From NCBI GenBank assembly GCA_027022365.1, contig JALVYU010000038.1, forward strand, positions 1 through 56,951: 56,951 bases of DNA, written 5' to 3'. This stretch comes from Desulfurococcales archaeon (GTDB lineage Archaea > Thermoproteota > Thermoprotei_A > Sulfolobales > Desulfurococcaceae). The notes beneath the pieces are model-generated. The model made no database searches and was not told the origin of the DNA. It saw only the letters and a program-made list of their open reading frames with translations. Position 1 is the first letter of the stretch. Every line of letters starts with the position of its first letter. Shown here in pieces: positions 1-56,951 of this stretch. A program made the translations under genes and the position numbers.

Positions 1-78
1 ATCCTAGAAGGACAACTAGAAGCAATTAGGGCTATCAGGGGGTTCTCACACGCTGAAAACGTCAGATATATAGGATAA
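1..78 (+). CDS. C-terminal end of an unidentified protein (partial)
   Basis: The plus strand is open from the first base of the window to a TAA at 76-78, giving about 25 residues that end in NVRYIG. If coding, this is the tail of a gene that starts outside the window. The stretch is too short to assign to a family, and an open frame of this length can occur by chance. Confidence 0.25.
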   Translation: MLEGQLEAIRAIRGFSHAENVRYIG

Positions 79-327
79 CTCTTACAGCTATAAGAATTGA
101 CAATGTGCTGAGAATGGTGACTTGGCCCGGCGAAATAGATAGTATGAAATTTCACTGCTACCCGGCACAACCGGGTGCGATGAGGTAATGCTAATAGGGT
201 GTGAACGAGTATATGGGGTACCTCGTACTCGTGGATAGTTATTCAGACCCAACGTATTTGACAAAGTAGTGGAGAAAATGAGAAACATAAGGGGAACAGA
301 GTATAGTTAATAGGGCAATACAATATA
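79..327. other. Non-coding gap with two possible hairpins
   Basis: I see no convincing gene here. Two inverted repeats stand out: ACCCGG (160-165) with CCGGGT (171-176) around a 5-nt loop, and ACGAGTA (205-211) with TACTCGT (226-232) around a loop containing GGTACC. Together they could form a small structured RNA or the 3' region of the flanking transcripts. No C/D-box pair, tRNA or known RNA consensus was recognised. Confidence 0.3.
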
Positions 328-1269
328 TCACCTTGATCTTCTAACTAGGTATTTTCTACCCATATATTCTATGATAGCCGCTAATCCGTTTGAGACTAGT
401 TTATCGACAACATCCATACCTACACCATACTTCTCAAGGATCTCGACTACCTGGTCAAGCCTAAGGGGATGCACCGATATTATTGATAAGATCTCTTTCT
501 CAGCGTTACCTAGAGCTATAAAAGAGCCCTCCTCCGGACCTGTCAAGAGATAGACCTTATCACCGATCCTCTCCCTGAACGTTTCATATACATGGAGCAC
601 AGTCTCAGTGCTTGGAGGCTCGATGTACTGCTCGGCGGGTGGTCTGACTGGTACCATGATGTATACCCTGCTCCGCTTGAGGGAAGCTATTGTCTCCGCT
701 AGGAGTTTAGCCTCTATCGCGTAGTCAATATTATTGATTAGCATGGTCTCGGTCAATAGTTCTCCGTTAAAAGTTTCTGAAAATGCTTTCATCCCATTGA
801 TGATCTCTTTGATTGATAGGTTTGGGTGTGGCCTGTTTATGATTCTCCATAGCCGGGGGGTTACAGCGTCGAGTTTAACAGAGACAAGATCAAATACTCC
901 CAGATCACTTCTCACATCATCCATCCATAGAAGACTACCATTACTTATGATCGCTACTCTGAGCCCGGCCTCCTTGATAGCTGAGGCTTCACGACCAACA
1001 TTTATATCTAGGGATGGCTCTCCATTAGGAACGAAGGTGACGTAATCTATTTTCTCGCCCCGCTTCTCGAGCTCATCCACCCTCTTGAGCACCTGGTCTA
1101 TAAGCTGTTCCGGGTCATAGAATCTCCTCCTACGGATCGTTAGATCCTCCGTTCTTCCTGCCTGACAGTAGACACAGTTATAGGTGCAAGTCTTACCTAT
1201 AACATTGTTTACCCCAAGGCTTCTGCCAAGCCTTCTCGATGGAACAGGGCCGAAGACGGGGCTGTTCAT
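328..1269 (-). CDS. Radical SAM protein (COG0731-like)
   Basis: A 313-residue radical SAM enzyme. The [4Fe-4S]/SAM signature CxxxCxxC is C28, C32, C35, followed by QAG, and the N-terminus (FGPVPSRRLGRSLGVNN) is typical of the COG0731-like group. That group is often annotated as wyosine-synthesis-related, but this protein lacks the usual TYW1 signature, so its substrate is unknown. The ATG overlaps the end of the upstream DUF89 gene by 4 nt, so the two are translationally coupled. The C-terminal 80 residues resemble a small winged-helix-like domain. The family call is firm; the reaction is not. Confidence 0.85.
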   Translation of the reverse strand: MNSPVFGPVPSRRLGRSLGVNNVIGKTCTYNCVYCQAGRTEDLTIRRRRFYDPEQLIDQVLKRVDELEKRGEKIDYVTFVPNGEPSLDINVGREASAIKEAGLRVAIISNGSLLWMDDVRSDLGVFDLVSVKLDAVTPRLWRIINRPHPNLSIKEIINGMKAFSETFNGELLTETMLINNIDYAIEAKLLAETIASLKRSRVYIMVPVRPPAEQYIEPPSTETVLHVYETFRERIGDKVYLLTGPEEGSFIALGNAEKEILSIISVHPLRLDQVVEILEKYGVGMDVVDKLVSNGLAAIIEYMGRKYLVRRSR

Positions 1270-2162
1270 AATATACCGCCACGAGACATCCTGACAACTA
1301 TCGTGCCCTTAGCTCCACCTGCCGCTACTGCTACTGGCCTGCACTTGGGTACGAGGATGAAGGATATAGCCTTAACCGGGATCTTGTTTTTGACGCTGGA
1401 TATGTACTCGAAATGAGCCATCCCCTTAGCTATGATGAGGTCTGACTGTTTAAGCCTGTCCATGAACTCCTCGCTGACCTTGTCGAGGAATATTGACGAG
1501 GAATTCGAGCCTGTAGAAATAAGTTCGTCGGCTACACGATCTATCCCGGCATATATGGCATCATCGATTGTCAAGTCGTTCTGGAATCCCGGCTCCTCCT
1601 TAGCAACGGCTATGACCTTGTTCCCGTACCTCCTAAGAAGATCCATCAGTACTGTGTCGAGAACAGCTTCACTGGCGTTATCAAGTAAGTACATTATAGT
1701 TAAGCCGCCGTTCCTAACTAGGCTATAGAGCTTTTTTGTGTGATCTAGGCTTATCCTCTTCTGAAGAATATCTTCTATACTCAGATGCTCCGGTGCCTCG
1801 TGCTCCATAACGCCTGTGTCGAAGAGATTCCCTAGAGCCGCTATCTTCACCGCCATTCTGAACTCATCGTATCCCTCGAGACCCTCCAGCAACCCCTCGT
1901 ACACAGGTAGCGAGTCCATCGCATGGTTGATCGTTTCGAGCTTTAATTTCTTATAGTACTTTACAACCTCAGGCACTCTCTCGATCAACCAGTTATATAG
2001 TATTGAAGAAGCAATTGTCCCCTCATCAATTCCTCTACGTAGTATCTCGGCGAAATACTCCATCAGCTCTAAGGCTATCCCCCTATCCCTTCTGCCCGAA
2101 CTGATCATCTCCTTGATCCTTACGCCAAGTATACATGGTATACATTCCGGGTAAATCATCAT
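1266..2162 (-). CDS. DUF89/ARMT1-like metal-dependent phosphatase
   Basis: This 298-residue protein has the archaeal DUF89 layout (COG1578): an N-terminal CxxC (C7, C10), a central YLLDNASEAV block supplying the metal-binding Asp-Asn, and a late IIAKGMAHFEY block matching the family's KGxxxxE motif. Characterised DUF89 members are Mn/Ni-dependent phosphatases that clear damaged or over-phosphorylated metabolites. The gene is first in a two-gene operon with the radical SAM gene. A GAGGAT site lies 7-8 nt before the ATG. The fold assignment is strong; the physiological substrate is an inference. Confidence 0.8.
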   Translation of the reverse strand: MMIYPECIPCILGVRIKEMISSGRRDRGIALELMEYFAEILRRGIDEGTIASSILYNWLIERVPEVVKYYKKLKLETINHAMDSLPVYEGLLEGLEGYDEFRMAVKIAALGNLFDTGVMEHEAPEHLSIEDILQKRISLDHTKKLYSLVRNGGLTIMYLLDNASEAVLDTVLMDLLRRYGNKVIAVAKEEPGFQNDLTIDDAIYAGIDRVADELISTGSNSSSIFLDKVSEEFMDRLKQSDLIIAKGMAHFEYISSVKNKIPVKAISFILVPKCRPVAVAAGGAKGTIVVRMSRGGIL

Positions 2163-2298
2163 ATCAGATATCCTCGAACATACGTATCTCAGTTTTATCT
2201 ATCATGCCGCCCGGTACCTAATTAAAGAAGAGGTGGAAGAGCAAAGAAAATCCTGATTCGATATTCTACTCTATGGCTAAGAACCTCCAGCATAATCT

Positions 2299-3636
2299 TC
2301 ATGATCTAGCATAGCGTTTATCAATATATTTGCCCAGACCCTTATTGGCCACGAGATTTCTCTCTTTGATCACGACTTCGCCATTGACAAGCAGGTGTAG
2401 CGGATACCCGTAAAGCTCCATCTTCTCCCAGGGTGTCCAGTCGACCTTGTGGTGGTGCTCGGAGGCAGATATCTTCCTGGCAACACGTGTTTCGAGCACG
2501 ACTATGTCGGCATCGGCGCCCACGGCGAGTACTCCTTTGCGGGGATATATCCCCATGATCTTAGCCGGGTTCGTGCTGAAGACCTCTACGAACCTCCCGA
2601 AACTGATCCTGCCCTTAAGGACGCCGTAGGTATAGAGGTAAGGCCCCATGATCTCTAGTGTCGGGATACCTCCCCATGCACGCCACACATTCTTCTCCTT
2701 ATCAATCCTGGGGGCGGGCGCGTTGTCGCTAACATAAGCATCTATCGTACCATCAGCTAGTGCATGCCAAAGAGCTTCTCTATCCTCCGCGGTCTTGAGT
2801 GTTGGTGCTAGCTTGAGATACGGGCCGTACTTTGCGGCGTCATCGCGGGTGAAATGTAGGTGGTGGGGACAGACCTCTACTGTTACTTTGACTCCACGGC
2901 TCCTAAGATACCTTATCGCATCCACTCCCTCCCTGCTACTCATATGGCATATGTGTAGAGGGCCTCTGGTCTCCCTAGCATAGTATCCGAGCTTCATGAT
3001 CGCAGCGGCTTCGGCGTTATCGCTCCTGCTCATATGGTAGGCGACAATATCGTCTAGATCCTTATGTTTAGACTCACCGTAATCTATCAGCGCGTCATCC
3101 TCGCTGTGCGCGAGAACCACACCATCAACATCTCTCACCAGCTCCAGTATTCTTACTAGAGCCTTATCACTAGCCATGAATGGCCTGCAGGTGAATACCT
3201 TGAAGCCTTTAACACCTTTCTCGGCGAGCTTGGGTATCATGTTATAGTTGTTCTCGGTCATGAAGCCCGCGTGTATTCCGAAGTTGATATAGGCGTTCTT
3301 TTTCCCCGCCTCTATCTTCTCCTTGAGTATCTTCGGGTTGTCCACGTTGACGCGTAACGGCATGTCGTAGACCGTGGTGATCGAGCCGAAGGCCGCGGCG
3401 AGTGTACCGGATTCCCAGTCCTCATTAATAGTGTACTCTGGATCATAGACGTGTGCATGGATATCTATTCCTCCAGGAATGACTGGCTGGCCATAAGCAT
3501 CCAGTATCATGTCGACGTCCTTGAATTGCTTCTTAGAAATACCCGCGATAACGCCGTCCTCGATGAGGATATTGGCCTCGGTAAAGCCGTCGCCGATCCA
3601 TATTTTGGCATTCCTTATCATTATAGAGCTCGCCAA
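2299..3636 (-). CDS. Allantoinase/dihydroorotase-type cyclic amidohydrolase
   Basis: A 445-residue amidohydrolase of the dihydroorotase/allantoinase/hydantoinase group, which hydrolyses cyclic amides at a binuclear metal centre. Visible ligands are H60 and H62 (IDIHAHV), the carbamylated lysine K146 (GFKVF), H177 (LAHSED), H231 (ICHMSS) and D304 (VSDNAP). The AWGGIPTLE segment and the C-terminal WTPWEKMELYGYPLHLLVNG resemble allantoinases more than pyrimidine dihydroorotases. The usual SDH is SDN here, which may alter specificity. I chose TTG 3636 because TGAGGTG lies 6-7 nt upstream; ATG 3621 is an alternative. No pyrimidine or purine-degradation genes adjoin it. Confidence 0.8.
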   Translation of the reverse strand: MASSIMIRNAKIWIGDGFTEANILIEDGVIAGISKKQFKDVDMILDAYGQPVIPGGIDIHAHVYDPEYTINEDWESGTLAAAFGSITTVYDMPLRVNVDNPKILKEKIEAGKKNAYINFGIHAGFMTENNYNMIPKLAEKGVKGFKVFTCRPFMASDKALVRILELVRDVDGVVLAHSEDDALIDYGESKHKDLDDIVAYHMSRSDNAEAAAIMKLGYYARETRGPLHICHMSSREGVDAIRYLRSRGVKVTVEVCPHHLHFTRDDAAKYGPYLKLAPTLKTAEDREALWHALADGTIDAYVSDNAPAPRIDKEKNVWRAWGGIPTLEIMGPYLYTYGVLKGRISFGRFVEVFSTNPAKIMGIYPRKGVLAVGADADIVVLETRVARKISASEHHHKVDWTPWEKMELYGYPLHLLVNGEVVIKERNLVANKGLGKYIDKRYARS

Positions 3637-3719
3637 ATAAGCACACCTCAAAGAATATATTGTCGTTAAAAACAGTTTTAAGAAGAAGTGCTAATCCTTG
3701 GACAAAACGCTTAACGGTA

Positions 3720-4673
3720 TTACCACGGCTCCTTGAAACGCTCTTCAAACCAGGGGCTACCACGTTCATGGTAGCCAAGGCTCTCCCAGAAACCATCCAG
3801 GTACCTATCAAGGAGAAGTATCCTCGAGACCCATTTCACGCTCTTCCATCCATAAAGAGCCGGAACAACAAGTCTTACCGGGCCGCCGTGCTCGGGAGCT
3901 ATTGGCTCTCCATTCATATGAGTTGCGAGGAGTGTCTGTTCGTCAAGCAGGTACGGGAGCGGTATTATGGCTGAATAGCCGTCGAGACCATATACGAGAC
4001 CATATCTTGCCTCTGGCCTAACCCTTGCATTATCCAATACGTGTTTCAGAGGTATGCCTCGCCACTCAATGTCCTTCACGGTCCACCCAGTCACGCAATG
4101 GAGGTCCGCCTTTACTGTTCTCTGCGGGTATTGCTCGAGGTCTTCGGGGCCTAGCTGTAACGGCTTCTCAACAAGGCCCGCTATGATTATGCCCGTGTCG
4201 CTACAGTCGAGGCAGGGCTGCCCCAGTATACGGTATATGATCGGGGAAGATATAGTGTACTGACCCGAAGGCAGTTCTTTCTCGGGTTTAACATAATCGA
4301 TGGGCTCAGTTCTTGGGCTATATAGTTTGGGCTCGGCATTAATCTTATCGGCTAGGGCCTCGGGTATGGTTACTACGGCTATCTCCCCATGCTTTTCCCT
4401 AGAAACTATTCTAAGGGACAAGTAGTGCTCGCCAGCACTCATCCTATACCTGTAGATCAGGTGGGTTGTCCCTATGGGCTCGTTCTCCATGAATACAGGC
4501 GGGGATAACTCTAGGAATTGTTTAATCCACTCCCATATCTTCAACGCTACACGGTGAGCATCCCTGATCGTCTCTACTTCGTCGTCTAGCCTGCATAGAA
4601 CGGTGTAGGCTATATTTTTGGGCTGGAGGGCGGGGGAGCTGTAGATCCTGCAGTCCAACAGGGATGGCCTCAC
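3720..4673 (-). CDS. Sulfite-oxidase-fold molybdopterin oxidoreductase-like protein
   Basis: The C-terminal 180 residues of this 317-residue protein match the sulfite oxidase/YedY molybdopterin-binding fold. They include LHCVTGW with the expected Mo-ligand C193, the following DIEWRGIPLKHVL segment, and HGGPVRLVVPALYGWKSVKW. Residues 1-130 form an unrelated N-terminal domain without a twin-arginine or Sec signal, so a cytoplasmic location is likely. An extra CxxC pair (C154, C157) sits just before the fold. The GTG start overlaps the SufB/D-like stop (GTGA). Substrate and electron partner are unknown. Confidence 0.75.
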   Translation of the reverse strand: MRPSLLDCRIYSSPALQPKNIAYTVLCRLDDEVETIRDAHRVALKIWEWIKQFLELSPPVFMENEPIGTTHLIYRYRMSAGEHYLSLRIVSREKHGEIAVVTIPEALADKINAEPKLYSPRTEPIDYVKPEKELPSGQYTISSPIIYRILGQPCLDCSDTGIIIAGLVEKPLQLGPEDLEQYPQRTVKADLHCVTGWTVKDIEWRGIPLKHVLDNARVRPEARYGLVYGLDGYSAIIPLPYLLDEQTLLATHMNGEPIAPEHGGPVRLVVPALYGWKSVKWVSRILLLDRYLDGFWESLGYHERGSPWFEERFKEPW

Positions 4674-5734
4674 ATAACTATTTTCCCAGCCATCATATTG
4701 ATGATTCTATCCATGTAGCTTTTAACCTGCGGCGGTAATCCCTCCATTGCGCCCCTTAGGAATCCTCCTACTATGAGCCTTACCGCCTCCTCCTCTGTAA
4801 GGCCTCGTGTCATCAGGTAGAACAATTGTTCGCCGCCTATTCTCCCTATGCTGGCCTCGTGAGTTAGTGTTGCGTTTTCGACGCTTGTCTCGAGGACTGG
4901 GAGCGTCCTCATCACTCCTTCGCCTAGGACTAGCCCCATACACTCCATGTGGCCCTTGACATTGTCGGCTTGAGCATTCATTTTAAGCTCGTTAATCATG
5001 AAACCGCCATTCTCAACGACTCCTCTTGTCACGATTAAGCCGCTGCTGTTCCTTTCCTTGAGATTGATCACGGCTGTTGACGCCACTCTTGTGCCGCGTG
5101 GAGCTGTAGATGCTTTATGTATCTCTACCCGGGTAGCCTCTCCTGCTTCGACCTCCTCGTAGCTACCTATCGATCGTACAGGCGTTGTCTTGACATAATA
5201 GCTCCTGTAAAGGCTTTTCCTGCCCACACGGGCATAGGTGGCGCTGGAGACATCTATTCCTGGTCTCCAGTTATGGATCATTATGCTCGTGAATCCGGCG
5301 TTGTCGCCGATCTCTATGAGGCTCATAGCCTTATGTGCCCCTGTCGGGACCAAGGCTGCGCATCCCTTTGCAAGCGTTATCTCGGCTCCATCCTCGATCT
5401 TTATTACATTTATTATCCGCTGGTAGAACCCCTTCTCGCCGAGCAGGAAGCAGGCATAGATGGGCGTTTCTATTCTTGTTCCTCGGGGGACGTAAACGAA
5501 GACTCCCGGGGTCTTGGCAGGGTCGAAGATCTTTCTGTCTCCATGACGTGATATTATCTCGTCTATAATGTCCCTGTACTTGTCGACCGCCTGCCTTATA
5601 TCCATTAGGACAACTCCGATCTTAGAGAGGTAGGAAGCATACATCCCTGCCAGGAGCTTCTCGTTCAGTATGCTGGCAACATGCCCCTCCATAACGGGTA
5701 GTCCTGCCCTAGCAATAATCGATTGATCATCCAA
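4670..5734 (-). CDS. SufB/SufD-family Fe-S assembly protein
   Basis: This 354-residue protein carries the β-helix core of SufB/SufD and the diagnostic C-terminal block HEASIGRIGGEQLFYLMTRG followed by LTEEEAVRLIVGGF. Family members form the scaffold of the SUF system with the SufC ATPase. No SufC or second SufB/D gene is present in the window; the downstream partner is instead a 4-nt-overlapping molybdopterin oxidoreductase-like gene. It may serve as a SufD-like accessory or in maturation of its neighbour, which is inference. Confidence 0.82.
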   Translation of the reverse strand: MDDQSIIARAGLPVMEGHVASILNEKLLAGMYASYLSKIGVVLMDIRQAVDKYRDIIDEIISRHGDRKIFDPAKTPGVFVYVPRGTRIETPIYACFLLGEKGFYQRIINVIKIEDGAEITLAKGCAALVPTGAHKAMSLIEIGDNAGFTSIMIHNWRPGIDVSSATYARVGRKSLYRSYYVKTTPVRSIGSYEEVEAGEATRVEIHKASTAPRGTRVASTAVINLKERNSSGLIVTRGVVENGGFMINELKMNAQADNVKGHMECMGLVLGEGVMRTLPVLETSVENATLTHEASIGRIGGEQLFYLMTRGLTEEEAVRLIVGGFLRGAMEGLPPQVKSYMDRIINMMAGKIVM

Positions 5735-5828
5735 TGTTCCTGCACCGCGGCGGACAAGTTATTACGGGTCATCGTTATTCTCTAGACATGCTCCCCTTAT
5801 AATGGTAATTATGAAGAAACATGTATCC

Positions 5829-6788
5829 ATGGGATTGATATGTATGCCTATGGGTAAGTGCAGGGTATGTGGACGAGAAGCCGAGTACTGGGTGCCATGG
5901 GCTAACGCTTGGTTTTGCCGTGACCACTTCATAGAGTACTATGATAAGCGTGTCCGGAGGGTCTGGGAGAAGTATTTTCCACGTGGCCACCGCAGGGTAT
6001 TGGTAGCTGTCAGCGGTGGGAAAGATAGTGTGGCGCTTCTATATAGTATTTCAAAGCTACTAGGGGATAGCGGGCTACATTACCATGTTCTTTTCATAGA
6101 TTTGGGTATCCCTGGCTATAGCCGGGAATCATTGGGGATTGTTGAGAAGAATGCTGAGCGCCTGGACATAGAGGTGGAAGTGGCCCGGCTCTCTGATTAT
6201 GGTTTCACCATGGAGGATGTATACCGCCTCGTCAAGACGAGGAGGATAAAGAGGCCTATATGCAGTATTTGTGGCATGGTCAAGAGGTACTTAATGAACA
6301 GATACGCCTATGAGCATGGCTACGATCTTGTACTGACAGGCCATAACCTTGACGATATGATCGGCTTCACTCTGTCAAGCATCGTCTCTGGCAGGATAGA
6401 AGACCTGGTCAAGCTCAAGCCCTACGTGAAGGGCTCAGGAAAGCTCGTGGCTAGGGGGAAGCCTATCCTCTTCATGTATGGTGTTGAGAATAGATGGTAT
6501 GTCGAGGCCGTCGATGCAGAGATCGTGGGGGCACAGTGCCCGTTCAGAGCTGGTGAATCATCGATTAATGCTGAGCTTAGAGACGCCGTTCTAGCCGCTG
6601 ACAAGAGACACCCTGGCCTAGCCATATTAATGGCCCGGAATATCGTGGATAAGCTTATACCGAGGATAAAGGCTCCCGAGAAGAAGCTTAGGAGTTGTAG
6701 CGTGTGCGGGTACCCCTCGAGTACCGATCCATGCGGCTTCTGCAGACTCAGAGTAAGAGTCTCCGCACTACTATCCTCCCAAGAATAG
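5829..6788 (+). CDS. tRNA 2-thiolation PP-loop ATPase (TtuA/NcsA family)
   Basis: Adenylates a tRNA uridine (U54 for TtuA, wobble U34 for NcsA/Ctu1) before sulfur insertion. The domain order is an N-terminal zinc site (CRVCG, then FCRDH), PP-loop SGGKDS, ICSICG, TGHNLDD, a lone Cys in AQCPF, and a C-terminal zinc ribbon (CSVCG, CGFC). The ICSIC pair plus the AQC cysteine match the catalytic [4Fe-4S] set of TtuA. The start is uncertain: TTATAAT at 5796-5802 would place transcription near 5829, so a leaderless ATG there is chosen, while 5802, 5844 and 5850 remain possible. The 3' end overlaps the convergent AEC gene by 18 nt. Confidence 0.88.
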   Translation: MGLICMPMGKCRVCGREAEYWVPWANAWFCRDHFIEYYDKRVRRVWEKYFPRGHRRVLVAVSGGKDSVALLYSISKLLGDSGLHYHVLFIDLGIPGYSRESLGIVEKNAERLDIEVEVARLSDYGFTMEDVYRLVKTRRIKRPICSICGMVKRYLMNRYAYEHGYDLVLTGHNLDDMIGFTLSSIVSGRIEDLVKLKPYVKGSGKLVARGKPILFMYGVENRWYVEAVDAEIVGAQCPFRAGESSINAELRDAVLAADKRHPGLAILMARNIVDKLIPRIKAPEKKLRSCSVCGYPSSTDPCGFCRLRVRVSALLSSQE

Positions 6789-7664
6789 GATCCCGGCTAC
6801 TATCGCCATGCTCGCCAGGGTCAGCACGAATGTTGTGCTCGCGGTAAACTCGGGTTTCCATCCATAGATTCTTGCGATCACGGTGTTGAATACCGCCGGC
6901 GGCATTATGCTTAGAACCATTATTTCTGCCTGGTAGAGGCTCGGCATAGGAAACACGTGTAGGAGGGCATAGTGGATCAGGGGGGATGCCAGGAATCTCC
7001 AGAACGTTACCGTTAGGAACTGGGGCTTGTAGACAAAGATATACTTCATGGTCAATGGTATCGTGTAGCCGAGTATGAATATTGCTCCGTAGCTTAGCAT
7101 GCTATGTGTTGGGGCGAGTATAGGTGCTAGGTATTGATAGATCGACGGAATGCCGTAGTGGATCAGTATACCGCCGGCGAAACCATAGATTATGGGTAGC
7201 TTCAATATCTTTACAACGAGGTTTTCGCCTCTTCTCCCAATCAGTCCTGGGACGAGTACGTTGAAGATGAAGGTTATGAGAGAGTAGGTTGCGGCAGCAT
7301 CGATGTTCCCGTAGAGGAGCAGGAGCACGGGGAAGCCGAGGAACACGTTGTTCTGAAAGGTACTAATTATTATCGAGCCATAACGTATCTCCGGTTCTCC
7401 CTTCAGGGTCGGGATTTTGAAGAGTACTGCAAAGCTTACGAGTATGTATATGAGGCATGTCAGTGCTATCGATAGATCTGCAACAACTATCCCTCTACGA
7501 GCGAAAATATCGAAGTATACTGCCGGTAGGAGGATATAGTAAATGAACTTATTGAACAAATGAACAGCTTGGTCGACAAGCTTGTACTTGCCGAGAACAC
7601 TGTGCACCAGCATGCCCAGACCCATGAAGCCAAACAGAAATATCATTGTCAGCACTGGCTCCAA
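6771..7664 (-). CDS. AEC-family (auxin efflux carrier-like) transporter
   Basis: A roughly 297-residue integral membrane protein with about ten hydrophobic helices in the AEC/bile-acid-transporter-like arrangement. The two halves are separated near the hydrophilic GRRGENLVVK segment. Conserved features include FQNNVFLGFPVLL in the first half and LSIMPPAVFNTVIARIYG near the end. Prokaryotic AEC proteins export or import small organic acids; no substrate can be read here. TTG 7664 is favoured because GGTGGC sits 6 nt upstream; GTG 7670 is the alternative. The gene ends inside the convergent tRNA thiolase gene. Confidence 0.8.
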   Translation of the reverse strand: MEPVLTMIFLFGFMGLGMLVHSVLGKYKLVDQAVHLFNKFIYYILLPAVYFDIFARRGIVVADLSIALTCLIYILVSFAVLFKIPTLKGEPEIRYGSIIISTFQNNVFLGFPVLLLLYGNIDAAATYSLITFIFNVLVPGLIGRRGENLVVKILKLPIIYGFAGGILIHYGIPSIYQYLAPILAPTHSMLSYGAIFILGYTIPLTMKYIFVYKPQFLTVTFWRFLASPLIHYALLHVFPMPSLYQAEIMVLSIMPPAVFNTVIARIYGWKPEFTASTTFVLTLASMAIVAGILFLGG

Positions 7665-7813
7665 GGACACGCCACCATTTCGTTATGACGGTGTTTTATC
7701 ACATAAATACATTACATTAATTGAAAAGCGCAGAATCAATGAAGACTAAGTAAGGAATTATCAAGAAGCAAAAAACCTCATATAAACACGTGATAACAAT
7801 ACGAACTCCCTTA

Positions 7814-7882
7814 TTACTTCTGTTCTTCACCCTCACCTTTCGGCTTCGGTTTTCTACCCTTCTTGCCCTTGCCTCTGGCCAT
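7814..7882 (-). CDS. Putative 22-residue highly basic small protein
   Basis: Within the 384-nt gap 7665-8048 the minus strand encodes a 22-residue peptide starting MARGKGKKGRKPKPKG and ending EGEEQK. It is preceded by GGCGAGGG, about 6 nt before the ATG at 7882. Upstream in-frame ATGs at 7903 and 7918 would lengthen it to 29 or 34 residues. The Lys/Arg/Gly/Pro composition suits a nucleic-acid- or ribosome-associated peptide, but I recognise no family. Nothing else convincing was seen in the gap. Confidence 0.4.
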   Translation of the reverse strand: MARGKGKKGRKPKPKGEGEEQK

Positions 7883-8048
7883 GACTGATCCCTCGCCGCC
7901 CATTGTTTGGGCGGCCATCTATCTGTGTATGTTTGGTTGGATATTGTTTGTCCTCACACCCGGTGATGATAATTAATAGGCGCTTGTCAATGATGATCAC
8001 GTAGTAGTTGATGAGACAATATCATCGGTAGTGTTTTTAAACCAGGCT

Positions 8049-8756
8049 CTACTGGTTAAAGCCGACGATCTGTTCGAGAGAAAATATTTTGGGGTTGTCG
8101 GGCATCAGTGTCCCATGTAGATCGCTCGTTGATCCGAGAACAGTTGTTATCGCGGTTATACGTGCTTGGAGCCTATAGTGTATGAGCCTATTGAGAGACT
8201 CAACCACTTGTTTATCCGGTTTCTCGACAAGCACGACCGTCCTGCTGCCCTTAGGGAGACACGTTCTTGGAAGATATATCAGCGACGGGTATCCATGCCC
8301 GTCGATGAAGTGATCGACAGCGTAAACCTGTGATCTACAGAGCTTATTGCCTGATGCGACACATAGTTTCTTCTTTAAGAGCCTTGACAACGATATACCT
8401 ATCCCCATGAGCTTCTCTGGGTAAACCACTATTGCGTCGGGCCTCAAGAACTGTAGCTTCTCGTAGAGGAGGAAGCCCGCGAGGTCACAGTATCCTGTCC
8501 GCCAATAACTCCTCCACTCCTCGCCCATCCTAATATACTGTATCATTGACGCCACGGCTTTCTCGATGACCTTCTTACTCCTTATCTTCTCATAGATCTT
8601 CTTCGCGGTCGGCTCCTCAGGAACCATTGATAGGCTGACGTATTTCCAGAGATTATTCTGGGGCACACCAGTCACTGCTTCTAGTTCTCTGAAAGTATAG
8701 ATGTCCTTAAGGGATACTAGGAGGTTAACCAGCATACTCCTTATTCCTTTCTCCAT
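8049..8756 (-). CDS. HTH plus phosphoribosyltransferase-like regulator
   Basis: A 235-residue protein. Residues about 18-60 (IYTFRELEAVTGVPQNNLWKYV) read as a helix-turn-helix, and the rest resembles a type I phosphoribosyltransferase fold. The PRPP loop is degenerate: VVLVEKPDKQVVESL stands where enzymes have an acidic pair followed by a TG-rich loop. This architecture resembles archaeal PurR/GfcR-type regulators that bind DNA and sense PRPP or nucleotides, so regulation is more likely than catalysis. It faces away from the deoxyhypusine synthase operon across a 200-nt intergenic region. Its targets are not identifiable. Confidence 0.65.
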   Translation of the reverse strand: MEKGIRSMLVNLLVSLKDIYTFRELEAVTGVPQNNLWKYVSLSMVPEEPTAKKIYEKIRSKKVIEKAVASMIQYIRMGEEWRSYWRTGYCDLAGFLLYEKLQFLRPDAIVVYPEKLMGIGISLSRLLKKKLCVASGNKLCRSQVYAVDHFIDGHGYPSLIYLPRTCLPKGSRTVVLVEKPDKQVVESLNRLIHYRLQARITAITTVLGSTSDLHGTLMPDNPKIFSLEQIVGFNQ

Positions 8757-8959
8757 TAAGGATCACTGTATTCAGCCATACTATCACCTTCTACTATGTA
8801 TGATGCTGTTTAAAAACAAGGCATTACCACGTTTATCATCATATAAGCAGAAGAAACCATGAAAACTCACTATCTGTTTTTCTCCGTATATGGTCAACTA
8901 TAATCCTAAATCCCATTAATGATCCGTTAATCGTTGTAGACAATATGGAGTGACATGAT

Positions 8960-9991
8960 TTGGGCCGAAACCCCTACCTGGTAGAACCGGTCAAGACAAT
9001 TGTTCCCGGCCGAAAAACTGTCTCAGAGCTATTGGAAGCCATGGCTGGCACTGCTTTCCAGGGAAGAGCGCTCGGGGAAGCCTACAGGATCATTAAGAAA
9101 ATGATTTGTGAGCCCAGGAACACTATATTCTTAGGTCTAGCTGGCTCACTGAGCACTGCCGGCATGTGGAGGCTCGTAAAATGGCTGGTCGAGAACAGGT
9201 ATGTCGATGTACTGGTCTCGACTGGAGCCAATATCTCGGAAGACATCCTCGAAGCGATGGGATACAAGTACTATAAAGGCTCGCCACTAGTCGATGACGA
9301 AGACCTCTTGAAGCATAAGATCGACAGGTTCTACGACACGTATGCTTCGGAGCTAGAATACCGGGAGATGGAGTCGCTGATCAAGGACTTCATCGAGTCC
9401 CTGCGCGGCGACACCTGCTATTCTACCCCTGAGTTCCTCTACTTGTTCGGCGAATACCTTAACGATCATGGAATAGACTCGATAATCTCCGCGGCTTACC
9501 GGGCAGGAGCCCCGGTTTTCTCACCGGCCCTAGTTGATAGTGGATATGGTATTGTGGGTATAGCGGCCTCGCTCGAGGGTAGGAGTGTCTGCATTGACAT
9601 GATGAGGGATTTCATGCAAATCGTTGATATCGGCCGTAGATCCGAGAACATCAGCGCGATATATATCGGTGGGGGAGTTCCTAAGGACTACGTCAACCTT
9701 GTGGCTGTAGCACAGACGATCATGAAGCTCTATGAGGAGGGCGAAGACTATTATAAGCCATTAAAATACGTTGTACAGATAACGACTGATGCACCACAAT
9801 GGGGTGGACTAAGCGGAGCGACACTCGAAGAGGCCGTGAGTTGGGGAAAAGCAATGCCAGGCCCCAACAAGAGGACTGTCTACTGTGACGCAACAATAGC
9901 ACTACCATTGATCGTGCACGGCCTAATCGATGAGGGGATCAAGAGAGAGGAATACCCTGATCTAAAATGGGTTTTCGAGGGGATCATGTAA
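8960..9991 (+). CDS. dys: Deoxyhypusine synthase
   Basis: Transfers the aminobutyl group of spermidine (NAD-dependent) to a lysine of aIF5A, the first step of hypusination. At 343 residues it has the family's usual length. The active-site lysine is K297 in EAVSWGKAMPGP, and the LGLAGSLSTAGMW and STGANISEDI blocks form the NAD/spermidine pocket. The TTG start follows GGAGTGA at 8947-8953. It is first in an operon with a SpeD-family gene that starts on its stop codon, linking hypusine formation to polyamine synthesis. Confidence 0.93.
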   Translation: MGRNPYLVEPVKTIVPGRKTVSELLEAMAGTAFQGRALGEAYRIIKKMICEPRNTIFLGLAGSLSTAGMWRLVKWLVENRYVDVLVSTGANISEDILEAMGYKYYKGSPLVDDEDLLKHKIDRFYDTYASELEYREMESLIKDFIESLRGDTCYSTPEFLYLFGEYLNDHGIDSIISAAYRAGAPVFSPALVDSGYGIVGIAASLEGRSVCIDMMRDFMQIVDIGRRSENISAIYIGGGVPKDYVNLVAVAQTIMKLYEEGEDYYKPLKYVVQITTDAPQWGGLSGATLEEAVSWGKAMPGPNKRTVYCDATIALPLIVHGLIDEGIKREEYPDLKWVFEGIM

Positions 9992-10386
9992 TGAGTCTCG
10001 GGAGAGGTAAGGACTCCGTGGTTGGTAAACACGTATTCGGGGACCTGTATGGCATTGATGAGAAGATAGGATATGATGAGAAACTACTTCGTGAAGCCGT
10101 GGTTAGGGCGGCCGAGATAGCGAACATGACGCTCTACGGCGTCAAATCATGGAGGTTCGGGGGAAAGAAGGGGGGAGTATCCGTTATCGCCCTAGTCCTT
10201 GAAAGCCACATAGCAGTACATACATGGCCCAAGTACAGATACGCGACGATAGACGTCTATACGTGTGGTGCCCAGAGCGATCCGGTCAAGGCCTTCGAGT
10301 ACTTGGTGGAGGTTCTGAGGCCCGAGCATTACACGATGAAAACCGCGAATAGGAGCCAGGACAAGGAGGCCTACCCATTTCCCTAG
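9991..10386 (+). CDS. SpeD-family pyruvoyl decarboxylase (AdoMet or arginine decarboxylase)
   Basis: A 131-residue proenzyme of the S-adenosylmethionine decarboxylase family. Self-cleavage is expected between E71 and S72 in VLESHIAVHTWP, making the pyruvoyl serine. H77 of HTWP and C92 in VYTCG are the other conserved catalytic residues. Crenarchaea use paralogues of this family either as AdoMet decarboxylase or as arginine decarboxylase, and I cannot separate them by eye. The ATG at 9991 shares its A with the deoxyhypusine synthase stop (TAATG) and has GAGGGGAT about 7 nt upstream; an upstream ATG at 9967 is less likely. Confidence 0.88.
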   Translation: MSLGRGKDSVVGKHVFGDLYGIDEKIGYDEKLLREAVVRAAEIANMTLYGVKSWRFGGKKGGVSVIALVLESHIAVHTWPKYRYATIDVYTCGAQSDPVKAFEYLVEVLRPEHYTMKTANRSQDKEAYPFP

Positions 10387-10631
10387 GGTTTATCTCCTTA
10401 CATGTTTGTTCAACGGTTCATCTTTTTACACCTCTAACTGTCTGTCCTTATTAGTCGATTCCGTGAGTTAAATTCAGATCTATATAAACAACACATATCA
10501 GAACAATAAATATAAATCAATCATATGACTTTATAACGATATGTTCGCGATAATCTAGTTTTTCATAAACACAATATTCTTCAATACCGAGTACAAGAAT
10601 AGTATCCCCCAGTAACAACGTGGTGTCATAG

Positions 10632-11585
10632 TTGAGGCTCCTAACCTATGAAGACCTAGAAGAATATCTCAGACACAAAGACTACGTAATCATAGAAGGT
10701 AAGAAGGTCGCGCTAAAACCCATTAAGATCAAAAGGCTGACCCCGACTCCCGAAGAGCTGACAGATATCAGCACTACCGTGTGGAGTTTTCCAAAGAGAG
10801 GCCGATGGGCTTCTCATAGAAGCAATTACCGTGGCAACTGGGCACCCCAGATACCGCGTGCCTTAATAGAAATGTATAGTTCTCCGGGCGAGATTGTTCT
10901 CGATCAAATGGTGGGTGGAGGCACTACATGTATTGAGGCTAGGCTCCTAGGGAGAAACTGTATAGGCGTCGATATAAGGATGGACAGCTTAATCCTAACC
11001 CTCTACAGGCTCAGACTCATCGAGGAGTACATCGAGGAGAACATGGAGAGACTCAAGGGGGCGGAGAGGAGGGCGGCGGAAAACTATATGCGGACATGGG
11101 CTAGGATATACTTGGGTAACGCCAGCAGGCTCGATAAAATCCCTTCATCGTCAATAGATCTCGTGGCCACTCATCCCCCATACTATAATATAATAAGGTA
11201 TAGCATCGACAAACCGGTCAAAGGAGATCTATCCGGCATGCGTCGCCTCGAAGACTATCTCAAAGCCATTGGGGAAATAGCCCGTGAAACATACCGTGTC
11301 CTGAAGCCTGGGAAGTACGCGGCCTTCCTGATCGGTGATACACGTAGGCACAAGCATTACGTGCCAATATCTCATTACGTCCTCAATAAGCTCCTAGAGC
11401 CAGGCTTCATCCTTAAAGAAGAGATAATCAAGATACAACATAAGATGAAGACAACTAGGGAAGTCTGGAACAAGCTTAGGAGTAGGGATTTCCTCCTCAT
11501 ATACCATGAGAAACTATATGTGCTGAGAAAACCCGGAGAGAACGAAAAAATAAGCAGGTACAAGTATAGCCTGTTACTAGTATGA
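10632..11585 (+). CDS. Orphan amino-type (N4-cytosine/N6-adenine) DNA methyltransferase
   Basis: This 317-residue protein starts its core with WSFPKRGRWASH and YRGNWAPQIPR, typical of N4-cytosine/N6-adenine DNA methylases. SAM-binding motif I is DQMVGGGTT (91-99). The catalytic motif IV is THPPYYN (180-186), with His in place of the common Ser/Asp/Asn before PPY. Motif order is I before IV. No restriction endonuclease adjoins it, so it is an orphan enzyme, perhaps for epigenetic marking or repair. The TTG start follows GGTG at 10622-10625. The preceding 245 nt are AT-rich with TATA-like stretches but no gene. Confidence 0.78.
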   Translation: MRLLTYEDLEEYLRHKDYVIIEGKKVALKPIKIKRLTPTPEELTDISTTVWSFPKRGRWASHRSNYRGNWAPQIPRALIEMYSSPGEIVLDQMVGGGTTCIEARLLGRNCIGVDIRMDSLILTLYRLRLIEEYIEENMERLKGAERRAAENYMRTWARIYLGNASRLDKIPSSSIDLVATHPPYYNIIRYSIDKPVKGDLSGMRRLEDYLKAIGEIARETYRVLKPGKYAAFLIGDTRRHKHYVPISHYVLNKLLEPGFILKEEIIKIQHKMKTTREVWNKLRSRDFLLIYHEKLYVLRKPGENEKISRYKYSLLLV

Positions 11586-11641
11586 TCAGCCAGGGGTTCC
11601 TCCTCATCCTTCTCGGCCTAGGATGCCCTAATCACTGCCCA

Positions 11642-12973
11642 TTACTTCTCTATTACCTCGTACTTTATAATGCTTGAATCAGACCTTATCTTTAACACCA
11701 CACAGTTATCGGCCTCCACAGGAACACCGACTGTTACCGGCTTATTGCCGGAGAACACGCTTGAGTCTATGCTTGTGAGGGCGTAGATCTGCATCCCACG
11801 AGGTATACGGAGCACTAGCCTTATGTTCGACGAGTCCGTTTTGAGCTCTATTTCGTGCTTGTGCCCGGCTGAGAGGTCAAGGTCTACCAATACATTGCTA
11901 CTATCTATGTCCAGAGTCGTCGATAGCTTCTCCTCGGCCTTAAACATTATCCTTGCATTACAGCTATCCATCACAACTTCCGATGGGCCGGCAAGCTTGT
12001 TGAGGTTGAGCTTTATACTCGATGAATCAGCGTAGAGGCGTAGGCTTGTTATGGGGAGAGATGGAAGCTTTACTTTGAGGCCCGAGTTCTCTATGTCCAT
12101 GTAGATGTTATCGCTACCTATCTTTAACCTAGGCATTCCCATCTCCTTAGTCTTTCCCTCAACGACTATTCCTCCGCCTTCCTGCCTGACACTGACACTT
12201 GAGGAATCTATCTTCATCTCAAGATCGTAGTGGTCGCCCGTGAATACCTTCACTATATTTACGGGTATCTCCTTCGTAGCTATGCGTGGGAGCTTCTGGA
12301 GCGCAGATACGAGCTTCGCGCTGCCCAGCATAGCGGCGTCCACGATCTTGTTCACTATATTCTCTACCGCAAGCCCTATATCGGGTGGCGGGGGATGCTT
12401 CTCGGCCAGAGTCTTGACCCAGAAGACGTCATGACCTCTCATCATTATTATTGGTTGTAGCTTGTTTGGTGCTTCGACTATTAGGACGTCTTTAACCATT
12501 TTTAAAACATGTTTTAGTTTCTCGGGATCAATATCTATGTCGAAGTAGGCCTTAATACAGTCCTTAACTATGAGTTCTCTTCCGCTACTATACGCCTCTT
12601 CGACGATCTCTTTAGTGATATAGCATTTCCCCATATCACCGATTATAATAGGTGGCAGTTCTCTTTTCTTAGACGGGGGTTCTTCTCGTGCATCGGCCTC
12701 CCCGCCTGATAACAGGTACTTCAACGCCTTGTAGACTCGTTCTCCCTCACTTGTCAGCCTATATCTTCCATCATCGGTTTTCTCGACCAGGTCTCCCAGG
12801 CTTCGCAGATGGAAAGCAAAGGTTCCACTATCCTCTATTCCAATGTTTTTCATTAGCTCGCTATATGTCATCGGGCCTTTCTCGCCCAGCAATAGTATTA
12901 TCCTCCTTCTGGCCCAGTGGCTGAGCGCTCTTATCCTCTTCTCGATCTTCTCGTCTTCTCTAAAATCGGCCAT
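11642..12973 (-). CDS. Winged-helix regulator with adhesin-like β-repeat C-terminus
   Basis: This 443-residue protein has two parts. Residues about 10-90 form an ArsR-like winged helix (HWARRRIILLLGEKGPMTYS, then HLRSLGDLVEKT). After a middle domain, residues about 245-440 form repeated β-strands built around DSS/DSSN (KIDSSSVSV, YADSSSIKLNL, DIDSSNVLVDL, KTDSSNIRLVL, RSDSSIIKYEV), like the DUF4097 putative adhesin fold. A DNA-binding head on a β-repeat body suggests an oligomerising or envelope-sensing regulator, which is inference. ATG 12973 is chosen because GGTGA lies 5 nt upstream; longer starts lack a site. It diverges from the MMPL exporter. Confidence 0.7.
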   Translation of the reverse strand: MADFREDEKIEKRIRALSHWARRRIILLLGEKGPMTYSELMKNIGIEDSGTFAFHLRSLGDLVEKTDDGRYRLTSEGERVYKALKYLLSGGEADAREEPPSKKRELPPIIIGDMGKCYITKEIVEEAYSSGRELIVKDCIKAYFDIDIDPEKLKHVLKMVKDVLIVEAPNKLQPIIMMRGHDVFWVKTLAEKHPPPPDIGLAVENIVNKIVDAAMLGSAKLVSALQKLPRIATKEIPVNIVKVFTGDHYDLEMKIDSSSVSVRQEGGGIVVEGKTKEMGMPRLKIGSDNIYMDIENSGLKVKLPSLPITSLRLYADSSSIKLNLNKLAGPSEVVMDSCNARIMFKAEEKLSTTLDIDSSNVLVDLDLSAGHKHEIELKTDSSNIRLVLRIPRGMQIYALTSIDSSVFSGNKPVTVGVPVEADNCVVLKIRSDSSIIKYEVIEK

Positions 12974-13111
12974 TCGTGTCACCAGTATAATCCTTTGTTT
13001 GTTGATTCTTAATATGGAAGCTGTGGAGCCTTGTGCTCCCTTTATCCTTAGTGGTTGTAGAGCCTTATCGATAATCTTGTCCATATGGGCTGGCGAGTCA
13101 GTTTTATAAGG

Positions 13112-13155
13112 CAAGAACACTATATCAAATTACGATATATCGGGAGGCGATATAT
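13112..13155 (+). promoter_or_regulatory. Promoter and palindromic operator of the MMPL exporter operon
   Basis: A TATA-like TTTTATAA lies at 13112-13119. A perfect inverted repeat, ATATATCG (13135-13142) and CGATATAT (13148-13155), flanks GGAGG, the exporter's own Shine-Dalgarno. A weaker upstream copy of the half-site (ATATC at 13123-13127) pairs with GATAT. The palindrome covers the expected transcription start and ribosome site, which suits repression by the downstream PadR or the divergent winged-helix protein. Which of them binds is unknown. Confidence 0.55.
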
Positions 13156-13156
13156 T

Positions 13157-16100
13157 ATGAGAATTATGGATACAATTGTTAAACATGCCGGAGTAATACT
13201 GGTCATATGGATAATCATAGCTCTGATATCCGCGCCAACCATAACCAATTTGAATAAGATAACGGAGTTCAACGCCCAGAGAATGCTCCCAAACGGCACG
13301 GAGGCCATACAAGCGAATAATCTACTGGCCAAAATAAGGGGATCAACGGCGAATGGGATGGCTGCAATAGCCTACGATGTTATATTGGTGTCCGGTATAA
13401 ACACGAATGATACGGGACTGCTGAGATGGGATCACGTATTCGGTGAAAGAGTTAAACCATATGTTAAAGACTATGTGAGTCCTTACCGCGTAGCAAATGA
13501 AGCAATAACCGATATCACGCCGAAAATAAACAACACGGCTGAGAGGATCTTCGAAGGGCTAAACAAGTCCTATACTATGTTGAGCCAACTATACATCCAT
13601 AGATACGAGATCATACACGGCATTAAGATGTTGTCTAGACAGCTCCACATGCTGAGAGAAACAGCTGACCAACTATATGGCAACAGGACAGTTATAAGGG
13701 AAAAAGCAAAACAGCTCCTGGCCAACCTAACCATGCTTAAAGAAGCCTATATCGAGTCCTGCATCGGGTACAATGCGAGCATAAGAGGGCTAGAGAAACT
13801 CCTAGCGTACTACCCCGAGATAAGAAAAGCCCTCGTTATGGGGGATACGCTCTATCATGAACTATACATTGAGGAGCCTAGGATCTACGCATCAATGATC
13901 ATGTTGAATAAGACGATAACAGGGCTCAACAAACTCTTCTACAACATGAGCACGACATACGATGTAGCAGTATTCAATACAATCAGGATATACTACCTGT
14001 TGAAATACCATACAGATGCTTTCACCCGGGGGCTCAGCCAAGCAGATATCATGATAGTACTTAATCTAACAAAGGATGTATCCCCGAAAATTAGCCCATC
14101 GATGATAGTAGGTGTATACTATGCCGTAATAACAATGTATAAGAACCCTGAGAATCTCACGCTCCAGGATCTATACACGCTTACATCGAGGATGTTGTTA
14201 AAAGAGGCGGCATCATCATTAGATCCCAAAGACAAGGCTGCAGTAGAACTATTCATCGACAATTACTCATTAAGCCTCTATAACTACACGTACAATGAGC
14301 TCATCCGGGAAAACATTACCAGCCTCGCATTACTCTACGCTATAGAGCCTGTAAAAGCACAACTACTAACAATGAAAACCATTATGGATGCCCATAAGTA
14401 TGCATTACCAGCGAGCGTTACTGTCTTTGCGAAGGAATACTCGGACCTACTTGCCAGAATAGGAGTTATTAATGAAAGAGAGAAGCCGCTTGTCGAGGCA
14501 GCGGCAATCACTGCTTATAAACTAGGAGAGAACCCAGGGCAAAAAGAGATCTCCGAAGCCGTGATAAATATTGTAGAGCCCGCGATCACTAATCAAACGA
14601 ACGGTAAGTTGCCGGGAGAGGCGGTCAAAGCCTATCTAGAATCACTATACAATAATGGGCCTGTCAGAGAACCTGCACTAAAAGCTCTCACGATAACACT
14701 TAGCAATGCGGATATGCCTGCAAATCTAACGAAACTAGTACTGGAAACCATTCTCTCATACGATCCAAGAGCACAAGGCACTATCGAGTACAACCCCTAT
14801 ATAGCCTATAAGGCATCCGTAGAGATACTAGCAAAGATCAGTGGTCTCCCGACAGAAATCATAGAACAAACAATTACTCTAGGGCGAGACTACATCCCTG
14901 TAATAGCGGGGGCCTTGCTTGAAGAAAAGCTAGCGGAGAAGACAGGCGACAAAGTCCTAGCAACAATAATTGCCAACATAATCATGGAGAATAAGGGTAG
15001 AACGAGTCTACAGGGATTTATGGAGCTAGTAAACAGGTTATTCGGAACCATGAGAAACAATGCTATGCTCGAAATGGTTCCGAGTCCACTCATAAAATAC
15101 ATTGTCATGGACATATGGTACGGCAACATCACAGACTTAGAGGTCTGGAGGCTTCTCCTAGGAACACCGATAGCGTATATTGCTTATAAGGAGGGAGGCA
15201 TAACTGACCCGGTTAGACTCGCCGAGATAATCAATGAGTCAGCAATAGTCAACAGCATAATTAATAATACCTACCCCGATCACCCGGACAAATACATTAT
15301 CAACGACGCCTTGATGTTGGAGAAAATACTTGGTGCACCAAGTAATTCGGAAATACCTATAATCAAAAATATTGACCGGAGTAGATTGATGCTGTTACTG
15401 CTCAAATATCCTGAGAACCTTACCAGCAGAGACGTAGCACTAATACTTTACGAGATATACTCCAACACGCTCCCGACTACTGGCACGGACGGTTTCAACA
15501 AGACGATCATAAAGGATATGATCATTAGGATAATTGGTGATGCAGAGCCTCCGAAACAAGTCATTATCGAAGAGACGCTATCTCTCCTACCGAGCAACAT
15601 CAGCAGAACGACGATTGAACCCGCTATTATCGAGGCTATCGACGAGAAAAGCCCCAAGCCGATATATTCTGCACTAATGGCTCAGATCAATCAGACGATA
15701 CTCGAGAAGGTATTAGAGGCCTTCAACAAGACATTGGTAAGCCCCGACGGTAGATCATTCATTGTACTCATAGATCCTAGGGGCACCAAGTTAGAACAAC
15801 TATACAGTAACGCCATGAAAGCAAAAGATATAGCGAATAAGACCTTATGGGCTACGGGATATATACCCTCATACATTGGAGTTACAGGAGACCATGTACT
15901 GGTAGAGGAGATGAAGAATGCGAGCGAGAGAGACATAGCCACCGTCAACAGGGTGTCAATGATCGCGCCGTTCATTATAGCGCTAATAATTATCGGCGGC
16001 GTGATTGCGGCGGGCCTGCCCTTCATAGGTATAGGGATGGCGATACTACTGAGTCTAGCAATAATCTATTTGCTCGGCTCACTCGGAATCATAACCGTCA

Positions 16101-17554
16101 CGTCGTGGAGCAGGATGCTAATGATAACAACCGCCTTCGGACTCGGAATGGATTATAGTAGCTACATAGTACTGAGGTTCAAGGAGGAGATAGCGAGACA
16201 AGGCAAGAGAGAAGCCGCGAAGACGGCGATCAAGCAGACCCTGCCAGCGATCATGGCAGCCGCCAGCACGGATATCATCGGTTTCGCCGTGATGCTCCTA
16301 GCATGGGACTTCCCGCTTCTCTCAAGCATAGGCCAGACAATACCGTTCGCAGTTCTAGCAGTTCTACTCGTCAGCCTGACACTTACCCCGGCACTACTAG
16401 CGTTGTTCGGCGATAAGAAGTGGTTCTGGTGGCCTCACAGGGCCGAGAAGGGAGGAGCGCACTGGGGCGGCTTCAAGATTAACAGGCGTAGAGCTGTCGG
16501 CATAATCCTCGTATCGCTTATCATCATGGGTGTTGGAGCGTATGGTCTAGCAACATTTAATGGTAGTCATGACTACAGTGTTTTCCTGCCAGCCGGCACG
16601 CCTGGATACGAGACCTATGTTAAGCTTGAAAACATAATGCCTATGGGCGAGCTATTACCCGTTTATGTTGTAGGTATAGCCAACGACAACGTGTTCAGCA
16701 ACAAGACCCTGAACGCGCTGAGGGATCTTGCCTCGGTTATAAGCAGGATACCGGGCGTTGAGGCTGTTTATGGGCCGCAGAACCCGGGCGGCAGACCGAA
16801 GACATATTATGTCGCCAGCGACAACAGGACGTTCATGCTAGAGGTAATTATGAAGCCAAGCCCTGAGAGCAGGGAAGGGATAGAGCTCACCAAGAAGATA
16901 ATCGATGCAGTGCACAGCTACCATAACCCGGTGTTTAAGAAGCTTCTTGTCGGCGGGCTCTCGGTTATCGATGTCGAGATAGAGAAGATGCTGAACCGGG
17001 ACTTCTGGCACAAGATATTCCCGGTCGGCATAGCGTTGATGTGGCTTGCAATGACCCTCAGCTTCGCCAGTATATGGGCGGGCATCATAGCAATGATAAC
17101 TATAGCTGCAGGATACATGATTGGCGTGACAACAGCATCACTAATACCAAGGTTATATGGTATTCCAGCACTCTGGTTCCTACCACTAATGCTATTCCCG
17201 GCAGTGCTGGGCGTAGGTATGGACTACAACAGCTTCTACATGAACAGGTTCCGTGAAGAACTAGATAAAACGAGAGGAAAAGACTCGTACGGGGCAGCAT
17301 ATCGCTCCATAAGAGCTGTAAGCCACCTCGTGATCGGTCTTGGAAGCATAGTGACAGCAACATATGCATCACTAATACTGGGGAGTAGCTGGGGGATCAA
17401 GGAGATCGGAATAGCTTTATCCGTGGGCGTACTAACGATAACAATAATGTCGGCGCTAGCATTAACCCCGGCCCTGCTGGCATTACTTGGCAGGGCAGCG
17501 TGGTGGCCTTATTCAAGGAGGTGGAAATCGAGTGAAATTAACACGGATAAGTAG
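13157..17554 (+). CDS. Giant MMPL/RND-family exporter with expanded first extracellular loop
   Basis: This 1465-residue membrane protein has the two-fold MMPL/HAE3 plan. TM1 is near residue 10-30; TM2-6 lie at about 935-1085, with FGLGMDYSSYIVLRF; TM7 is near 1112-1135; TM8-12 lie at about 1285-1445, with GVGMDYNSFYMNRFREE. The GMDY motifs are the proton-relay signatures. The second outer loop is about 150 residues, but the first is about 900, mostly α-helical and rich in NxT/S sequons, with recurring segments such as KNPENLTLQDL and KYPENLTSRDV. Family members export lipids or hydrophobic compounds. ATG 13157 is chosen for GGAGG at 13143-13147. It is coupled to padR. Confidence 0.85.
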   Translation: MRIMDTIVKHAGVILVIWIIIALISAPTITNLNKITEFNAQRMLPNGTEAIQANNLLAKIRGSTANGMAAIAYDVILVSGINTNDTGLLRWDHVFGERVKPYVKDYVSPYRVANEAITDITPKINNTAERIFEGLNKSYTMLSQLYIHRYEIIHGIKMLSRQLHMLRETADQLYGNRTVIREKAKQLLANLTMLKEAYIESCIGYNASIRGLEKLLAYYPEIRKALVMGDTLYHELYIEEPRIYASMIMLNKTITGLNKLFYNMSTTYDVAVFNTIRIYYLLKYHTDAFTRGLSQADIMIVLNLTKDVSPKISPSMIVGVYYAVITMYKNPENLTLQDLYTLTSRMLLKEAASSLDPKDKAAVELFIDNYSLSLYNYTYNELIRENITSLALLYAIEPVKAQLLTMKTIMDAHKYALPASVTVFAKEYSDLLARIGVINEREKPLVEAAAITAYKLGENPGQKEISEAVINIVEPAITNQTNGKLPGEAVKAYLESLYNNGPVREPALKALTITLSNADMPANLTKLVLETILSYDPRAQGTIEYNPYIAYKASVEILAKISGLPTEIIEQTITLGRDYIPVIAGALLEEKLAEKTGDKVLATIIANIIMENKGRTSLQGFMELVNRLFGTMRNNAMLEMVPSPLIKYIVMDIWYGNITDLEVWRLLLGTPIAYIAYKEGGITDPVRLAEIINESAIVNSIINNTYPDHPDKYIINDALMLEKILGAPSNSEIPIIKNIDRSRLMLLLLKYPENLTSRDVALILYEIYSNTLPTTGTDGFNKTIIKDMIIRIIGDAEPPKQVIIEETLSLLPSNISRTTIEPAIIEAIDEKSPKPIYSALMAQINQTILEKVLEAFNKTLVSPDGRSFIVLIDPRGTKLEQLYSNAMKAKDIANKTLWATGYIPSYIGVTGDHVLVEEMKNASERDIATVNRVSMIAPFIIALIIIGGVIAAGLPFIGIGMAILLSLAIIYLLGSLGIITVTSWSRMLMITTAFGLGMDYSSYIVLRFKEEIARQGKREAAKTAIKQTLPAIMAAASTDIIGFAVMLLAWDFPLLSSIGQTIPFAVLAVLLVSLTLTPALLALFGDKKWFWWPHRAEKGGAHWGGFKINRRRAVGIILVSLIIMGVGAYGLATFNGSHDYSVFLPAGTPGYETYVKLENIMPMGELLPVYVVGIANDNVFSNKTLNALRDLASVISRIPGVEAVYGPQNPGGRPKTYYVASDNRTFMLEVIMKPSPESREGIELTKKIIDAVHSYHNPVFKKLLVGGLSVIDVEIEKMLNRDFWHKIFPVGIALMWLAMTLSFASIWAGIIAMITIAAGYMIGVTTASLIPRLYGIPALWFLPLMLFPAVLGVGMDYNSFYMNRFREELDKTRGKDSYGAAYRSIRAVSHLVIGLGSIVTATYASLILGSSWGIKEIGIALSVGVLTITIMSALALTPALLALLGRAAWWPYSRRWKSSEINTDK

Positions 17555-17858
17555 AGCAGTAATTCTTTTTATAATATATAAGTACAGGCCCCACGGCTAC
17601 GAGCTCATGAAGCTCATAGCCAAGATCAGTAATGGGCTCCTAACTCCGGGTCCAGGCACTATCTATCCCCTCCTATTCCTCCTTAAGAAGAGAGGGCTCA
17701 TCAGAGAGGTATCAGAGGAGGGGGATAGGAAGAAGAGATACGAGGTAACACAACATGGAGTAGAATTTCTAAAGGAAATTCTCCCCAGCCTCAAGGGAGC
17801 CCTCCTGAACTTCCTGGATGTCATAGATTACTTCGAGAAAAACGAGGTATCGGGTTAA
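17532..17858 (+). CDS. PadR-family transcriptional regulator
   Basis: A 108-residue winged-helix protein. The PadR hallmark is RPHGYELMKLI followed by PGPGTIYPLLFLLKKRGLI and a wing KKRYEVT. The C-terminal helix (LNFLDVIDYFEK) would dimerise. The GTG at 17532 has GGAGGTGG about 8 nt upstream and overlaps the exporter gene by 23 nt. PadR proteins typically repress exporter operons and are released by ligand, so autoregulation of this operon is the natural inference. The stop overlaps the convergent gene by 4 nt. Confidence 0.88.
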   Translation: MKLTRISRAVILFIIYKYRPHGYELMKLIAKISNGLLTPGPGTIYPLLFLLKKRGLIREVSEEGDRKKRYEVTQHGVEFLKEILPSLKGALLNFLDVIDYFEKNEVSG

Positions 17859-18469
17859 GGATATATTTTCCTCCCAAAACCATTTCTTGTCGATGAATTA
17901 TCGTATATCTCCTTGACCCTGAACAAGAGAGCCGGATAATTGCTTCTCCCACTATGTGGTTTATGAAATATGTCGTGGAAGGCGTTTAGGAACCTCTTAT
18001 AAGGATTATTGTCGTCCACTATTATCTCTACAAGCGTGCGGACCTCATAACTGGTCGTTGGAGGAGTGTAAAAGAGAAGAGTCGCTTCCCGGCTGAATTT
18101 CAGGTTTTCCCATGTGTGATTAAACCCCATCTCTAAGCCTCCTATAAGTGTCGGATCAATTTTCTCGTCGATATAGAATTCATTGTAAAGCAGACAGGCA
18201 GCTCTCCTAGGATCAAGTATCTCTTCGTAAGCGTATTTCTCGGCTTTCTCAGCATATTCTAGAATGTATCTTTTCTTCGGGACTGGGCCGACCATTTTAA
18301 CACTACCGTTAGGCCCGGCCGGGCCACACGTTATCACTACAGGTGTCGCTCTCGTGAATCCCAGCATGAAGACATCCATCCCGGCACTGCCTTTACACAT
18401 TCTTTCCAATAGTTCTTTTCTTTCCTGAAAGAAGTATTTCCAGAACTTTGTTATCTCCTTCTTAGCCAT
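17855..18469 (-). CDS. Conserved hypothetical protein
   Basis: A 204-residue soluble protein I do not recognise. Two segments look like core strands: TPVVITCGPAGPNGSVKMVG near the N-terminus, and SREATLLFYTPPTTSYEVRT with EIIVDDNNPYKRF near the C-terminus. The strand pattern is loosely like flavin-binding split barrels, but no motif confirms this. There is no signal peptide or membrane segment. ATG 18469 is preferred over TTG 18481: it has GGCGA upstream, and a CTATATAA box near 18497-18506 would start transcription around 18476. Confidence 0.6.
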   Translation of the reverse strand: MAKKEITKFWKYFFQERKELLERMCKGSAGMDVFMLGFTRATPVVITCGPAGPNGSVKMVGPVPKKRYILEYAEKAEKYAYEEILDPRRAACLLYNEFYIDEKIDPTLIGGLEMGFNHTWENLKFSREATLLFYTPPTTSYEVRTLVEIIVDDNNPYKRFLNAFHDIFHKPHSGRSNYPALLFRVKEIYDNSSTRNGFGRKIYP

Positions 18470-18623
18470 TTGTGTCGCCAAATACTTTTGTAGTGTTTAT
18501 ATAGACTATAATTAAATATCGCCGGGATAGTTAGATATGTTTTTGTGATGATTTCAAGATACTAATATAATAGGTTAGTACATGTATAATATCTATATTG
18601 AGGAGAACTGGAGGATACACATC

Positions 18624-19070
18624 ATGAGATACAAGATAGACGAGAAAGACATGAAAATAATCAATATGTTAAGAGAGAACGGGAGAATACCATACACCGA
18701 GATAGCCCAGAAAATAGGCATAAGTGATGTAGCCGTAATAAAGAGGATAAGGAAACTCGAGGAAATAGGTGTTATCAGGAAGTTCACAATCCTAGTAGAC
18801 CCAAAGATGCTTGGATACAATGTAGTGGCTATTGTGGGCGTAGATACTGAGCCGGAGAAACTATTCGATATTATCAGGGAGCTGAAGAAGTTCAAGCAAG
18901 TAAAATACATAGCGACAACAAGCGGGGACCACGACATCATGACCGTTATATGGGCGAAAGACCAGAAGGAGTACGCCGATATACACGACAAGATCATGAG
19001 CATGCCGGGCGTCAAAAGAGTCTGCCCCGCTATAATCCAAGAGAATATCTACGGAGACATATGTCTCTAG
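18624..19070 (+). CDS. Lrp/AsnC-family transcriptional regulator
   Basis: A 148-residue protein. The N-terminal HTH (DEKDMKIINMLRENGRIPYT, then GISDVAVIKRIRKLEEIGVI) precedes a C-terminal RAM/AsnC ligand domain (VVAIVGVDTEP, YIATTSGDHDIMTVIW). It has the usual Lrp length. ATG 18624 is chosen because GGAGG lies at 18610-18614. The gene overlaps the start of the alanyl-tRNA editing gene by 10 nt, so the two are co-expressed. Amino-acid sensing, perhaps alanine given the neighbour, is inferred from family and context. Confidence 0.9.
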   Translation: MRYKIDEKDMKIINMLRENGRIPYTEIAQKIGISDVAVIKRIRKLEEIGVIRKFTILVDPKMLGYNVVAIVGVDTEPEKLFDIIRELKKFKQVKYIATTSGDHDIMTVIWAKDQKEYADIHDKIMSMPGVKRVCPAIIQENIYGDICL

Positions 19071-19834
19071 CTATCAAAACAGTAGCCCTGGTGGTGGAAG
19101 GGTTGCATGGTACACGTAGACTATACTATGAAGACCAGTATATGAAGGAGTTCGACGCATCAGTGGTTGATGCATGGAGCAAGGATGACAAGACCTGCAT
19201 AGTGCTTGACCAGACATGCTTCTATCCAGGCGGTGGAGGCCAGCCCTGCGATACCGGTGTCCTTGTAGGTGACGGGTGGCGCCTAGTTGTGGAGACAACA
19301 TATCTCGATAGCGATAGGATAGTTCACGAGGGAGTATTAGAGGGAAGAATGCCTAAAATAGGCGAAATCGTCCACGGAGTGTTGGACTGGGATAGAAGGT
19401 ATAGGCTCATGAGGATGCATACAGCCGCCCATATTATCGGGTGTGTTGTTAAGAAGCTATTCAACGCTAGATTTGCTGGCGGAGCTATAGGTGTTGATTA
19501 CAGCTATGACGATTATACAGCTCGGATTAAGCGTAGCGATCTACCTAGAATAGAGGATGAGGCAAATAAGATCGTTGAGGCTGGTCTTCGACACATAGTG
19601 CGAGTCATGGACAGGGATGAAGCTGAGAAGTACCTGGAAAGATTTGGTGAGAGGCTTACTGAGCTCCACGAGGGATTAGAGAAGATCAGGATATTAGAGA
19701 TCGAGGGTATATGTGCTTTCCCCTGCGGCGGAACACACGTTGCTAATACCAGTGAGGTCGGGAGAATAAAGTTGTTGAAGAGGGAGAGTAAGGGCAGAGG
19801 TATTACCCGGATAAGATACACTATCGAGCCCTGA
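19061..19834 (+). CDS. alaX: AlaX-type alanyl-tRNA editing protein
   Basis: This trans-editing hydrolase removes Ser or Gly mischarged on tRNA-Ala. The 257 residues match the AlaX-M class. The zinc-binding motifs are HTAAH (in MRMHTAAHIIG) and CGGTH (in FPCGGTHVANTSE). The N-terminal β-barrel carries FYPGGGGQPCDTG, a segment shared with the alanyl-tRNA synthetase editing domain. ATG 19061 sits inside the lrp 3' end with GGAG 5 nt upstream. The 3' end overlaps the convergent VTT gene by 14 nt. Confidence 0.92.
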   Translation: MSLAIKTVALVVEGLHGTRRLYYEDQYMKEFDASVVDAWSKDDKTCIVLDQTCFYPGGGGQPCDTGVLVGDGWRLVVETTYLDSDRIVHEGVLEGRMPKIGEIVHGVLDWDRRYRLMRMHTAAHIIGCVVKKLFNARFAGGAIGVDYSYDDYTARIKRSDLPRIEDEANKIVEAGLRHIVRVMDRDEAEKYLERFGERLTELHEGLEKIRILEIEGICAFPCGGTHVANTSEVGRIKLLKRESKGRGITRIRYTIEP

Positions 19835-20516
19835 TCTTCCTGACAGGCCATAGTATGAGATCTGTGAGAGCCCTGACTGTTTGTTCTACAACGAATTTTA
19901 TCCCACTCCATAGTCCTTTTTCCTCTGTTATTTTCACAGCTTTAGCCCAGTCTATCTTGGCCACGATATAGGTTAGCAGGAGCGATATAATGATCAGGGC
20001 TGGAACTATGATATACCATGGAGCCTTCCCACCATTACCGATAAGCCATGATAACGTGTAGCCGAAATAAACAGCTGTCCCCGTTATAACTATTTTCCCA
20101 GCCAGCAAAGCTACGAAGAACTTAACGAGATCGTATCTCATCGCGCCGAGAGGAACATATAATATGTCGTCGGGAAGCGGGAGCACGGCGAACAAGAAAA
20201 CCGCGAGGAACACGCTCTGCCGGCTGATCCTTATGAATACCTCCATGTTCTTCTTCATATCGTCCGGTATCAGCTTCCTTATCCCTACCCCGAAGTAGTA
20301 AACTATTACTTTTCCAACTGCAGCTCCTAGGCCTCCTGCTAGGGTTATGAGGAGATTGGCTATGGGGTCTTGGACTGTTCCACTATAGAGTATAATGAAT
20401 ATAAGATATGGTATGGTACTGTACGGTATGGCGTTCCCTAGCAGGGAAACAATGAATACTCCTAGGACACCGTATTGCGATATGATGCCCCATAATATGT
20501 TTCCTATATCTGTCAA
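19821..20516 (-). CDS. VTT/DedA-like membrane protein
   Basis: A 231-residue membrane protein with five or six hydrophobic segments. It contains a DedA/VTT-type core: GNAIPYSTIPYLIF near residue 27 and FAVLPLPDDILYVPLGAMRY near 109, resembling the paired re-entrant helices of the family. The C-terminal 40 residues are amphipathic and basic. DedA-like proteins are linked to lipid scrambling and membrane homeostasis. The TTG start has only a weak ribosome site. The family call is moderate because the usual G-x3-G/R motif is altered. Confidence 0.65.
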   Translation of the reverse strand: MTDIGNILWGIISQYGVLGVFIVSLLGNAIPYSTIPYLIFIILYSGTVQDPIANLLITLAGGLGAAVGKVIVYYFGVGIRKLIPDDMKKNMEVFIRISRQSVFLAVFLFAVLPLPDDILYVPLGAMRYDLVKFFVALLAGKIVITGTAVYFGYTLSWLIGNGGKAPWYIIVPALIIISLLLTYIVAKIDWAKAVKITEEKGLWSGIKFVVEQTVRALTDLILWPVRKIRAR

Positions 20517-20589
20517 TTCTGCATTACCACTTGCTTCTATCCACTGTTCAAACTGTAATTCAAAGTCAAGAATATTAAGCCGTTGTTAG

Positions 20590-20630
20590 CTAATATATGA
20601 CTTGAGAAAAAGTGTTAGGCTAACCTAACA
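20590..20630 (+). promoter_or_regulatory. feoAB promoter with DtxR/IdeR-like operator
   Basis: A TATA-like CTAATATATG lies at 20590-20599. About 15 nt downstream, TGTTAGG (20613-20619) and CCTAACA (20624-20630) form a perfect 7-bp inverted repeat with a 4-nt spacer. The inner TTAGGCTAACCTAA (20615-20628) matches all 14 positions of the right part of the classical DtxR consensus. It covers the expected transcription start, the layout of an iron-dependent repressor site. Confidence 0.72.
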
Positions 20631-20644
20631 TTTCTTGTGGAAAG

Positions 20645-20902
20645 GTGGACAAAGTGAACATATATAACCGGACAGTAGCGCTTGAAGAACTGCCTAGCGG
20701 CAGTAGGGCGAGAATAGTCGAGATCATAGGTAGAGGCGGATGGATATACAGGTTATACCAGATGGGTTTAACCCCGGGCGTCATAGTTGACGTCGTGTTG
20801 AACATTGGGAGAGGACCCGTTATAATCAGGGTAATGGGCGTCGAAATAGCCATTGGAAGAGGGATCGCGAGGAGGATAATCGTTGAGCCGATCAACACAT
20901 AA
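20645..20902 (+). CDS. feoA: Ferrous iron transport protein A
   Basis: An 85-residue SH3-like FeoA: LEELPSGSRARIVEIIGRGG, RLYQMGLTPGVIVDVV, and a terminal RGIARRIIVEP. FeoA is a cytoplasmic partner of the FeoB permease. It starts at GTG 20645, with a second in-frame GTG at 20654 that is better placed behind GGTG. It overlaps feoB by 20 nt. Expression should follow the DtxR-like site just upstream, so low iron would induce both genes. Confidence 0.9.
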   Translation: MDKVNIYNRTVALEELPSGSRARIVEIIGRGGWIYRLYQMGLTPGVIVDVVLNIGRGPVIIRVMGVEIAIGRGIARRIIVEPINT

Positions 20903-22985
20903 GAAAGAATACGAGATAGCCATAATAGGACAGCCGAATGTTGGTAAATCAACACTATTCAATATATTGACTGGTAGAAAAGCACATGTTGCCAACTGGC
21001 CCGGCGTGACCGTAGAGGTTCATGAGGGAGAAACATATTTCAATGGAAACAAGATAAGACTCGTAGACCTCCCCGGAATCTATGGTTTCTCAACTCTCTC
21101 CCTGGAGGAACGAATAGCTAGAAACTATATTTTGAGCGGGCGCCCCGACGCCGTAATAGTACTTGTGGATAGCCTCAATCCCGAGCGGACAATGTATCTC
21201 GCGATCCAGGCCCTAGAAATGACGGGGAAAGTAGTTATAGGTTTCACCAAGAGCGACGCGGCCCACGCGCACGGTATTCACATAAACTATGACCTGATAT
21301 CGAAGAGGCTTGGCGTACCAGTGGTTCCGGTCTCGGCGGCGACGCTACGCGGTATCCGTAGTTTACTGAGATCAGCCATAGATGTCGCCAGGGGAAGGGC
21401 CGGCAGGAAGAAACCGTTTAGAATAGATTATGGAGAGCTAGAACCCTACGTATCCTCTATAGAGTCTCTCCTCAAACAATATGAGGAGAGACTGGAGTAT
21501 CCTATCAGGTGGATGGCTCTGAGACTACTGGAGGGAGACGACGACCTCTACAAGTATGTTAGAGGAGTATGTGGCGAGGATATTGCTGAAGAGATTGCGA
21601 GGATAAGGGAGGAGGTAAAGAAGATCTTCCGCCGCGACCCCGCTGAGCTTCTAGCTAAGAAGAGGTTCGAGTACCTTCAGAGAATACTGGGAGACGCCAT
21701 TGTTAGACTGGAGATAAAGAAGGGGCGCTTCGAACGGTTTACAAGGCTCTTCTACAGGCCATTCGTAGGCCCTGTTCTCAGCCTCACCATACTTCTAGGC
21801 ATGTTCATGATCGCATTCACAATCAATACAGGGTTTCCCCTAAATATCCTGCTTGATTCCCTAGGAATGCATGACGCGGCCTCCGCCATCGAGGAGTACA
21901 GTATTGGAGGTCTCATGGAGAAACTCTTCTCATGGATCAGCTCCTGGATAATCAACAGCTTTGGCGAGTCATGGCTGACCGACCTAGTGGCGAACGGGAT
22001 AATAAGTGGTGTGGGTAGCGTCCTTATATTCCTTCCCCTCATAATGATTGTCAGCCTCTTTCTAGCAATACTGGAGGATTCAGGCATTGCTCCCCGCATG
22101 GCGGTCAGTCTCCACGGCCCTCTCTCAAAGATAGGCGTGTCAGGCCACGCAATATTCCCCATGACTATGAGCCTCGGATGTAATGTCCCCGCCATACTCG
22201 CTACAAGAGCTATTCCAAGTAGGTCTGAGAGACTACGATTACTTATGACACTACCGTTCATACCGTGTCAGGCCCGGCTTGTCGTCATACTTGCGTTCGC
22301 GTCAAGCCTTGTAAGTGGTTATGGGGCACTACTCGTAGTTCTCGGCTATTCCGCAGCATTTCTTGCTTTTGCAGTTGTAAACAAGATCCTCTATACATAT
22401 GAAAAGAGGAAGACCGGCGGGAAGGAGCCCGAGATAGTATTGGAGCTCCCGCCAATACATAGGCCTCTCGGGAAAGTTTTATGGTGGCATGTATGGGATA
22501 ATAGCAAGCATTTCCTGAAGAAAGCAGGTACAATCATATTTAGCCTAAGTATTCTTATCTGGTTCCTCGTCAATGTTTCTCCGGGCATAGCCCTTACTGA
22601 TAATCCCGGCGAGAGCATAGCAGCTGTTATATCTCACTACTTATCCCCAATAGTATATCCTATAGGGATAGAGCCGGGCAAGGCTTGGATAATCGCCTTC
22701 GCATTACTCATCGGGTTTATCGCCAAGGAGGCAGTTGTTGAGACCCTGACGATCCTAACGGGCACTTCTTCGGCTCAACAAGCACTCATACTCCTAGGTC
22801 TTACAGCGTCACAGCTAGCCGCTCTCACTGTTTTCGTCGTCCTCTATGTTCCCTGCATAGCGACAATCGCAGTGATATACAGCGAGTCGAGAAGCGTAAG
22901 GCACACACTAGCAACTATTGCTTTGATGCTGGGCATCGCCTATGTAGCCATGTTGATAACGTATGGTTTATCACTGATCATATAG
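20883..22985 (+). CDS. feoB: Ferrous iron transporter FeoB
   Basis: This 700-residue G-protein-coupled Fe2+ permease has an N-terminal GTPase with P-loop GQPNVGKS, G2 region NWPGVTVE and G3 DLPGIYGFS. The usual G4 NxxD is TKSD, which may lower guanine specificity. The helical spacer (residues about 165-280) leads into a membrane domain with Gate-type segments (SLGCNVPAILATR, PFIPCQARL, YVPCIATIAVIYSE). The TTG start follows GGAGGAT at 20871-20877 and lies inside feoA, so the pair is coupled. Confidence 0.93.
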   Translation: MSRSTHKKEYEIAIIGQPNVGKSTLFNILTGRKAHVANWPGVTVEVHEGETYFNGNKIRLVDLPGIYGFSTLSLEERIARNYILSGRPDAVIVLVDSLNPERTMYLAIQALEMTGKVVIGFTKSDAAHAHGIHINYDLISKRLGVPVVPVSAATLRGIRSLLRSAIDVARGRAGRKKPFRIDYGELEPYVSSIESLLKQYEERLEYPIRWMALRLLEGDDDLYKYVRGVCGEDIAEEIARIREEVKKIFRRDPAELLAKKRFEYLQRILGDAIVRLEIKKGRFERFTRLFYRPFVGPVLSLTILLGMFMIAFTINTGFPLNILLDSLGMHDAASAIEEYSIGGLMEKLFSWISSWIINSFGESWLTDLVANGIISGVGSVLIFLPLIMIVSLFLAILEDSGIAPRMAVSLHGPLSKIGVSGHAIFPMTMSLGCNVPAILATRAIPSRSERLRLLMTLPFIPCQARLVVILAFASSLVSGYGALLVVLGYSAAFLAFAVVNKILYTYEKRKTGGKEPEIVLELPPIHRPLGKVLWWHVWDNSKHFLKKAGTIIFSLSILIWFLVNVSPGIALTDNPGESIAAVISHYLSPIVYPIGIEPGKAWIIAFALLIGFIAKEAVVETLTILTGTSSAQQALILLGLTASQLAALTVFVVLYVPCIATIAVIYSESRSVRHTLATIALMLGIAYVAMLITYGLSLII

Positions 22986-23024
22986 AAGAATTATCTCTTA
23001 GACCGAGGAACAATATTCTAAACA

Positions 23025-23498
23025 ATGGCATGGATACGGGTTGATAATGTCTTGACGGACAGAAGACGAAGAGGGTTCAGCCACGAGAGAGACCTATTAA
23101 TGAAGCTATGGAAGAAAGGCTTCGCCGTAATGCGTGCTCCCGCTAGCGGTGCCAAGGCTAGGCGGTTCGCCGTTCCGGACCTCGTGGCGATAAGGAACGG
23201 TGTCGTCTTAGTGTTCGAGGTCAAAACCATGCATGAAGAGCGAGACCTCTATGTCCCTGTACATCAAGTATCTAAGCTTATAGAGTTTGCAAAAAGGAGT
23301 GGTGGTTATGCCTTCATTGCTGTTAAGATCGTCGGACATGGGACGGGGTGGAGGTTCATACCTATAGATAAGATCGAGAAAACACCGGCCGGGAACTACA
23401 AGGTTTCTGTTAAGTTATTTTCTTCAGGGCTGAGTATCAGGGACCTGGTAGTATTAGCTGAGAAACACAAGAGTATTGATAAATTCTTCTTAAAATGA
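23025..23498 (+). CDS. hjc: Holliday junction resolvase Hjc
   Basis: A 157-residue archaeal resolvase that cuts four-way junctions symmetrically during recombination. The PD-(D/E)XK catalytic set is visible: E21 (GFSHERDL), D52 (VPDLVA), E65 and K67 (VFEVK). S41 in PASGA belongs to the family's conserved loop. The C-terminus is about 20-30 residues longer than minimal Hjc proteins. The gene lies 40 nt behind feoB with its own ATG and no strong ribosome site. Confidence 0.92.
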   Translation: MAWIRVDNVLTDRRRRGFSHERDLLMKLWKKGFAVMRAPASGAKARRFAVPDLVAIRNGVVLVFEVKTMHEERDLYVPVHQVSKLIEFAKRSGGYAFIAVKIVGHGTGWRFIPIDKIEKTPAGNYKVSVKLFSSGLSIRDLVVLAEKHKSIDKFFLK

Positions 23499-23581
23499 TT
23501 GTTTCAATTCATTATATGAATCTATAAATTAGTGACCAAAATTCTTACAATTTCTCGTATTAAAGACTGTTGGACAAGGTT

Positions 23582-23589
23582 TTTATAAT
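23582..23589 (+). promoter_or_regulatory. TATA box of the NSS transporter operon
   Basis: TTTATAAT sits within a GTTTTTATAATC stretch about 50 nt before the GTG start. Transcription would begin near 23612, leaving a short leader with GAGGTGG at 23624-23630. This is one of the clearest archaeal core promoters in the window. Confidence 0.6.
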
Positions 23590-23637
23590 CTGTGACAATC
23601 TCTTATAATGTATTTAAGCCCATGAGGTGGGATTATC

Positions 23638-25179
23638 GTGGGTGAAATTGCAGCTGAGTATTGGAAAAGAAGGAAAGGGTTCATCTTAGCAGCAATAGGC
23701 TCAGCGATCGGTTTGGGAAACATATGGCGTTTCAGCTGGCTGACGTACCGTAATGGTGGAGGAGCTTTCCTAATACCATACTTCATAGCCCTCCTGATCG
23801 TCGGTGTACCGCTGCTGATCCTGGAGTTCCTGCTCGGCAATTATTTCGCTGGCTCGTCCCCAAAGGTGTTCAGGAAGATAAGGGATAGCCTCGAGATCAT
23901 AGGATGGATAGCAATACTAGACGTGTTCATAATAGGCACGTACTACGCTGTGGTATTGGCTTGGGTATTCGACTACATATGGCTATCGATAACATACGCT
24001 CCACAGCTGGCCTCCGGGACATTATCTGCCTCCCAGTTATTCGGTAACCTCGTGACGAACCCATGGCTGGTTTTACTAGGCCTCGCCGTCACTTGGTTCA
24101 TAACATGGTACACAGTGTTCCGCGGAGTGTCAGAGGGTATCGAAAAGGCTAGCCTCGTGGCAATACCTCTCCTATGGATACTTAGCATAATACTTGTCAT
24201 AAGAGGAGTAACGCTACCAGGAGCAGATACTGGTATTAACTGGTATCTATCACCAGACTTCTCCAAGCTAGCCTCAGGATCGGTGTGGATTGATGCGTTC
24301 GGACAAATACTGTTCACACTAAGCATAATGGCTGCACCCCTAATTGTCTACGCCAGCTACATGCCGAAGAAGTCGGAGCTGCCGAATAGTGCATGGATAA
24401 CGGCTTTCGCTAACTGTGGCTTTAGCTTCTTCTTCGGCTTCGCCACATGGGGCATCATAGGATACCTGATGAGCCTTAAGAACGTTACCAGCCCTGCAGC
24501 CCTTAACATTCCGCTGGGCGGCGGCGGCCTTGCATTCATCACCATACCTACTGCCATGAGCCAGTTACCGGGAGGCCCGTCGGTAGCGGCCGTGTTCGGC
24601 CTGATATTCTTCCTGGTACTATGGCTAGCTGGCTACACGTCGCTGATCTCCATTATTGAGCCCGTGTATGCGGCGCTCCGCGACAAGTTCGGTGTAACTA
24701 GGAGGCAGACCGTGACCGCTGTGACGATCATATCATTCATAATCGGCTTGATCTTCGTGTTTGACCCAGACATGATCGATCCCGTCGACTTCACCGTGGG
24801 CTCAACGAACCTGGTATGGATAGTTCTGCTAGAGGCGGCTGTTGCAGGCTTCTACCTAGGCGTTAAGAAGCTAAGGGAATACGCGAACCCGTATGCAGAG
24901 CTAAAGCTTGGAGTATGGTTCGACTATCTAGTTAAATACGCGGCGCCCATCAGCATGGCGGTTATACTGTTCTACGGGCTATGGTACGCTAAGGCCCAGG
25001 TAGTGGTCTACAGCATCGTCCAGGCAGGCAAAACAATGGCAGTCAATGCCCCTGGTACCGTGAATGGTGTACACCCGGTATCACTGATAGTCATGGTGGC
25101 ACTCCTGATCGCAGCGATCCTTGTGACGGGGTTAAAGTGGAGGACAAAAATAGCGGAAACAAGCATAGCGGAGGTGTAA
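23638..25179 (+). CDS. Neurotransmitter:sodium symporter (NSS/SNF) family transporter
   Basis: This 513-residue, roughly 12-helix Na+-coupled transporter, probably for amino acids, carries the NSS signature in TM1: GFILAAIGSAIGLGNIWRFS, then YRNGGGAFLIPYF. TM6 and TM8 regions (DAFGQILFTLSIMAAPLIVY, GYTSLISIIEPVYAAL) carry the expected unwound and Na+-site residues. The GTG start follows GAGGTGG. A 38-residue one-helix gene follows after 4 nt, the arrangement of transporters with a small MetS-type subunit. The substrate is not readable. Confidence 0.92.
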   Translation: MGEIAAEYWKRRKGFILAAIGSAIGLGNIWRFSWLTYRNGGGAFLIPYFIALLIVGVPLLILEFLLGNYFAGSSPKVFRKIRDSLEIIGWIAILDVFIIGTYYAVVLAWVFDYIWLSITYAPQLASGTLSASQLFGNLVTNPWLVLLGLAVTWFITWYTVFRGVSEGIEKASLVAIPLLWILSIILVIRGVTLPGADTGINWYLSPDFSKLASGSVWIDAFGQILFTLSIMAAPLIVYASYMPKKSELPNSAWITAFANCGFSFFFGFATWGIIGYLMSLKNVTSPAALNIPLGGGGLAFITIPTAMSQLPGGPSVAAVFGLIFFLVLWLAGYTSLISIIEPVYAALRDKFGVTRRQTVTAVTIISFIIGLIFVFDPDMIDPVDFTVGSTNLVWIVLLEAAVAGFYLGVKKLREYANPYAELKLGVWFDYLVKYAAPISMAVILFYGLWYAKAQVVVYSIVQAGKTMAVNAPGTVNGVHPVSLIVMVALLIAAILVTGLKWRTKIAETSIAEV

Positions 25180-25183
25180 GACC

Positions 25184-25300
25184 ATGTTATCTATGGAAGC
25201 CATAGGTATGTTGATCTTCGGGATCATCGTACTCTATGTGTTCGGCCTAGGCTGGGGTATCTTCAGAGCCTGGAAGAAGAGTAAGGAGAAGAAAACCTAG
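25184..25300 (+). CDS. Small one-helix NSS transporter subunit (MetS-like)
   Basis: A 38-residue protein with a short acidic start (MLSMEAIG), one hydrophobic helix (MLIFGIIVLYVFGLGWGI) and a basic tail (RAWKKSKEKKT). The ATG has GGAGGTG 7 nt upstream, overlapping the end of the NSS gene. The size, position and topology match the MetS small subunit known from bacterial MetPS methionine transporters. The gene is easily missed because of its length. Function as a transporter subunit is inferred from context. Confidence 0.75.
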   Translation: MLSMEAIGMLIFGIIVLYVFGLGWGIFRAWKKSKEKKT

Positions 25301-25337
25301 TATAGACTATAACTGAAGGGTCGGAAAATACCAACAG

Positions 25338-25343
25338 TTTTTT
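25338..25343 (+). terminator. Oligo-T terminator after the NSS operon
   Basis: A run of six T lies 38 nt after the small-subunit stop, in the convergent gap before the PIN-ATPase 3' end. T-runs are the usual archaeal intrinsic terminators. Confidence 0.45.
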
Positions 25344-25394
25344 ATCTATCTAATCTATCTGAAATAATTGCTAAGTTTTTGATCTAGTGGATTG

Positions 25395-26969
25395 TTATGC
25401 GATCCTTATTTTTATTGAGACATTGTATTTGTCCTCGAGCTTCCTAAGCCTCTTCAGCTTCCTGTTATAGGTTCTTATCATACTCCTCGGTATTGTCACT
25501 GTTATTACATTCCCGTCGACGCTTATGTCTGCTCCTGGCAATATACGCTCAATAGTTCTTACGACCTTATCTATTGTACCGATCCCTGTCTTGGCCTTGA
25601 ACTTCTTAACTGGGATGACTACTGTTTGTTCGCCGAACGTATATATCTCGTATTCCAGCTCGTCCGTTAGAAAGTCCCTAACTTCTATGACTGGTCTAGA
25701 TAGCTCTGCTTCTTTGAGCCCCGTTGGTAGCTTGACAGTCATCTTGACCTCGTAGACCTTGTGAACGTAGCCGTTCTTGATGAATATAACTGTGTCTATT
25801 AGGCTCGGTATCATTCCTAGCTCTACTCGTCCTATGAATCTCTGTATAGCATCTATTGGTGTTGTCGCGTGGACTACTCCTATCATGCCTATACCCGCTA
25901 GTCTGAGGTCGGCGTATAGTCTGAAGTCCTCGTCACTACGCATCTCGTCGAAGACCGTGTAATCCGGCCTCGAGAGGAGGAGGATATCGTGTAGCTCTCC
26001 CAGATCCGCATAGTTCTTGCTGTACTGCGTTATCTCGGGCGGCAGGTTCATGTCTCTTGGAGACTCTATTGTCTTGACAACTTTTCCTAGACGCATATAG
26101 TACTCGGCGAGCGCCTGTGCAAATGTTGTTTTACCCATACCAGGTGCTCCCGCGATTAGTATGCCCTCGGCGCGCTCATTCAGCCTCTTGATGAGCTTGG
26201 GCGGCAGATTATAGTCTTCCAGGCTCAGCTTCTTCAGTGGACGCACAGCAGTTATCTCCCATCCGTCGCTCAGCGGGGGTCTCGTTATAACTATCCTGTA
26301 TAGTCCCAGCTGTACTATCGTTGAGCCGAACCTGTCTATCTCGATGAAGCCGTCAGGCCTCCTCCTGGTTTCTTCTATGATCTGGTTCGCTATCTCCTCG
26401 AGATCATTTCTTGTAAGAGGCTTATCCCCTATAGGCTCATAGGCCCAGTCCCCCGGCCTACCCTTCTTAGCTATAGGTATTATGCCCTCCTTGAGGTGAA
26501 CGCTCATTGTCGTCTCATCGAAGAACTTCTCTAGTATAAATACCCGCTTCTCCTCCGGCCTGATATATATGACGTTGAGCCCCATCGCCTCAGCAACTAA
26601 AGCCTGCACCCGATCACCAGTTATGAGGGTGGCGCCTACCTGGTAGGCATAGTCACGTATGAGGCTGTCTATGGCCTCGCTCCCGAGAACCTTGATGTCT
26701 GTTGCACGGGGTTTCTCGCCACCGATCTCAACCATGACCACGCCTTGCTCGGATAGTTTGCGGAGCCTCCTTATCTCCTCGAGGCCCGCATAGCCAGTGG
26801 CTCTTCCCTTGTTGGCCTGATGCTCTAGCTCGGCCAGGCTAGCTCTATGGATAATTATTCTCCCCTTTATTCTGCCCTCTTTGACAAGCCTAGATACAGC
26901 TCCTTCTATCAAAGCACTCGTATCCGGCACATACACTTCTTCGCCGGCTGGACCCAGTGTTATCGACAT
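25395..26969 (-). CDS. PIN-domain PilT-type ATPase
   Basis: This 524-residue archaeal protein fuses three modules. Residues 1-140 are a PIN nuclease-like domain with D16 (PDTSAL), E47/E49, D101 and D119 (TGDR). Residues 250-430 are a secretion-ATPase-like P-loop domain with Walker A GAPGMGKT (274-281), VFDEMRSDEDF and GVVHATTPIDA. The C-terminal 60 residues are a KH-like RNA-binding segment (VTIPRSMIRTYN). A ring ATPase coupled to RNA binding and a PIN fold suggests RNA processing or decay. It is widespread in archaea but its role is poorly defined. Confidence 0.88.
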   Translation of the reverse strand: MSITLGPAGEEVYVPDTSALIEGAVSRLVKEGRIKGRIIIHRASLAELEHQANKGRATGYAGLEEIRRLRKLSEQGVVMVEIGGEKPRATDIKVLGSEAIDSLIRDYAYQVGATLITGDRVQALVAEAMGLNVIYIRPEEKRVFILEKFFDETTMSVHLKEGIIPIAKKGRPGDWAYEPIGDKPLTRNDLEEIANQIIEETRRRPDGFIEIDRFGSTIVQLGLYRIVITRPPLSDGWEITAVRPLKKLSLEDYNLPPKLIKRLNERAEGILIAGAPGMGKTTFAQALAEYYMRLGKVVKTIESPRDMNLPPEITQYSKNYADLGELHDILLLSRPDYTVFDEMRSDEDFRLYADLRLAGIGMIGVVHATTPIDAIQRFIGRVELGMIPSLIDTVIFIKNGYVHKVYEVKMTVKLPTGLKEAELSRPVIEVRDFLTDELEYEIYTFGEQTVVIPVKKFKAKTGIGTIDKVVRTIERILPGADISVDGNVITVTIPRSMIRTYNRKLKRLRKLEDKYNVSIKIRIA

Positions 26970-27130
26970 ACGTTATTCCTCCACGGATCATTTTCTCCTA
27001 TTCGAAAAACATTGTGTTAAAACCTTATATATTGTAGTACTAACCTGATCTACCCATAACGCTAATTATATCTTTTATATAAAGAAACTGATAACTAGAC
27101 GAAAACCGGTCATTGATATAGGTGTAACTT

Positions 27131-28540
27131 ATGAACCGCAAGCCACTCTACCTGTTATCCCTGATCCTGATTGTCAGCCTTATCTTATCGCTCGGAACAG
27201 CCTATGCTCAACAACCAGCCCATAGCCTCTACGAAGAATCTAGAACAATTATCCCTGACAACCTGCCATGGTACCCTGTAGTGGTAATAGGAGATAATCG
27301 TCCAACCAATGTCAACAGCGTCCAGTTACCCCCAATATTCTACATGGTTGTCAATGAGACAAAAGAGATCTATCCCATCGCAGTGATCGGGACAGGAGAC
27401 CATACGGGAATGGGTACTCAGGAGCAGATAAACGTCCTGTATAACGCGTTGAAGGGATTGCAGAATGTATGGCTAGCCCTCGGCAACCACGACCTCGACG
27501 CACATCAGGAAAAGTACTGGACACAAGTAATAGCGCCCGACCACTACCATATAGATGATATCCCGGGCTGGAGAGTATTTATCCTCAACAGCGAGTGCAG
27601 GCTTTCAATGCAGTGGAAGGCCCAAGTAAACACGATCTGGAATAATCTGGGCAACCGCTCACTCATACTGGTCTTCCACAGACCAATATATCCTAAGGTA
27701 GAGCACAACCTCGACCCTGAGAGAGCAAATTACCTGCTCAGCAAGATCGCGCAACATGACCACGTAAAACTAGTACTACAAGGCCATTGGCACGGCTATG
27801 CATCAGAGGTTAGGAAAGGGATAACGTGGATAATAACCGGGGGTGCCGGGGCACCACTCTACGACTACCCCAAGACACCGCCCGACAACGCCACTATAGT
27901 TCTCGAGAGAAACCACTACATCGTACTAATACTATATCCTAACCAGACATTTACTTACGAACCCATACTAGCTGGAGACGGGAGCGGCACCCTAAAGATC
28001 ATCAGGATAAACACTACCGCATACAAGATAATCAACACTAAACTGGACATATTCAAGAAGCCTGCATGGATACCTGTCAGGCTACACGTTAACGTCAGCG
28101 GCTGGGATGTATACGCTTCCCTCATAGTGCCTCCTAATGCGTCCATCATAGTGAACTACGAGATAAACGGATATGACGTAAAGATAACAAGTAATGCCAC
28201 CAACTGGTACGCCTACGCCACCCCGCCAGGAGGAGCAAACAACGCCGTGGTAGGAAAACCTGTGAATAATGTAGCCGAGCTAAAACTATACAAGTTACAA
28301 ACAACAACTACAGCAACAACCACAACGACAACTACATTCACCACAACTACGACAACTACGAGCAAGACATCATCAACAACCTCGTCAACAACCACTACAA
28401 TTCAGCCGGCAACGCCCACAACAACTATAGTACAACAAACAACTGCACAGCAGGGCTCTCAGACAGAAATACTAGCGATTAGCGCCGCCATCATAATAGG
28501 AGCGGTAATAGCCGCGGTATTCATCTTGAAGAAGAAATGA
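27131..28540 (+). CDS. Secreted, membrane-anchored metallophosphoesterase
   Basis: A 469-residue cell-surface protein. Residues 1-26 form a Sec signal ending AYA. The calcineurin-like metal motifs follow in order: IGDNRP, GTGDH, ALGNHD, VFHRP and LQGHWHG. After a β-rich domain there is a Thr/Ser stalk (residues about 395-440), probably O-glycosylated, and a C-terminal helix (AISAAIIIGAVIAAVFI) ending KKK that anchors it outside the membrane. Substrates could be phosphomonoesters, nucleotides or phospholipids; none can be chosen from sequence. Confidence 0.85.
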   Translation: MNRKPLYLLSLILIVSLILSLGTAYAQQPAHSLYEESRTIIPDNLPWYPVVVIGDNRPTNVNSVQLPPIFYMVVNETKEIYPIAVIGTGDHTGMGTQEQINVLYNALKGLQNVWLALGNHDLDAHQEKYWTQVIAPDHYHIDDIPGWRVFILNSECRLSMQWKAQVNTIWNNLGNRSLILVFHRPIYPKVEHNLDPERANYLLSKIAQHDHVKLVLQGHWHGYASEVRKGITWIITGGAGAPLYDYPKTPPDNATIVLERNHYIVLILYPNQTFTYEPILAGDGSGTLKIIRINTTAYKIINTKLDIFKKPAWIPVRLHVNVSGWDVYASLIVPPNASIIVNYEINGYDVKITSNATNWYAYATPPGGANNAVVGKPVNNVAELKLYKLQTTTTATTTTTTTFTTTTTTTSKTSSTTSSTTTTIQPATPTTTIVQQTTAQQGSQTEILAISAAIIIGAVIAAVFILKKK

Positions 28541-28549
28541 TAAGCACAG

Positions 28550-28582
28550 ACAAAAATAGTTTTTCAATAAAATATTTTTTAA
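28550..28582. terminator. Bidirectional T/A-tract terminator
   Basis: The 52-nt gap between the convergent phosphoesterase and CpgS-like genes contains T5 (28560-28564) and T6 (28575-28580) on plus, and A5 (28552-28556), read as T5 on minus. This can end both transcripts. Confidence 0.45.
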
Positions 28583-28592
28583 TAGACAATTC

Positions 28593-29924
28593 TTAGCTCA
28601 TCTTTATCTCCGCTCTCTTTAGGAACTCGTTGATCATGTCCTCGAGCGTCGGTCCCTCTATTATCTTTATCCTGAACTCTACGCGTACTACTGGCTTATT
28701 GATCTTTATGAGCCTGGTGATATCGCTTGGAGTTCCAAGGATAACTGCATCTGCTGGCACGTTGTTTATGGTCTGTTCTAGTTCTTTTAGTTGTTCCTGA
28801 GTATAACCTGTGCTGGGGAGTACTGGGCCCATGTGCCTGTATTCCTCGTAGATCTTCTTGAAGAACGGCGTAGCATATGGTCTGGGGTCTACTGGTTCTG
28901 CACCATACTTCTTCGCTGCCACGTATCCAGCGGCATAGGGTGCTCCGCCATGGGTCACGGTGGGTGAGTCCTCGATCACGAGTACTTTCTTGCCTTCGAT
29001 GAGCTCGGGCTTGTCAACAGTTACCTCGCTCACAGCCAGGCTTATCTCTGCCTTAGGGTTAGCCTCCTTCACGTTCTTCTTGATCTCTTCGATGGCGCCA
29101 GGCTTTGCCTGGTCCACCTTGTTGATTATAACGACATCGGCTAGCCTGAGGTTTACTTCACCCGGGAAGCTCCTAACCTCTATGCCTGGCCTCATCGCGT
29201 CGGCTACTAGTATCATGTAGTCTGGCCTGTAGAAGGGCCAATCGTTGTTGCCTCCATCCCATAGTATGATGTCGTTCTCCTGCTCAAGGAGAGCCAGTAG
29301 TCTGCCATAGTCTACGCCCGCGTAAACGGGTAGCCCCATCCTTATGTAGTGCTCATATTCTTCGCGCTCCTCAATAGTTGCCTTGTACTTGTCGAGATCC
29401 TCCATGGTCCTGAACTCCTGTACAGCCATTTCCTCAAGGTTTCCGTACGGCATCGGGTGCCTAACTATTCCTACCTTGTATCCTCTTCCGACAAGTATCC
29501 TGGCTACCTCTTTGGAGACGCTACTCTTACCGGCCCCCGTCTTTACGCCACATACGGCTATTACGGGCCTGCTGCTCTCGATCATGGTCTCCTTGGGGCC
29601 TAGTATCCTGAAGCTAGCCCCAGCGCCGAGAACTCTGCTCATGACGTGTCCTAGCTCTTCGTAGGTTAAGTCACTATAGCTAAGGACGGCCTCGTCGATG
29701 TGGTACTTCTTGATTATTTCCTCGAGATAGTTCATGCTGAGTATAGGTATCCCGTCAGGATATAATCGTCCAGCTAGGCTGGGCGGGTATCGTCGGCCTG
29801 CAATGCCGGGTATCTGGGTCTGTAGAAAAGCTACTACCTTGTACTCAGGATTGTCTCTGTAGACCACGTTGAAGTTGTGGAAATCTCTGCCAGCTGCGCC
29901 TAGTATAACTACTTTTTTGACCAT
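28593..29924 (-). CDS. Cyclic 2,3-diphosphoglycerate synthetase-like P-loop protein
   Basis: This 443-residue protein matches the CpgS family. It has an N-terminal Rossmann-like domain (VVILGAAGRDFHNFN) and a P-loop GVKTGAGKSS (126-135). It also has ILWDGGNNDWPFY and a GTPase-like NKVD block (VIINKVDQ). In Methanothermus, CpgS makes the thermoprotectant cyclic 2,3-diphosphoglycerate from 2,3-DPG and ATP. Homologues are common in archaea not known to accumulate it, so the reaction is tentative. The ATG follows GAGGTG by 8 nt. Confidence 0.78.
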   Translation of the reverse strand: MVKKVVILGAAGRDFHNFNVVYRDNPEYKVVAFLQTQIPGIAGRRYPPSLAGRLYPDGIPILSMNYLEEIIKKYHIDEAVLSYSDLTYEELGHVMSRVLGAGASFRILGPKETMIESSRPVIAVCGVKTGAGKSSVSKEVARILVGRGYKVGIVRHPMPYGNLEEMAVQEFRTMEDLDKYKATIEEREEYEHYIRMGLPVYAGVDYGRLLALLEQENDIILWDGGNNDWPFYRPDYMILVADAMRPGIEVRSFPGEVNLRLADVVIINKVDQAKPGAIEEIKKNVKEANPKAEISLAVSEVTVDKPELIEGKKVLVIEDSPTVTHGGAPYAAGYVAAKKYGAEPVDPRPYATPFFKKIYEEYRHMGPVLPSTGYTQEQLKELEQTINNVPADAVILGTPSDITRLIKINKPVVRVEFRIKIIEGPTLEDMINEFLKRAEIKMS

Positions 29925-30007
29925 GATCCCGCACCTCGAGATAAGAATTGTATACGCTATTACTATGTGATGGCGATTCGATATTTAAAATCCAACGGTT
30001 TGGTGGG

Positions 30008-30304
30008 CTAATAGTGGGCTCCACGGAACATGTACCGAGTAACCATATAAACTATCAGGAAGAAGATGAGGATAAACATTATCATTATGAGCATGATCCA
30101 TAACGGGCTGACATACCCTGTCCTGATAACGAGGAATGGGAATATGACGATGACCGTGCCGGTCTGATTAATCTGCGGCTGTGTCGGCGTAATCATTCCT
30201 ATCATGATCAATGTTATCCCGAAGAATAATATAATGAACCCAATCGTGATTAGCACGAACCCCGCTAGGCTCCTAGTAAATGTTTCCTCCGGTGTGGCCG
30301 ACAA
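30008..30304 (-). CDS. Small two-helix membrane protein (possibly DUF131)
   Basis: A 98-residue protein with two hydrophobic helices (residues about 13-38 and 68-90) joined by an outer segment with VIVIFPFLVIRTG. The pattern resembles the archaeal DUF131 family, whose function is unknown. TTG 30304 is supported by GGAGAAG about 5 nt upstream. It lies alone between the CpgS-like and PEP synthase genes. Confidence 0.65.
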   Translation of the reverse strand: MSATPEETFTRSLAGFVLITIGFIILFFGITLIMIGMITPTQPQINQTGTVIVIFPFLVIRTGYVSPLWIMLIMIMFILIFFLIVYMVTRYMFRGAHY

Positions 30305-30402
30305 ATTCTTCTCCCTAGATTATATTGTGTAGAGGAGTAGAAAGAGATTAAGTGAAAAAACTGTGTTTTGGGGAAAAGAAATATTGTCTTCCCCTGCTAG
30401 TG

Positions 30403-32904
30403 TTAGAGCAGATCTACGTTCTGGAGCTTCTCCAGGAGCTTGTTGAGCTTCTTCATCATTACTTTGCGCTCGATGCTTGCCACTAGTCTTCTCGTGCTGA
30501 TTACTGCGTCGGGGTTGACGCTGATGCTGTCAATTCCAGCCTCTACGAGGAACTCCACGATCTCTGGGTAGACGCTGGGTGCTTGTCCACAGATGCTGAC
30601 TGTTGCACCCTTGCTGTGTGCCTTCTCGATCAGCATCTTGATGGCTGCTAGTACTGCTGGGTCACGCTCGTCGAAGTAGCCCATGTCGGCTAGGATCTGG
30701 CTGTCACGGTCGGTTGCCAGTACTAGCTGGGTCAGGTCGTTGCTTCCAATGCTGAATCCGTCGACGTACTCGGCGAACTTGTCTGCTAGGAACACGATGC
30801 TCGGTACCTCAGCCATTGCCCAGACCTTGAAGTCCTTGCTCCTCTTTAGGCCTTCCTCCTCCATTATCTTGAGGGCTCTCTCCAGCTCCCAGGTCGTCCT
30901 TACGAATGGGAACATTACCCATACGTTCTTGAGTCCGTACTCTTCACGTACTTTCTTGATAGCGCGTACTTCTAGCCTGAATGCTGGCTCGTACTTCGGG
31001 TGGATGTACCTGCTGACACCACGCCATCCGATCATCGGGTTCCTCTCTTCGGGCTCGTACTTCTCGCCGCCCTTTAGTCCGCGGTACTCGTTGGTCTTGA
31101 AGTCACTGAATCTTACTACTACTGGTCTCGGATAGATTGCCTGTGCGACCTTGGCTATTCCTTCCGCTAGCTTGTCTACGAATAGGTCCGCTTTACCGAT
31201 CTCGATCAGGTATAGTGGATGGTACTGTACCCAGTCAGTAATGATGAACTCAATCCTCATTAGGCCGATACCGTCGAATGGCAGATCCTTATACCTCTCA
31301 ATAGCGTCTGGCTCGCCAAGGTTCATATAGATCTTGGTGGCTGTTACCGGGTATAGTGGTAGTAGCTGCTCGGGGCTTATTCCTACAGCCGCTACGCCTC
31401 CCTCGGCCTTCTCCTCGGGCTGCACAAGCTCCTTCACGATGCCCTCATAGACTACGCCCTTACTGCCATCAACTGTTACCTCCATTCCGCTCTTGATTAC
31501 TTCTGTCGCCTTTCCAGTACCTACTACTGCAGGTACACCTAGCTCACGGCTAACGATTGCCGCGTGGCTTGTCATTCCACCCTCGTCGGTGACGATTGCC
31601 GCTGCCTTCTTCATTAGCGGTACCCAGTCAGGGTCAGTCATCTTGGTTACTAGGATCTCTCCCTCCTTGAACTCTTCTGCCTCCTTGCTGTGTGGGTCGA
31701 AGATCACCTTTGCTACGCCGGCGCCGACGCCTGGGCTGGCCGGTAGGCCTCTCACCAGGATCTTTGCCTCACTCAGGCTGACGATGTTCTTGCCCTTTAT
31801 CTTTACCTTCTTCTCTTTGCCTTCTTTCTCCTTCTTCCTGCTCCAGAAGGTCTCCGGCCTTGCCTGTGTTATGAACACGTTCTGCGGGAATGGTAGATCA
31901 TTGTCTACTGCCCACTCGATGTCCATGTGTCTGCCGTAGTGCTCCTGTATCTTGATGGCTAGCTCGGCCAGCCTCTTTACCTCCTCCTTGGTGAGGCTTG
32001 GCTTGTCGGGGTCGAATTTCTTTACGATGTCTAGGTCTACTACCTCGCCTTCATATACCCAGGCCTTCTTCTCTTCGTCCCAGTGTATCTCGATGTTTGT
32101 CTTTCTCTTTGGATCCCATACTATGGCCAGGGTCTTGTGATGTATCTTCTCCTCCTTTATCTCGAGAGTCTCCTTGTCGACTACCCACTCGTCGGGAGTT
32201 ACTTTACCTGCCACTACTGCTTCGCCTAGCCCCCAGCTACCCTCTATTACCACTACGTCTTCCTCACCGGTTGCTGGGTGGAGGGTGAACATTACACCGG
32301 CTGTTCTGCTATTAACCATCTTCTGCACTGTTACGCTCATTAGGCTCTTCTCATGAGGTATACCGTGCGCTACACGGTAAGCTACTGCACGGGCGGTGAA
32401 GAGGCTTGCCCAGCAGCTCTTAACCATCCTAACAACGTTGTCCTCGCCTACTACGTTCAGGTAGGTGTCCTGCTGGCCAGCGAAGCTTGCCTCAGGCATG
32501 TCCTCGGCTGTTGCACTGCTTCGCACAGCAACACGTAGTGTCTCAGTTGTTAGGCCGACCTTCTTGGCTAGCTCCCTATAGTATTCTTTAATCTCCTCCT
32601 CGATCTCCGGTGGCACTGGCTGATCCATTATCATCTTCCTGATCTTGGCTGTTGTTTCTTCAAGAGCCTTGTAATCGCTGACATCCAGATCTTTCAGCAT
32701 ACCGTATATTGTTGTACCTAGCCCTGTTTTCTGTAGGAAGTATTTGAATGCATAGGCAGTCACTGCGAATCCTGGTGGCACCGGAATGCCGTTACGTAGC
32801 ATTTCTCCAAGGTTCGCGTTCTTACCGCCTACTAGAGGAACGTCGTCCTTGGTGAGCTCTTCAAGCCATACACAGAATCTCTTCTCCTTCGGAACGTTTG
32901 CCAT
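30403..32904 (-). CDS. ppsA: Phosphoenolpyruvate synthase
   Basis: Converts pyruvate, ATP and water to PEP, AMP and phosphate, the entry to gluconeogenesis. The 833 residues include an N-terminal ATP-grasp domain ([32 protein letters not shown]). The central phosphohistidine swivel is [20 protein letters not shown]. The C-terminal PEP/pyruvate barrel has [16 protein letters not shown] and ICGQAPS with the catalytic Cys. Its own promoter lies upstream at 32959-32970. Confidence 0.95.
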
Positions 32905-32958
32905 TTCGAATCACACCCCCTCTATGCGGGGTTTCTAGGATGGATATATCGGGTGAAC

Positions 32959-32970
32959 TATTTATAAAAG
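32959..32970 (-). promoter_or_regulatory. TATA box of ppsA
   Basis: Read on the minus strand the sequence is CTTTTATAAATA, about 55 nt before the ATG at 32904. The leader carries a GGGGGTGTGATT ribosome-binding region. The strength fits a highly expressed central-metabolism gene. Confidence 0.55.
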
Positions 32971-33044
32971 TAGTGTAACGATATATAATGACCATAGCGC
33001 TTCGTATATAACAGTATATATCGGGTTTATAGGGATATGTATGA

Positions 33045-34598
33045 TCACTTTCTGCGCCTAGATTTACCCACAGATCTCTTCCTGACACGGGTGCGGAGGA
33101 GGGTCCAGTATATCCAGGCTCTCCTCTTAAGGGACTCGAGGCGGGCAGGCTCTAATCCATCCGTGTAGGGCGCGTATCTGCTCGAGCTAACTATCCTAGA
33201 TCTCAGCTTTGTTCCTCCCTTATACGCAGATGCGACGAGAATAGCTGCGTGAAGGATTTCGCGCTTCTTAATGCTCATTACTATGTCATCCATATGCTTG
33301 TCGAGGAAGTTAGTTGTATGTAGTGCCTTAAGGAAGACCGGGTGCTTGATAATGCTCTTGATCAGAGGGATATTTGTCTGAATACCTGTTATGATATACT
33401 CGTCCAACGCCCTATTGAGTCGGAGGATAGCCTCCCTCCTATCTCTACCCATCACGATCAGCTTAGCTATCAACGGGTTATATTCACTTGAGACAGTGCT
33501 ACCTGCAACTACTCCGGAGTCAACCCTTACTCCAGGGCCGCTGGGCTCAATGTACTGCTTGATCGTTCCCGGCGAGGGCATGAGTGTGACCGGGTTTTCC
33601 GCGTTTATACGGGCCTCTATAGCGTGGCCCATGATCTTTAAGTCGCGCTGCTTTAGTCTGAGTCTTTCTTCGAGAGCAATTATTATCTGTTGCTTCACTA
33701 TATCGATGCCCGTTATCATCTCTGTAACTGGGTGCTCCACTTGTAGGCGTGCATTGATCTCCATGAAGTAGTGCTGTCTTCTCTTCATATCGTAGAGCAT
33801 CTCTACTGTCCCGGCGCCCATGTATTTTATAGCTTTCATGAGCTTTACTGCATCGCCCGTGATCCTCTTCCGCTCCTCGGGTGAAAGGATTACTGCTGGT
33901 GCTTCCTCGATTATCTTCTGGTGTCTCCTCTGGACGCTACAATCCCTCTCGTACAAGTGTATGACGCGCTCACCGTCACCGAGTATTTGTACTTCTATAT
34001 GTTTTGGGCCCTCAAGGTATGGTTCCACGTAGAGCCTCGGGTCTTTGAAAGCGTTCTCAGCTTCTTTCCGGGCCTGCTCATAGAGCTTGTCGAGCTCTTC
34101 CTCATTGTGGATTATCCTTATACCCATTCCGCCGCCGCCGCCAACAGCTTTAAGCATTAGCGGGTAGCCGTGCTCCTCGGCAAACTCCCTCACATCATCT
34201 ATGCTTTCAGCGATACGCCACGGGAGTGTCGGCACTCCCGCCTTGAAGGCTACTTCTTTGGCTTTGACCTTGTCTCCCGCCAACGCCATGGTTTCGGGGG
34301 AAGGGCCTATGAATATGAATCCTCTCTCCACAACCCTCTTCGCGAATTCCACGTTCTCACTGAGAAAACCGTAGCCTGGGTGTATTGCATCCGCACCCAG
34401 TTCTTCTGCAGCCTCTATTATCTCGTCGATATCGAGGTAACTGCCAACCTCTGCGTCTTCAACCATGAATCTCCTGTGGAGAGAATTTTTGTCCAGGCTA
34501 GTGTAGATCCCTAGTGGTGAGAAGCCCATTTCTTTAATGCTCCTAGCTATCCTGATAGCTATTTCTCCCCTGTTGGCGATTAGTATCCTTATCGTCAA
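33045..34598 (-). CDS. Biotin carboxylase subunit
   Basis: Carboxylates biotin on a carrier protein using ATP and bicarbonate. The 517 residues contain the ATP-grasp set: GGGGGMGIRI, EPYLEGPKHIEVQILGDGE, FMEINARLQVEHPVTEMITG, and an N-terminal ANRGEIAIRIARS. The C-terminal 60 residues are extra and very basic (ending RKRSVGKSRRRK), with no biotin-attachment MKM motif. The carrier and carboxyltransferase are not in the window. It may belong to an acyl-CoA or pyruvate carboxylase. TTG 34598 is the only workable start, since an in-frame TGA lies just upstream. Confidence 0.9.
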   Translation of the reverse strand: MTIRILIANRGEIAIRIARSIKEMGFSPLGIYTSLDKNSLHRRFMVEDAEVGSYLDIDEIIEAAEELGADAIHPGYGFLSENVEFAKRVVERGFIFIGPSPETMALAGDKVKAKEVAFKAGVPTLPWRIAESIDDVREFAEEHGYPLMLKAVGGGGGMGIRIIHNEEELDKLYEQARKEAENAFKDPRLYVEPYLEGPKHIEVQILGDGERVIHLYERDCSVQRRHQKIIEEAPAVILSPEERKRITGDAVKLMKAIKYMGAGTVEMLYDMKRRQHYFMEINARLQVEHPVTEMITGIDIVKQQIIIALEERLRLKQRDLKIMGHAIEARINAENPVTLMPSPGTIKQYIEPSGPGVRVDSGVVAGSTVSSEYNPLIAKLIVMGRDRREAILRLNRALDEYIITGIQTNIPLIKSIIKHPVFLKALHTTNFLDKHMDDIVMSIKKREILHAAILVASAYKGGTKLRSRIVSSSRYAPYTDGLEPARLESLKRRAWIYWTLLRTRVRKRSVGKSRRRK

Positions 34599-34758
34599 GG
34601 CTCACAGTCCCCGAATGCTGAGATAGCGATAACAGTGTTTAGTCCTTTATTTACACAACGTTCACTAGTCTTGTATGGATTTATCATTTATTACTGTATC
34701 TTTTATATTTGAACATAGGTTTAACCGACATTGTTAAAGTCACGTGCCTCAATGTTGT

Positions 34759-35460
34759 TTAAAAATATCTTGTCCTTAGAGCCTCTAACTTGGAGAGAGC
34801 TTGAAGAGCCTCCAGGGGGCTCTCAATGCTCTGTATCTCCTTCATTTTCTCCCAGTCTTCAAGTGTTAATGGTCTGACACGATATATTGCTAGGCTAGGC
34901 CCTACAGTCTCTATTACATGGCCTAAGCCTCTATCAATCAATAGCCTAGTAATAACCCTCAGATCCTGCCTGCTCGGCACCGGCATGTTTGAGGGGTGTG
35001 TATGGGCTGAAAAACACTGTGGTATCCCGGGAGAGATGACTCGGTCCTCTTCTCCCTCGAGAAGGAATGCTCTTCCGTCGAAGAGTATACCGAGATAGTA
35101 TTCTCTGCGGGTTGCATAGGTTTTTGCCGCATAGTTTTTCATGCGGTAGTGTAGCGTCTCCATATATGTTTTCACGACTTCATCATATAGGCTTGTATAG
35201 GATGTTCTTGCATGCTCGGAGTACACCGCGTTCAGGTCATATTTATCCATGAAGACCTCGATGCTCTCCCCTATATCGTAGCTACATCTCCAACCTTTAA
35301 CCAGTATTTTTGGCCCGGCTGACCACTCAATATCGATTAGCACATCCTCACACTCTGCATCCTCGAGGATGTCTTCGGCAAAATTAATGGTTCTGCTGAT
35401 AAAAGCTATTCTCTCGGCTGACTCGTCCTCTACCAGCATGTTCTGTTTAGGCTTCATCAT
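34759..35460 (-). CDS. JAB1/MPN-like (JAMM motif) protein
   Basis: A 233-residue protein whose C-terminal half contains HTHPSNMPVPSRQD. The zinc ligands would be H153, H155 and D166, with S163 in place, exactly the JAMM spacing H-x-H-x7-S-x2-D. An upstream glutamate (E135 or E137) could complete the site. JAMM proteins cleave isopeptide bonds or trim ubiquitin-like SAMP proteins in archaea. The N-terminal 110 residues are not recognised. The gene follows the M20 gene by 11 nt. Confidence 0.65.
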   Translation of the reverse strand: MMKPKQNMLVEDESAERIAFISRTINFAEDILEDAECEDVLIDIEWSAGPKILVKGWRCSYDIGESIEVFMDKYDLNAVYSEHARTSYTSLYDEVVKTYMETLHYRMKNYAAKTYATRREYYLGILFDGRAFLLEGEEDRVISPGIPQCFSAHTHPSNMPVPSRQDLRVITRLLIDRGLGHVIETVGPSLAIYRVRPLTLEDWEKMKEIQSIESPLEALQALSKLEALRTRYF

Positions 35461-35471
35461 GAGCTGCGCCT

Positions 35472-36719
35472 TTACTTGGAGCCGTACTTCTCGTTGAGCG
35501 TCTTTATAAGCTCAACGTATATGTCTACGAACCTGTGGAGAGACTCTACTGGCATGTACTCGTCTACCTTGTGGGGAACATTAGGGTCGCCGGGGCCGTA
35601 GCTTACCGCTTGTACTCCTACTTCGGTGTAGTAGCGCATATCTAGTCCTCCAATACATACTGTTTTCCTCGGCTCGTATCCTAGAACTTTCTTCGCTGCC
35701 TCGACTATCGCCTTTACGATGTCCTGCTCGGGATCCGTGAAGGCAGGATCCATCATCTGGATAAACCTTATCTCGGTGTCGGCGTTCGCTGCGCGTGAGG
35801 CGTCCTCGACGGCTCTCCGTAGCTCCTCTGTGACATCGGATGCTTTCTCCTCGACAATTAACCTCCTATCTATGCTGAAGCTGACCCTGCCTGGCACGAT
35901 GTTTATGCTACCTGGACTTGTCAGTTTTCCTCCAAGAGTTATGGTCGGGTATTCTCCTCCCGGTAGATCATAGTTGTACTTGCTCTTCTTCCTCTTGAGT
36001 GTTGGGGCATAGTTTTCTATGATATGTTTGGCCACGTACACCATTTTCTCGAAAGCATTGATGCCTAGGAATGGTACTGAGCCATGCGCTTGTCTGCCTT
36101 TAACTATCACTTCCGCCCATACAGCGCCCTTGTGTCCGTGCCAGAGCACCTTCTCGCCGCTCGGCTCAGCTATTACAACCCATGTCGGCCTACTCTTCAG
36201 CTCTCTGACAAGGTATCCTGTGCCCGTTAGTCCCCCTATCTCCTCGTCGGGGACGATCGCGGCCTCCACTACTATGTCTAGATCACTGAGTTTCTCCGCC
36301 GCATAGATCATTGCGGCCAGGAATGCCGCTATTCCTCCCTTCATATCGGTTGATCCACGCCCGTAGATCTTTCCGTCCTTGACAACTGGTTTGAATGGCT
36401 CTGTGACGCTCCATCCCTCACCCGGGAAAACTACGTCGTAGTGGCCATTGAACTGGAGTATCTTGTCGCCGCTACCGATCCTGGCTAAGAGTATGTATCT
36501 CGGCCTCTCAGGATGATAGTCTGGGGGAAGATTCTTCTTCAGGTATTCTTCAGGCACACGTATTATACTCGTCTCCACACCGTGTTTTCTGAGAACCTCC
36601 GCGTAATAGTTCACAATGTCCTCATAGGCTTCCCCTAAAACCGTGGGGTACTTGATCGAATCGACTAGTATTTGTTCGGATAATCTATAGAATTCTCCGG
36701 GAAGCATATCATATCCCAC
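35472..36719 (-). CDS. M20-family amidohydrolase (ArgE/DapE/ACY1 type)
   Basis: This 415-residue zinc hydrolase of N-acyl amino acids or related amides has first metal ligands H93 and catalytic D95 (NGHYDVVFPG), D125 (GRGSTDMKGG), catalytic E159 with E160 (VPDEEIGG), and a late His in HKVDEYMP. The lid domain spans residues about 195-310. DapE and N-succinyl- or N-acetyl-amino-acid hydrolases share this plan. It heads an operon with the JAMM gene. It is a candidate deacylase for the distant GNAT/racemase pair, which is speculative. GTG 36719 and ATG 36707 are both possible starts. Confidence 0.88.
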   Translation of the reverse strand: MGYDMLPGEFYRLSEQILVDSIKYPTVLGEAYEDIVNYYAEVLRKHGVETSIIRVPEEYLKKNLPPDYHPERPRYILLARIGSGDKILQFNGHYDVVFPGEGWSVTEPFKPVVKDGKIYGRGSTDMKGGIAAFLAAMIYAAEKLSDLDIVVEAAIVPDEEIGGLTGTGYLVRELKSRPTWVVIAEPSGEKVLWHGHKGAVWAEVIVKGRQAHGSVPFLGINAFEKMVYVAKHIIENYAPTLKRKKSKYNYDLPGGEYPTITLGGKLTSPGSINIVPGRVSFSIDRRLIVEEKASDVTEELRRAVEDASRAANADTEIRFIQMMDPAFTDPEQDIVKAIVEAAKKVLGYEPRKTVCIGGLDMRYYTEVGVQAVSYGPGDPNVPHKVDEYMPVESLHRFVDIYVELIKTLNEKYGSK

Positions 36720-36824
36720 GCGTACGGGTTTTTCCTCTGTCCTGCTACTAGATTATATGGTGCTTATACTAAAGAGTATATTCAGTACAGTGATGATCAA
36801 CTACTACTAGTAGGTGTCTGCTGG

Positions 36825-38078
36825 TTGAGAAGGAAAGCTTCTGAAAAGGCAATAAAATGTGTGGATAACTGTTCAGCTAACTATTCGGGGCTCGCCAGAT
36901 GTTTTGTCGAATGCTATGTTGGGGGAGCTCTTAGTGAGGCATATGATTGGATTGCAAGGTTAAAGCATGTGGAGGAGCAAGTAATGCGTCTTTATGGTGC
37001 GAGCGCTATCACGTATAGTCGGGAGCTGAGGAGCTTCCTCGAGGACCCGAAGAGGCATTTGGAGAAAAAACTCTTCATATATACTCATGATTTCATTAGG
37101 GGGAGGATCTCGGCGGAGGAGTACGCCAGGAAATCCCTAATGGCGATCAACACTAGTCTCCGGACAAACCTGAGAACCATTTATCAGGACTGGGGCTTCC
37201 TAGCACTCCTATTGAAAGTCTACCGCGAGGGCACAAGGATCATTTATCCTGAACACAAGATCATAAGCTTGGAGAGGAGCGGCAGACAGAGGTTACGCTG
37301 GATACCTCCTAACATAGTAATAGATGTGCCTGGTTATGGGAGCGCAAGTTTCTTCATGGAGGTGCCAAGGCCTCTCGCATGGGGTGACACCAGCGATTTA
37401 TCGAGAGTTTGGAGTCTTTACACAGCGCTCAGACCGGACATGATGGTCTTCGGAGGCAGAGTATATGATGTTCTCGACATGGACAGTAATCCACCGATAA
37501 AGAGGCCTGACATAATAATAGAGTTCAAGGAGCTCCCCGATTGGTATCGGAGGAAAAGGATTGTCAAGGGCCCATTGGCCAGGCCTCTGAGCGCTGAGGA
37601 GTGGAGGAGCAGGTGGATCGAGGGACTCTACACCGGGCTTGCTGATGTACTCGGAATTAGTAGGGACGAAGCTATGGATAAGCTGAGCAGGAGAACCGGT
37701 GTGCTCATGGATGAGGTAAGGGTTGTTGAGCTCTATAAGAGCATTTATCGGCCCGAACAAATGTTCTTGGTCTCAAAACACGTTGTCCCCGGTGAGATCA
37801 AGGCTATGCTTGAAGGACACGAAATAGTGGTTGTCGATGACGTAGGATTCGACAAGGACAAGCTGGAACCTGTTGCGAAGAGTGTTCTGGAGACCTGCGT
37901 CCTGGTTGAAGAATACATTGTGTCTACTCGTGATAAGGAGCTCGCAGAGGTTCTCGGCATGATAAAGGAGTTGTGGGAGAAAGGCGTTCTCGACAAGGAG
38001 AAAGTAATGAGACTCCTTATCTTCGCGTTATCTGAGGAGAACAGTGGGGCTAATGGATTGGAAAAAAGCGGTCATTAA
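36825..38078 (+). CDS. Uncharacterised protein with possible PD-(D/E)XK core
   Basis: A 417-residue protein I cannot assign. A cysteine-rich N-terminus (C12, C16, C26, C30) is followed by helices. From about residue 160 a β-rich region holds LRPDMMVFGG (P204, D205) and RPDIIIEFKEL (E233, K235). The order PD, 28 residues, E-x-K is that of PD-(D/E)XK nucleases. The C-terminal third (LVSKHVVPGEIKAML, EIVVVDDVGFD) looks like a second α/β domain. The TTG start has only a distant GGTG. It stands alone and diverges from the M20 operon. Confidence 0.55.
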   Translation: MRRKASEKAIKCVDNCSANYSGLARCFVECYVGGALSEAYDWIARLKHVEEQVMRLYGASAITYSRELRSFLEDPKRHLEKKLFIYTHDFIRGRISAEEYARKSLMAINTSLRTNLRTIYQDWGFLALLLKVYREGTRIIYPEHKIISLERSGRQRLRWIPPNIVIDVPGYGSASFFMEVPRPLAWGDTSDLSRVWSLYTALRPDMMVFGGRVYDVLDMDSNPPIKRPDIIIEFKELPDWYRRKRIVKGPLARPLSAEEWRSRWIEGLYTGLADVLGISRDEAMDKLSRRTGVLMDEVRVVELYKSIYRPEQMFLVSKHVVPGEIKAMLEGHEIVVVDDVGFDKDKLEPVAKSVLETCVLVEEYIVSTRDKELAEVLGMIKELWEKGVLDKEKVMRLLIFALSEENSGANGLEKSGH

Positions 38079-38106
38079 TTCGTGAAATCGACTCGTTGGG
38101 AAATCG

Positions 38107-38349
38107 TTACTCTACTGGTTCTACCTTGATTATCTGTACTGGACAGGCCGCGGCCGCGTCCTCCGCACAGCTCTTTAGATCTTCAGGGATGATTCCAACG
38201 GCTATGTTGCCGTTCTCCCTGTATTTCTCGACGATCTGGCTCTTATTGTCCTCAGGATTCATCTCGAAAACGTCGGGACAGATGCTTACACATACCATGT
38301 CGGATATACAGTTATCACGTGGATCGATAACAACCTTGTACTTGGCCAT
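38107..38349 (-). CDS. Single-cluster ferredoxin, Pyrococcus furiosus type
   Basis: An 80-residue electron carrier. The cluster motif is C14-ISD-MV-C20, with Asp at position 17 where most ferredoxins have Cys, and the fourth ligand C69 (AACPVQ). C24 and C61 are placed to form the disulfide seen in P. furiosus ferredoxin. Such ferredoxins accept electrons from pyruvate and other oxidoreductases. GGTGATAAGG precedes the ATG. Confidence 0.92.
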   Translation of the reverse strand: MAKYKVVIDPRDNCISDMVCVSICPDVFEMNPEDNKSQIVEKYRENGNIAVGIIPEDLKSCAEDAAAACPVQIIKVEPVE

Positions 38350-38495
38350 TCCTTATCACCATGATATTATGATTATGATACCGGAAAATAAGGGTTTCAG
38401 TAGTATATTATTGATTTCAATAAATGCTATTATGCGATACATATACTTGGATATATACGCTCATCAGAAAATTTTATCGAGAAAAGAAGAGTCGG

Positions 38496-38570
38496 CTATG
38501 CGGGGCCCATATCATCCGGGACCTCATCGATTACTCGGCCCTTCACATTTAACCCGGGATTCCTCGTCAT
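38496..38570 (-). CDS. Putative 24-residue small protein
   Basis: Just after the stop of the two-helix membrane gene, a minus-strand ATG at 38570 opens a 24-residue frame (MTRNPGLNVKGRV then IDEVPDDMGPA). Composition is protein-like, and the stretch is about 58% G+C against clearly AT-rich surroundings. The frame stays open 10 codons further up, inside the upstream gene's end. The ribosome site is weak. It could also be a structured RNA: GGGAT/ATCCC at 38556-38573 can pair. Confidence 0.25.
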   Translation of the reverse strand: MTRNPGLNVKGRVIDEVPDDMGPA

Positions 38571-38575
38571 CCCGA

Positions 38576-39511
38576 TTAACCGTATTCTATTGTCTGGGAA
38601 TTAAACTGTTTGTTCTCAGAGAATATGTTCGGACCATATATTTCTTTTATTACCTCTATGACTTCGGCCTCTATCCACTCTAGATCTATTGTTCCGGCCG
38701 AAACTGAGGGCGGTAGTTCGTAGTAGAACTTTAGCTTGTCCTCTAATGAGATAACTATGCTGCATGGTTTCCCGTATTTCCTTATGTACCTATAAGGCCT
38801 CTCTACGACATGAACAGTATCGCTTATTTTGCCCTTGTACTTGTAGCCCATTGTCTTCAGCTTGTTGATCACCTTGTCAAGCAGGATCTTCGGATCCATT
38901 AACGGGACATCTATGGAACATACATGCTTGGTTAGCTTACTCGTCGAGCACTCATAGAATTTACCCTTTCTGTGTTCAGGGTATTTCTTGGCGAGGTTCT
39001 CGGTTATGTCGTGATAAAGCAGTATCGCACCTAGGAATAGGGCTGCGGCCGCGATGAGCGATATTATTCCGTGGAACTTTTCTCTCACGGTATGTGTGTG
39101 TATTGTTATATAATATGTTACGGTGACGTTATTGGTCGAAGGATTTAGAAGGCCGAGTATATACATATTGTTTGTTCCATTGAACACTTGAAACACATTA
39201 TTATATTCTGTGAGGTTCATCTCCTTGAACAATGTTGTTGGATCCATGGATGTACCAAGATAGACCTGTAGATTCGTCCGTGGCTGCGTCGTCCAGTTGA
39301 TCTTGAACTTATCGCCTGTTAAAAGGGGTATCTTGACATAATAGAGTGATTTCGGGGGAATAACTATCTTGTCATGGAATGTCTTGGTAATCGGTATTGT
39401 TTCTTGAAGAAATGAAGAGCTAAGGGCTAGGACTATTAGCGCTCCGATAATCAATACAATGCTACGCTTATTTATCTCCCTCATTATTTTAGCTAGAGAC
39501 ATCATTATCAT
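38576..39511 (-). CDS. Two-helix membrane protein with outer β-domain
   Basis: A 311-residue unrecognised protein. A first helix (residues about 17-35) is followed by a roughly 110-residue extracytoplasmic region with several NxT/S sequons. A second helix (IISLIAAAALFLGAILLY, near 148-165) leads to a 140-residue cytoplasmic domain (DPKILLDKVINKLKTMGYKY, SIVISLEDKLKFYY, WIEAEVIEVIKEIYGP). The layout suggests an envelope sensor or assembly factor. No motif supports a catalytic role. Confidence 0.6.
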   Translation of the reverse strand: MIMMSLAKIMREINKRSIVLIIGALIVLALSSSFLQETIPITKTFHDKIVIPPKSLYYVKIPLLTGDKFKINWTTQPRTNLQVYLGTSMDPTTLFKEMNLTEYNNVFQVFNGTNNMYILGLLNPSTNNVTVTYYITIHTHTVREKFHGIISLIAAAALFLGAILLYHDITENLAKKYPEHRKGKFYECSTSKLTKHVCSIDVPLMDPKILLDKVINKLKTMGYKYKGKISDTVHVVERPYRYIRKYGKPCSIVISLEDKLKFYYELPPSVSAGTIDLEWIEAEVIEVIKEIYGPNIFSENKQFNSQTIEYG

Positions 39512-39618
39512 CCACGCTGACTCGTCAAACAGAATTATTTACTACCCATATAATCTCTACCGGACACTCTGCTTTGTTAATAATAAGGGAAAGGGAGAAG
39601 AGAAAAAAGTGTTTGGTG

Positions 39619-40524
39619 TTAGACTGTCCTCTCCTCTCTGAAGTAGATCTTGCCCAGGCTCTTCGGTGGTGCTAATTTCCTCTTCAGCGGTGTCACCATG
39701 AATATTATCATTGCCGCTATCGCTGCTACGAATGGTAGCATCTTACCAACGTCTGGCGGCAGGTTATACGTTGCTGCGATGAGGAATCTGTACTTGTCCA
39801 GAGCCGCGAATATCATTGCTGATATCAGTATTAGTATTGGGTGCCTGCCCGCGCTCAGAGATATAGCGAACGCAATCCATCCGTAGCCCATTCCTGCGCC
39901 CTGGCTCCATACCTGCGTGTATGCTAGCTCGAACACAGCCGCACCTATACCGATCAGTGCGTATCCTACTCCGCTCGCGAACAGTCTTACAGCGAGAACA
40001 TTAACGCCTAGCGCCTCTGCGCTGGCAGGGTTCTCGCCTGCGGCACGTATTGCTGCCCCTATCTTGGTTTTCTCTACGAGATACCATATCCCTATAGCGA
40101 CGACGAATGCTACTACGTAGAACCATATCCAGGTCCCACCGAGTGATGGCTGTATCGTTGCTAGTGATCTACCGTTTATCTGTAGCTGTCTTGCCGGCAG
40201 ACCCACTAGTGCCGCTAGACCGTATCCTAGGAACATCGTTGATAGTCCTGCTGCTCCGTGGCTGATGGGCAGTTTTGTCGTGATGAATGCTAGCATCAAA
40301 CCGAACAATGCCGCGACGATCATTGCTATAAATGTTGCCAGCGGTACGCTGAACGTATAGACGCTGACAGCAAATGCTATTGCTACGCCGAGGGTGAAGA
40401 CACCGTCGATTGCTAGGTTTAGTACACCGCTTTTCTCCATTAGTCCGTGGCCGACTGCTGCTAGGTAGTATGCTAGGAATATCGCGCTCACACCAACGAT
40501 GAATGAGGCTATGGACTCGAACAC
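39619..40524 (-). CDS. Nucleoside ABC transporter permease 2 (BMP-associated, YufQ-like)
   Basis: A 301-residue membrane subunit with 8-9 helices of the branched-chain/ribose permease superfamily. GVFTLGVAIAFAVSVY, AAGENPASAEALGVNV (the EAA-like cytoplasmic loop contacting the ATPase) and SQGAGMGYGWIAFAISL mark the YufQ/NupQ group. It is the last gene of a four-gene operon. GTG 40524 follows GAGGTGAT by 5 nt and starts 6 nt after the previous stop. Confidence 0.88.
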   Translation of the reverse strand: MFESIASFIVGVSAIFLAYYLAAVGHGLMEKSGVLNLAIDGVFTLGVAIAFAVSVYTFSVPLATFIAMIVAALFGLMLAFITTKLPISHGAAGLSTMFLGYGLAALVGLPARQLQINGRSLATIQPSLGGTWIWFYVVAFVVAIGIWYLVEKTKIGAAIRAAGENPASAEALGVNVLAVRLFASGVGYALIGIGAAVFELAYTQVWSQGAGMGYGWIAFAISLSAGRHPILILISAMIFAALDKYRFLIAATYNLPPDVGKMLPFVAAIAAMIIFMVTPLKRKLAPPKSLGKIYFREERTV

Positions 40525-40530
40525 CGCTTA

Positions 40531-41625
40531 TCACCTCTTCACGATTATCTTTATCTTGTACTCGGAGATCGTTATCAGGATTGTATACATCAGCAATATG
40601 CTACCGATGAAAACATCTACGATGGCGGATCCCGCAGTTAGTAGCTGCCCAAGATGCCCCCCCACAAGTATCTGATACTGTATGCCTGCAGTGTACAGTG
40701 CACTTACAATGTATGCTGCGATAGGTACTGCTATTAGCTCCAGCATTGATAGCCATGCCACCAGAATACCTGTGTAGCCATAGTTTGCAGTATGTGCTTC
40801 TACGGGGTAGCTTATACGGTAGACATCGCCTCCCAAGTAGAGTGCTCCGACGCTCCCAGCGATGAATCCGGATATCGTCAGCGCAACTATGATCATTAGG
40901 GGTACGCTGATACCACTGCTTCTCAGCAGGTTAGGGTTGTTTCCAAGGATCCTTATTCTTAGACCAATAGATGTGTTCCTCAACAGGTACCAGACGCCGA
41001 CAAATAGTATTATCAGTAGGAATAGGCCGTCCCATGTCATCGTTGTCCCGGGTACTTGTGGGAACATTACCTGTGCTGGTATAGTGTCTGTTCTGATGTA
41101 GTTGTATACGTGTTTGCCTAGCCATGGGCCTCTCACTAGAATGTCAACAATATAGTACGCAATATAGTTCATGATCAGGGTTACTGGTACCTCGTCTAGG
41201 CCTAGATAAGCCCTAGGGAGGGCTGCCAGTAATGCCCATATGCCGCCCGCCACCATAGCGAGTAGTATCATTGAGACCTGCGCTAGGCCCGGGTTAATAT
41301 ACGGCAATGCTGTGAATAATGCTACCCATGTAGCAGCCATTAGTCCAAACGTTATCTGTCCCTCTCCACCGATGTTCCATATACTGCCCTTGAAGCTTAC
41401 AAGCAATGCTATACCCACTATTGTTAGTGCTACGAATGTCTTGGCGACGACGCCGGGCCTTGTGAAGCCGTAGACTATTGCGCTCAGAACCGCGGCTGGG
41501 CTTGCGCCCATAAGGACGTATAGGATTATTACACTGATGGCTATTCCTGCGAGTAGGGCTATAATAGGTATGATCCAGTAGGGTAGGGGCTTGACCCTCC
41601 TAACAATAACCATACTGACCTTCAT
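40531..41625 (-). CDS. Nucleoside ABC transporter permease 1 (YufP-like)
   Basis: This 364-residue permease pairs with the downstream one. GSIWNIGGEGQITFGLMAA is the signature segment of this group, and RILGNNPNLLRSSGISVP is the ATPase-contact loop. About 9-10 helices are seen. The ATG is separated from the ATPase stop by one nucleotide and has GGTGAT upstream, overlapping that stop. Confidence 0.88.
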   Translation of the reverse strand: MKVSMVIVRRVKPLPYWIIPIIALLAGIAISVIILYVLMGASPAAVLSAIVYGFTRPGVVAKTFVALTIVGIALLVSFKGSIWNIGGEGQITFGLMAATWVALFTALPYINPGLAQVSMILLAMVAGGIWALLAALPRAYLGLDEVPVTLIMNYIAYYIVDILVRGPWLGKHVYNYIRTDTIPAQVMFPQVPGTTMTWDGLFLLIILFVGVWYLLRNTSIGLRIRILGNNPNLLRSSGISVPLMIIVALTISGFIAGSVGALYLGGDVYRISYPVEAHTANYGYTGILVAWLSMLELIAVPIAAYIVSALYTAGIQYQILVGGHLGQLLTAGSAIVDVFIGSILLMYTILITISEYKIKIIVKR

Positions 41626-41626
41626 G

Positions 41627-43186
41627 CTACATCACCATCAAGTGCTCAATCTCTTCTCTCTTGGCCTTGTCTGCAGGAAATACACCAACTATTTTGCCCG
41701 AGTTCATAACGGCTATTCTGTCGCTGATCTGGAAAATCTCGTCTAGGTCTTCGCTGGCTATTATCGCTGACACCTTGTTCTTCAAGACCTTCTCCTTGAT
41801 TATCTTCCTGACCTTGATCGCTGTTGCCTCGTCCAGTGCTCTCGTCGGGTTGTACGCTACCAAGAGATTAGTCGCCACAGTTAGTTCTCTTGCGACAAGA
41901 ACTTTCATGATGTTTCCTCCGCTGAGAAACTTTACGGGGGTATCCGGTGATGGTGTCTTTATCTCGAACTCCTTTATCAGCTTGAGTGTTAGTTCTCTTA
42001 TTTTATCCCAGTTTATGATCCCCCTGCTGTATACTGGTAGCACTGCTATGTTCTCAATGATGCTGTTCTCAATGCTTACACCATACTTGGCCGGTAGGTC
42101 TGGTATGTAGCCCACACCATTTACTCTCAGATAGTAAGTTGTCTTCCTGGTGATGTCTTCGCCATTATATATGATCCTGCCCTTCATGACTGGCCTTAGT
42201 CTCATTATTGCCTGGATTAGTTCTTTCTGGCCGTTACCCGCTACTCCGGCGATGCCCAGTACTTCTCCCTTCTTTACCTCGAGGCTCACACCTTGTACTG
42301 CGTAGCCTCCGAAGTCGCCCATCACCCATAGATCCTTTACTTCTAGAATTGTCTTGGGCTCCGGCTGTGCGGTCGGAAGCCTCTCATATGTGATCTCGGC
42401 GCTTCTCTCACCGAACATTAGTGCTCTGATCTTCTCTATTGTAGCCTCTTTCCTGTCAAGGTGGCCTGCTACTTTTCCTCTCCTTAGAACAGTTATCTTG
42501 TCCGCCACATCCATTGCTTCGTATATCTTGTGCGTAATTAGGACGACGGTTCCTCCCTCGTCGGCGAACCGTCTTATGAATTTATAGAATCTCTGCTTCT
42601 CCTCGATCGGCAGGTAGGTGATAGCCTCGTCTAGTAGTAAGACCTTTGCGCCTAGTAGGATTGCACGCAGTATCTCTACGAGCTGTTTCTGGGTATAGCT
42701 CAGCCTCCAGACCTCGATGCCGGGATCTATCTTTATGCCTACGCGCTTGGATTCCTCTCTGATTGTCTTGTAGACCTTTGTTACTGGTACGAAGTGGTTG
42801 TATTTCTCAAGGCCTAGAATGATGTTCTCGGCAACGGTCAGTGTATCGATGATCTGTGGTGACTGACTGACCATTACTATTCCCATGTTGATAGCGTCGG
42901 CTGGGCTTGTCAGCCTCGTTGGTCGGCCGTTGATAATGATCTCTCCTTCATCTGGCGTGTAGATGCCATACAGGACTTTGACTAGAGTAGATTTTCCAGC
43001 GCCGTTTTCGCCTAATAGTGCATGCACTGTCCCAGGATAGATATCGAGGTCGATATGGTCTAGGGCAATGACGCCTGGGAATCGCTTTGTGATCCCTCTT
43101 AGGCTGACAATAGGTTTCTTGCCCTCTTGAGGAGGGGATAAAAAAGTTGGTTTGGCGTTATTTGCCTCCGCTGCCACTACTACCAC
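41627..43186 (-). CDS. Nucleoside/simple-sugar ABC transporter ATPase, tandem cassette
   Basis: This 519-residue protein holds two ABC cassettes in one chain, as in RbsA/NupO. The first has Walker A GENGAGKST and Walker B VLLLDEAITYLP. The second has a degenerate Walker A (GVAGNGQKE) and signature FLSGGNIMK. It powers the two permeases that follow. A GTG at 43177 is a possible start closer to GGGTGGT. The upstream binding-protein stop lies 61 nt before it. Confidence 0.9.
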   Translation of the reverse strand: MVVVAAEANNAKPTFLSPPQEGKKPIVSLRGITKRFPGVIALDHIDLDIYPGTVHALLGENGAGKSTLVKVLYGIYTPDEGEIIINGRPTRLTSPADAINMGIVMVSQSPQIIDTLTVAENIILGLEKYNHFVPVTKVYKTIREESKRVGIKIDPGIEVWRLSYTQKQLVEILRAILLGAKVLLLDEAITYLPIEEKQRFYKFIRRFADEGGTVVLITHKIYEAMDVADKITVLRRGKVAGHLDRKEATIEKIRALMFGERSAEITYERLPTAQPEPKTILEVKDLWVMGDFGGYAVQGVSLEVKKGEVLGIAGVAGNGQKELIQAIMRLRPVMKGRIIYNGEDITRKTTYYLRVNGVGYIPDLPAKYGVSIENSIIENIAVLPVYSRGIINWDKIRELTLKLIKEFEIKTPSPDTPVKFLSGGNIMKVLVARELTVATNLLVAYNPTRALDEATAIKVRKIIKEKVLKNKVSAIIASEDLDEIFQISDRIAVMNSGKIVGVFPADKAKREEIEHLMVM

Positions 43187-43247
43187 CCTTCCTTAAATGA
43201 GTATTATGCTTGTGGCCACGGTATTTATGTTATACCGCTAAAACCGG

Positions 43248-44642
43248 TTACGAGTGGTAGACTACCCAGTTGACGAACCAGTCGATGCTCCATAGCTGGT
43301 CGTGGCCTAGCCTCTCGCCAGCTGGTATTGTTACCTTCTCGCTCGGGTTCTTGAGCTTATAGCCCTCGAGAGGACCTGTGAATGGGTCGAATGGTGTGCT
43401 TATGAATATCGTCTTGTTGTCGACAGTGATCTTTACAACGGTCTCATACTTATGGGTTAGGTCGGTTAGCTGTAGTGGTGTTAGCATGGGTGCGTCCTTG
43501 AACATTCTGTAGCGCTCCATTACTAGCTCGTATACGCTCATCTTCTTACCAGTTAGTTTGTCGGTTACGTAGGTGTTCTTGAGTATGTTGATGAACTTCG
43601 GGTTGATGTGCATTACGGTACCGTTCGGGAATATCCAGCAGCCGAAGTCTACTGCGCCAGTGTTGAGCAGGTACCAGTAGTCGACGTGCTCTAGGTTGTA
43701 TGGCGTGTAGATGCCAGCCTTTATCTTTGATAGGATGTCAGCATAGATTTCCTCCCAGTGAGCGATCTGTCCGCTGACAACAGCGTCCTTACCGTATACC
43801 CATCCTGGGCTGTAGTGGCTGAACACGTATAGTGGGTGGTCTACCTTGCCGGCCTCATAGTCCTTGGTTATCTGCTCCGCTAGCTGTAGGATGGCTGTTG
43901 AGTCCTCGGTGTAGGCCAGCACGTCTACGTCATAGTTCTTCCAGAGAGTCTCGGCGGCGTTCTTGGCCTTGTCGGGGGCGAACCATGCTCCTATCTCGAT
44001 TACGTGTACCTTGATGTTCTTGCCCAGCTGTTTTCCAACCTCTTCGGCACCGATGGCGAAAGCGTTGATGTGTCTTACTACCTCGGGTATAGTGTAGGCT
44101 GCGACATAGCCGATGTTACCTGTCTTGGTTAGAGCTCCGGCGATCAGTCCGTCTAGGTAGTAGACCTGGTATAGGTCGGCGAAGTAGGTGCCCACGTTAT
44201 GGGCTCTCTTGTATCCTGAGCAGTGGAAGAACATCACGTTCGGGTACTTCTTGGCGGCTGCGATGGTTCCATCCATGAACTCGAAGCTTGTAGTGAAGAT
44301 GACATTGTATCCCTGGGAGACCAGCGTATCAATCGTCTGTCCTAGCTTGTCCTCGCTTACGCTCTCCACGTAGGTTGTCTTCAGCCAGTCCTTGAATAGG
44401 TCTGCTACGATCCTCCTGCCTAGGTCATGCATGTAGCTCCAGCCAAAGTCACCTACTGGCCCTACATATATCCATGCCGCCTTAATGGTCGTCGGCGGCG
44501 TCCAGGTTGTGGGTGTTGCTGTGTTGGTAGCTGCTGTCGACGTGGTTTTTCCTGCGGCGTACAATGTTCCAGCATAGAATGCCGCGGCGCCTACGATTAT
44601 AAGGACAATGATGAAGATTCCGATTAGGGCGTTCCTACTCAT
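43248..44642 (-). CDS. BMP-family substrate-binding protein (nucleoside type)
   Basis: This 464-residue surface receptor is the first gene of the ABC operon. Residues about 5-27 form a membrane anchor (LIGIFIIVLIIVGAAAFYAG), followed by a Thr-rich linker rather than a lipobox, so it is tethered by its N-terminal helix. The Med/BmpA fold starts at IKAAWIYVGPVGDFGWSYMH, the family's purine-nucleoside-site segment, with HCSGYKR and GYVAAYTIPEV further on. ATG 44642 has GGGAG 4-5 nt upstream; GTG 44654 is less likely. Confidence 0.88.
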   Translation of the reverse strand: MSRNALIGIFIIVLIIVGAAAFYAGTLYAAGKTTSTAATNTATPTTWTPPTTIKAAWIYVGPVGDFGWSYMHDLGRRIVADLFKDWLKTTYVESVSEDKLGQTIDTLVSQGYNVIFTTSFEFMDGTIAAAKKYPNVMFFHCSGYKRAHNVGTYFADLYQVYYLDGLIAGALTKTGNIGYVAAYTIPEVVRHINAFAIGAEEVGKQLGKNIKVHVIEIGAWFAPDKAKNAAETLWKNYDVDVLAYTEDSTAILQLAEQITKDYEAGKVDHPLYVFSHYSPGWVYGKDAVVSGQIAHWEEIYADILSKIKAGIYTPYNLEHVDYWYLLNTGAVDFGCWIFPNGTVMHINPKFINILKNTYVTDKLTGKKMSVYELVMERYRMFKDAPMLTPLQLTDLTHKYETVVKITVDNKTIFISTPFDPFTGPLEGYKLKNPSEKVTIPAGERLGHDQLWSIDWFVNWVVYHS

Positions 44643-44786
44643 AACACTCCCCACGAGAGATTCCTTTACTAATCATTACTTGTATAGACGAGCCTAAAAA
44701 GTATAGCTTACACAAGGGTTTTGTACAGGTATTACCACCATATATACGGGTAAATCGATAAATACCCTTGCTGTGGGCGACCTATT

Positions 44787-45447
44787 TTGGACAAGAATAC
44801 TATACAGAAGAAGCTAAGGGCTCTCGGCATTGGAAGGTTCCAGGTAATGGCTCTCCTCCAGGCCGCCAGGCACTATATTTTCAAATATGTGAAAGGATCT
44901 AAGGAAAGCCAAGAGCTTCGGGCTAAACCGCGCAATATTCTATGCGTGGGCGAAATACTATGGTCCACACAAGTATCCATACAGGCTAATGAGAGTCTTG
45001 GAGATAATGAGAAGGCAGAGAAGTGGAGGCAAGATTGAGAAGTGCCCGGAGGGATTCGTTGAAGAATTAGGCGAGTGCGTCGAGTTATCGCCTAGGGGCT
45101 ACTACATGATCGGCGGTAATGAACAGACAGAGTATGATTTTGACCGACAGATCACGAGAAAGATAAAGCTATTAATCGATCCCGAGAAGGCTTGGAAGGC
45201 CGCGCTCGAATATTTGTCGAGCTTCCCGAAGGAAGTACTCCGTCACCCCGGCAAATTCTACAAGCTCGTGTATGAGCCTGTTAGGGACACGTTCTTCATA
45301 GAGCTTCTCGAGAAAGGCAGAGTCGAGGCCCCGAAGGAGTTTATTGATTATCTGGCTAGGGGTTCAACAGATAAGAAGAAAGGTAAGAGTTTATATGATT
45401 TTATAGGTATTGATAAGGGAAAGAACGGTAATTGTGTGAATGGATGA
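44787..45447 (+). CDS. Unidentified protein interrupted by a +1 frameshift
   Basis: Two frames overlap here. Frame A starts at TTG 44787 (after GGGCGACC) and reads plausibly to about FKYVKG at 44895, then turns atypical and stops at 45036. Frame B is open from 44893 to 45447, and reads plausibly from its first codons (KSFGLNRAIFYAWAKYYGP) but has no start codon until ATG 44989. Skipping one G of the AAAGGA at 44892-44897 joins them into one protein of about 219 residues. This may be sequencing error, a recent mutation or recoding. The C-terminal part, with CPEGF and GECV, has no recognised family. ATG 45007, with GGAG upstream, could rescue it. Confidence 0.5.
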
Positions 45448-46268
45448 TAATTGTGCAGAGCATCAATAAGAAGCTACTAGTGATAATACTTCTTTTGAGC
45501 GTATCCGGCGCTATCGTTAAAACAATAGGCGGAGTAATCTTTGGGTCGCGGAGCCTCTTCGTTGACGCCCTAACGTGTTTTGCAAATATCGTAGCGATAA
45601 TATCTACTATTTATTTCTATAAGGCAAGCCTTATGCCTCCTGACGCCGATCACCACTATGGACACTACAAACTGGGCTTCGGCGGGACAATAGTGAGTAT
45701 GCTAGCCTATAGCTTCGTAGCTGGAATAGCTGTTTCGACACTTACGGAGACCAGTAGGTACCATGTATATATACAGGCTGTATGGATGGCTGTGGCCGGG
45801 TTCTTCCTCTATCTGGGTGCGATAATCCTTGCTGGTCGTGCCGGCGAGTTCTTTAGGGCCTACGCTGTATTCACGGTCAGCGAACTAATAGAGAGCGGGA
45901 TCGTTATAGTTGCGAGTCTAGGCGGCGCTATGGTCAATTATATGATCGACTATGTGGGGGCGCTGATCATAACTATCTATATATTCATCGAACTATATGA
46001 TACGGGAAAGAAAGTCATAATGTACCTAAGCGATACAGCGCCTCCCCAGGAATTCGTGGATAAGGTGCGTAGACTTGTGGAAGAACATGGTTTTAGCCTT
46101 GTCTCCATTAAGATGAGACGAATAAATGATAATATTATCCATGGCGATATAGTGGTTAAGTCCGGTGGAGACATAGATATCAAGGAATTGGTTAAACGTA
46201 TAAGACACGTCAAGGAGGAACTTAGAGAAAAATATGGCCTTGACTGCTCCATTGAGATTAGCGGTTAA
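45444..46268 (+). CDS. CDF-like cation efflux protein with altered metal site
   Basis: This 274-residue protein has 5-6 helices and a C-terminal cytoplasmic domain. HHYGHYKLGFGGT matches the HxxGHxK/R loop of cation diffusion facilitators. The expected D-x3-H-x3-D of TM2 reads DALTCFAN, and the H-x3-D of TM5 reads as SELIESG, so the usual Zn site is substituted. The metal preference may be changed or the protein may not be a Zn exporter. ATG 45444 overlaps the previous stop (ATGA). Confidence 0.75.
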   Translation: MIIVQSINKKLLVIILLLSVSGAIVKTIGGVIFGSRSLFVDALTCFANIVAIISTIYFYKASLMPPDADHHYGHYKLGFGGTIVSMLAYSFVAGIAVSTLTETSRYHVYIQAVWMAVAGFFLYLGAIILAGRAGEFFRAYAVFTVSELIESGIVIVASLGGAMVNYMIDYVGALIITIYIFIELYDTGKKVIMYLSDTAPPQEFVDKVRRLVEEHGFSLVSIKMRRINDNIIHGDIVVKSGGDIDIKELVKRIRHVKEELREKYGLDCSIEISG

Positions 46269-46272
46269 AAAC

Positions 46273-47871
46273 TCATCCACTATTAGTCCGGTTTATCTGT
46301 TTTTCAAGATCATTGAGCTGTGCTAGTAATTTCTGTAGTTCTTCTATCATTGTGGTTATCTTCTTTTTGATTTCTTCTATCCTCTGAAGTATTGATGGTG
46401 ATGTAATATTTGCATGTGTACCATTGAGTGTTTTCAAGAATGATTTGAACTCTTGTAGGGTGAGCGTGTTTCTCACGGGTAGAGAGTAGACATTCCCGGT
46501 TTTCGCGTTTACGAGGTCTATTGATATGACGCCTCTTCCATCACTTGTTATGATCGTGACTTTCCAGTAGAGCGTATTGTTGATTATGATTGGTATTGGC
46601 TCTGCTAGTTTGAATCTCTCCCAGTCATATCTCGGATGAGCTTTCTGTATGTATGAGGCTATCTTCGATGCACCTATCCACTGTGTTTTCGGCCGATAGA
46701 TTTTTATGATGGGGTTTATGGTTTCGGCGTCAACGTATATTATGTATTTTATTGCATAGCTTGCCCCGCTGGGCTCGGCGACGAATAACCAGTAGAGATG
46801 CCCATTGTTGTCGAATACAAGATACGGCTGGGGGTTCAGACCAATATCTCTTATCGTGAACGTCTGGTGGTAGAGGGCAACATTTATGAAGCCTGGGCTC
46901 CACCTGTATAGCTCTATCCATTCACGTGCTATTACCTCGGGGACTACAGGGATCTTGTATGTCTTGAAAATGGGGCCGAGCACAGGGTCTGAGAACAGCT
47001 TATCTGCAGGAACGATCCTTATATTTCCATCGGCGCTTATCACTGCGTAGCCATAAAGTAGCGGGACATAGTGGTCTGCTCCTCTCTGCCAGGTCTCGAG
47101 GGGGACTAGCACATATAGCTTGTCCCCTAGCCTAACCTCGATATTGTCCTCGAGAAGCGGCTTGCAGAATAAATTCCTAGCCTTTAACTCCCTGTAGAGC
47201 GTGTCGATGTAGAGCGGGGTGATCCTGACCCTGTGGAGGGACCAGTAGAGGGTATGATTTACGAATTCGACGTCCGGGGGATAGGATGAGCCGTTAACAA
47301 AGACTACGCCGTAAGCGTTCCTGAACAGCTCGTTCCAGAAGCCTTCGGGCTCGATGATCCAGTTGTAAATAACGCTATCGCCCCTGTAGTACAGGTATGA
47401 TTCGTCCATATAGATCGTATGGGTTGGTATCTGTAGGAGTGATAGGGCATAGGCGTAGGCCGTCTCTAATGGGATTATCCTTGTCATAGATACCTGGATG
47501 GGCTTGTCTATCGTCTCTACATAGTGTGACGCAATGTATGATCCGCTTGATGGAACCACTATAACTTGATTCATTAGCGGTATTAATATCGATGCTATGA
47601 TAAACGCTGCAATTATCAGTGATATTGCTTTACGAATCTCTTTTGCGGATCGTTCTCCTCCATGATCCGAGGTTTTCCGGATTTTTACATACATAAAGAG
47701 CGGAAGAACTATTAGCAATAAGAACCCGGCGGCTAGTACTATGTATGCCGTGCTCGCGAGTTGCTCCGCTATGGGTCCTATGATGTTTACGAATCCCCCG
47801 CTTAGAAATGATATAATATATAGCAGGATGCTGATTACTATGATCTTTAATATGAGTGTTTCTCTCAACAA
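46273..47871 (-). CDS. Large membrane-anchored extracellular protein
   Basis: A 532-residue unrecognised protein. Three hydrophobic helices occupy residues about 5-25, 40-62 and 84-104. A roughly 370-residue outer domain follows, rich in Tyr/Trp β-strands and with a few sequons. It includes DAETINPIIKIY and DLVNAKTGNVYSL, reminiscent of PepSY-like modules. The C-terminus (residues about 500-530) is a predicted coiled coil (EEIKKKITTMIEELQKLLAQ). A TATA-like ATATATAA on minus near 47919-47928 may be its promoter. It converges on the CDF-like gene. Confidence 0.6.
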   Translation of the reverse strand: MLRETLILKIIVISILLYIISFLSGGFVNIIGPIAEQLASTAYIVLAAGFLLLIVLPLFMYVKIRKTSDHGGERSAKEIRKAISLIIAAFIIASILIPLMNQVIVVPSSGSYIASHYVETIDKPIQVSMTRIIPLETAYAYALSLLQIPTHTIYMDESYLYYRGDSVIYNWIIEPEGFWNELFRNAYGVVFVNGSSYPPDVEFVNHTLYWSLHRVRITPLYIDTLYRELKARNLFCKPLLEDNIEVRLGDKLYVLVPLETWQRGADHYVPLLYGYAVISADGNIRIVPADKLFSDPVLGPIFKTYKIPVVPEVIAREWIELYRWSPGFINVALYHQTFTIRDIGLNPQPYLVFDNNGHLYWLFVAEPSGASYAIKYIIYVDAETINPIIKIYRPKTQWIGASKIASYIQKAHPRYDWERFKLAEPIPIIINNTLYWKVTIITSDGRGVISIDLVNAKTGNVYSLPVRNTLTLQEFKSFLKTLNGTHANITSPSILQRIEEIKKKITTMIEELQKLLAQLNDLEKQINRTNSG

Positions 47872-47938
47872 TTATTCACCCGATCCGCATCATATAATTG
47901 GGACATGATATTTGTTTGGTTATATATGGAATGGATAA

Positions 47939-47948
47939 TTTATAAATA
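47939..47948 (+). promoter_or_regulatory. TATA box of deoC
   Basis: TTTATAAATA lies 33 nt before the deoC ATG at 47981. The expected transcription start near 47972 leaves a leader of about ten bases, so a start upstream of ATG 47981 is unlikely. Confidence 0.5.
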
Positions 47949-47980
47949 GGTTGTTTATACATTGTCCTAGGTGCAGGAGT

Positions 47981-48691
47981 ATGAAGAACATATTGGAAGA
48001 CCTTATTAGTAGTATTAGTCCTGAAAAACTGGCGTCAATGATCGACCATACTGTCTTGAAGCCCGTAGCTGACATAAAGATGTTGGAGAAATACATTGAA
48101 GACTACCGTAGATATAGGTTCGCCTCCCTCGTTGTACCTCCATCCCTCATATCTCTTGTGCGAGAAATAGGTGGTAGGAACATCAGGATCGCAACTGTGA
48201 TCGGGTTTCCGCTCGGCTACACTTTTACCGATGCAAAAGTCCTCGAAACGAGAAGGGCAACGGAGGATGGGGCTAAGGAAGTAGATATGGTTATAAACGT
48301 TAATTGGCTCAAGATGAAGAGGTATGATCTCGTCCTCGAGGATATAAGGAGGGTTGTCGAGGAAGCGAGAAAGAACGGCGCCGAGATAGTAAAGGTGATC
48401 ATCGAGGCAGGTCTTTTGACTGATGAGGAGAAGATCAAAGCTACAAAACTCGTTCTCCAAGCGGGCGCCGACTACGTTAAAACAAGCACCGGATTCACAG
48501 CTGGTGGTGCAACAGTACACGATGTACGATTACTCTATGAGGCAGGGGAGGGCAGATTAAAGGTCAAAGCCGCTGGCGGTATAAGGCATGCCCTCGACGC
48601 GCTAGCTATGATCGCAGCTGGTGCTTCAAGAATCGGTACAAGCACCGGAGACAAGATAATGGAGGAGTACATCAGGTTAAAGGGAGACTAG
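47981..48691 (+). CDS. deoC: Deoxyribose-phosphate aldolase
   Basis: Cleaves 2-deoxyribose-5-phosphate to acetaldehyde and glyceraldehyde-3-phosphate. The 236 residues show D102 (EVDMVINV), Schiff-base K167 (DYVKTSTGF) and K196 (VKAAGGIR), the full DERA catalytic set. It ends the breakdown of deoxynucleosides, so it fits functionally with the BMP-type nucleoside transporter about 4 kb away on the other strand. Its stop overlaps the convergent racemase gene by 4 nt. Confidence 0.95.
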   Translation: MKNILEDLISSISPEKLASMIDHTVLKPVADIKMLEKYIEDYRRYRFASLVVPPSLISLVREIGGRNIRIATVIGFPLGYTFTDAKVLETRRATEDGAKEVDMVINVNWLKMKRYDLVLEDIRRVVEEARKNGAEIVKVIIEAGLLTDEEKIKATKLVLQAGADYVKTSTGFTAGGATVHDVRLLYEAGEGRLKVKAAGGIRHALDALAMIAAGASRIGTSTGDKIMEEYIRLKGD

Positions 48692-49803
48692 CAAAGATTT
48701 ATAGATAATATTTTTTCGGCATGCCTCATAATCACGTCCTCTCTAACCTCAACACCTATACCTGGCTTTTCAGGAACAATATATGTGCCGTCTTTCTCCA
48801 GCCTCCATGGAGTCTCGATTACGTCTTCTACGTAGAATCTATTCGACTCAGATATATCGTTGGGATACTTTACGTTCGGCAGTGTTGCCGCGGTGACCTG
48901 GAATGCCCGGCCAATACCTGTTTCTAGGAGACCCCCTATCCATACTGGGATACTGTGCTGTGAGGCATACCAGTGTATGGCTAGTGTCTCGCAGAGCCCC
49001 CCTACTCTTGCTGGCTTGATGTTTATGACCCTATAGCTTCTGAGGCTGTGGCCGGCCATCGCGTCATATATGTTCTTGATGCTTTCATCCAGGCATATGG
49101 GGGTATTGATCGTTTTCTGGAGAATGCTGTGCAAGTATAGGTCGTCATAGTGTAGTGGCTGCTCTATCATTAGTAAGTCGTACTCGTCCAGCTCCTCGAA
49201 AACTCTGTGGTCGTGGAGAGTATAGGCTGCATTCGCGTCTACTTGTAGCGGTATATCACCGTATTCTCGACGTATCTTCTTGACGGGTAGTATGTCCCAT
49301 CCGGGCTTTATCTTGATCTTTATCCTCCTATACCCCTTATCGAGGCCTAGAGCAACACTCTTGAGGAGCTTATCCATATCTCCTATGACGCCTATGCTTA
49401 GGCCTGCCTCAACTTTTCTCTTCACTCCTCCTATCATCCTATATAATGGTTCTTTATGCCTTTTAGCATAAAGATCCCATACTGCGAATTCTACTCCTGC
49501 TTTTGCCATATTATGTCCTCTTATCCTATACAATATACCTCTTAGAAGGCATGGATGCCTTATCTCTTTACCCCTGAGGGCCGGAGCGATATAGTCTTTT
49601 ATGACATGCATTGCAGTGCTAATTGTTTCGGGATTATACCATGGCCCATTATCGACTGGTGCTTCTCCCCAGCCCGTATTTCCCTCATCATCTCTTATCA
49701 TGATGAGAACGGTGTCCCTAACCTTCATTGTACCGAAACTTGTCGTAAAGGCTTCTCTGAGGGGTGCTCTATAGTGTATTATCTTTATCTCGGAGACCCT
49801 CAT
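48688..49803 (-). CDS. Enolase-superfamily N-acylamino-acid racemase / OSB synthase-like
   Basis: This 371-residue muconate-lactonizing-type protein has the acid/base lysines in KIKIKP (K162, K164) and NIKPARVGG (K263), and metal ligands D189 (QVDAN), E214 (IEQPL) and D239 (CLDES). GGLLETGIGRA is the C-terminal NSAR/OSBS block. Menaquinone genes are absent nearby, while a GNAT gene overlaps it by 4 nt, favouring an N-acylamino-acid racemase. ATG 49803 is fixed by that ATGA overlap. Confidence 0.85.
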   Translation of the reverse strand: MRVSEIKIIHYRAPLREAFTTSFGTMKVRDTVLIMIRDDEGNTGWGEAPVDNGPWYNPETISTAMHVIKDYIAPALRGKEIRHPCLLRGILYRIRGHNMAKAGVEFAVWDLYAKRHKEPLYRMIGGVKRKVEAGLSIGVIGDMDKLLKSVALGLDKGYRRIKIKIKPGWDILPVKKIRREYGDIPLQVDANAAYTLHDHRVFEELDEYDLLMIEQPLHYDDLYLHSILQKTINTPICLDESIKNIYDAMAGHSLRSYRVINIKPARVGGLCETLAIHWYASQHSIPVWIGGLLETGIGRAFQVTAATLPNVKYPNDISESNRFYVEDVIETPWRLEKDGTYIVPEKPGIGVEVREDVIMRHAEKILSINLC

Positions 49804-50723
49804 GGGAGCTCGCCAGACAAAATTAGATCTAGACTTCTCCTCCATAAAACATAGTATGATCTAGGAATTTCTTTTCTTTCAACAATAAACCATACAACGG
49901 TGTATCCAAGCCTATTGATGTACTCCTCGAATACTTCTCTCAGCCCCAGCCTCCATCTCAATAGCTCTTCAACTGATCTCTTCCTAATCTCTGTGAGGCT
50001 GTAGGGGATCTCGGCTACGAGGATATCATTTCGTAGGCCGAGATCATAATCGATGAGAACAGGTATCCCGTCCTCTATTCTAGTCCTTGTTATATTTTCG
50101 GCTTTGAGCCCCGACAACGTCGTTGGGCCTGCGAGCTTCTTCTCCATAGCCAGCTCTACGCGTCTGGATGCTATCCACCATTCTGCCTCGAACCTGTCGC
50201 TCGGCATCCCCCTGTTTATCTCGTCCTCCATCTCGCCATAGTAATTGGGCTTGAACCTCCTCACTATGACGCCGTTCTTGACTATGTTGAAGTAGGCATT
50301 ACTGGATTGTAGAGGGTCATAGGTCCATCTGTAGAGTACATAGCCTTTCTCAAGCGCTAGTTTTCTCTGCCATTTCTTCAGTTTCTCCCCGAGGTCCTTT
50401 CCCCTTAGCTCAGGGACGAAGCCGAAGAGGTGGCTGTACAAGTAGTGCTGGCCGTCCCTATATCCGGGTATGCTGAAGAGGAGGCCTACCGCCTCGCCAG
50501 TTTGTTTATCAAATAGGCCTAGAACTACTCCGCCATGCCTATGGCCCGCTATTATCATGTGGTATGTGACTGCCTCTATGTATCCCGGCATCCCCCATAT
50601 CTTGATCTGTACGTTCATGAGCTCACGGTAGTCCCTCGGCCTACATGGCTCCCTTATAACGAGTTCTCTATCGCAGATACTTATTTCCTCGTAGATCCTG
50701 CACGACGGGTCTTTATTCCTCAA
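49800..50723 (-). CDS. GNAT acyltransferase (COG3375-like)
   Basis: A roughly 307-residue GNAT protein. FGFVPELRGKDLGEKLKKWQ is the acyl-CoA-binding motif A (R/QxxGxG/A form), followed by YRWTYDPLQSSNAYFNI, characteristic of the COG3375 group. Such proteins sit beside N-succinylamino-acid racemases in bacteria, where they succinylate D-amino acids. The overlap here with the racemase gene matches that arrangement. TTG 50723 is preferred, with AGAGGAT about 8-10 nt upstream and 11 nt overlap with the previous gene; TTG 50759 is possible. Confidence 0.78.
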   Translation of the reverse strand: MRNKDPSCRIYEEISICDRELVIREPCRPRDYRELMNVQIKIWGMPGYIEAVTYHMIIAGHRHGGVVLGLFDKQTGEAVGLLFSIPGYRDGQHYLYSHLFGFVPELRGKDLGEKLKKWQRKLALEKGYVLYRWTYDPLQSSNAYFNIVKNGVIVRRFKPNYYGEMEDEINRGMPSDRFEAEWWIASRRVELAMEKKLAGPTTLSGLKAENITRTRIEDGIPVLIDYDLGLRNDILVAEIPYSLTEIRKRSVEELLRWRLGLREVFEEYINRLGYTVVWFIVERKEIPRSYYVLWRRSLDLILSGELP

Positions 50724-50973
50724 CGTATTCGATCCTCTCGAGACCAAGTGCTTCTTCAACGATAATGTCGACCTGGTCTCCGGCTGCCTCCTTGTATGTT
50801 TTTCCCTCTAGCTCTTTGAGCTTGTCATACGTCTTCTTTATCTTATCCGCCGGGATGTATATGAATTCTCCATCACTTGTTTCCAGGAGGACAACGTACT
50901 TTTTTCTACGATGATCGACGACGATGTGGAGAATAGGGTAGCTTTCATCATGGATATCTTGGAAAGCCGCCAT
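50713..50973 (-). CDS. Small conserved-looking hypothetical protein (86 aa)
   Basis: An 86-residue soluble α/β protein with strands ILHIVVDHRRKKYVVLLE and GEFIYIPADKI, and an acidic helix-rich C-terminus (DIIVEEALGLERIEYVEE). No known family. ATG 50973 has GGTG about 9 nt upstream; TTG 50991 is an alternative. It lies between RNA ligase and GNAT genes in one transcript (24-nt gap upstream, 11-nt overlap downstream). It could be an accessory protein of either. Confidence 0.6.
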   Translation of the reverse strand: MAAFQDIHDESYPILHIVVDHRRKKYVVLLETSDGEFIYIPADKIKKTYDKLKELEGKTYKEAAGDQVDIIVEEALGLERIEYVEE

Positions 50974-50997
50974 GTCACGGGCACCAAACAATGTGTC

Positions 50998-52137
50998 TTA
51001 GTCGAGAGGCGAATATCCTGTTTCAAGTATTTTAGAGTAATATCCATGCGTGTCCTTGAGCTTCATCAGCTCCACCTCAACACCCTCCCTACTAGTACCT
51101 ATTATCTTCACCACTGCATCGACACCTAGCTCCTCGAGAAACTCCAGATAATCTCTCAGGTCTTCCTCGCTTGGGAATACTAGTTTATAGGTTGCCGCTA
51201 TTAGTCTACCCTTACTCCTTGCTTTGAGGCTCTCAACTGCTGGTCCCAGAATAGCTCTACCTAGTCGGAGAGCTATACGGTCTAGTTCCTCGTTGCTAAG
51301 GCCATACTCATATGCTTGACATATAAGCCTAACAATCCTTGAGAAAAGATAGCCTCTCCCTTCATCAAAGGGGTATTTCATGCCTTCCTCTATATCCTTT
51401 ATATTAATATAGATAGTAGTATACTTGAGCGGGGAGACACGGTGCATCGGATCTTTGATAACAACACCCTCCCTGCCCCTCTTATCAAGATCGTCTATTA
51501 TTTCCCTGAGCCTTCCCAGCTCGTTCTTGTTAAGTCGGGCGAGGACGGGGACCCGTTTAAGGCTATATTTGTCAACAATCTCATCCCTCAAGCTGAGCGG
51601 TGCAAGGGCTCCATTCTTCATTACATCAAAGATGAAGTAGTCGAAGCCATGGGCTTCCGGATACTCATAGACTACATATGGGTTCTCAGTGCCGATCACT
51701 TCACCGGCGAGAACTACGTCTTCGTACTCGCTGAGGGCTTCTCTTAATCTTTCACCATATATTTTCTCTATCCTAGCGGTTGTGTAGGGGCATATGTATC
51801 CCCCTCTCGTAATGGCTAGAATTCTATCGTTGACAAGAACTATCCTCACATTGTACCCGTTCATTTTCTCTTCAACGACGATCTCATCGATCATATGTAG
51901 AGGAACACCCTCAAGAAGAGCTAGTCTCCGAATACTCGGATAACCATGAATTATTTTTTCCTCGCTGAGAAAAATCACGGTGCCTTCACGAAAACCTCCC
52001 AAGTCCTCTCTTAAAACAACATAATCGATACCACGATAGCTCATAATTCTAATTGTTCTGCCCATCTTTTTCTCCAAGACATCCCTGGTTATTCCCAGTA
52101 TTTCCGCTAATCTCTTTAGAATATTGTTGGTATCCAA
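50998..52137 (-). CDS. Rnl3-family ATP-dependent RNA ligase
   Basis: This 379-residue ligase is of the archaeal Pab1020/MTH1221 type, which circularises RNA. The adenylated lysine is K91 in VEEKMNGYNVRIV (motif I KxxG). Motif III-like FDYFIFDV, IV EGVVIKDP and V PLKYTTIYINI follow, then an α-helical C-terminal domain. TTG 52137 follows GGAGGTGA by 5 nt; the GTG nine bases upstream overlaps that site and is disfavoured. It heads an operon ending in the racemase. Confidence 0.9.
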   Translation of the reverse strand: MDTNNILKRLAEILGITRDVLEKKMGRTIRIMSYRGIDYVVLREDLGGFREGTVIFLSEEKIIHGYPSIRRLALLEGVPLHMIDEIVVEEKMNGYNVRIVLVNDRILAITRGGYICPYTTARIEKIYGERLREALSEYEDVVLAGEVIGTENPYVVYEYPEAHGFDYFIFDVMKNGALAPLSLRDEIVDKYSLKRVPVLARLNKNELGRLREIIDDLDKRGREGVVIKDPMHRVSPLKYTTIYINIKDIEEGMKYPFDEGRGYLFSRIVRLICQAYEYGLSNEELDRIALRLGRAILGPAVESLKARSKGRLIAATYKLVFPSEEDLRDYLEFLEELGVDAVVKIIGTSREGVEVELMKLKDTHGYYSKILETGYSPLD

Positions 52138-52319
52138 TTGTTTCACCTCCCGTACTAATGTATTTTATTAATATATTGTTTTTCAACATGCTGAACCATT
52201 TTATTGTATTAGGGTTTAAATACTTCAGATATTATATATTACCGAGAAATATGATAATTATTTCCATCCATAAAACTTTGTTCATTATTTTTAAATAATA
52301 TAAACTTTTGGTGATCTGT

Positions 52320-53165
52320 ATGGCAACTTATAACAAGATAATGACTTCGCTAAAGATTCTAAGAGAGCTAGACAGTATACTGGATTTCTCACGATCATCT
52401 AATCAGCTTCTAATAGTGTTCTATTTGTCAAGCATAGAGGGAGAAACAAGTATTTCCGAGCTCGCCGTAAAACTGAAGCTTTCACGCAAGAGTATCTTGG
52501 ATAGTATTAGGAAGCTAGAGCGAAAAGGGCTCGTCAAGAAAATCTATAAGGAAGATGATATCTATCTTTCTCTCTCCGATAAAGGAAGGGAATATATGCG
52601 AAAACTAATGACTATCCTATCTACACGTCATGAAGCCCCAATGCCTAGCCCCGATACAGCCCTAAAGGTTATGACTAGGATCAATATTGGGCATGAACTA
52701 GTGACAGCCTACAGGATCTATAGGGCACTTATAGCTCTCGGATTCTCGGGGAAAACCCATATGAGCCTGAAGGAGCTCTCGAAGCACATGGGTTTAAGCG
52801 CGGAAAGAGCAAAGAGCTATCTGGACGCATTCAGTGCTTCTCCATCCAGGCTTTTCAGGAGAATAACAGCGCCCACTGGAGTATATTATAGGCTTGACAA
52901 GGAGGGTAAGCGCATACTTTACTACTCTCCGCACTACATCGCCTACAAGAAGTCGAAGCTCTACAGTCTCCTAGCCAATATGTTTAAAACACCCTGGCTG
53001 GACGAGATCATCGGTAAACTTGGCCTTGTTTTTGTCCCAGCGTTAATAGTTGTTTCCATTCTAGGAGGAATAATTGGAGGAGTACTTCTTGCCTCGTCAA
53101 TCCTTTCAGGGGGAGGATTGTTTTTTTCACTAATAGTGATGTTATTGTTAAGGATTAAGCCATGA
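52320..53165 (+). CDS. Membrane-anchored winged-helix regulator (ArnR-like)
   Basis: A 281-residue protein with two DNA-binding-type domains: one near residues 25-90 (TSISELAVKLKLSRKSILDS) and a second near 120-205 (HMSLKELSKHMGLSAERAKS). It ends in a hairpin of two membrane helices (VFVPALIVVSILGGIIGGVLL and LFFSLIVMLLL). In Sulfolobus, membrane-bound ArnR and ArnR1 activate the archaellin gene. This gene lies 600 nt upstream of archaellin, so the same role is inferred. ATG 52320 follows GGTGATC. A long AT-rich upstream region carries TTTAAATAATATAAA-type promoter sequence. Confidence 0.72.
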   Translation: MATYNKIMTSLKILRELDSILDFSRSSNQLLIVFYLSSIEGETSISELAVKLKLSRKSILDSIRKLERKGLVKKIYKEDDIYLSLSDKGREYMRKLMTILSTRHEAPMPSPDTALKVMTRINIGHELVTAYRIYRALIALGFSGKTHMSLKELSKHMGLSAERAKSYLDAFSASPSRLFRRITAPTGVYYRLDKEGKRILYYSPHYIAYKKSKLYSLLANMFKTPWLDEIIGKLGLVFVPALIVVSILGGIIGGVLLASSILSGGGLFFSLIVMLLLRIKP

Positions 53166-53547
53166 TCTTCTCCACATACTTCAAAACAATATTTATCAGC
53201 TTCTCGGCTAATCGCTCTGCATCTACTCTCTTGTTCAGGGTCAATAATAATATCTTCTCTCCGAACATTATGCCTAGATACTTGTTCCTAAAACCATTAC
53301 CACCCAAAATAATGTACATACCGTGGCGTTTAGGGAAAAACAGATTCTCTGCCAAGAAAACCGTCTCATCATCGATCTCGGGGGGCCAATAAGCTAGTAT
53401 ACCTTCCTCAAAACTAATTATAGCTGCTGCCTTAATCCCGACCCCATCCACAAGTACCGATAATGGTTCCCAGGGCCTGCCTATTCCGGGCATGAATTTT
53501 TCACTACCAATTTTGCTATGATTATCTATTTTTGTACTAAATATCAA
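53155..53547 (-). CDS. Hypothetical protein (roadblock/profilin-like size)
   Basis: A 130-residue soluble protein not recognised. Strand-rich segments (LSVLVDGVGIKAAAIISFEEG, YIILGGNGFRNKYLGIMFGE, ILLLTLNKRV) precede a C-terminal helix (ERLAEKLINIVLKYVEKI). The α/β order is similar to small longin or roadblock domains, without a confirming motif. TTG 53547 is favoured, behind GGTGA. It converges on the ArnR-like gene with an 11-nt overlap and faces away from archaellin. Confidence 0.55.
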   Translation of the reverse strand: MIFSTKIDNHSKIGSEKFMPGIGRPWEPLSVLVDGVGIKAAAIISFEEGILAYWPPEIDDETVFLAENLFFPKRHGMYIILGGNGFRNKYLGIMFGEKILLLTLNKRVDAERLAEKLINIVLKYVEKIMA

Positions 53548-53617
53548 TCTCCTCACCAAGATAATGTTTTTGTTTTCGTTCGGAGTTAAGGATAACTTCT
53601 TCTATCGATCAAATGCT

Positions 53618-53710
53618 CTCGGCTGGCGAGTGTTCGGCGAAAAAATTGTTCCACAAGCCTTCGCCGAGAATATTGCCAGTTAGTCGTCAAAATTCTACAA
53701 TCCTATAAAC
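53618..53710 (+). promoter_or_regulatory. Archaellin promoter region with three TCGGC repeats
   Basis: TCGGC occurs at 53619-53623 (in CTCGGC) and again 15 nt later at 53634-53638 (in TTCGGCGAA). An inverted copy, TTCGCCGAG, is at 53660-53668. TCGGCGAA (53634-53641) and TTCGCCGA (53660-53667) form a perfect 8-bp inverted repeat. The TATA box CCTATAAAC follows at 53702-53710 and would start transcription near 53735. Sites 35-85 nt upstream of TATA suit an activator such as the adjacent membrane regulator. Confidence 0.55.
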
Positions 53711-53771
53711 AAACCATTGACAAGGTATTACATAGAAAAGTAATTTGAAGCGAGCGCCGGGGTGATAGCCA

Positions 53772-54512
53772 GTGAAGAAGCCGAGGCACCACAAGAAGAA
53801 GAAAAAAGGTATTGTAGGCATTGAAGCCGCCATCGTTCTGATCGCCTTCGTGATCGTGGCTGCAGCACTAGCATTCGTAGTGCTGAACATGGGTATGTTC
53901 ACAACACAGAAAAGCAAAGAAGTGATCAGCAGGGGCCTTGAGGAATCAACCAGTGCTCTACAAGTAGCAGGAACAATCACGGCAGAAGTAGGCAGCGACG
54001 GCAAGGTCGACGCTATAGCGATACCCATACAAGTAGCGCCCGGTAGAGAAGCTGTTGATCTATCTACAAACGTGACTACAATCTACTTCCAGACACCATA
54101 CAATACCTATACCAACATTCACATCGGTGTATGGAAAGTCGTGTTTAACCCGACATATAACCTTTACCAGCTAATCTGGGTAGCAGGACCAGTTAAGCCA
54201 ACAACGACCGTATTCAACCTAACCGGGGCACCCAGCATAAAACAGATAATCACCGACCTAAACACTGCCAACCCATTGGCAGGAAACACTGTTGGTTTCA
54301 TAGTATTGTTCAACATACCGAACAATGAGAACACAACAATTCTTAAGTTCGGCGAAAAAGCCCTGGTCGTCGTACTGCTGAGCTCCACTGATGAGCTAAC
54401 GTACTACCAGCAGTTTACCGCCGAGCTAAGACCACCGGTCGGTGCTCCTCTAACAATTACGAGGAGCATGCCAGCCTCATTAACACCCAATACATTGATA
54501 GCACTATCTTAG
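53772..54512 (+). CDS. arlB: Archaellin
   Basis: This 246-residue filament subunit of the archaellum has a class III signal peptide: a very basic leader (residues 1-12, HHKKKKK) and cleavage by the prepilin peptidase after G13. The hydrophobic polymerisation helix follows (IEAAIVLIAFVIVAAALAF). The remainder is the β-rich outer domain with sequons such as NVT, NLT and NTT for N-glycans. GTG 53772 follows GGGGTGAT. A T6 run after the gene suggests it is mostly transcribed alone. Confidence 0.93.
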   Translation: MKKPRHHKKKKKGIVGIEAAIVLIAFVIVAAALAFVVLNMGMFTTQKSKEVISRGLEESTSALQVAGTITAEVGSDGKVDAIAIPIQVAPGREAVDLSTNVTTIYFQTPYNTYTNIHIGVWKVVFNPTYNLYQLIWVAGPVKPTTTVFNLTGAPSIKQIITDLNTANPLAGNTVGFIVLFNIPNNENTTILKFGEKALVVVLLSSTDELTYYQQFTAELRPPVGAPLTITRSMPASLTPNTLIALS

Positions 54513-54553
54513 CGTTAGCCATGTGGTCACGGCATCCGTCTAAATACCATAAC

Positions 54554-54559
54554 TTTTTT
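54554..54559 (+). terminator. Oligo-T attenuator between archaellin and the motor genes
   Basis: Six T lie 42 nt after the archaellin stop. Partial termination here would yield abundant archaellin and less of the downstream motor transcript, the expression ratio seen in Sulfolobus. Confidence 0.45.
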
Positions 54560-54579
54560 CCGTATAACCATAGCTTCCC

Positions 54580-54593
54580 GGGGCGTGATCCCC
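54580..54593 (+). promoter_or_regulatory. Hairpin holding the ribosome site of the membrane gene
   Basis: GGGG (54580-54583) can pair with CCCC (54590-54593) and the following Cs. This leaves CGTGAT, the likely Shine-Dalgarno, in the loop just before ATG 54597. It could modulate translation of the downstream motor genes. With a 4-bp stem and 6-nt loop the effect is uncertain. Confidence 0.3.
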
Positions 54594-54596
54594 CCT

Positions 54597-55016
54597 ATGA
54601 AGACTGATAAGTACATGAACGAGTTTACAAAAGGGTTCCTGAGGGGGGCAGTCGTATCTATATTTCTACTATCAATTATAGATGCGTTTGTGCTTGTATT
54701 TTCCGTGTTTGTTTTTAATATGATAGTTCATTCATTAATACCCCCAATACCGAGAATAGTGTTAGGTCTTTTACCCCTCGTTTTAGCCATATTTGCGACT
54801 TCTAGGATTGTATATGATATAATAGATCTAAGTATAATTTCTGGCAATGTCTTAATCATGGATTTCAGCCCCGATTTTTTCGAGAAGAACCCAGAAGACT
54901 CATTGAAAAACTCGTGCCAGGCAATACATTGTTGCGGAGACACATCATCATTCCTATACTGCTTCGCTTCACCCGAAAAACCCTCATGGAACTATACAAA
55001 CAAGCCGTGGAGGTGA
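54597..55016 (+). CDS. Archaellum-locus membrane protein (possible N-terminal half of a split ArlX)
   Basis: A 139-residue protein with two strong membrane helices (AVVSIFLLSIIDAFVLVFSVFVF and IVLGLLPLVLAIFATS) and a cytoplasmic tail (DFSPDFFEKNPEDSLKN, then a Cys-containing end). It lies where crenarchaea encode ArlX, a single protein with an N-terminal membrane helix and a ring-forming domain. Here the membrane part and the soluble part seem to be separate, coupled genes. ATG 54597 follows GTGAT. The stop TGA lies inside the next gene's ribosome site. Confidence 0.6.
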   Translation: MKTDKYMNEFTKGFLRGAVVSIFLLSIIDAFVLVFSVFVFNMIVHSLIPPIPRIVLGLLPLVLAIFATSRIVYDIIDLSIISGNVLIMDFSPDFFEKNPEDSLKNSCQAIHCCGDTSSFLYCFASPEKPSWNYTNKPWR

Positions 55017-55021
55017 ATGCT

Positions 55022-55837
55022 TTGGCCGAAGCCAGTACAAGTCCTCCGCCGACGGAGATCGATGAATTAAGGAAAGAGATCGAAGAGCTCAAAAACAGCC
55101 TAGAGGAACTCAAAGAAGTCGTCGCAGAGATAAGAGCTAGTCTCTCGGATCTCCAGAACCCATTCGCTATGCTTTCAGCCCCACCACAGGAAACTATTCC
55201 CGAGACGAAGGCTCCCCTGACCCCTAGTGAACGTGAAGCCGAGGAAATGAGAGAGGGGAGAAGTGAGGCTGAAGTAAAGCCGGAGATCAAGATCCCTGTT
55301 TCCGGAGGGAGGAGAGGGTTGAGTAAGGCGGCCAGGAAGGAAATAGGAATTAAAACAAAGGAGACTATAAGCGGTGGGAAAGAGTATCTGAGCCTAGAGG
55401 ATCTCAGGGACTTGATAACCGAGATCGGGAAAGCAATCCGTGAAGAGTACAGCGAGAAAATCGTTAGGCAGTCCAAGACCATGGATGTTAGGAGAGTCAT
55501 ACGAATACTGAAAACAATATATTCGCTACGCAAGGCTTTACCTAAAGAAAGCATAGAGAACATTGTCAAGCTAGCACAGATACTCGGGCTGATCACAAGT
55601 GATGATAGGGAGGTACTAGATACTGTAATATCCCTTGTGGAGGACGCCCTTAAACAGGATCTTACTCCCGATGAACAGATTCTTGTCCTTTACATACTCA
55701 TGAAGAATCTAGGCTATGTCGACGAGAACCTTGAGGACGAGATACTCAAGATCGTGTCGGGAGTAATATTGTCGAAGAAAAAACGGAAGGAACCCGGAAA
55801 TGACGAGCTCGCAAGAGGCGTTGTCGGGGGCTCCTAG
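55022..55837 (+). CDS. Archaellum-locus coiled-coil protein (ArlX-like soluble part)
   Basis: A 271-residue soluble protein. It has an N-terminal coiled coil (TEIDELRKEIEELKNSLEEL, to about residue 50), a Pro/Glu-rich linker, and an α-helical C-terminal domain (YLSLEDLRDLITEIGKAIRE; PKESIENIVKLAQILGLI). Order and gene position match the cytosolic part of ArlX, which forms the ring around the crenarchaeal motor. TTG 55022 has GGAGGTGA at 55009-55016, which also covers the preceding gene's stop. An in-frame extension to 54914 exists but lacks a ribosome site. Confidence 0.62.
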   Translation: MAEASTSPPPTEIDELRKEIEELKNSLEELKEVVAEIRASLSDLQNPFAMLSAPPQETIPETKAPLTPSEREAEEMREGRSEAEVKPEIKIPVSGGRRGLSKAARKEIGIKTKETISGGKEYLSLEDLRDLITEIGKAIREEYSEKIVRQSKTMDVRRVIRILKTIYSLRKALPKESIENIVKLAQILGLITSDDREVLDTVISLVEDALKQDLTPDEQILVLYILMKNLGYVDENLEDEILKIVSGVILSKKKRKEPGNDELARGVVGGS

Positions 55838-55866
55838 TTTTTCCCCGATAGAGGGTGGTATATGCC

Positions 55867-56325
55867 ATGGTCTCTACGACGATATCGCAGGCACTGCTTA
55901 CTATAGTGGCGATATCATTAGCGGTGGCTCTAGCCGTAGCTGTGATGTCTCAGCTAAGCAATATTCTAAACTCAATGAGCATCGCTGTTAATCATCGCAG
56001 CGAAGCCCTCCGTATGGTCATAACTGTTACAAATGCATACTATGATCCCGTATCCCATACCTTCCACATATTCATCAAGAACACCGGAGACGTGCCTTAT
56101 AGCGACTTCAATAATATTGATGTCTATCTCGGCAATGCTAGCGGCGTCTTAGACTACTATAACATTTCCACGGCAAACATCACAGAGTACGGTCCTGAGC
56201 CTGGAGTCTGGGTTCCCGGCGAGACCATAGAGATAACGATTAACACGACGACAGCCTACTCTCCTCCCTACGAGGTAAAGATCGTGTTATCCAACGGCGT
56301 GTCGACAACCTACGTGTTCGGCTAG
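55867..56325 (+). CDS. arlG: Archaellum stator protein ArlG
   Basis: A 152-residue protein: an N-terminal archaellin-like helix (SQALLTIVAISLAVALAVAV) without a processing site, then an immunoglobulin-like β-domain with sequons NAS, NIS and NIT. ArlG caps a filament or links ArlF to the motor in the pseudo-periplasm. Gene order (after the ArlX-like gene, before a similar protein and ArlH) assigns it as ArlG rather than ArlF. ATG 55867 follows GGGTGGT. Confidence 0.8.
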   Translation: MVSTTISQALLTIVAISLAVALAVAVMSQLSNILNSMSIAVNHRSEALRMVITVTNAYYDPVSHTFHIFIKNTGDVPYSDFNNIDVYLGNASGVLDYYNISTANITEYGPEPGVWVPGETIEITINTTTAYSPPYEVKIVLSNGVSTTYVFG

Positions 56326-56345
56326 AATAAACGGTGGTGATCTCC

Positions 56346-56885
56346 TTGGGAGTAAGTACAACGATGAGCGGAGCAATAGTCTTGTTCCTGATACTGTTCG
56401 CCAGCGTCGCAGTAATCGGTAGTATGTTTGAAAAAATCACCGACCTCGCTGAGGAGATAAGGAGCAATAACGCCCTAGCCCTTAAGATGATCTATGATCA
56501 CATAGTTATAACTAATTACACAATTAACTCCCGGAAATGGGTTGGCTCAAACTTAATGGTCAACATGACCATCCTCGTCAAGAACAAGGGCCAAGACCCG
56601 ATATGGGATTTGAACTCAACGGACATATATGTCACATATCTTGAGAACACAACAGGCAACATAAGGTCGATCAGGCTTGTCTACGGCGTGAACTGGAGCA
56701 TACCAGCAATAATTCTCACAGAAAACTTCACTATACCATTTACTAAGCACCCGCTCATAGACCAAGGCGAGACAGGCGTTATCAATCTGGTCTTCTACGC
56801 CCCGATAAACACGACCTACCCTATCAGGATAACCTTCGTCTCACAGTACGGTTCAAAAGCATCGACATGGGTGCCGCTGGGGTGA
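56346..56885 (+). CDS. arlF: Archaellum stator protein ArlF
   Basis: A roughly 179-residue protein with an N-terminal helix (TMSGAIVLFLILFASVAVIGS), a short coil, and a β-sandwich domain (NLMVNMTILVKNKGQDPIWD) with many sequons. ArlF binds the S-layer and anchors the motor. It starts at TTG 56346 behind GGTGATC, or at GTG 56334. It is assigned by order, directly before ArlH; ArlF and ArlG share a fold, so a swap is possible. Confidence 0.8.
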   Translation: MGVSTTMSGAIVLFLILFASVAVIGSMFEKITDLAEEIRSNNALALKMIYDHIVITNYTINSRKWVGSNLMVNMTILVKNKGQDPIWDLNSTDIYVTYLENTTGNIRSIRLVYGVNWSIPAIILTENFTIPFTKHPLIDQGETGVINLVFYAPINTTYPIRITFVSQYGSKASTWVPLG

Positions 56886-56889
56886 GACG

Positions 56890-56951
56890 ATGAGTGAGGA
56901 GAGAGAAGTTATATCGACGGGTAACGAGGAGCTTGACTTAAAGCTTGCTGG
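56890..56951 (+). CDS. arlH: ArlH, motor KaiC-like ATPase (N-terminal fragment)
   Basis: Only 20 codons are visible before the window ends. They read MSEEREVISTGNEELDLKLA, the start of the RecA/KaiC-fold protein ArlH (ISTGNEELD followed by a Gly-rich P-loop approach). GGGGTGAG precedes the ATG. ArlI and ArlJ are expected beyond the edge. Confidence 0.85.
   Translation, partial: MSEEREVISTGNEELDLKLA

Follow-up and report, generated by a model that had tools for sequence, protein, structure and literature searches.

A conserved candidate -1 frameshift site between a membrane domain and ArlX in the archaellum gene cluster of a Desulfurococcales archaeon

The window, a 56,951-nt stretch of DNA from a Desulfurococcales archaeon, holds an archaellum (arl) gene cluster in which the arlX position is occupied by two overlapping open reading frames (ORFs) in different frames. 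We propose, with a probability of about 0.8, that a -1 frameshift at a conserved slippery heptamer yields a membrane-tethered ArlX, and that termination followed by restart yields a soluble ArlX from the same message.

Locus organisation

The arl cluster comprises, in order, an ArnR-like regulator, an archaellin, the ORF pair, two ArlF/ArlG-type proteins and an arlH-like start. The pair thus lies at the arlX position, between archaellin and ArlF/ArlG, and this order is kept in the relatives examined. The features are as follows.

52308..53165 (+), ArnR-like membrane regulator of the winged-helix type, preceding the arl cluster (NCBIfam NF041016 ArnR, E=8.9e-25)
53772..54512 (+), archaellin, arlB (PF01917, E=6.3e-27)
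54597..54872 (+), zero-frame transmembrane (TM) domain with two hydrophobic helices, N-terminal ArlX part (hydropathy; frame A constrained, frame B not)
54875..54881 (+), slippery heptamer T_TTT_TTC, core of the invariant GATTTTTTC at 54873-54881 (9 nt identical in 5/5 loci)
54881..55021 (+), -1 frame linker REEPRRLIEKLVPGNTLLRRHIIIPILLRFTRKTLMELYKQAVEVNA before the internal start (constrained; predicted helical)
54882..55016 (+), post-heptamer zero-frame tail with its stop, unshifted product (protein-level constraint absent)
55009..55016 (+), Shine-Dalgarno (SD) sequence GGAGGTGA containing the zero-frame stop TGA, 55014-55016 (5/5 loci)
55022..55024 (+), internal TTG start of soluble ArlX (TTG kept in 5/5 loci, 5-8 nt past the SD)
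55022..55837 (+), ArlX coiled coil, NPF motif and C-terminal helical domain, 271 aa (hhalign to Sulfolobaceae ArlX; AF2 helices)
55864..56325 (+), ArlF/ArlG-type stator archaellin (PF01917, E=3.2e-10; NCBIfam ArlF 34.7 bits, ArlG 33.2 bits)
56334..56885 (+), second ArlF/ArlG-type protein (PF01917, E=1.5e-7)
56890..56951 (+), putative arlH-like gene start, truncated by the contig end (sequence MSEEREVISTGNEELDLKLAG)

On the opposite strand to the archaellin gene, a conserved 134-aa protein with no family match (53155-53559, -) recurs in the genus loci that extend far enough (L026, L027, L031).

An earlier note, made from the sequence alone, had described the pair as a 139-residue and a 271-residue protein, with the stop codon of the first gene contained in the SD of the second, and both statements hold. 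ORF 1 (54597-55016) starts with ATG, and its product is hydrophobic over two stretches, residues ~10-52 and ~46-76. ORF 2 (55022-55837) starts with TTG, its frame being open upstream of this codon back to 54818, a point missed in the earlier note, so that it overlaps ORF 1 by ~200 nt in the -1 frame relative to the TM frame. The -1 offset, the long overlap, both ORFs and the SD/TTG were found in 5/5 loci of the window's genus (g1), a sample of five loci from four genomes (two loci in one genome) that comprises all loci existing there; given this recurrence, the layout is neither chance nor an assembly slip. One genome, G001, carries two archaellin-ArlX sets (C92 and C237), whose frameshift-type ArlX loci have diverged.

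Identity of the second protein

ORF 2 alone scores 17-18.2 bits against the Pfam ArlX entry (PF24151), below the curated cut-off of 28.7, and Pfam and NCBIfam searches with the single ORF proteins returned weak coiled-coil matches and ArlX below cut-off. The earlier note's suggestion of a split ArlX was borne out by HMM comparison: an order-wide profile of 21 homologues from the order matched Sulfolobaceae ArlX in hhalign with a probability of 92.8% (E=4e-7) over 164 columns spanning the coil, the PF motif and the C-terminal domain. A narrower profile gave 4.6% and no significant ArlX match, and a bridging homologue reaches 27.1 bits on PF24151. By profile and gene position, the second protein is a divergent ArlX homologue, lying outside the PF24151 entry by score. 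A single-gene ArlX elsewhere in the genome, the counter-case raised in the earlier note, was not found: a PF24151 search of the genome recovered this gene and chance-level matches, and a candidate at 57 kb of contig C26 was rejected as an unrelated protein. Neither did PF04659 (ArlC/D/E) match in this genome. The AlphaFold model of ORF 2 is all-helical, with a C-terminal bundle at a pLDDT of about 85 and a low overall mean pLDDT of 63, and PDB comparison by sequence and by fold gave no significant match. The two hydrophobic helices are encoded in the zero frame and would belong to the same chain as ArlX only if a -1 shift occurs.

Heptamer and switch of coding constraint

The coding constraint changes frame at the heptamer. 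Between the window and G001a, its most distant relative, BLOSUM sums were 106 for frame A (zero frame) and 3 for frame B (ArlX frame) upstream of the heptamer, and 20 and 99, respectively, downstream of it. These scores were compared with those from 5000 trials in which the same number of substitutions was scattered at random. Downstream, frame B was matched in 0/5000 trials for distant pairs (P=0.0004 for the window and G002), with P values of 0.25-0.61 for frame A (0.48 being the value set beside the 0/5000 of frame B); upstream, the picture was reversed in the distant pairs (0/5000 for A, 0.85 for B). Frame B was above chance already in the first 45 nt past the heptamer (P 0.001-0.04), and in the overlap its pN/pS was 0.32-0.48 vs 0.79-1.09 for frame A. 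As read from these substitution patterns, the ArlX frame is under protein-level constraint from GATTTTTTC on, including about 47 codons before the TTG, and the 44-codon zero-frame tail is unconstrained.

The nine bases of GATTTTTTC are invariant in 5/5 loci, while other invariant runs do not exceed 5 nt in about 390 nt. In the zero-frame register they read T_TTT_TTC, a canonical X_XXY_YYZ -1 heptamer; in-frame heptamers of this type are rare in the window's own ORFs (9 in 16,372 codons). In G005 and G002 a TGA stands directly before TTT TTT C in the ArlX frame, so entry into that frame must occur at or after the heptamer. The window and G005 have a GTG and TTGs in the ArlX frame from 39 nt past the heptamer start, and going by sequence alone these two may use a late normal start. 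Downstream of the heptamer no stable RNA structure was found, pseudoknot-free folds being no better than those of shuffled sequences (z 0.33 to 1.47 and -1.6 to 1.2), and an Rfam search gave no match. A downstream stimulatory structure facilitates -1 frameshifting and is not strictly required. An SD-like GGAGG lies 8-9 nt before the heptamer in genus g43 only.

Proposed mechanism

Ribosomes starting at 54597 would make the two-helix membrane domain and reach T_TTT_TTC (54875-54881), where a fraction would slip back one base, tRNA-Phe re-pairing on UUU UUU. Continuing in the ArlX frame, these would produce a tethered ArlX of 413 aa (46.5 kDa) with the junction ...SPDFF|REEPRR..., the predicted junction peptide being IVYDIIDLSIISGNVLIMDFSPDFFR and the linker running from REEPRR to AVEV. 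Unslipped ribosomes would read ...SPDFFEK (predicted zero-frame peptide IVYDIIDLSIISGNVLIMDFSPDFFEK) and then a dispensable tail of 44 codons before terminating at the TGA within GGAGGTGA. They could restart at TTG 55022, giving a soluble ArlX of 271 aa (30.3 kDa); the TTG with its SD probably serves as a start site within the one message. We infer the ribosomal nature of the slippage, its efficiency, the restart and a scaffold ring mixing tethered and free subunits. Such a mix is plausible, since rings form from a truncated soluble ArlX (PMC8978795).

Recurrence in a second family

The same design is present in family f6, in seven further loci from three genera. Their heptamers are T_TTT_TTC in two single-contig genomes (G097 and G095), C_CCT_TTC in three genomes (G135, G141 and G105) and C_CCT_TTA at the two loci of genome G172, with a -1 offset and the exact heptamer register in all seven. 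From heptamer to zero-frame stop the distance is 106-127 nt, against 139 nt in the window's genus, and the stop overlaps or abuts an SD-linked internal ATG, GTG or TTG. Frameshift loci therefore total 12, from four genera and two families and with three heptamer types; a canonical heptamer in the zero-frame register inside the ORF overlap, and a zero frame ending at an SD-linked internal start, were found in 12/12. Three of the seven f6 loci (G135, G105 and G095) lack any ATG, GTG or TTG in the ArlX frame between the heptamer and the internal start. Frame B was constrained between G135 and G141 (0/5000, pN/pS 0.16) and frame A was not (P=0.93, pN/pS 1.55); for G097 and G095, frame B gave P=0.03. 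The two G172 loci, L097 and L121, are diverged frameshift-type ArlX loci within one genome.

Other genera of the window's family (f1) had been considered as carriers of the same -1 phase; this was rejected, the nearest f1 relatives outside the genus being in +1 phase with a GTG start. Given this different phase, separate origins of the frameshift device in f1 and f6 are probable.

ArlX forms in relatives

Sulfolobaceae ArlX is a single ORF with one TM. Elsewhere in the order, the majority of families carry an ordinary pair, and conservation of the two-gene form in relatives, which the earlier note had proposed to check, was confirmed: a small two-TM ORF followed by a soluble coiled-coil/helical ArlX is widespread in the order. 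These ordinary split forms overlap by about 44 nt or less, and a normal start codon usually lies close to the junction. In other relatives two TMs and ArlX are fused in frame within one ORF, at L111 and L158 (one f6 genus) and at L112 and L113 (f5); these fusions support the frameshift reading. In seven f6 loci from four genera (L018, L104, L120, L122, L123, L125 and L127; g21, g30, g37 and g49), ArlX comes right after archaellin; an intervening TM ORF is missing, as is the Cys motif.

This motif, W-x-C-x-C-x-x-C-R, opens most split soluble ArlX proteins (L005-L017, L067-L071, L075, L088-L105) and is absent from 12/12 frameshift loci and from Sulfolobaceae; among the in-frame fusions it is present in L111 and L158 and absent in L112 and L113. 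Perhaps it is a metal site or a docking element. The distribution suggests that it docks separately made ArlX on its membrane partner and would be dispensable in one chain, a rule that is not strict, since the fusions L111 and L158 keep the motif. That a recoding switch sets the ratio of tethered to free ArlX, and evolved at least twice (f1 and f6) with the Cys motif lost there too, we regard as about an even bet.

An unusual soluble-ArlX junction was observed at seven loci of family f2 (g17 and g57): L083, L086 (= L012), L088, L089, L091, L092 and L093. These have no ATG, GTG or TTG from the opening stop to the WPCxCxxCR motif; instead, a conserved ATT-GA, 6 nt past an SD (GGGGGTGA or GGAGGTGA), overlaps the stop of the TM gene. 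Two readings fit this junction: initiation at a conserved AUU codon, or a +1 shift at AAT TGA.

Alternative explanations

The fusion could instead arise by transcriptional slippage, RNA polymerase adding a U at the T6 run in a subset of messages. The run is present in g1 and g42, and one extra U would give an identical DFFR junction; six T are, though, a short run for polymerase slippage, and g43 and g69 have CCCTTTC or CCCTTTA, which keep the exact X_XXY_YYZ register without being homopolymers. The lack of a homopolymer in CCCTTT favours the ribosome over the polymerase as the source of the slip; transcriptional slippage we consider unlikely. An unusual start, with ORF 2 beginning at a non-AUG codon just past the heptamer (e.g. 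at an ATT 27 nt downstream of the heptamer's first base) and with a neutral ORF 1 tail, has a precedent of sorts in the seven f2 loci, where the conserved ATT-GA follows a strong SD and no ATG, GTG or TTG precedes the Cys motif. Within g1, however, the ATT is ATC in one locus and in the window lacks a properly spaced SD; conserved residues begin ahead of it, the heptamer invariance would go unexplained, and no conserved counterpart exists in the f6 loci, which nevertheless retain the heptamer layout. We consider such a start very unlikely.

The earlier note had read the break as organised coupling rather than decay, and the two halves of that claim fared differently. A plain coupled pair, made up of a membrane protein (139 aa) and a TTG-initiated protein (271 aa), fits the conserved SD GGAGGTGA and TTG, and ordinary pairs are common in the order. 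Against this, the ArlX frame is constrained for ~47 codons before the TTG and the ORF 1 tail is not, and the ordinary overlap of at most about 44 nt compares with 106-139 nt from heptamer to stop here; as the whole story, ordinary coupling was rejected on the constraint upstream of the TTG and is highly improbable. The exclusion of decay stood. Although a single-base change would join the frames, sequencing error or a decaying gene is hard to reconcile with nine bases invariant across five loci of four genomes, with the same heptamer in the single-contig genomes G095 and G097, or with two parts that are both still constrained; it was rejected on the presence of the layout in 12 loci, and we give it next to no credence. 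The comparative pattern thus makes a bridging -1 frameshift the most likely account of the break, ahead of a plain coupled junction of two genes.

Comparison with known systems

Hardly any case of conserved -1 frameshifting has been documented for archaeal cellular genes, and a search of the open-access literature on the archaellum and frameshifting found no relevant report. For ArlX, a rotary-motor scaffold, the candidate site is conserved across four genera and takes three heptamer forms; it also shows that gene callers split proteins of this type. The demonstrated archaeal case is the alpha-L-fucosidase gene fucA1 of Saccharolobus solfataricus (PMC8211752), likewise a cellular crenarchaeal gene with a -1 shift at a canonical heptamer, whereas the ArlX shift is a candidate from sequence. 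The fucA1 frameshift is found in two strains, other Sulfolobales having the full-length gene (PMC8211752), in contrast to the ArlX device, whose conservation extends across two families (four genera) and which includes an internal start. A 2021 review lists haloviral and Mg-chelatase frameshift candidates, use beyond fucA1 being not known (PMC8211752). Bacterial dnaX and Mg-chelatase share the heptamer-driven -1 shift and products with and without a domain, and archaeal Mg-chelatase frameshift members have been predicted (PMC3711429). The GGAGG of g43 is an SD-like upstream element such as dnaX also has; ArlX differs from both systems in that no downstream hairpin was found, the product is a motility scaffold and the unshifted product is followed by a coupled internal start.

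Among archaellum components, ArlC/D/E of Euryarchaeota are the likely counterpart of ArlX as a cytosolic ring (PMC8978795), but they have no TM and their genes are often fused in frame. Sulfolobus ArlX (FlaX, PF24151) shares with the protein described here its place between archaellin and ArlF/G, the coiled coil, the (N/S)PF motif, the C-terminal helical domain and, provided that the -1 shift occurs, the TM anchor. Sulfolobaceae encode all of these in one frame and with one TM; here the soluble part and two TMs occupy different frames, with the heptamer joining them. If the frameshift is real, it would explain how the cytosolic ring of the motor is tied to the membrane.
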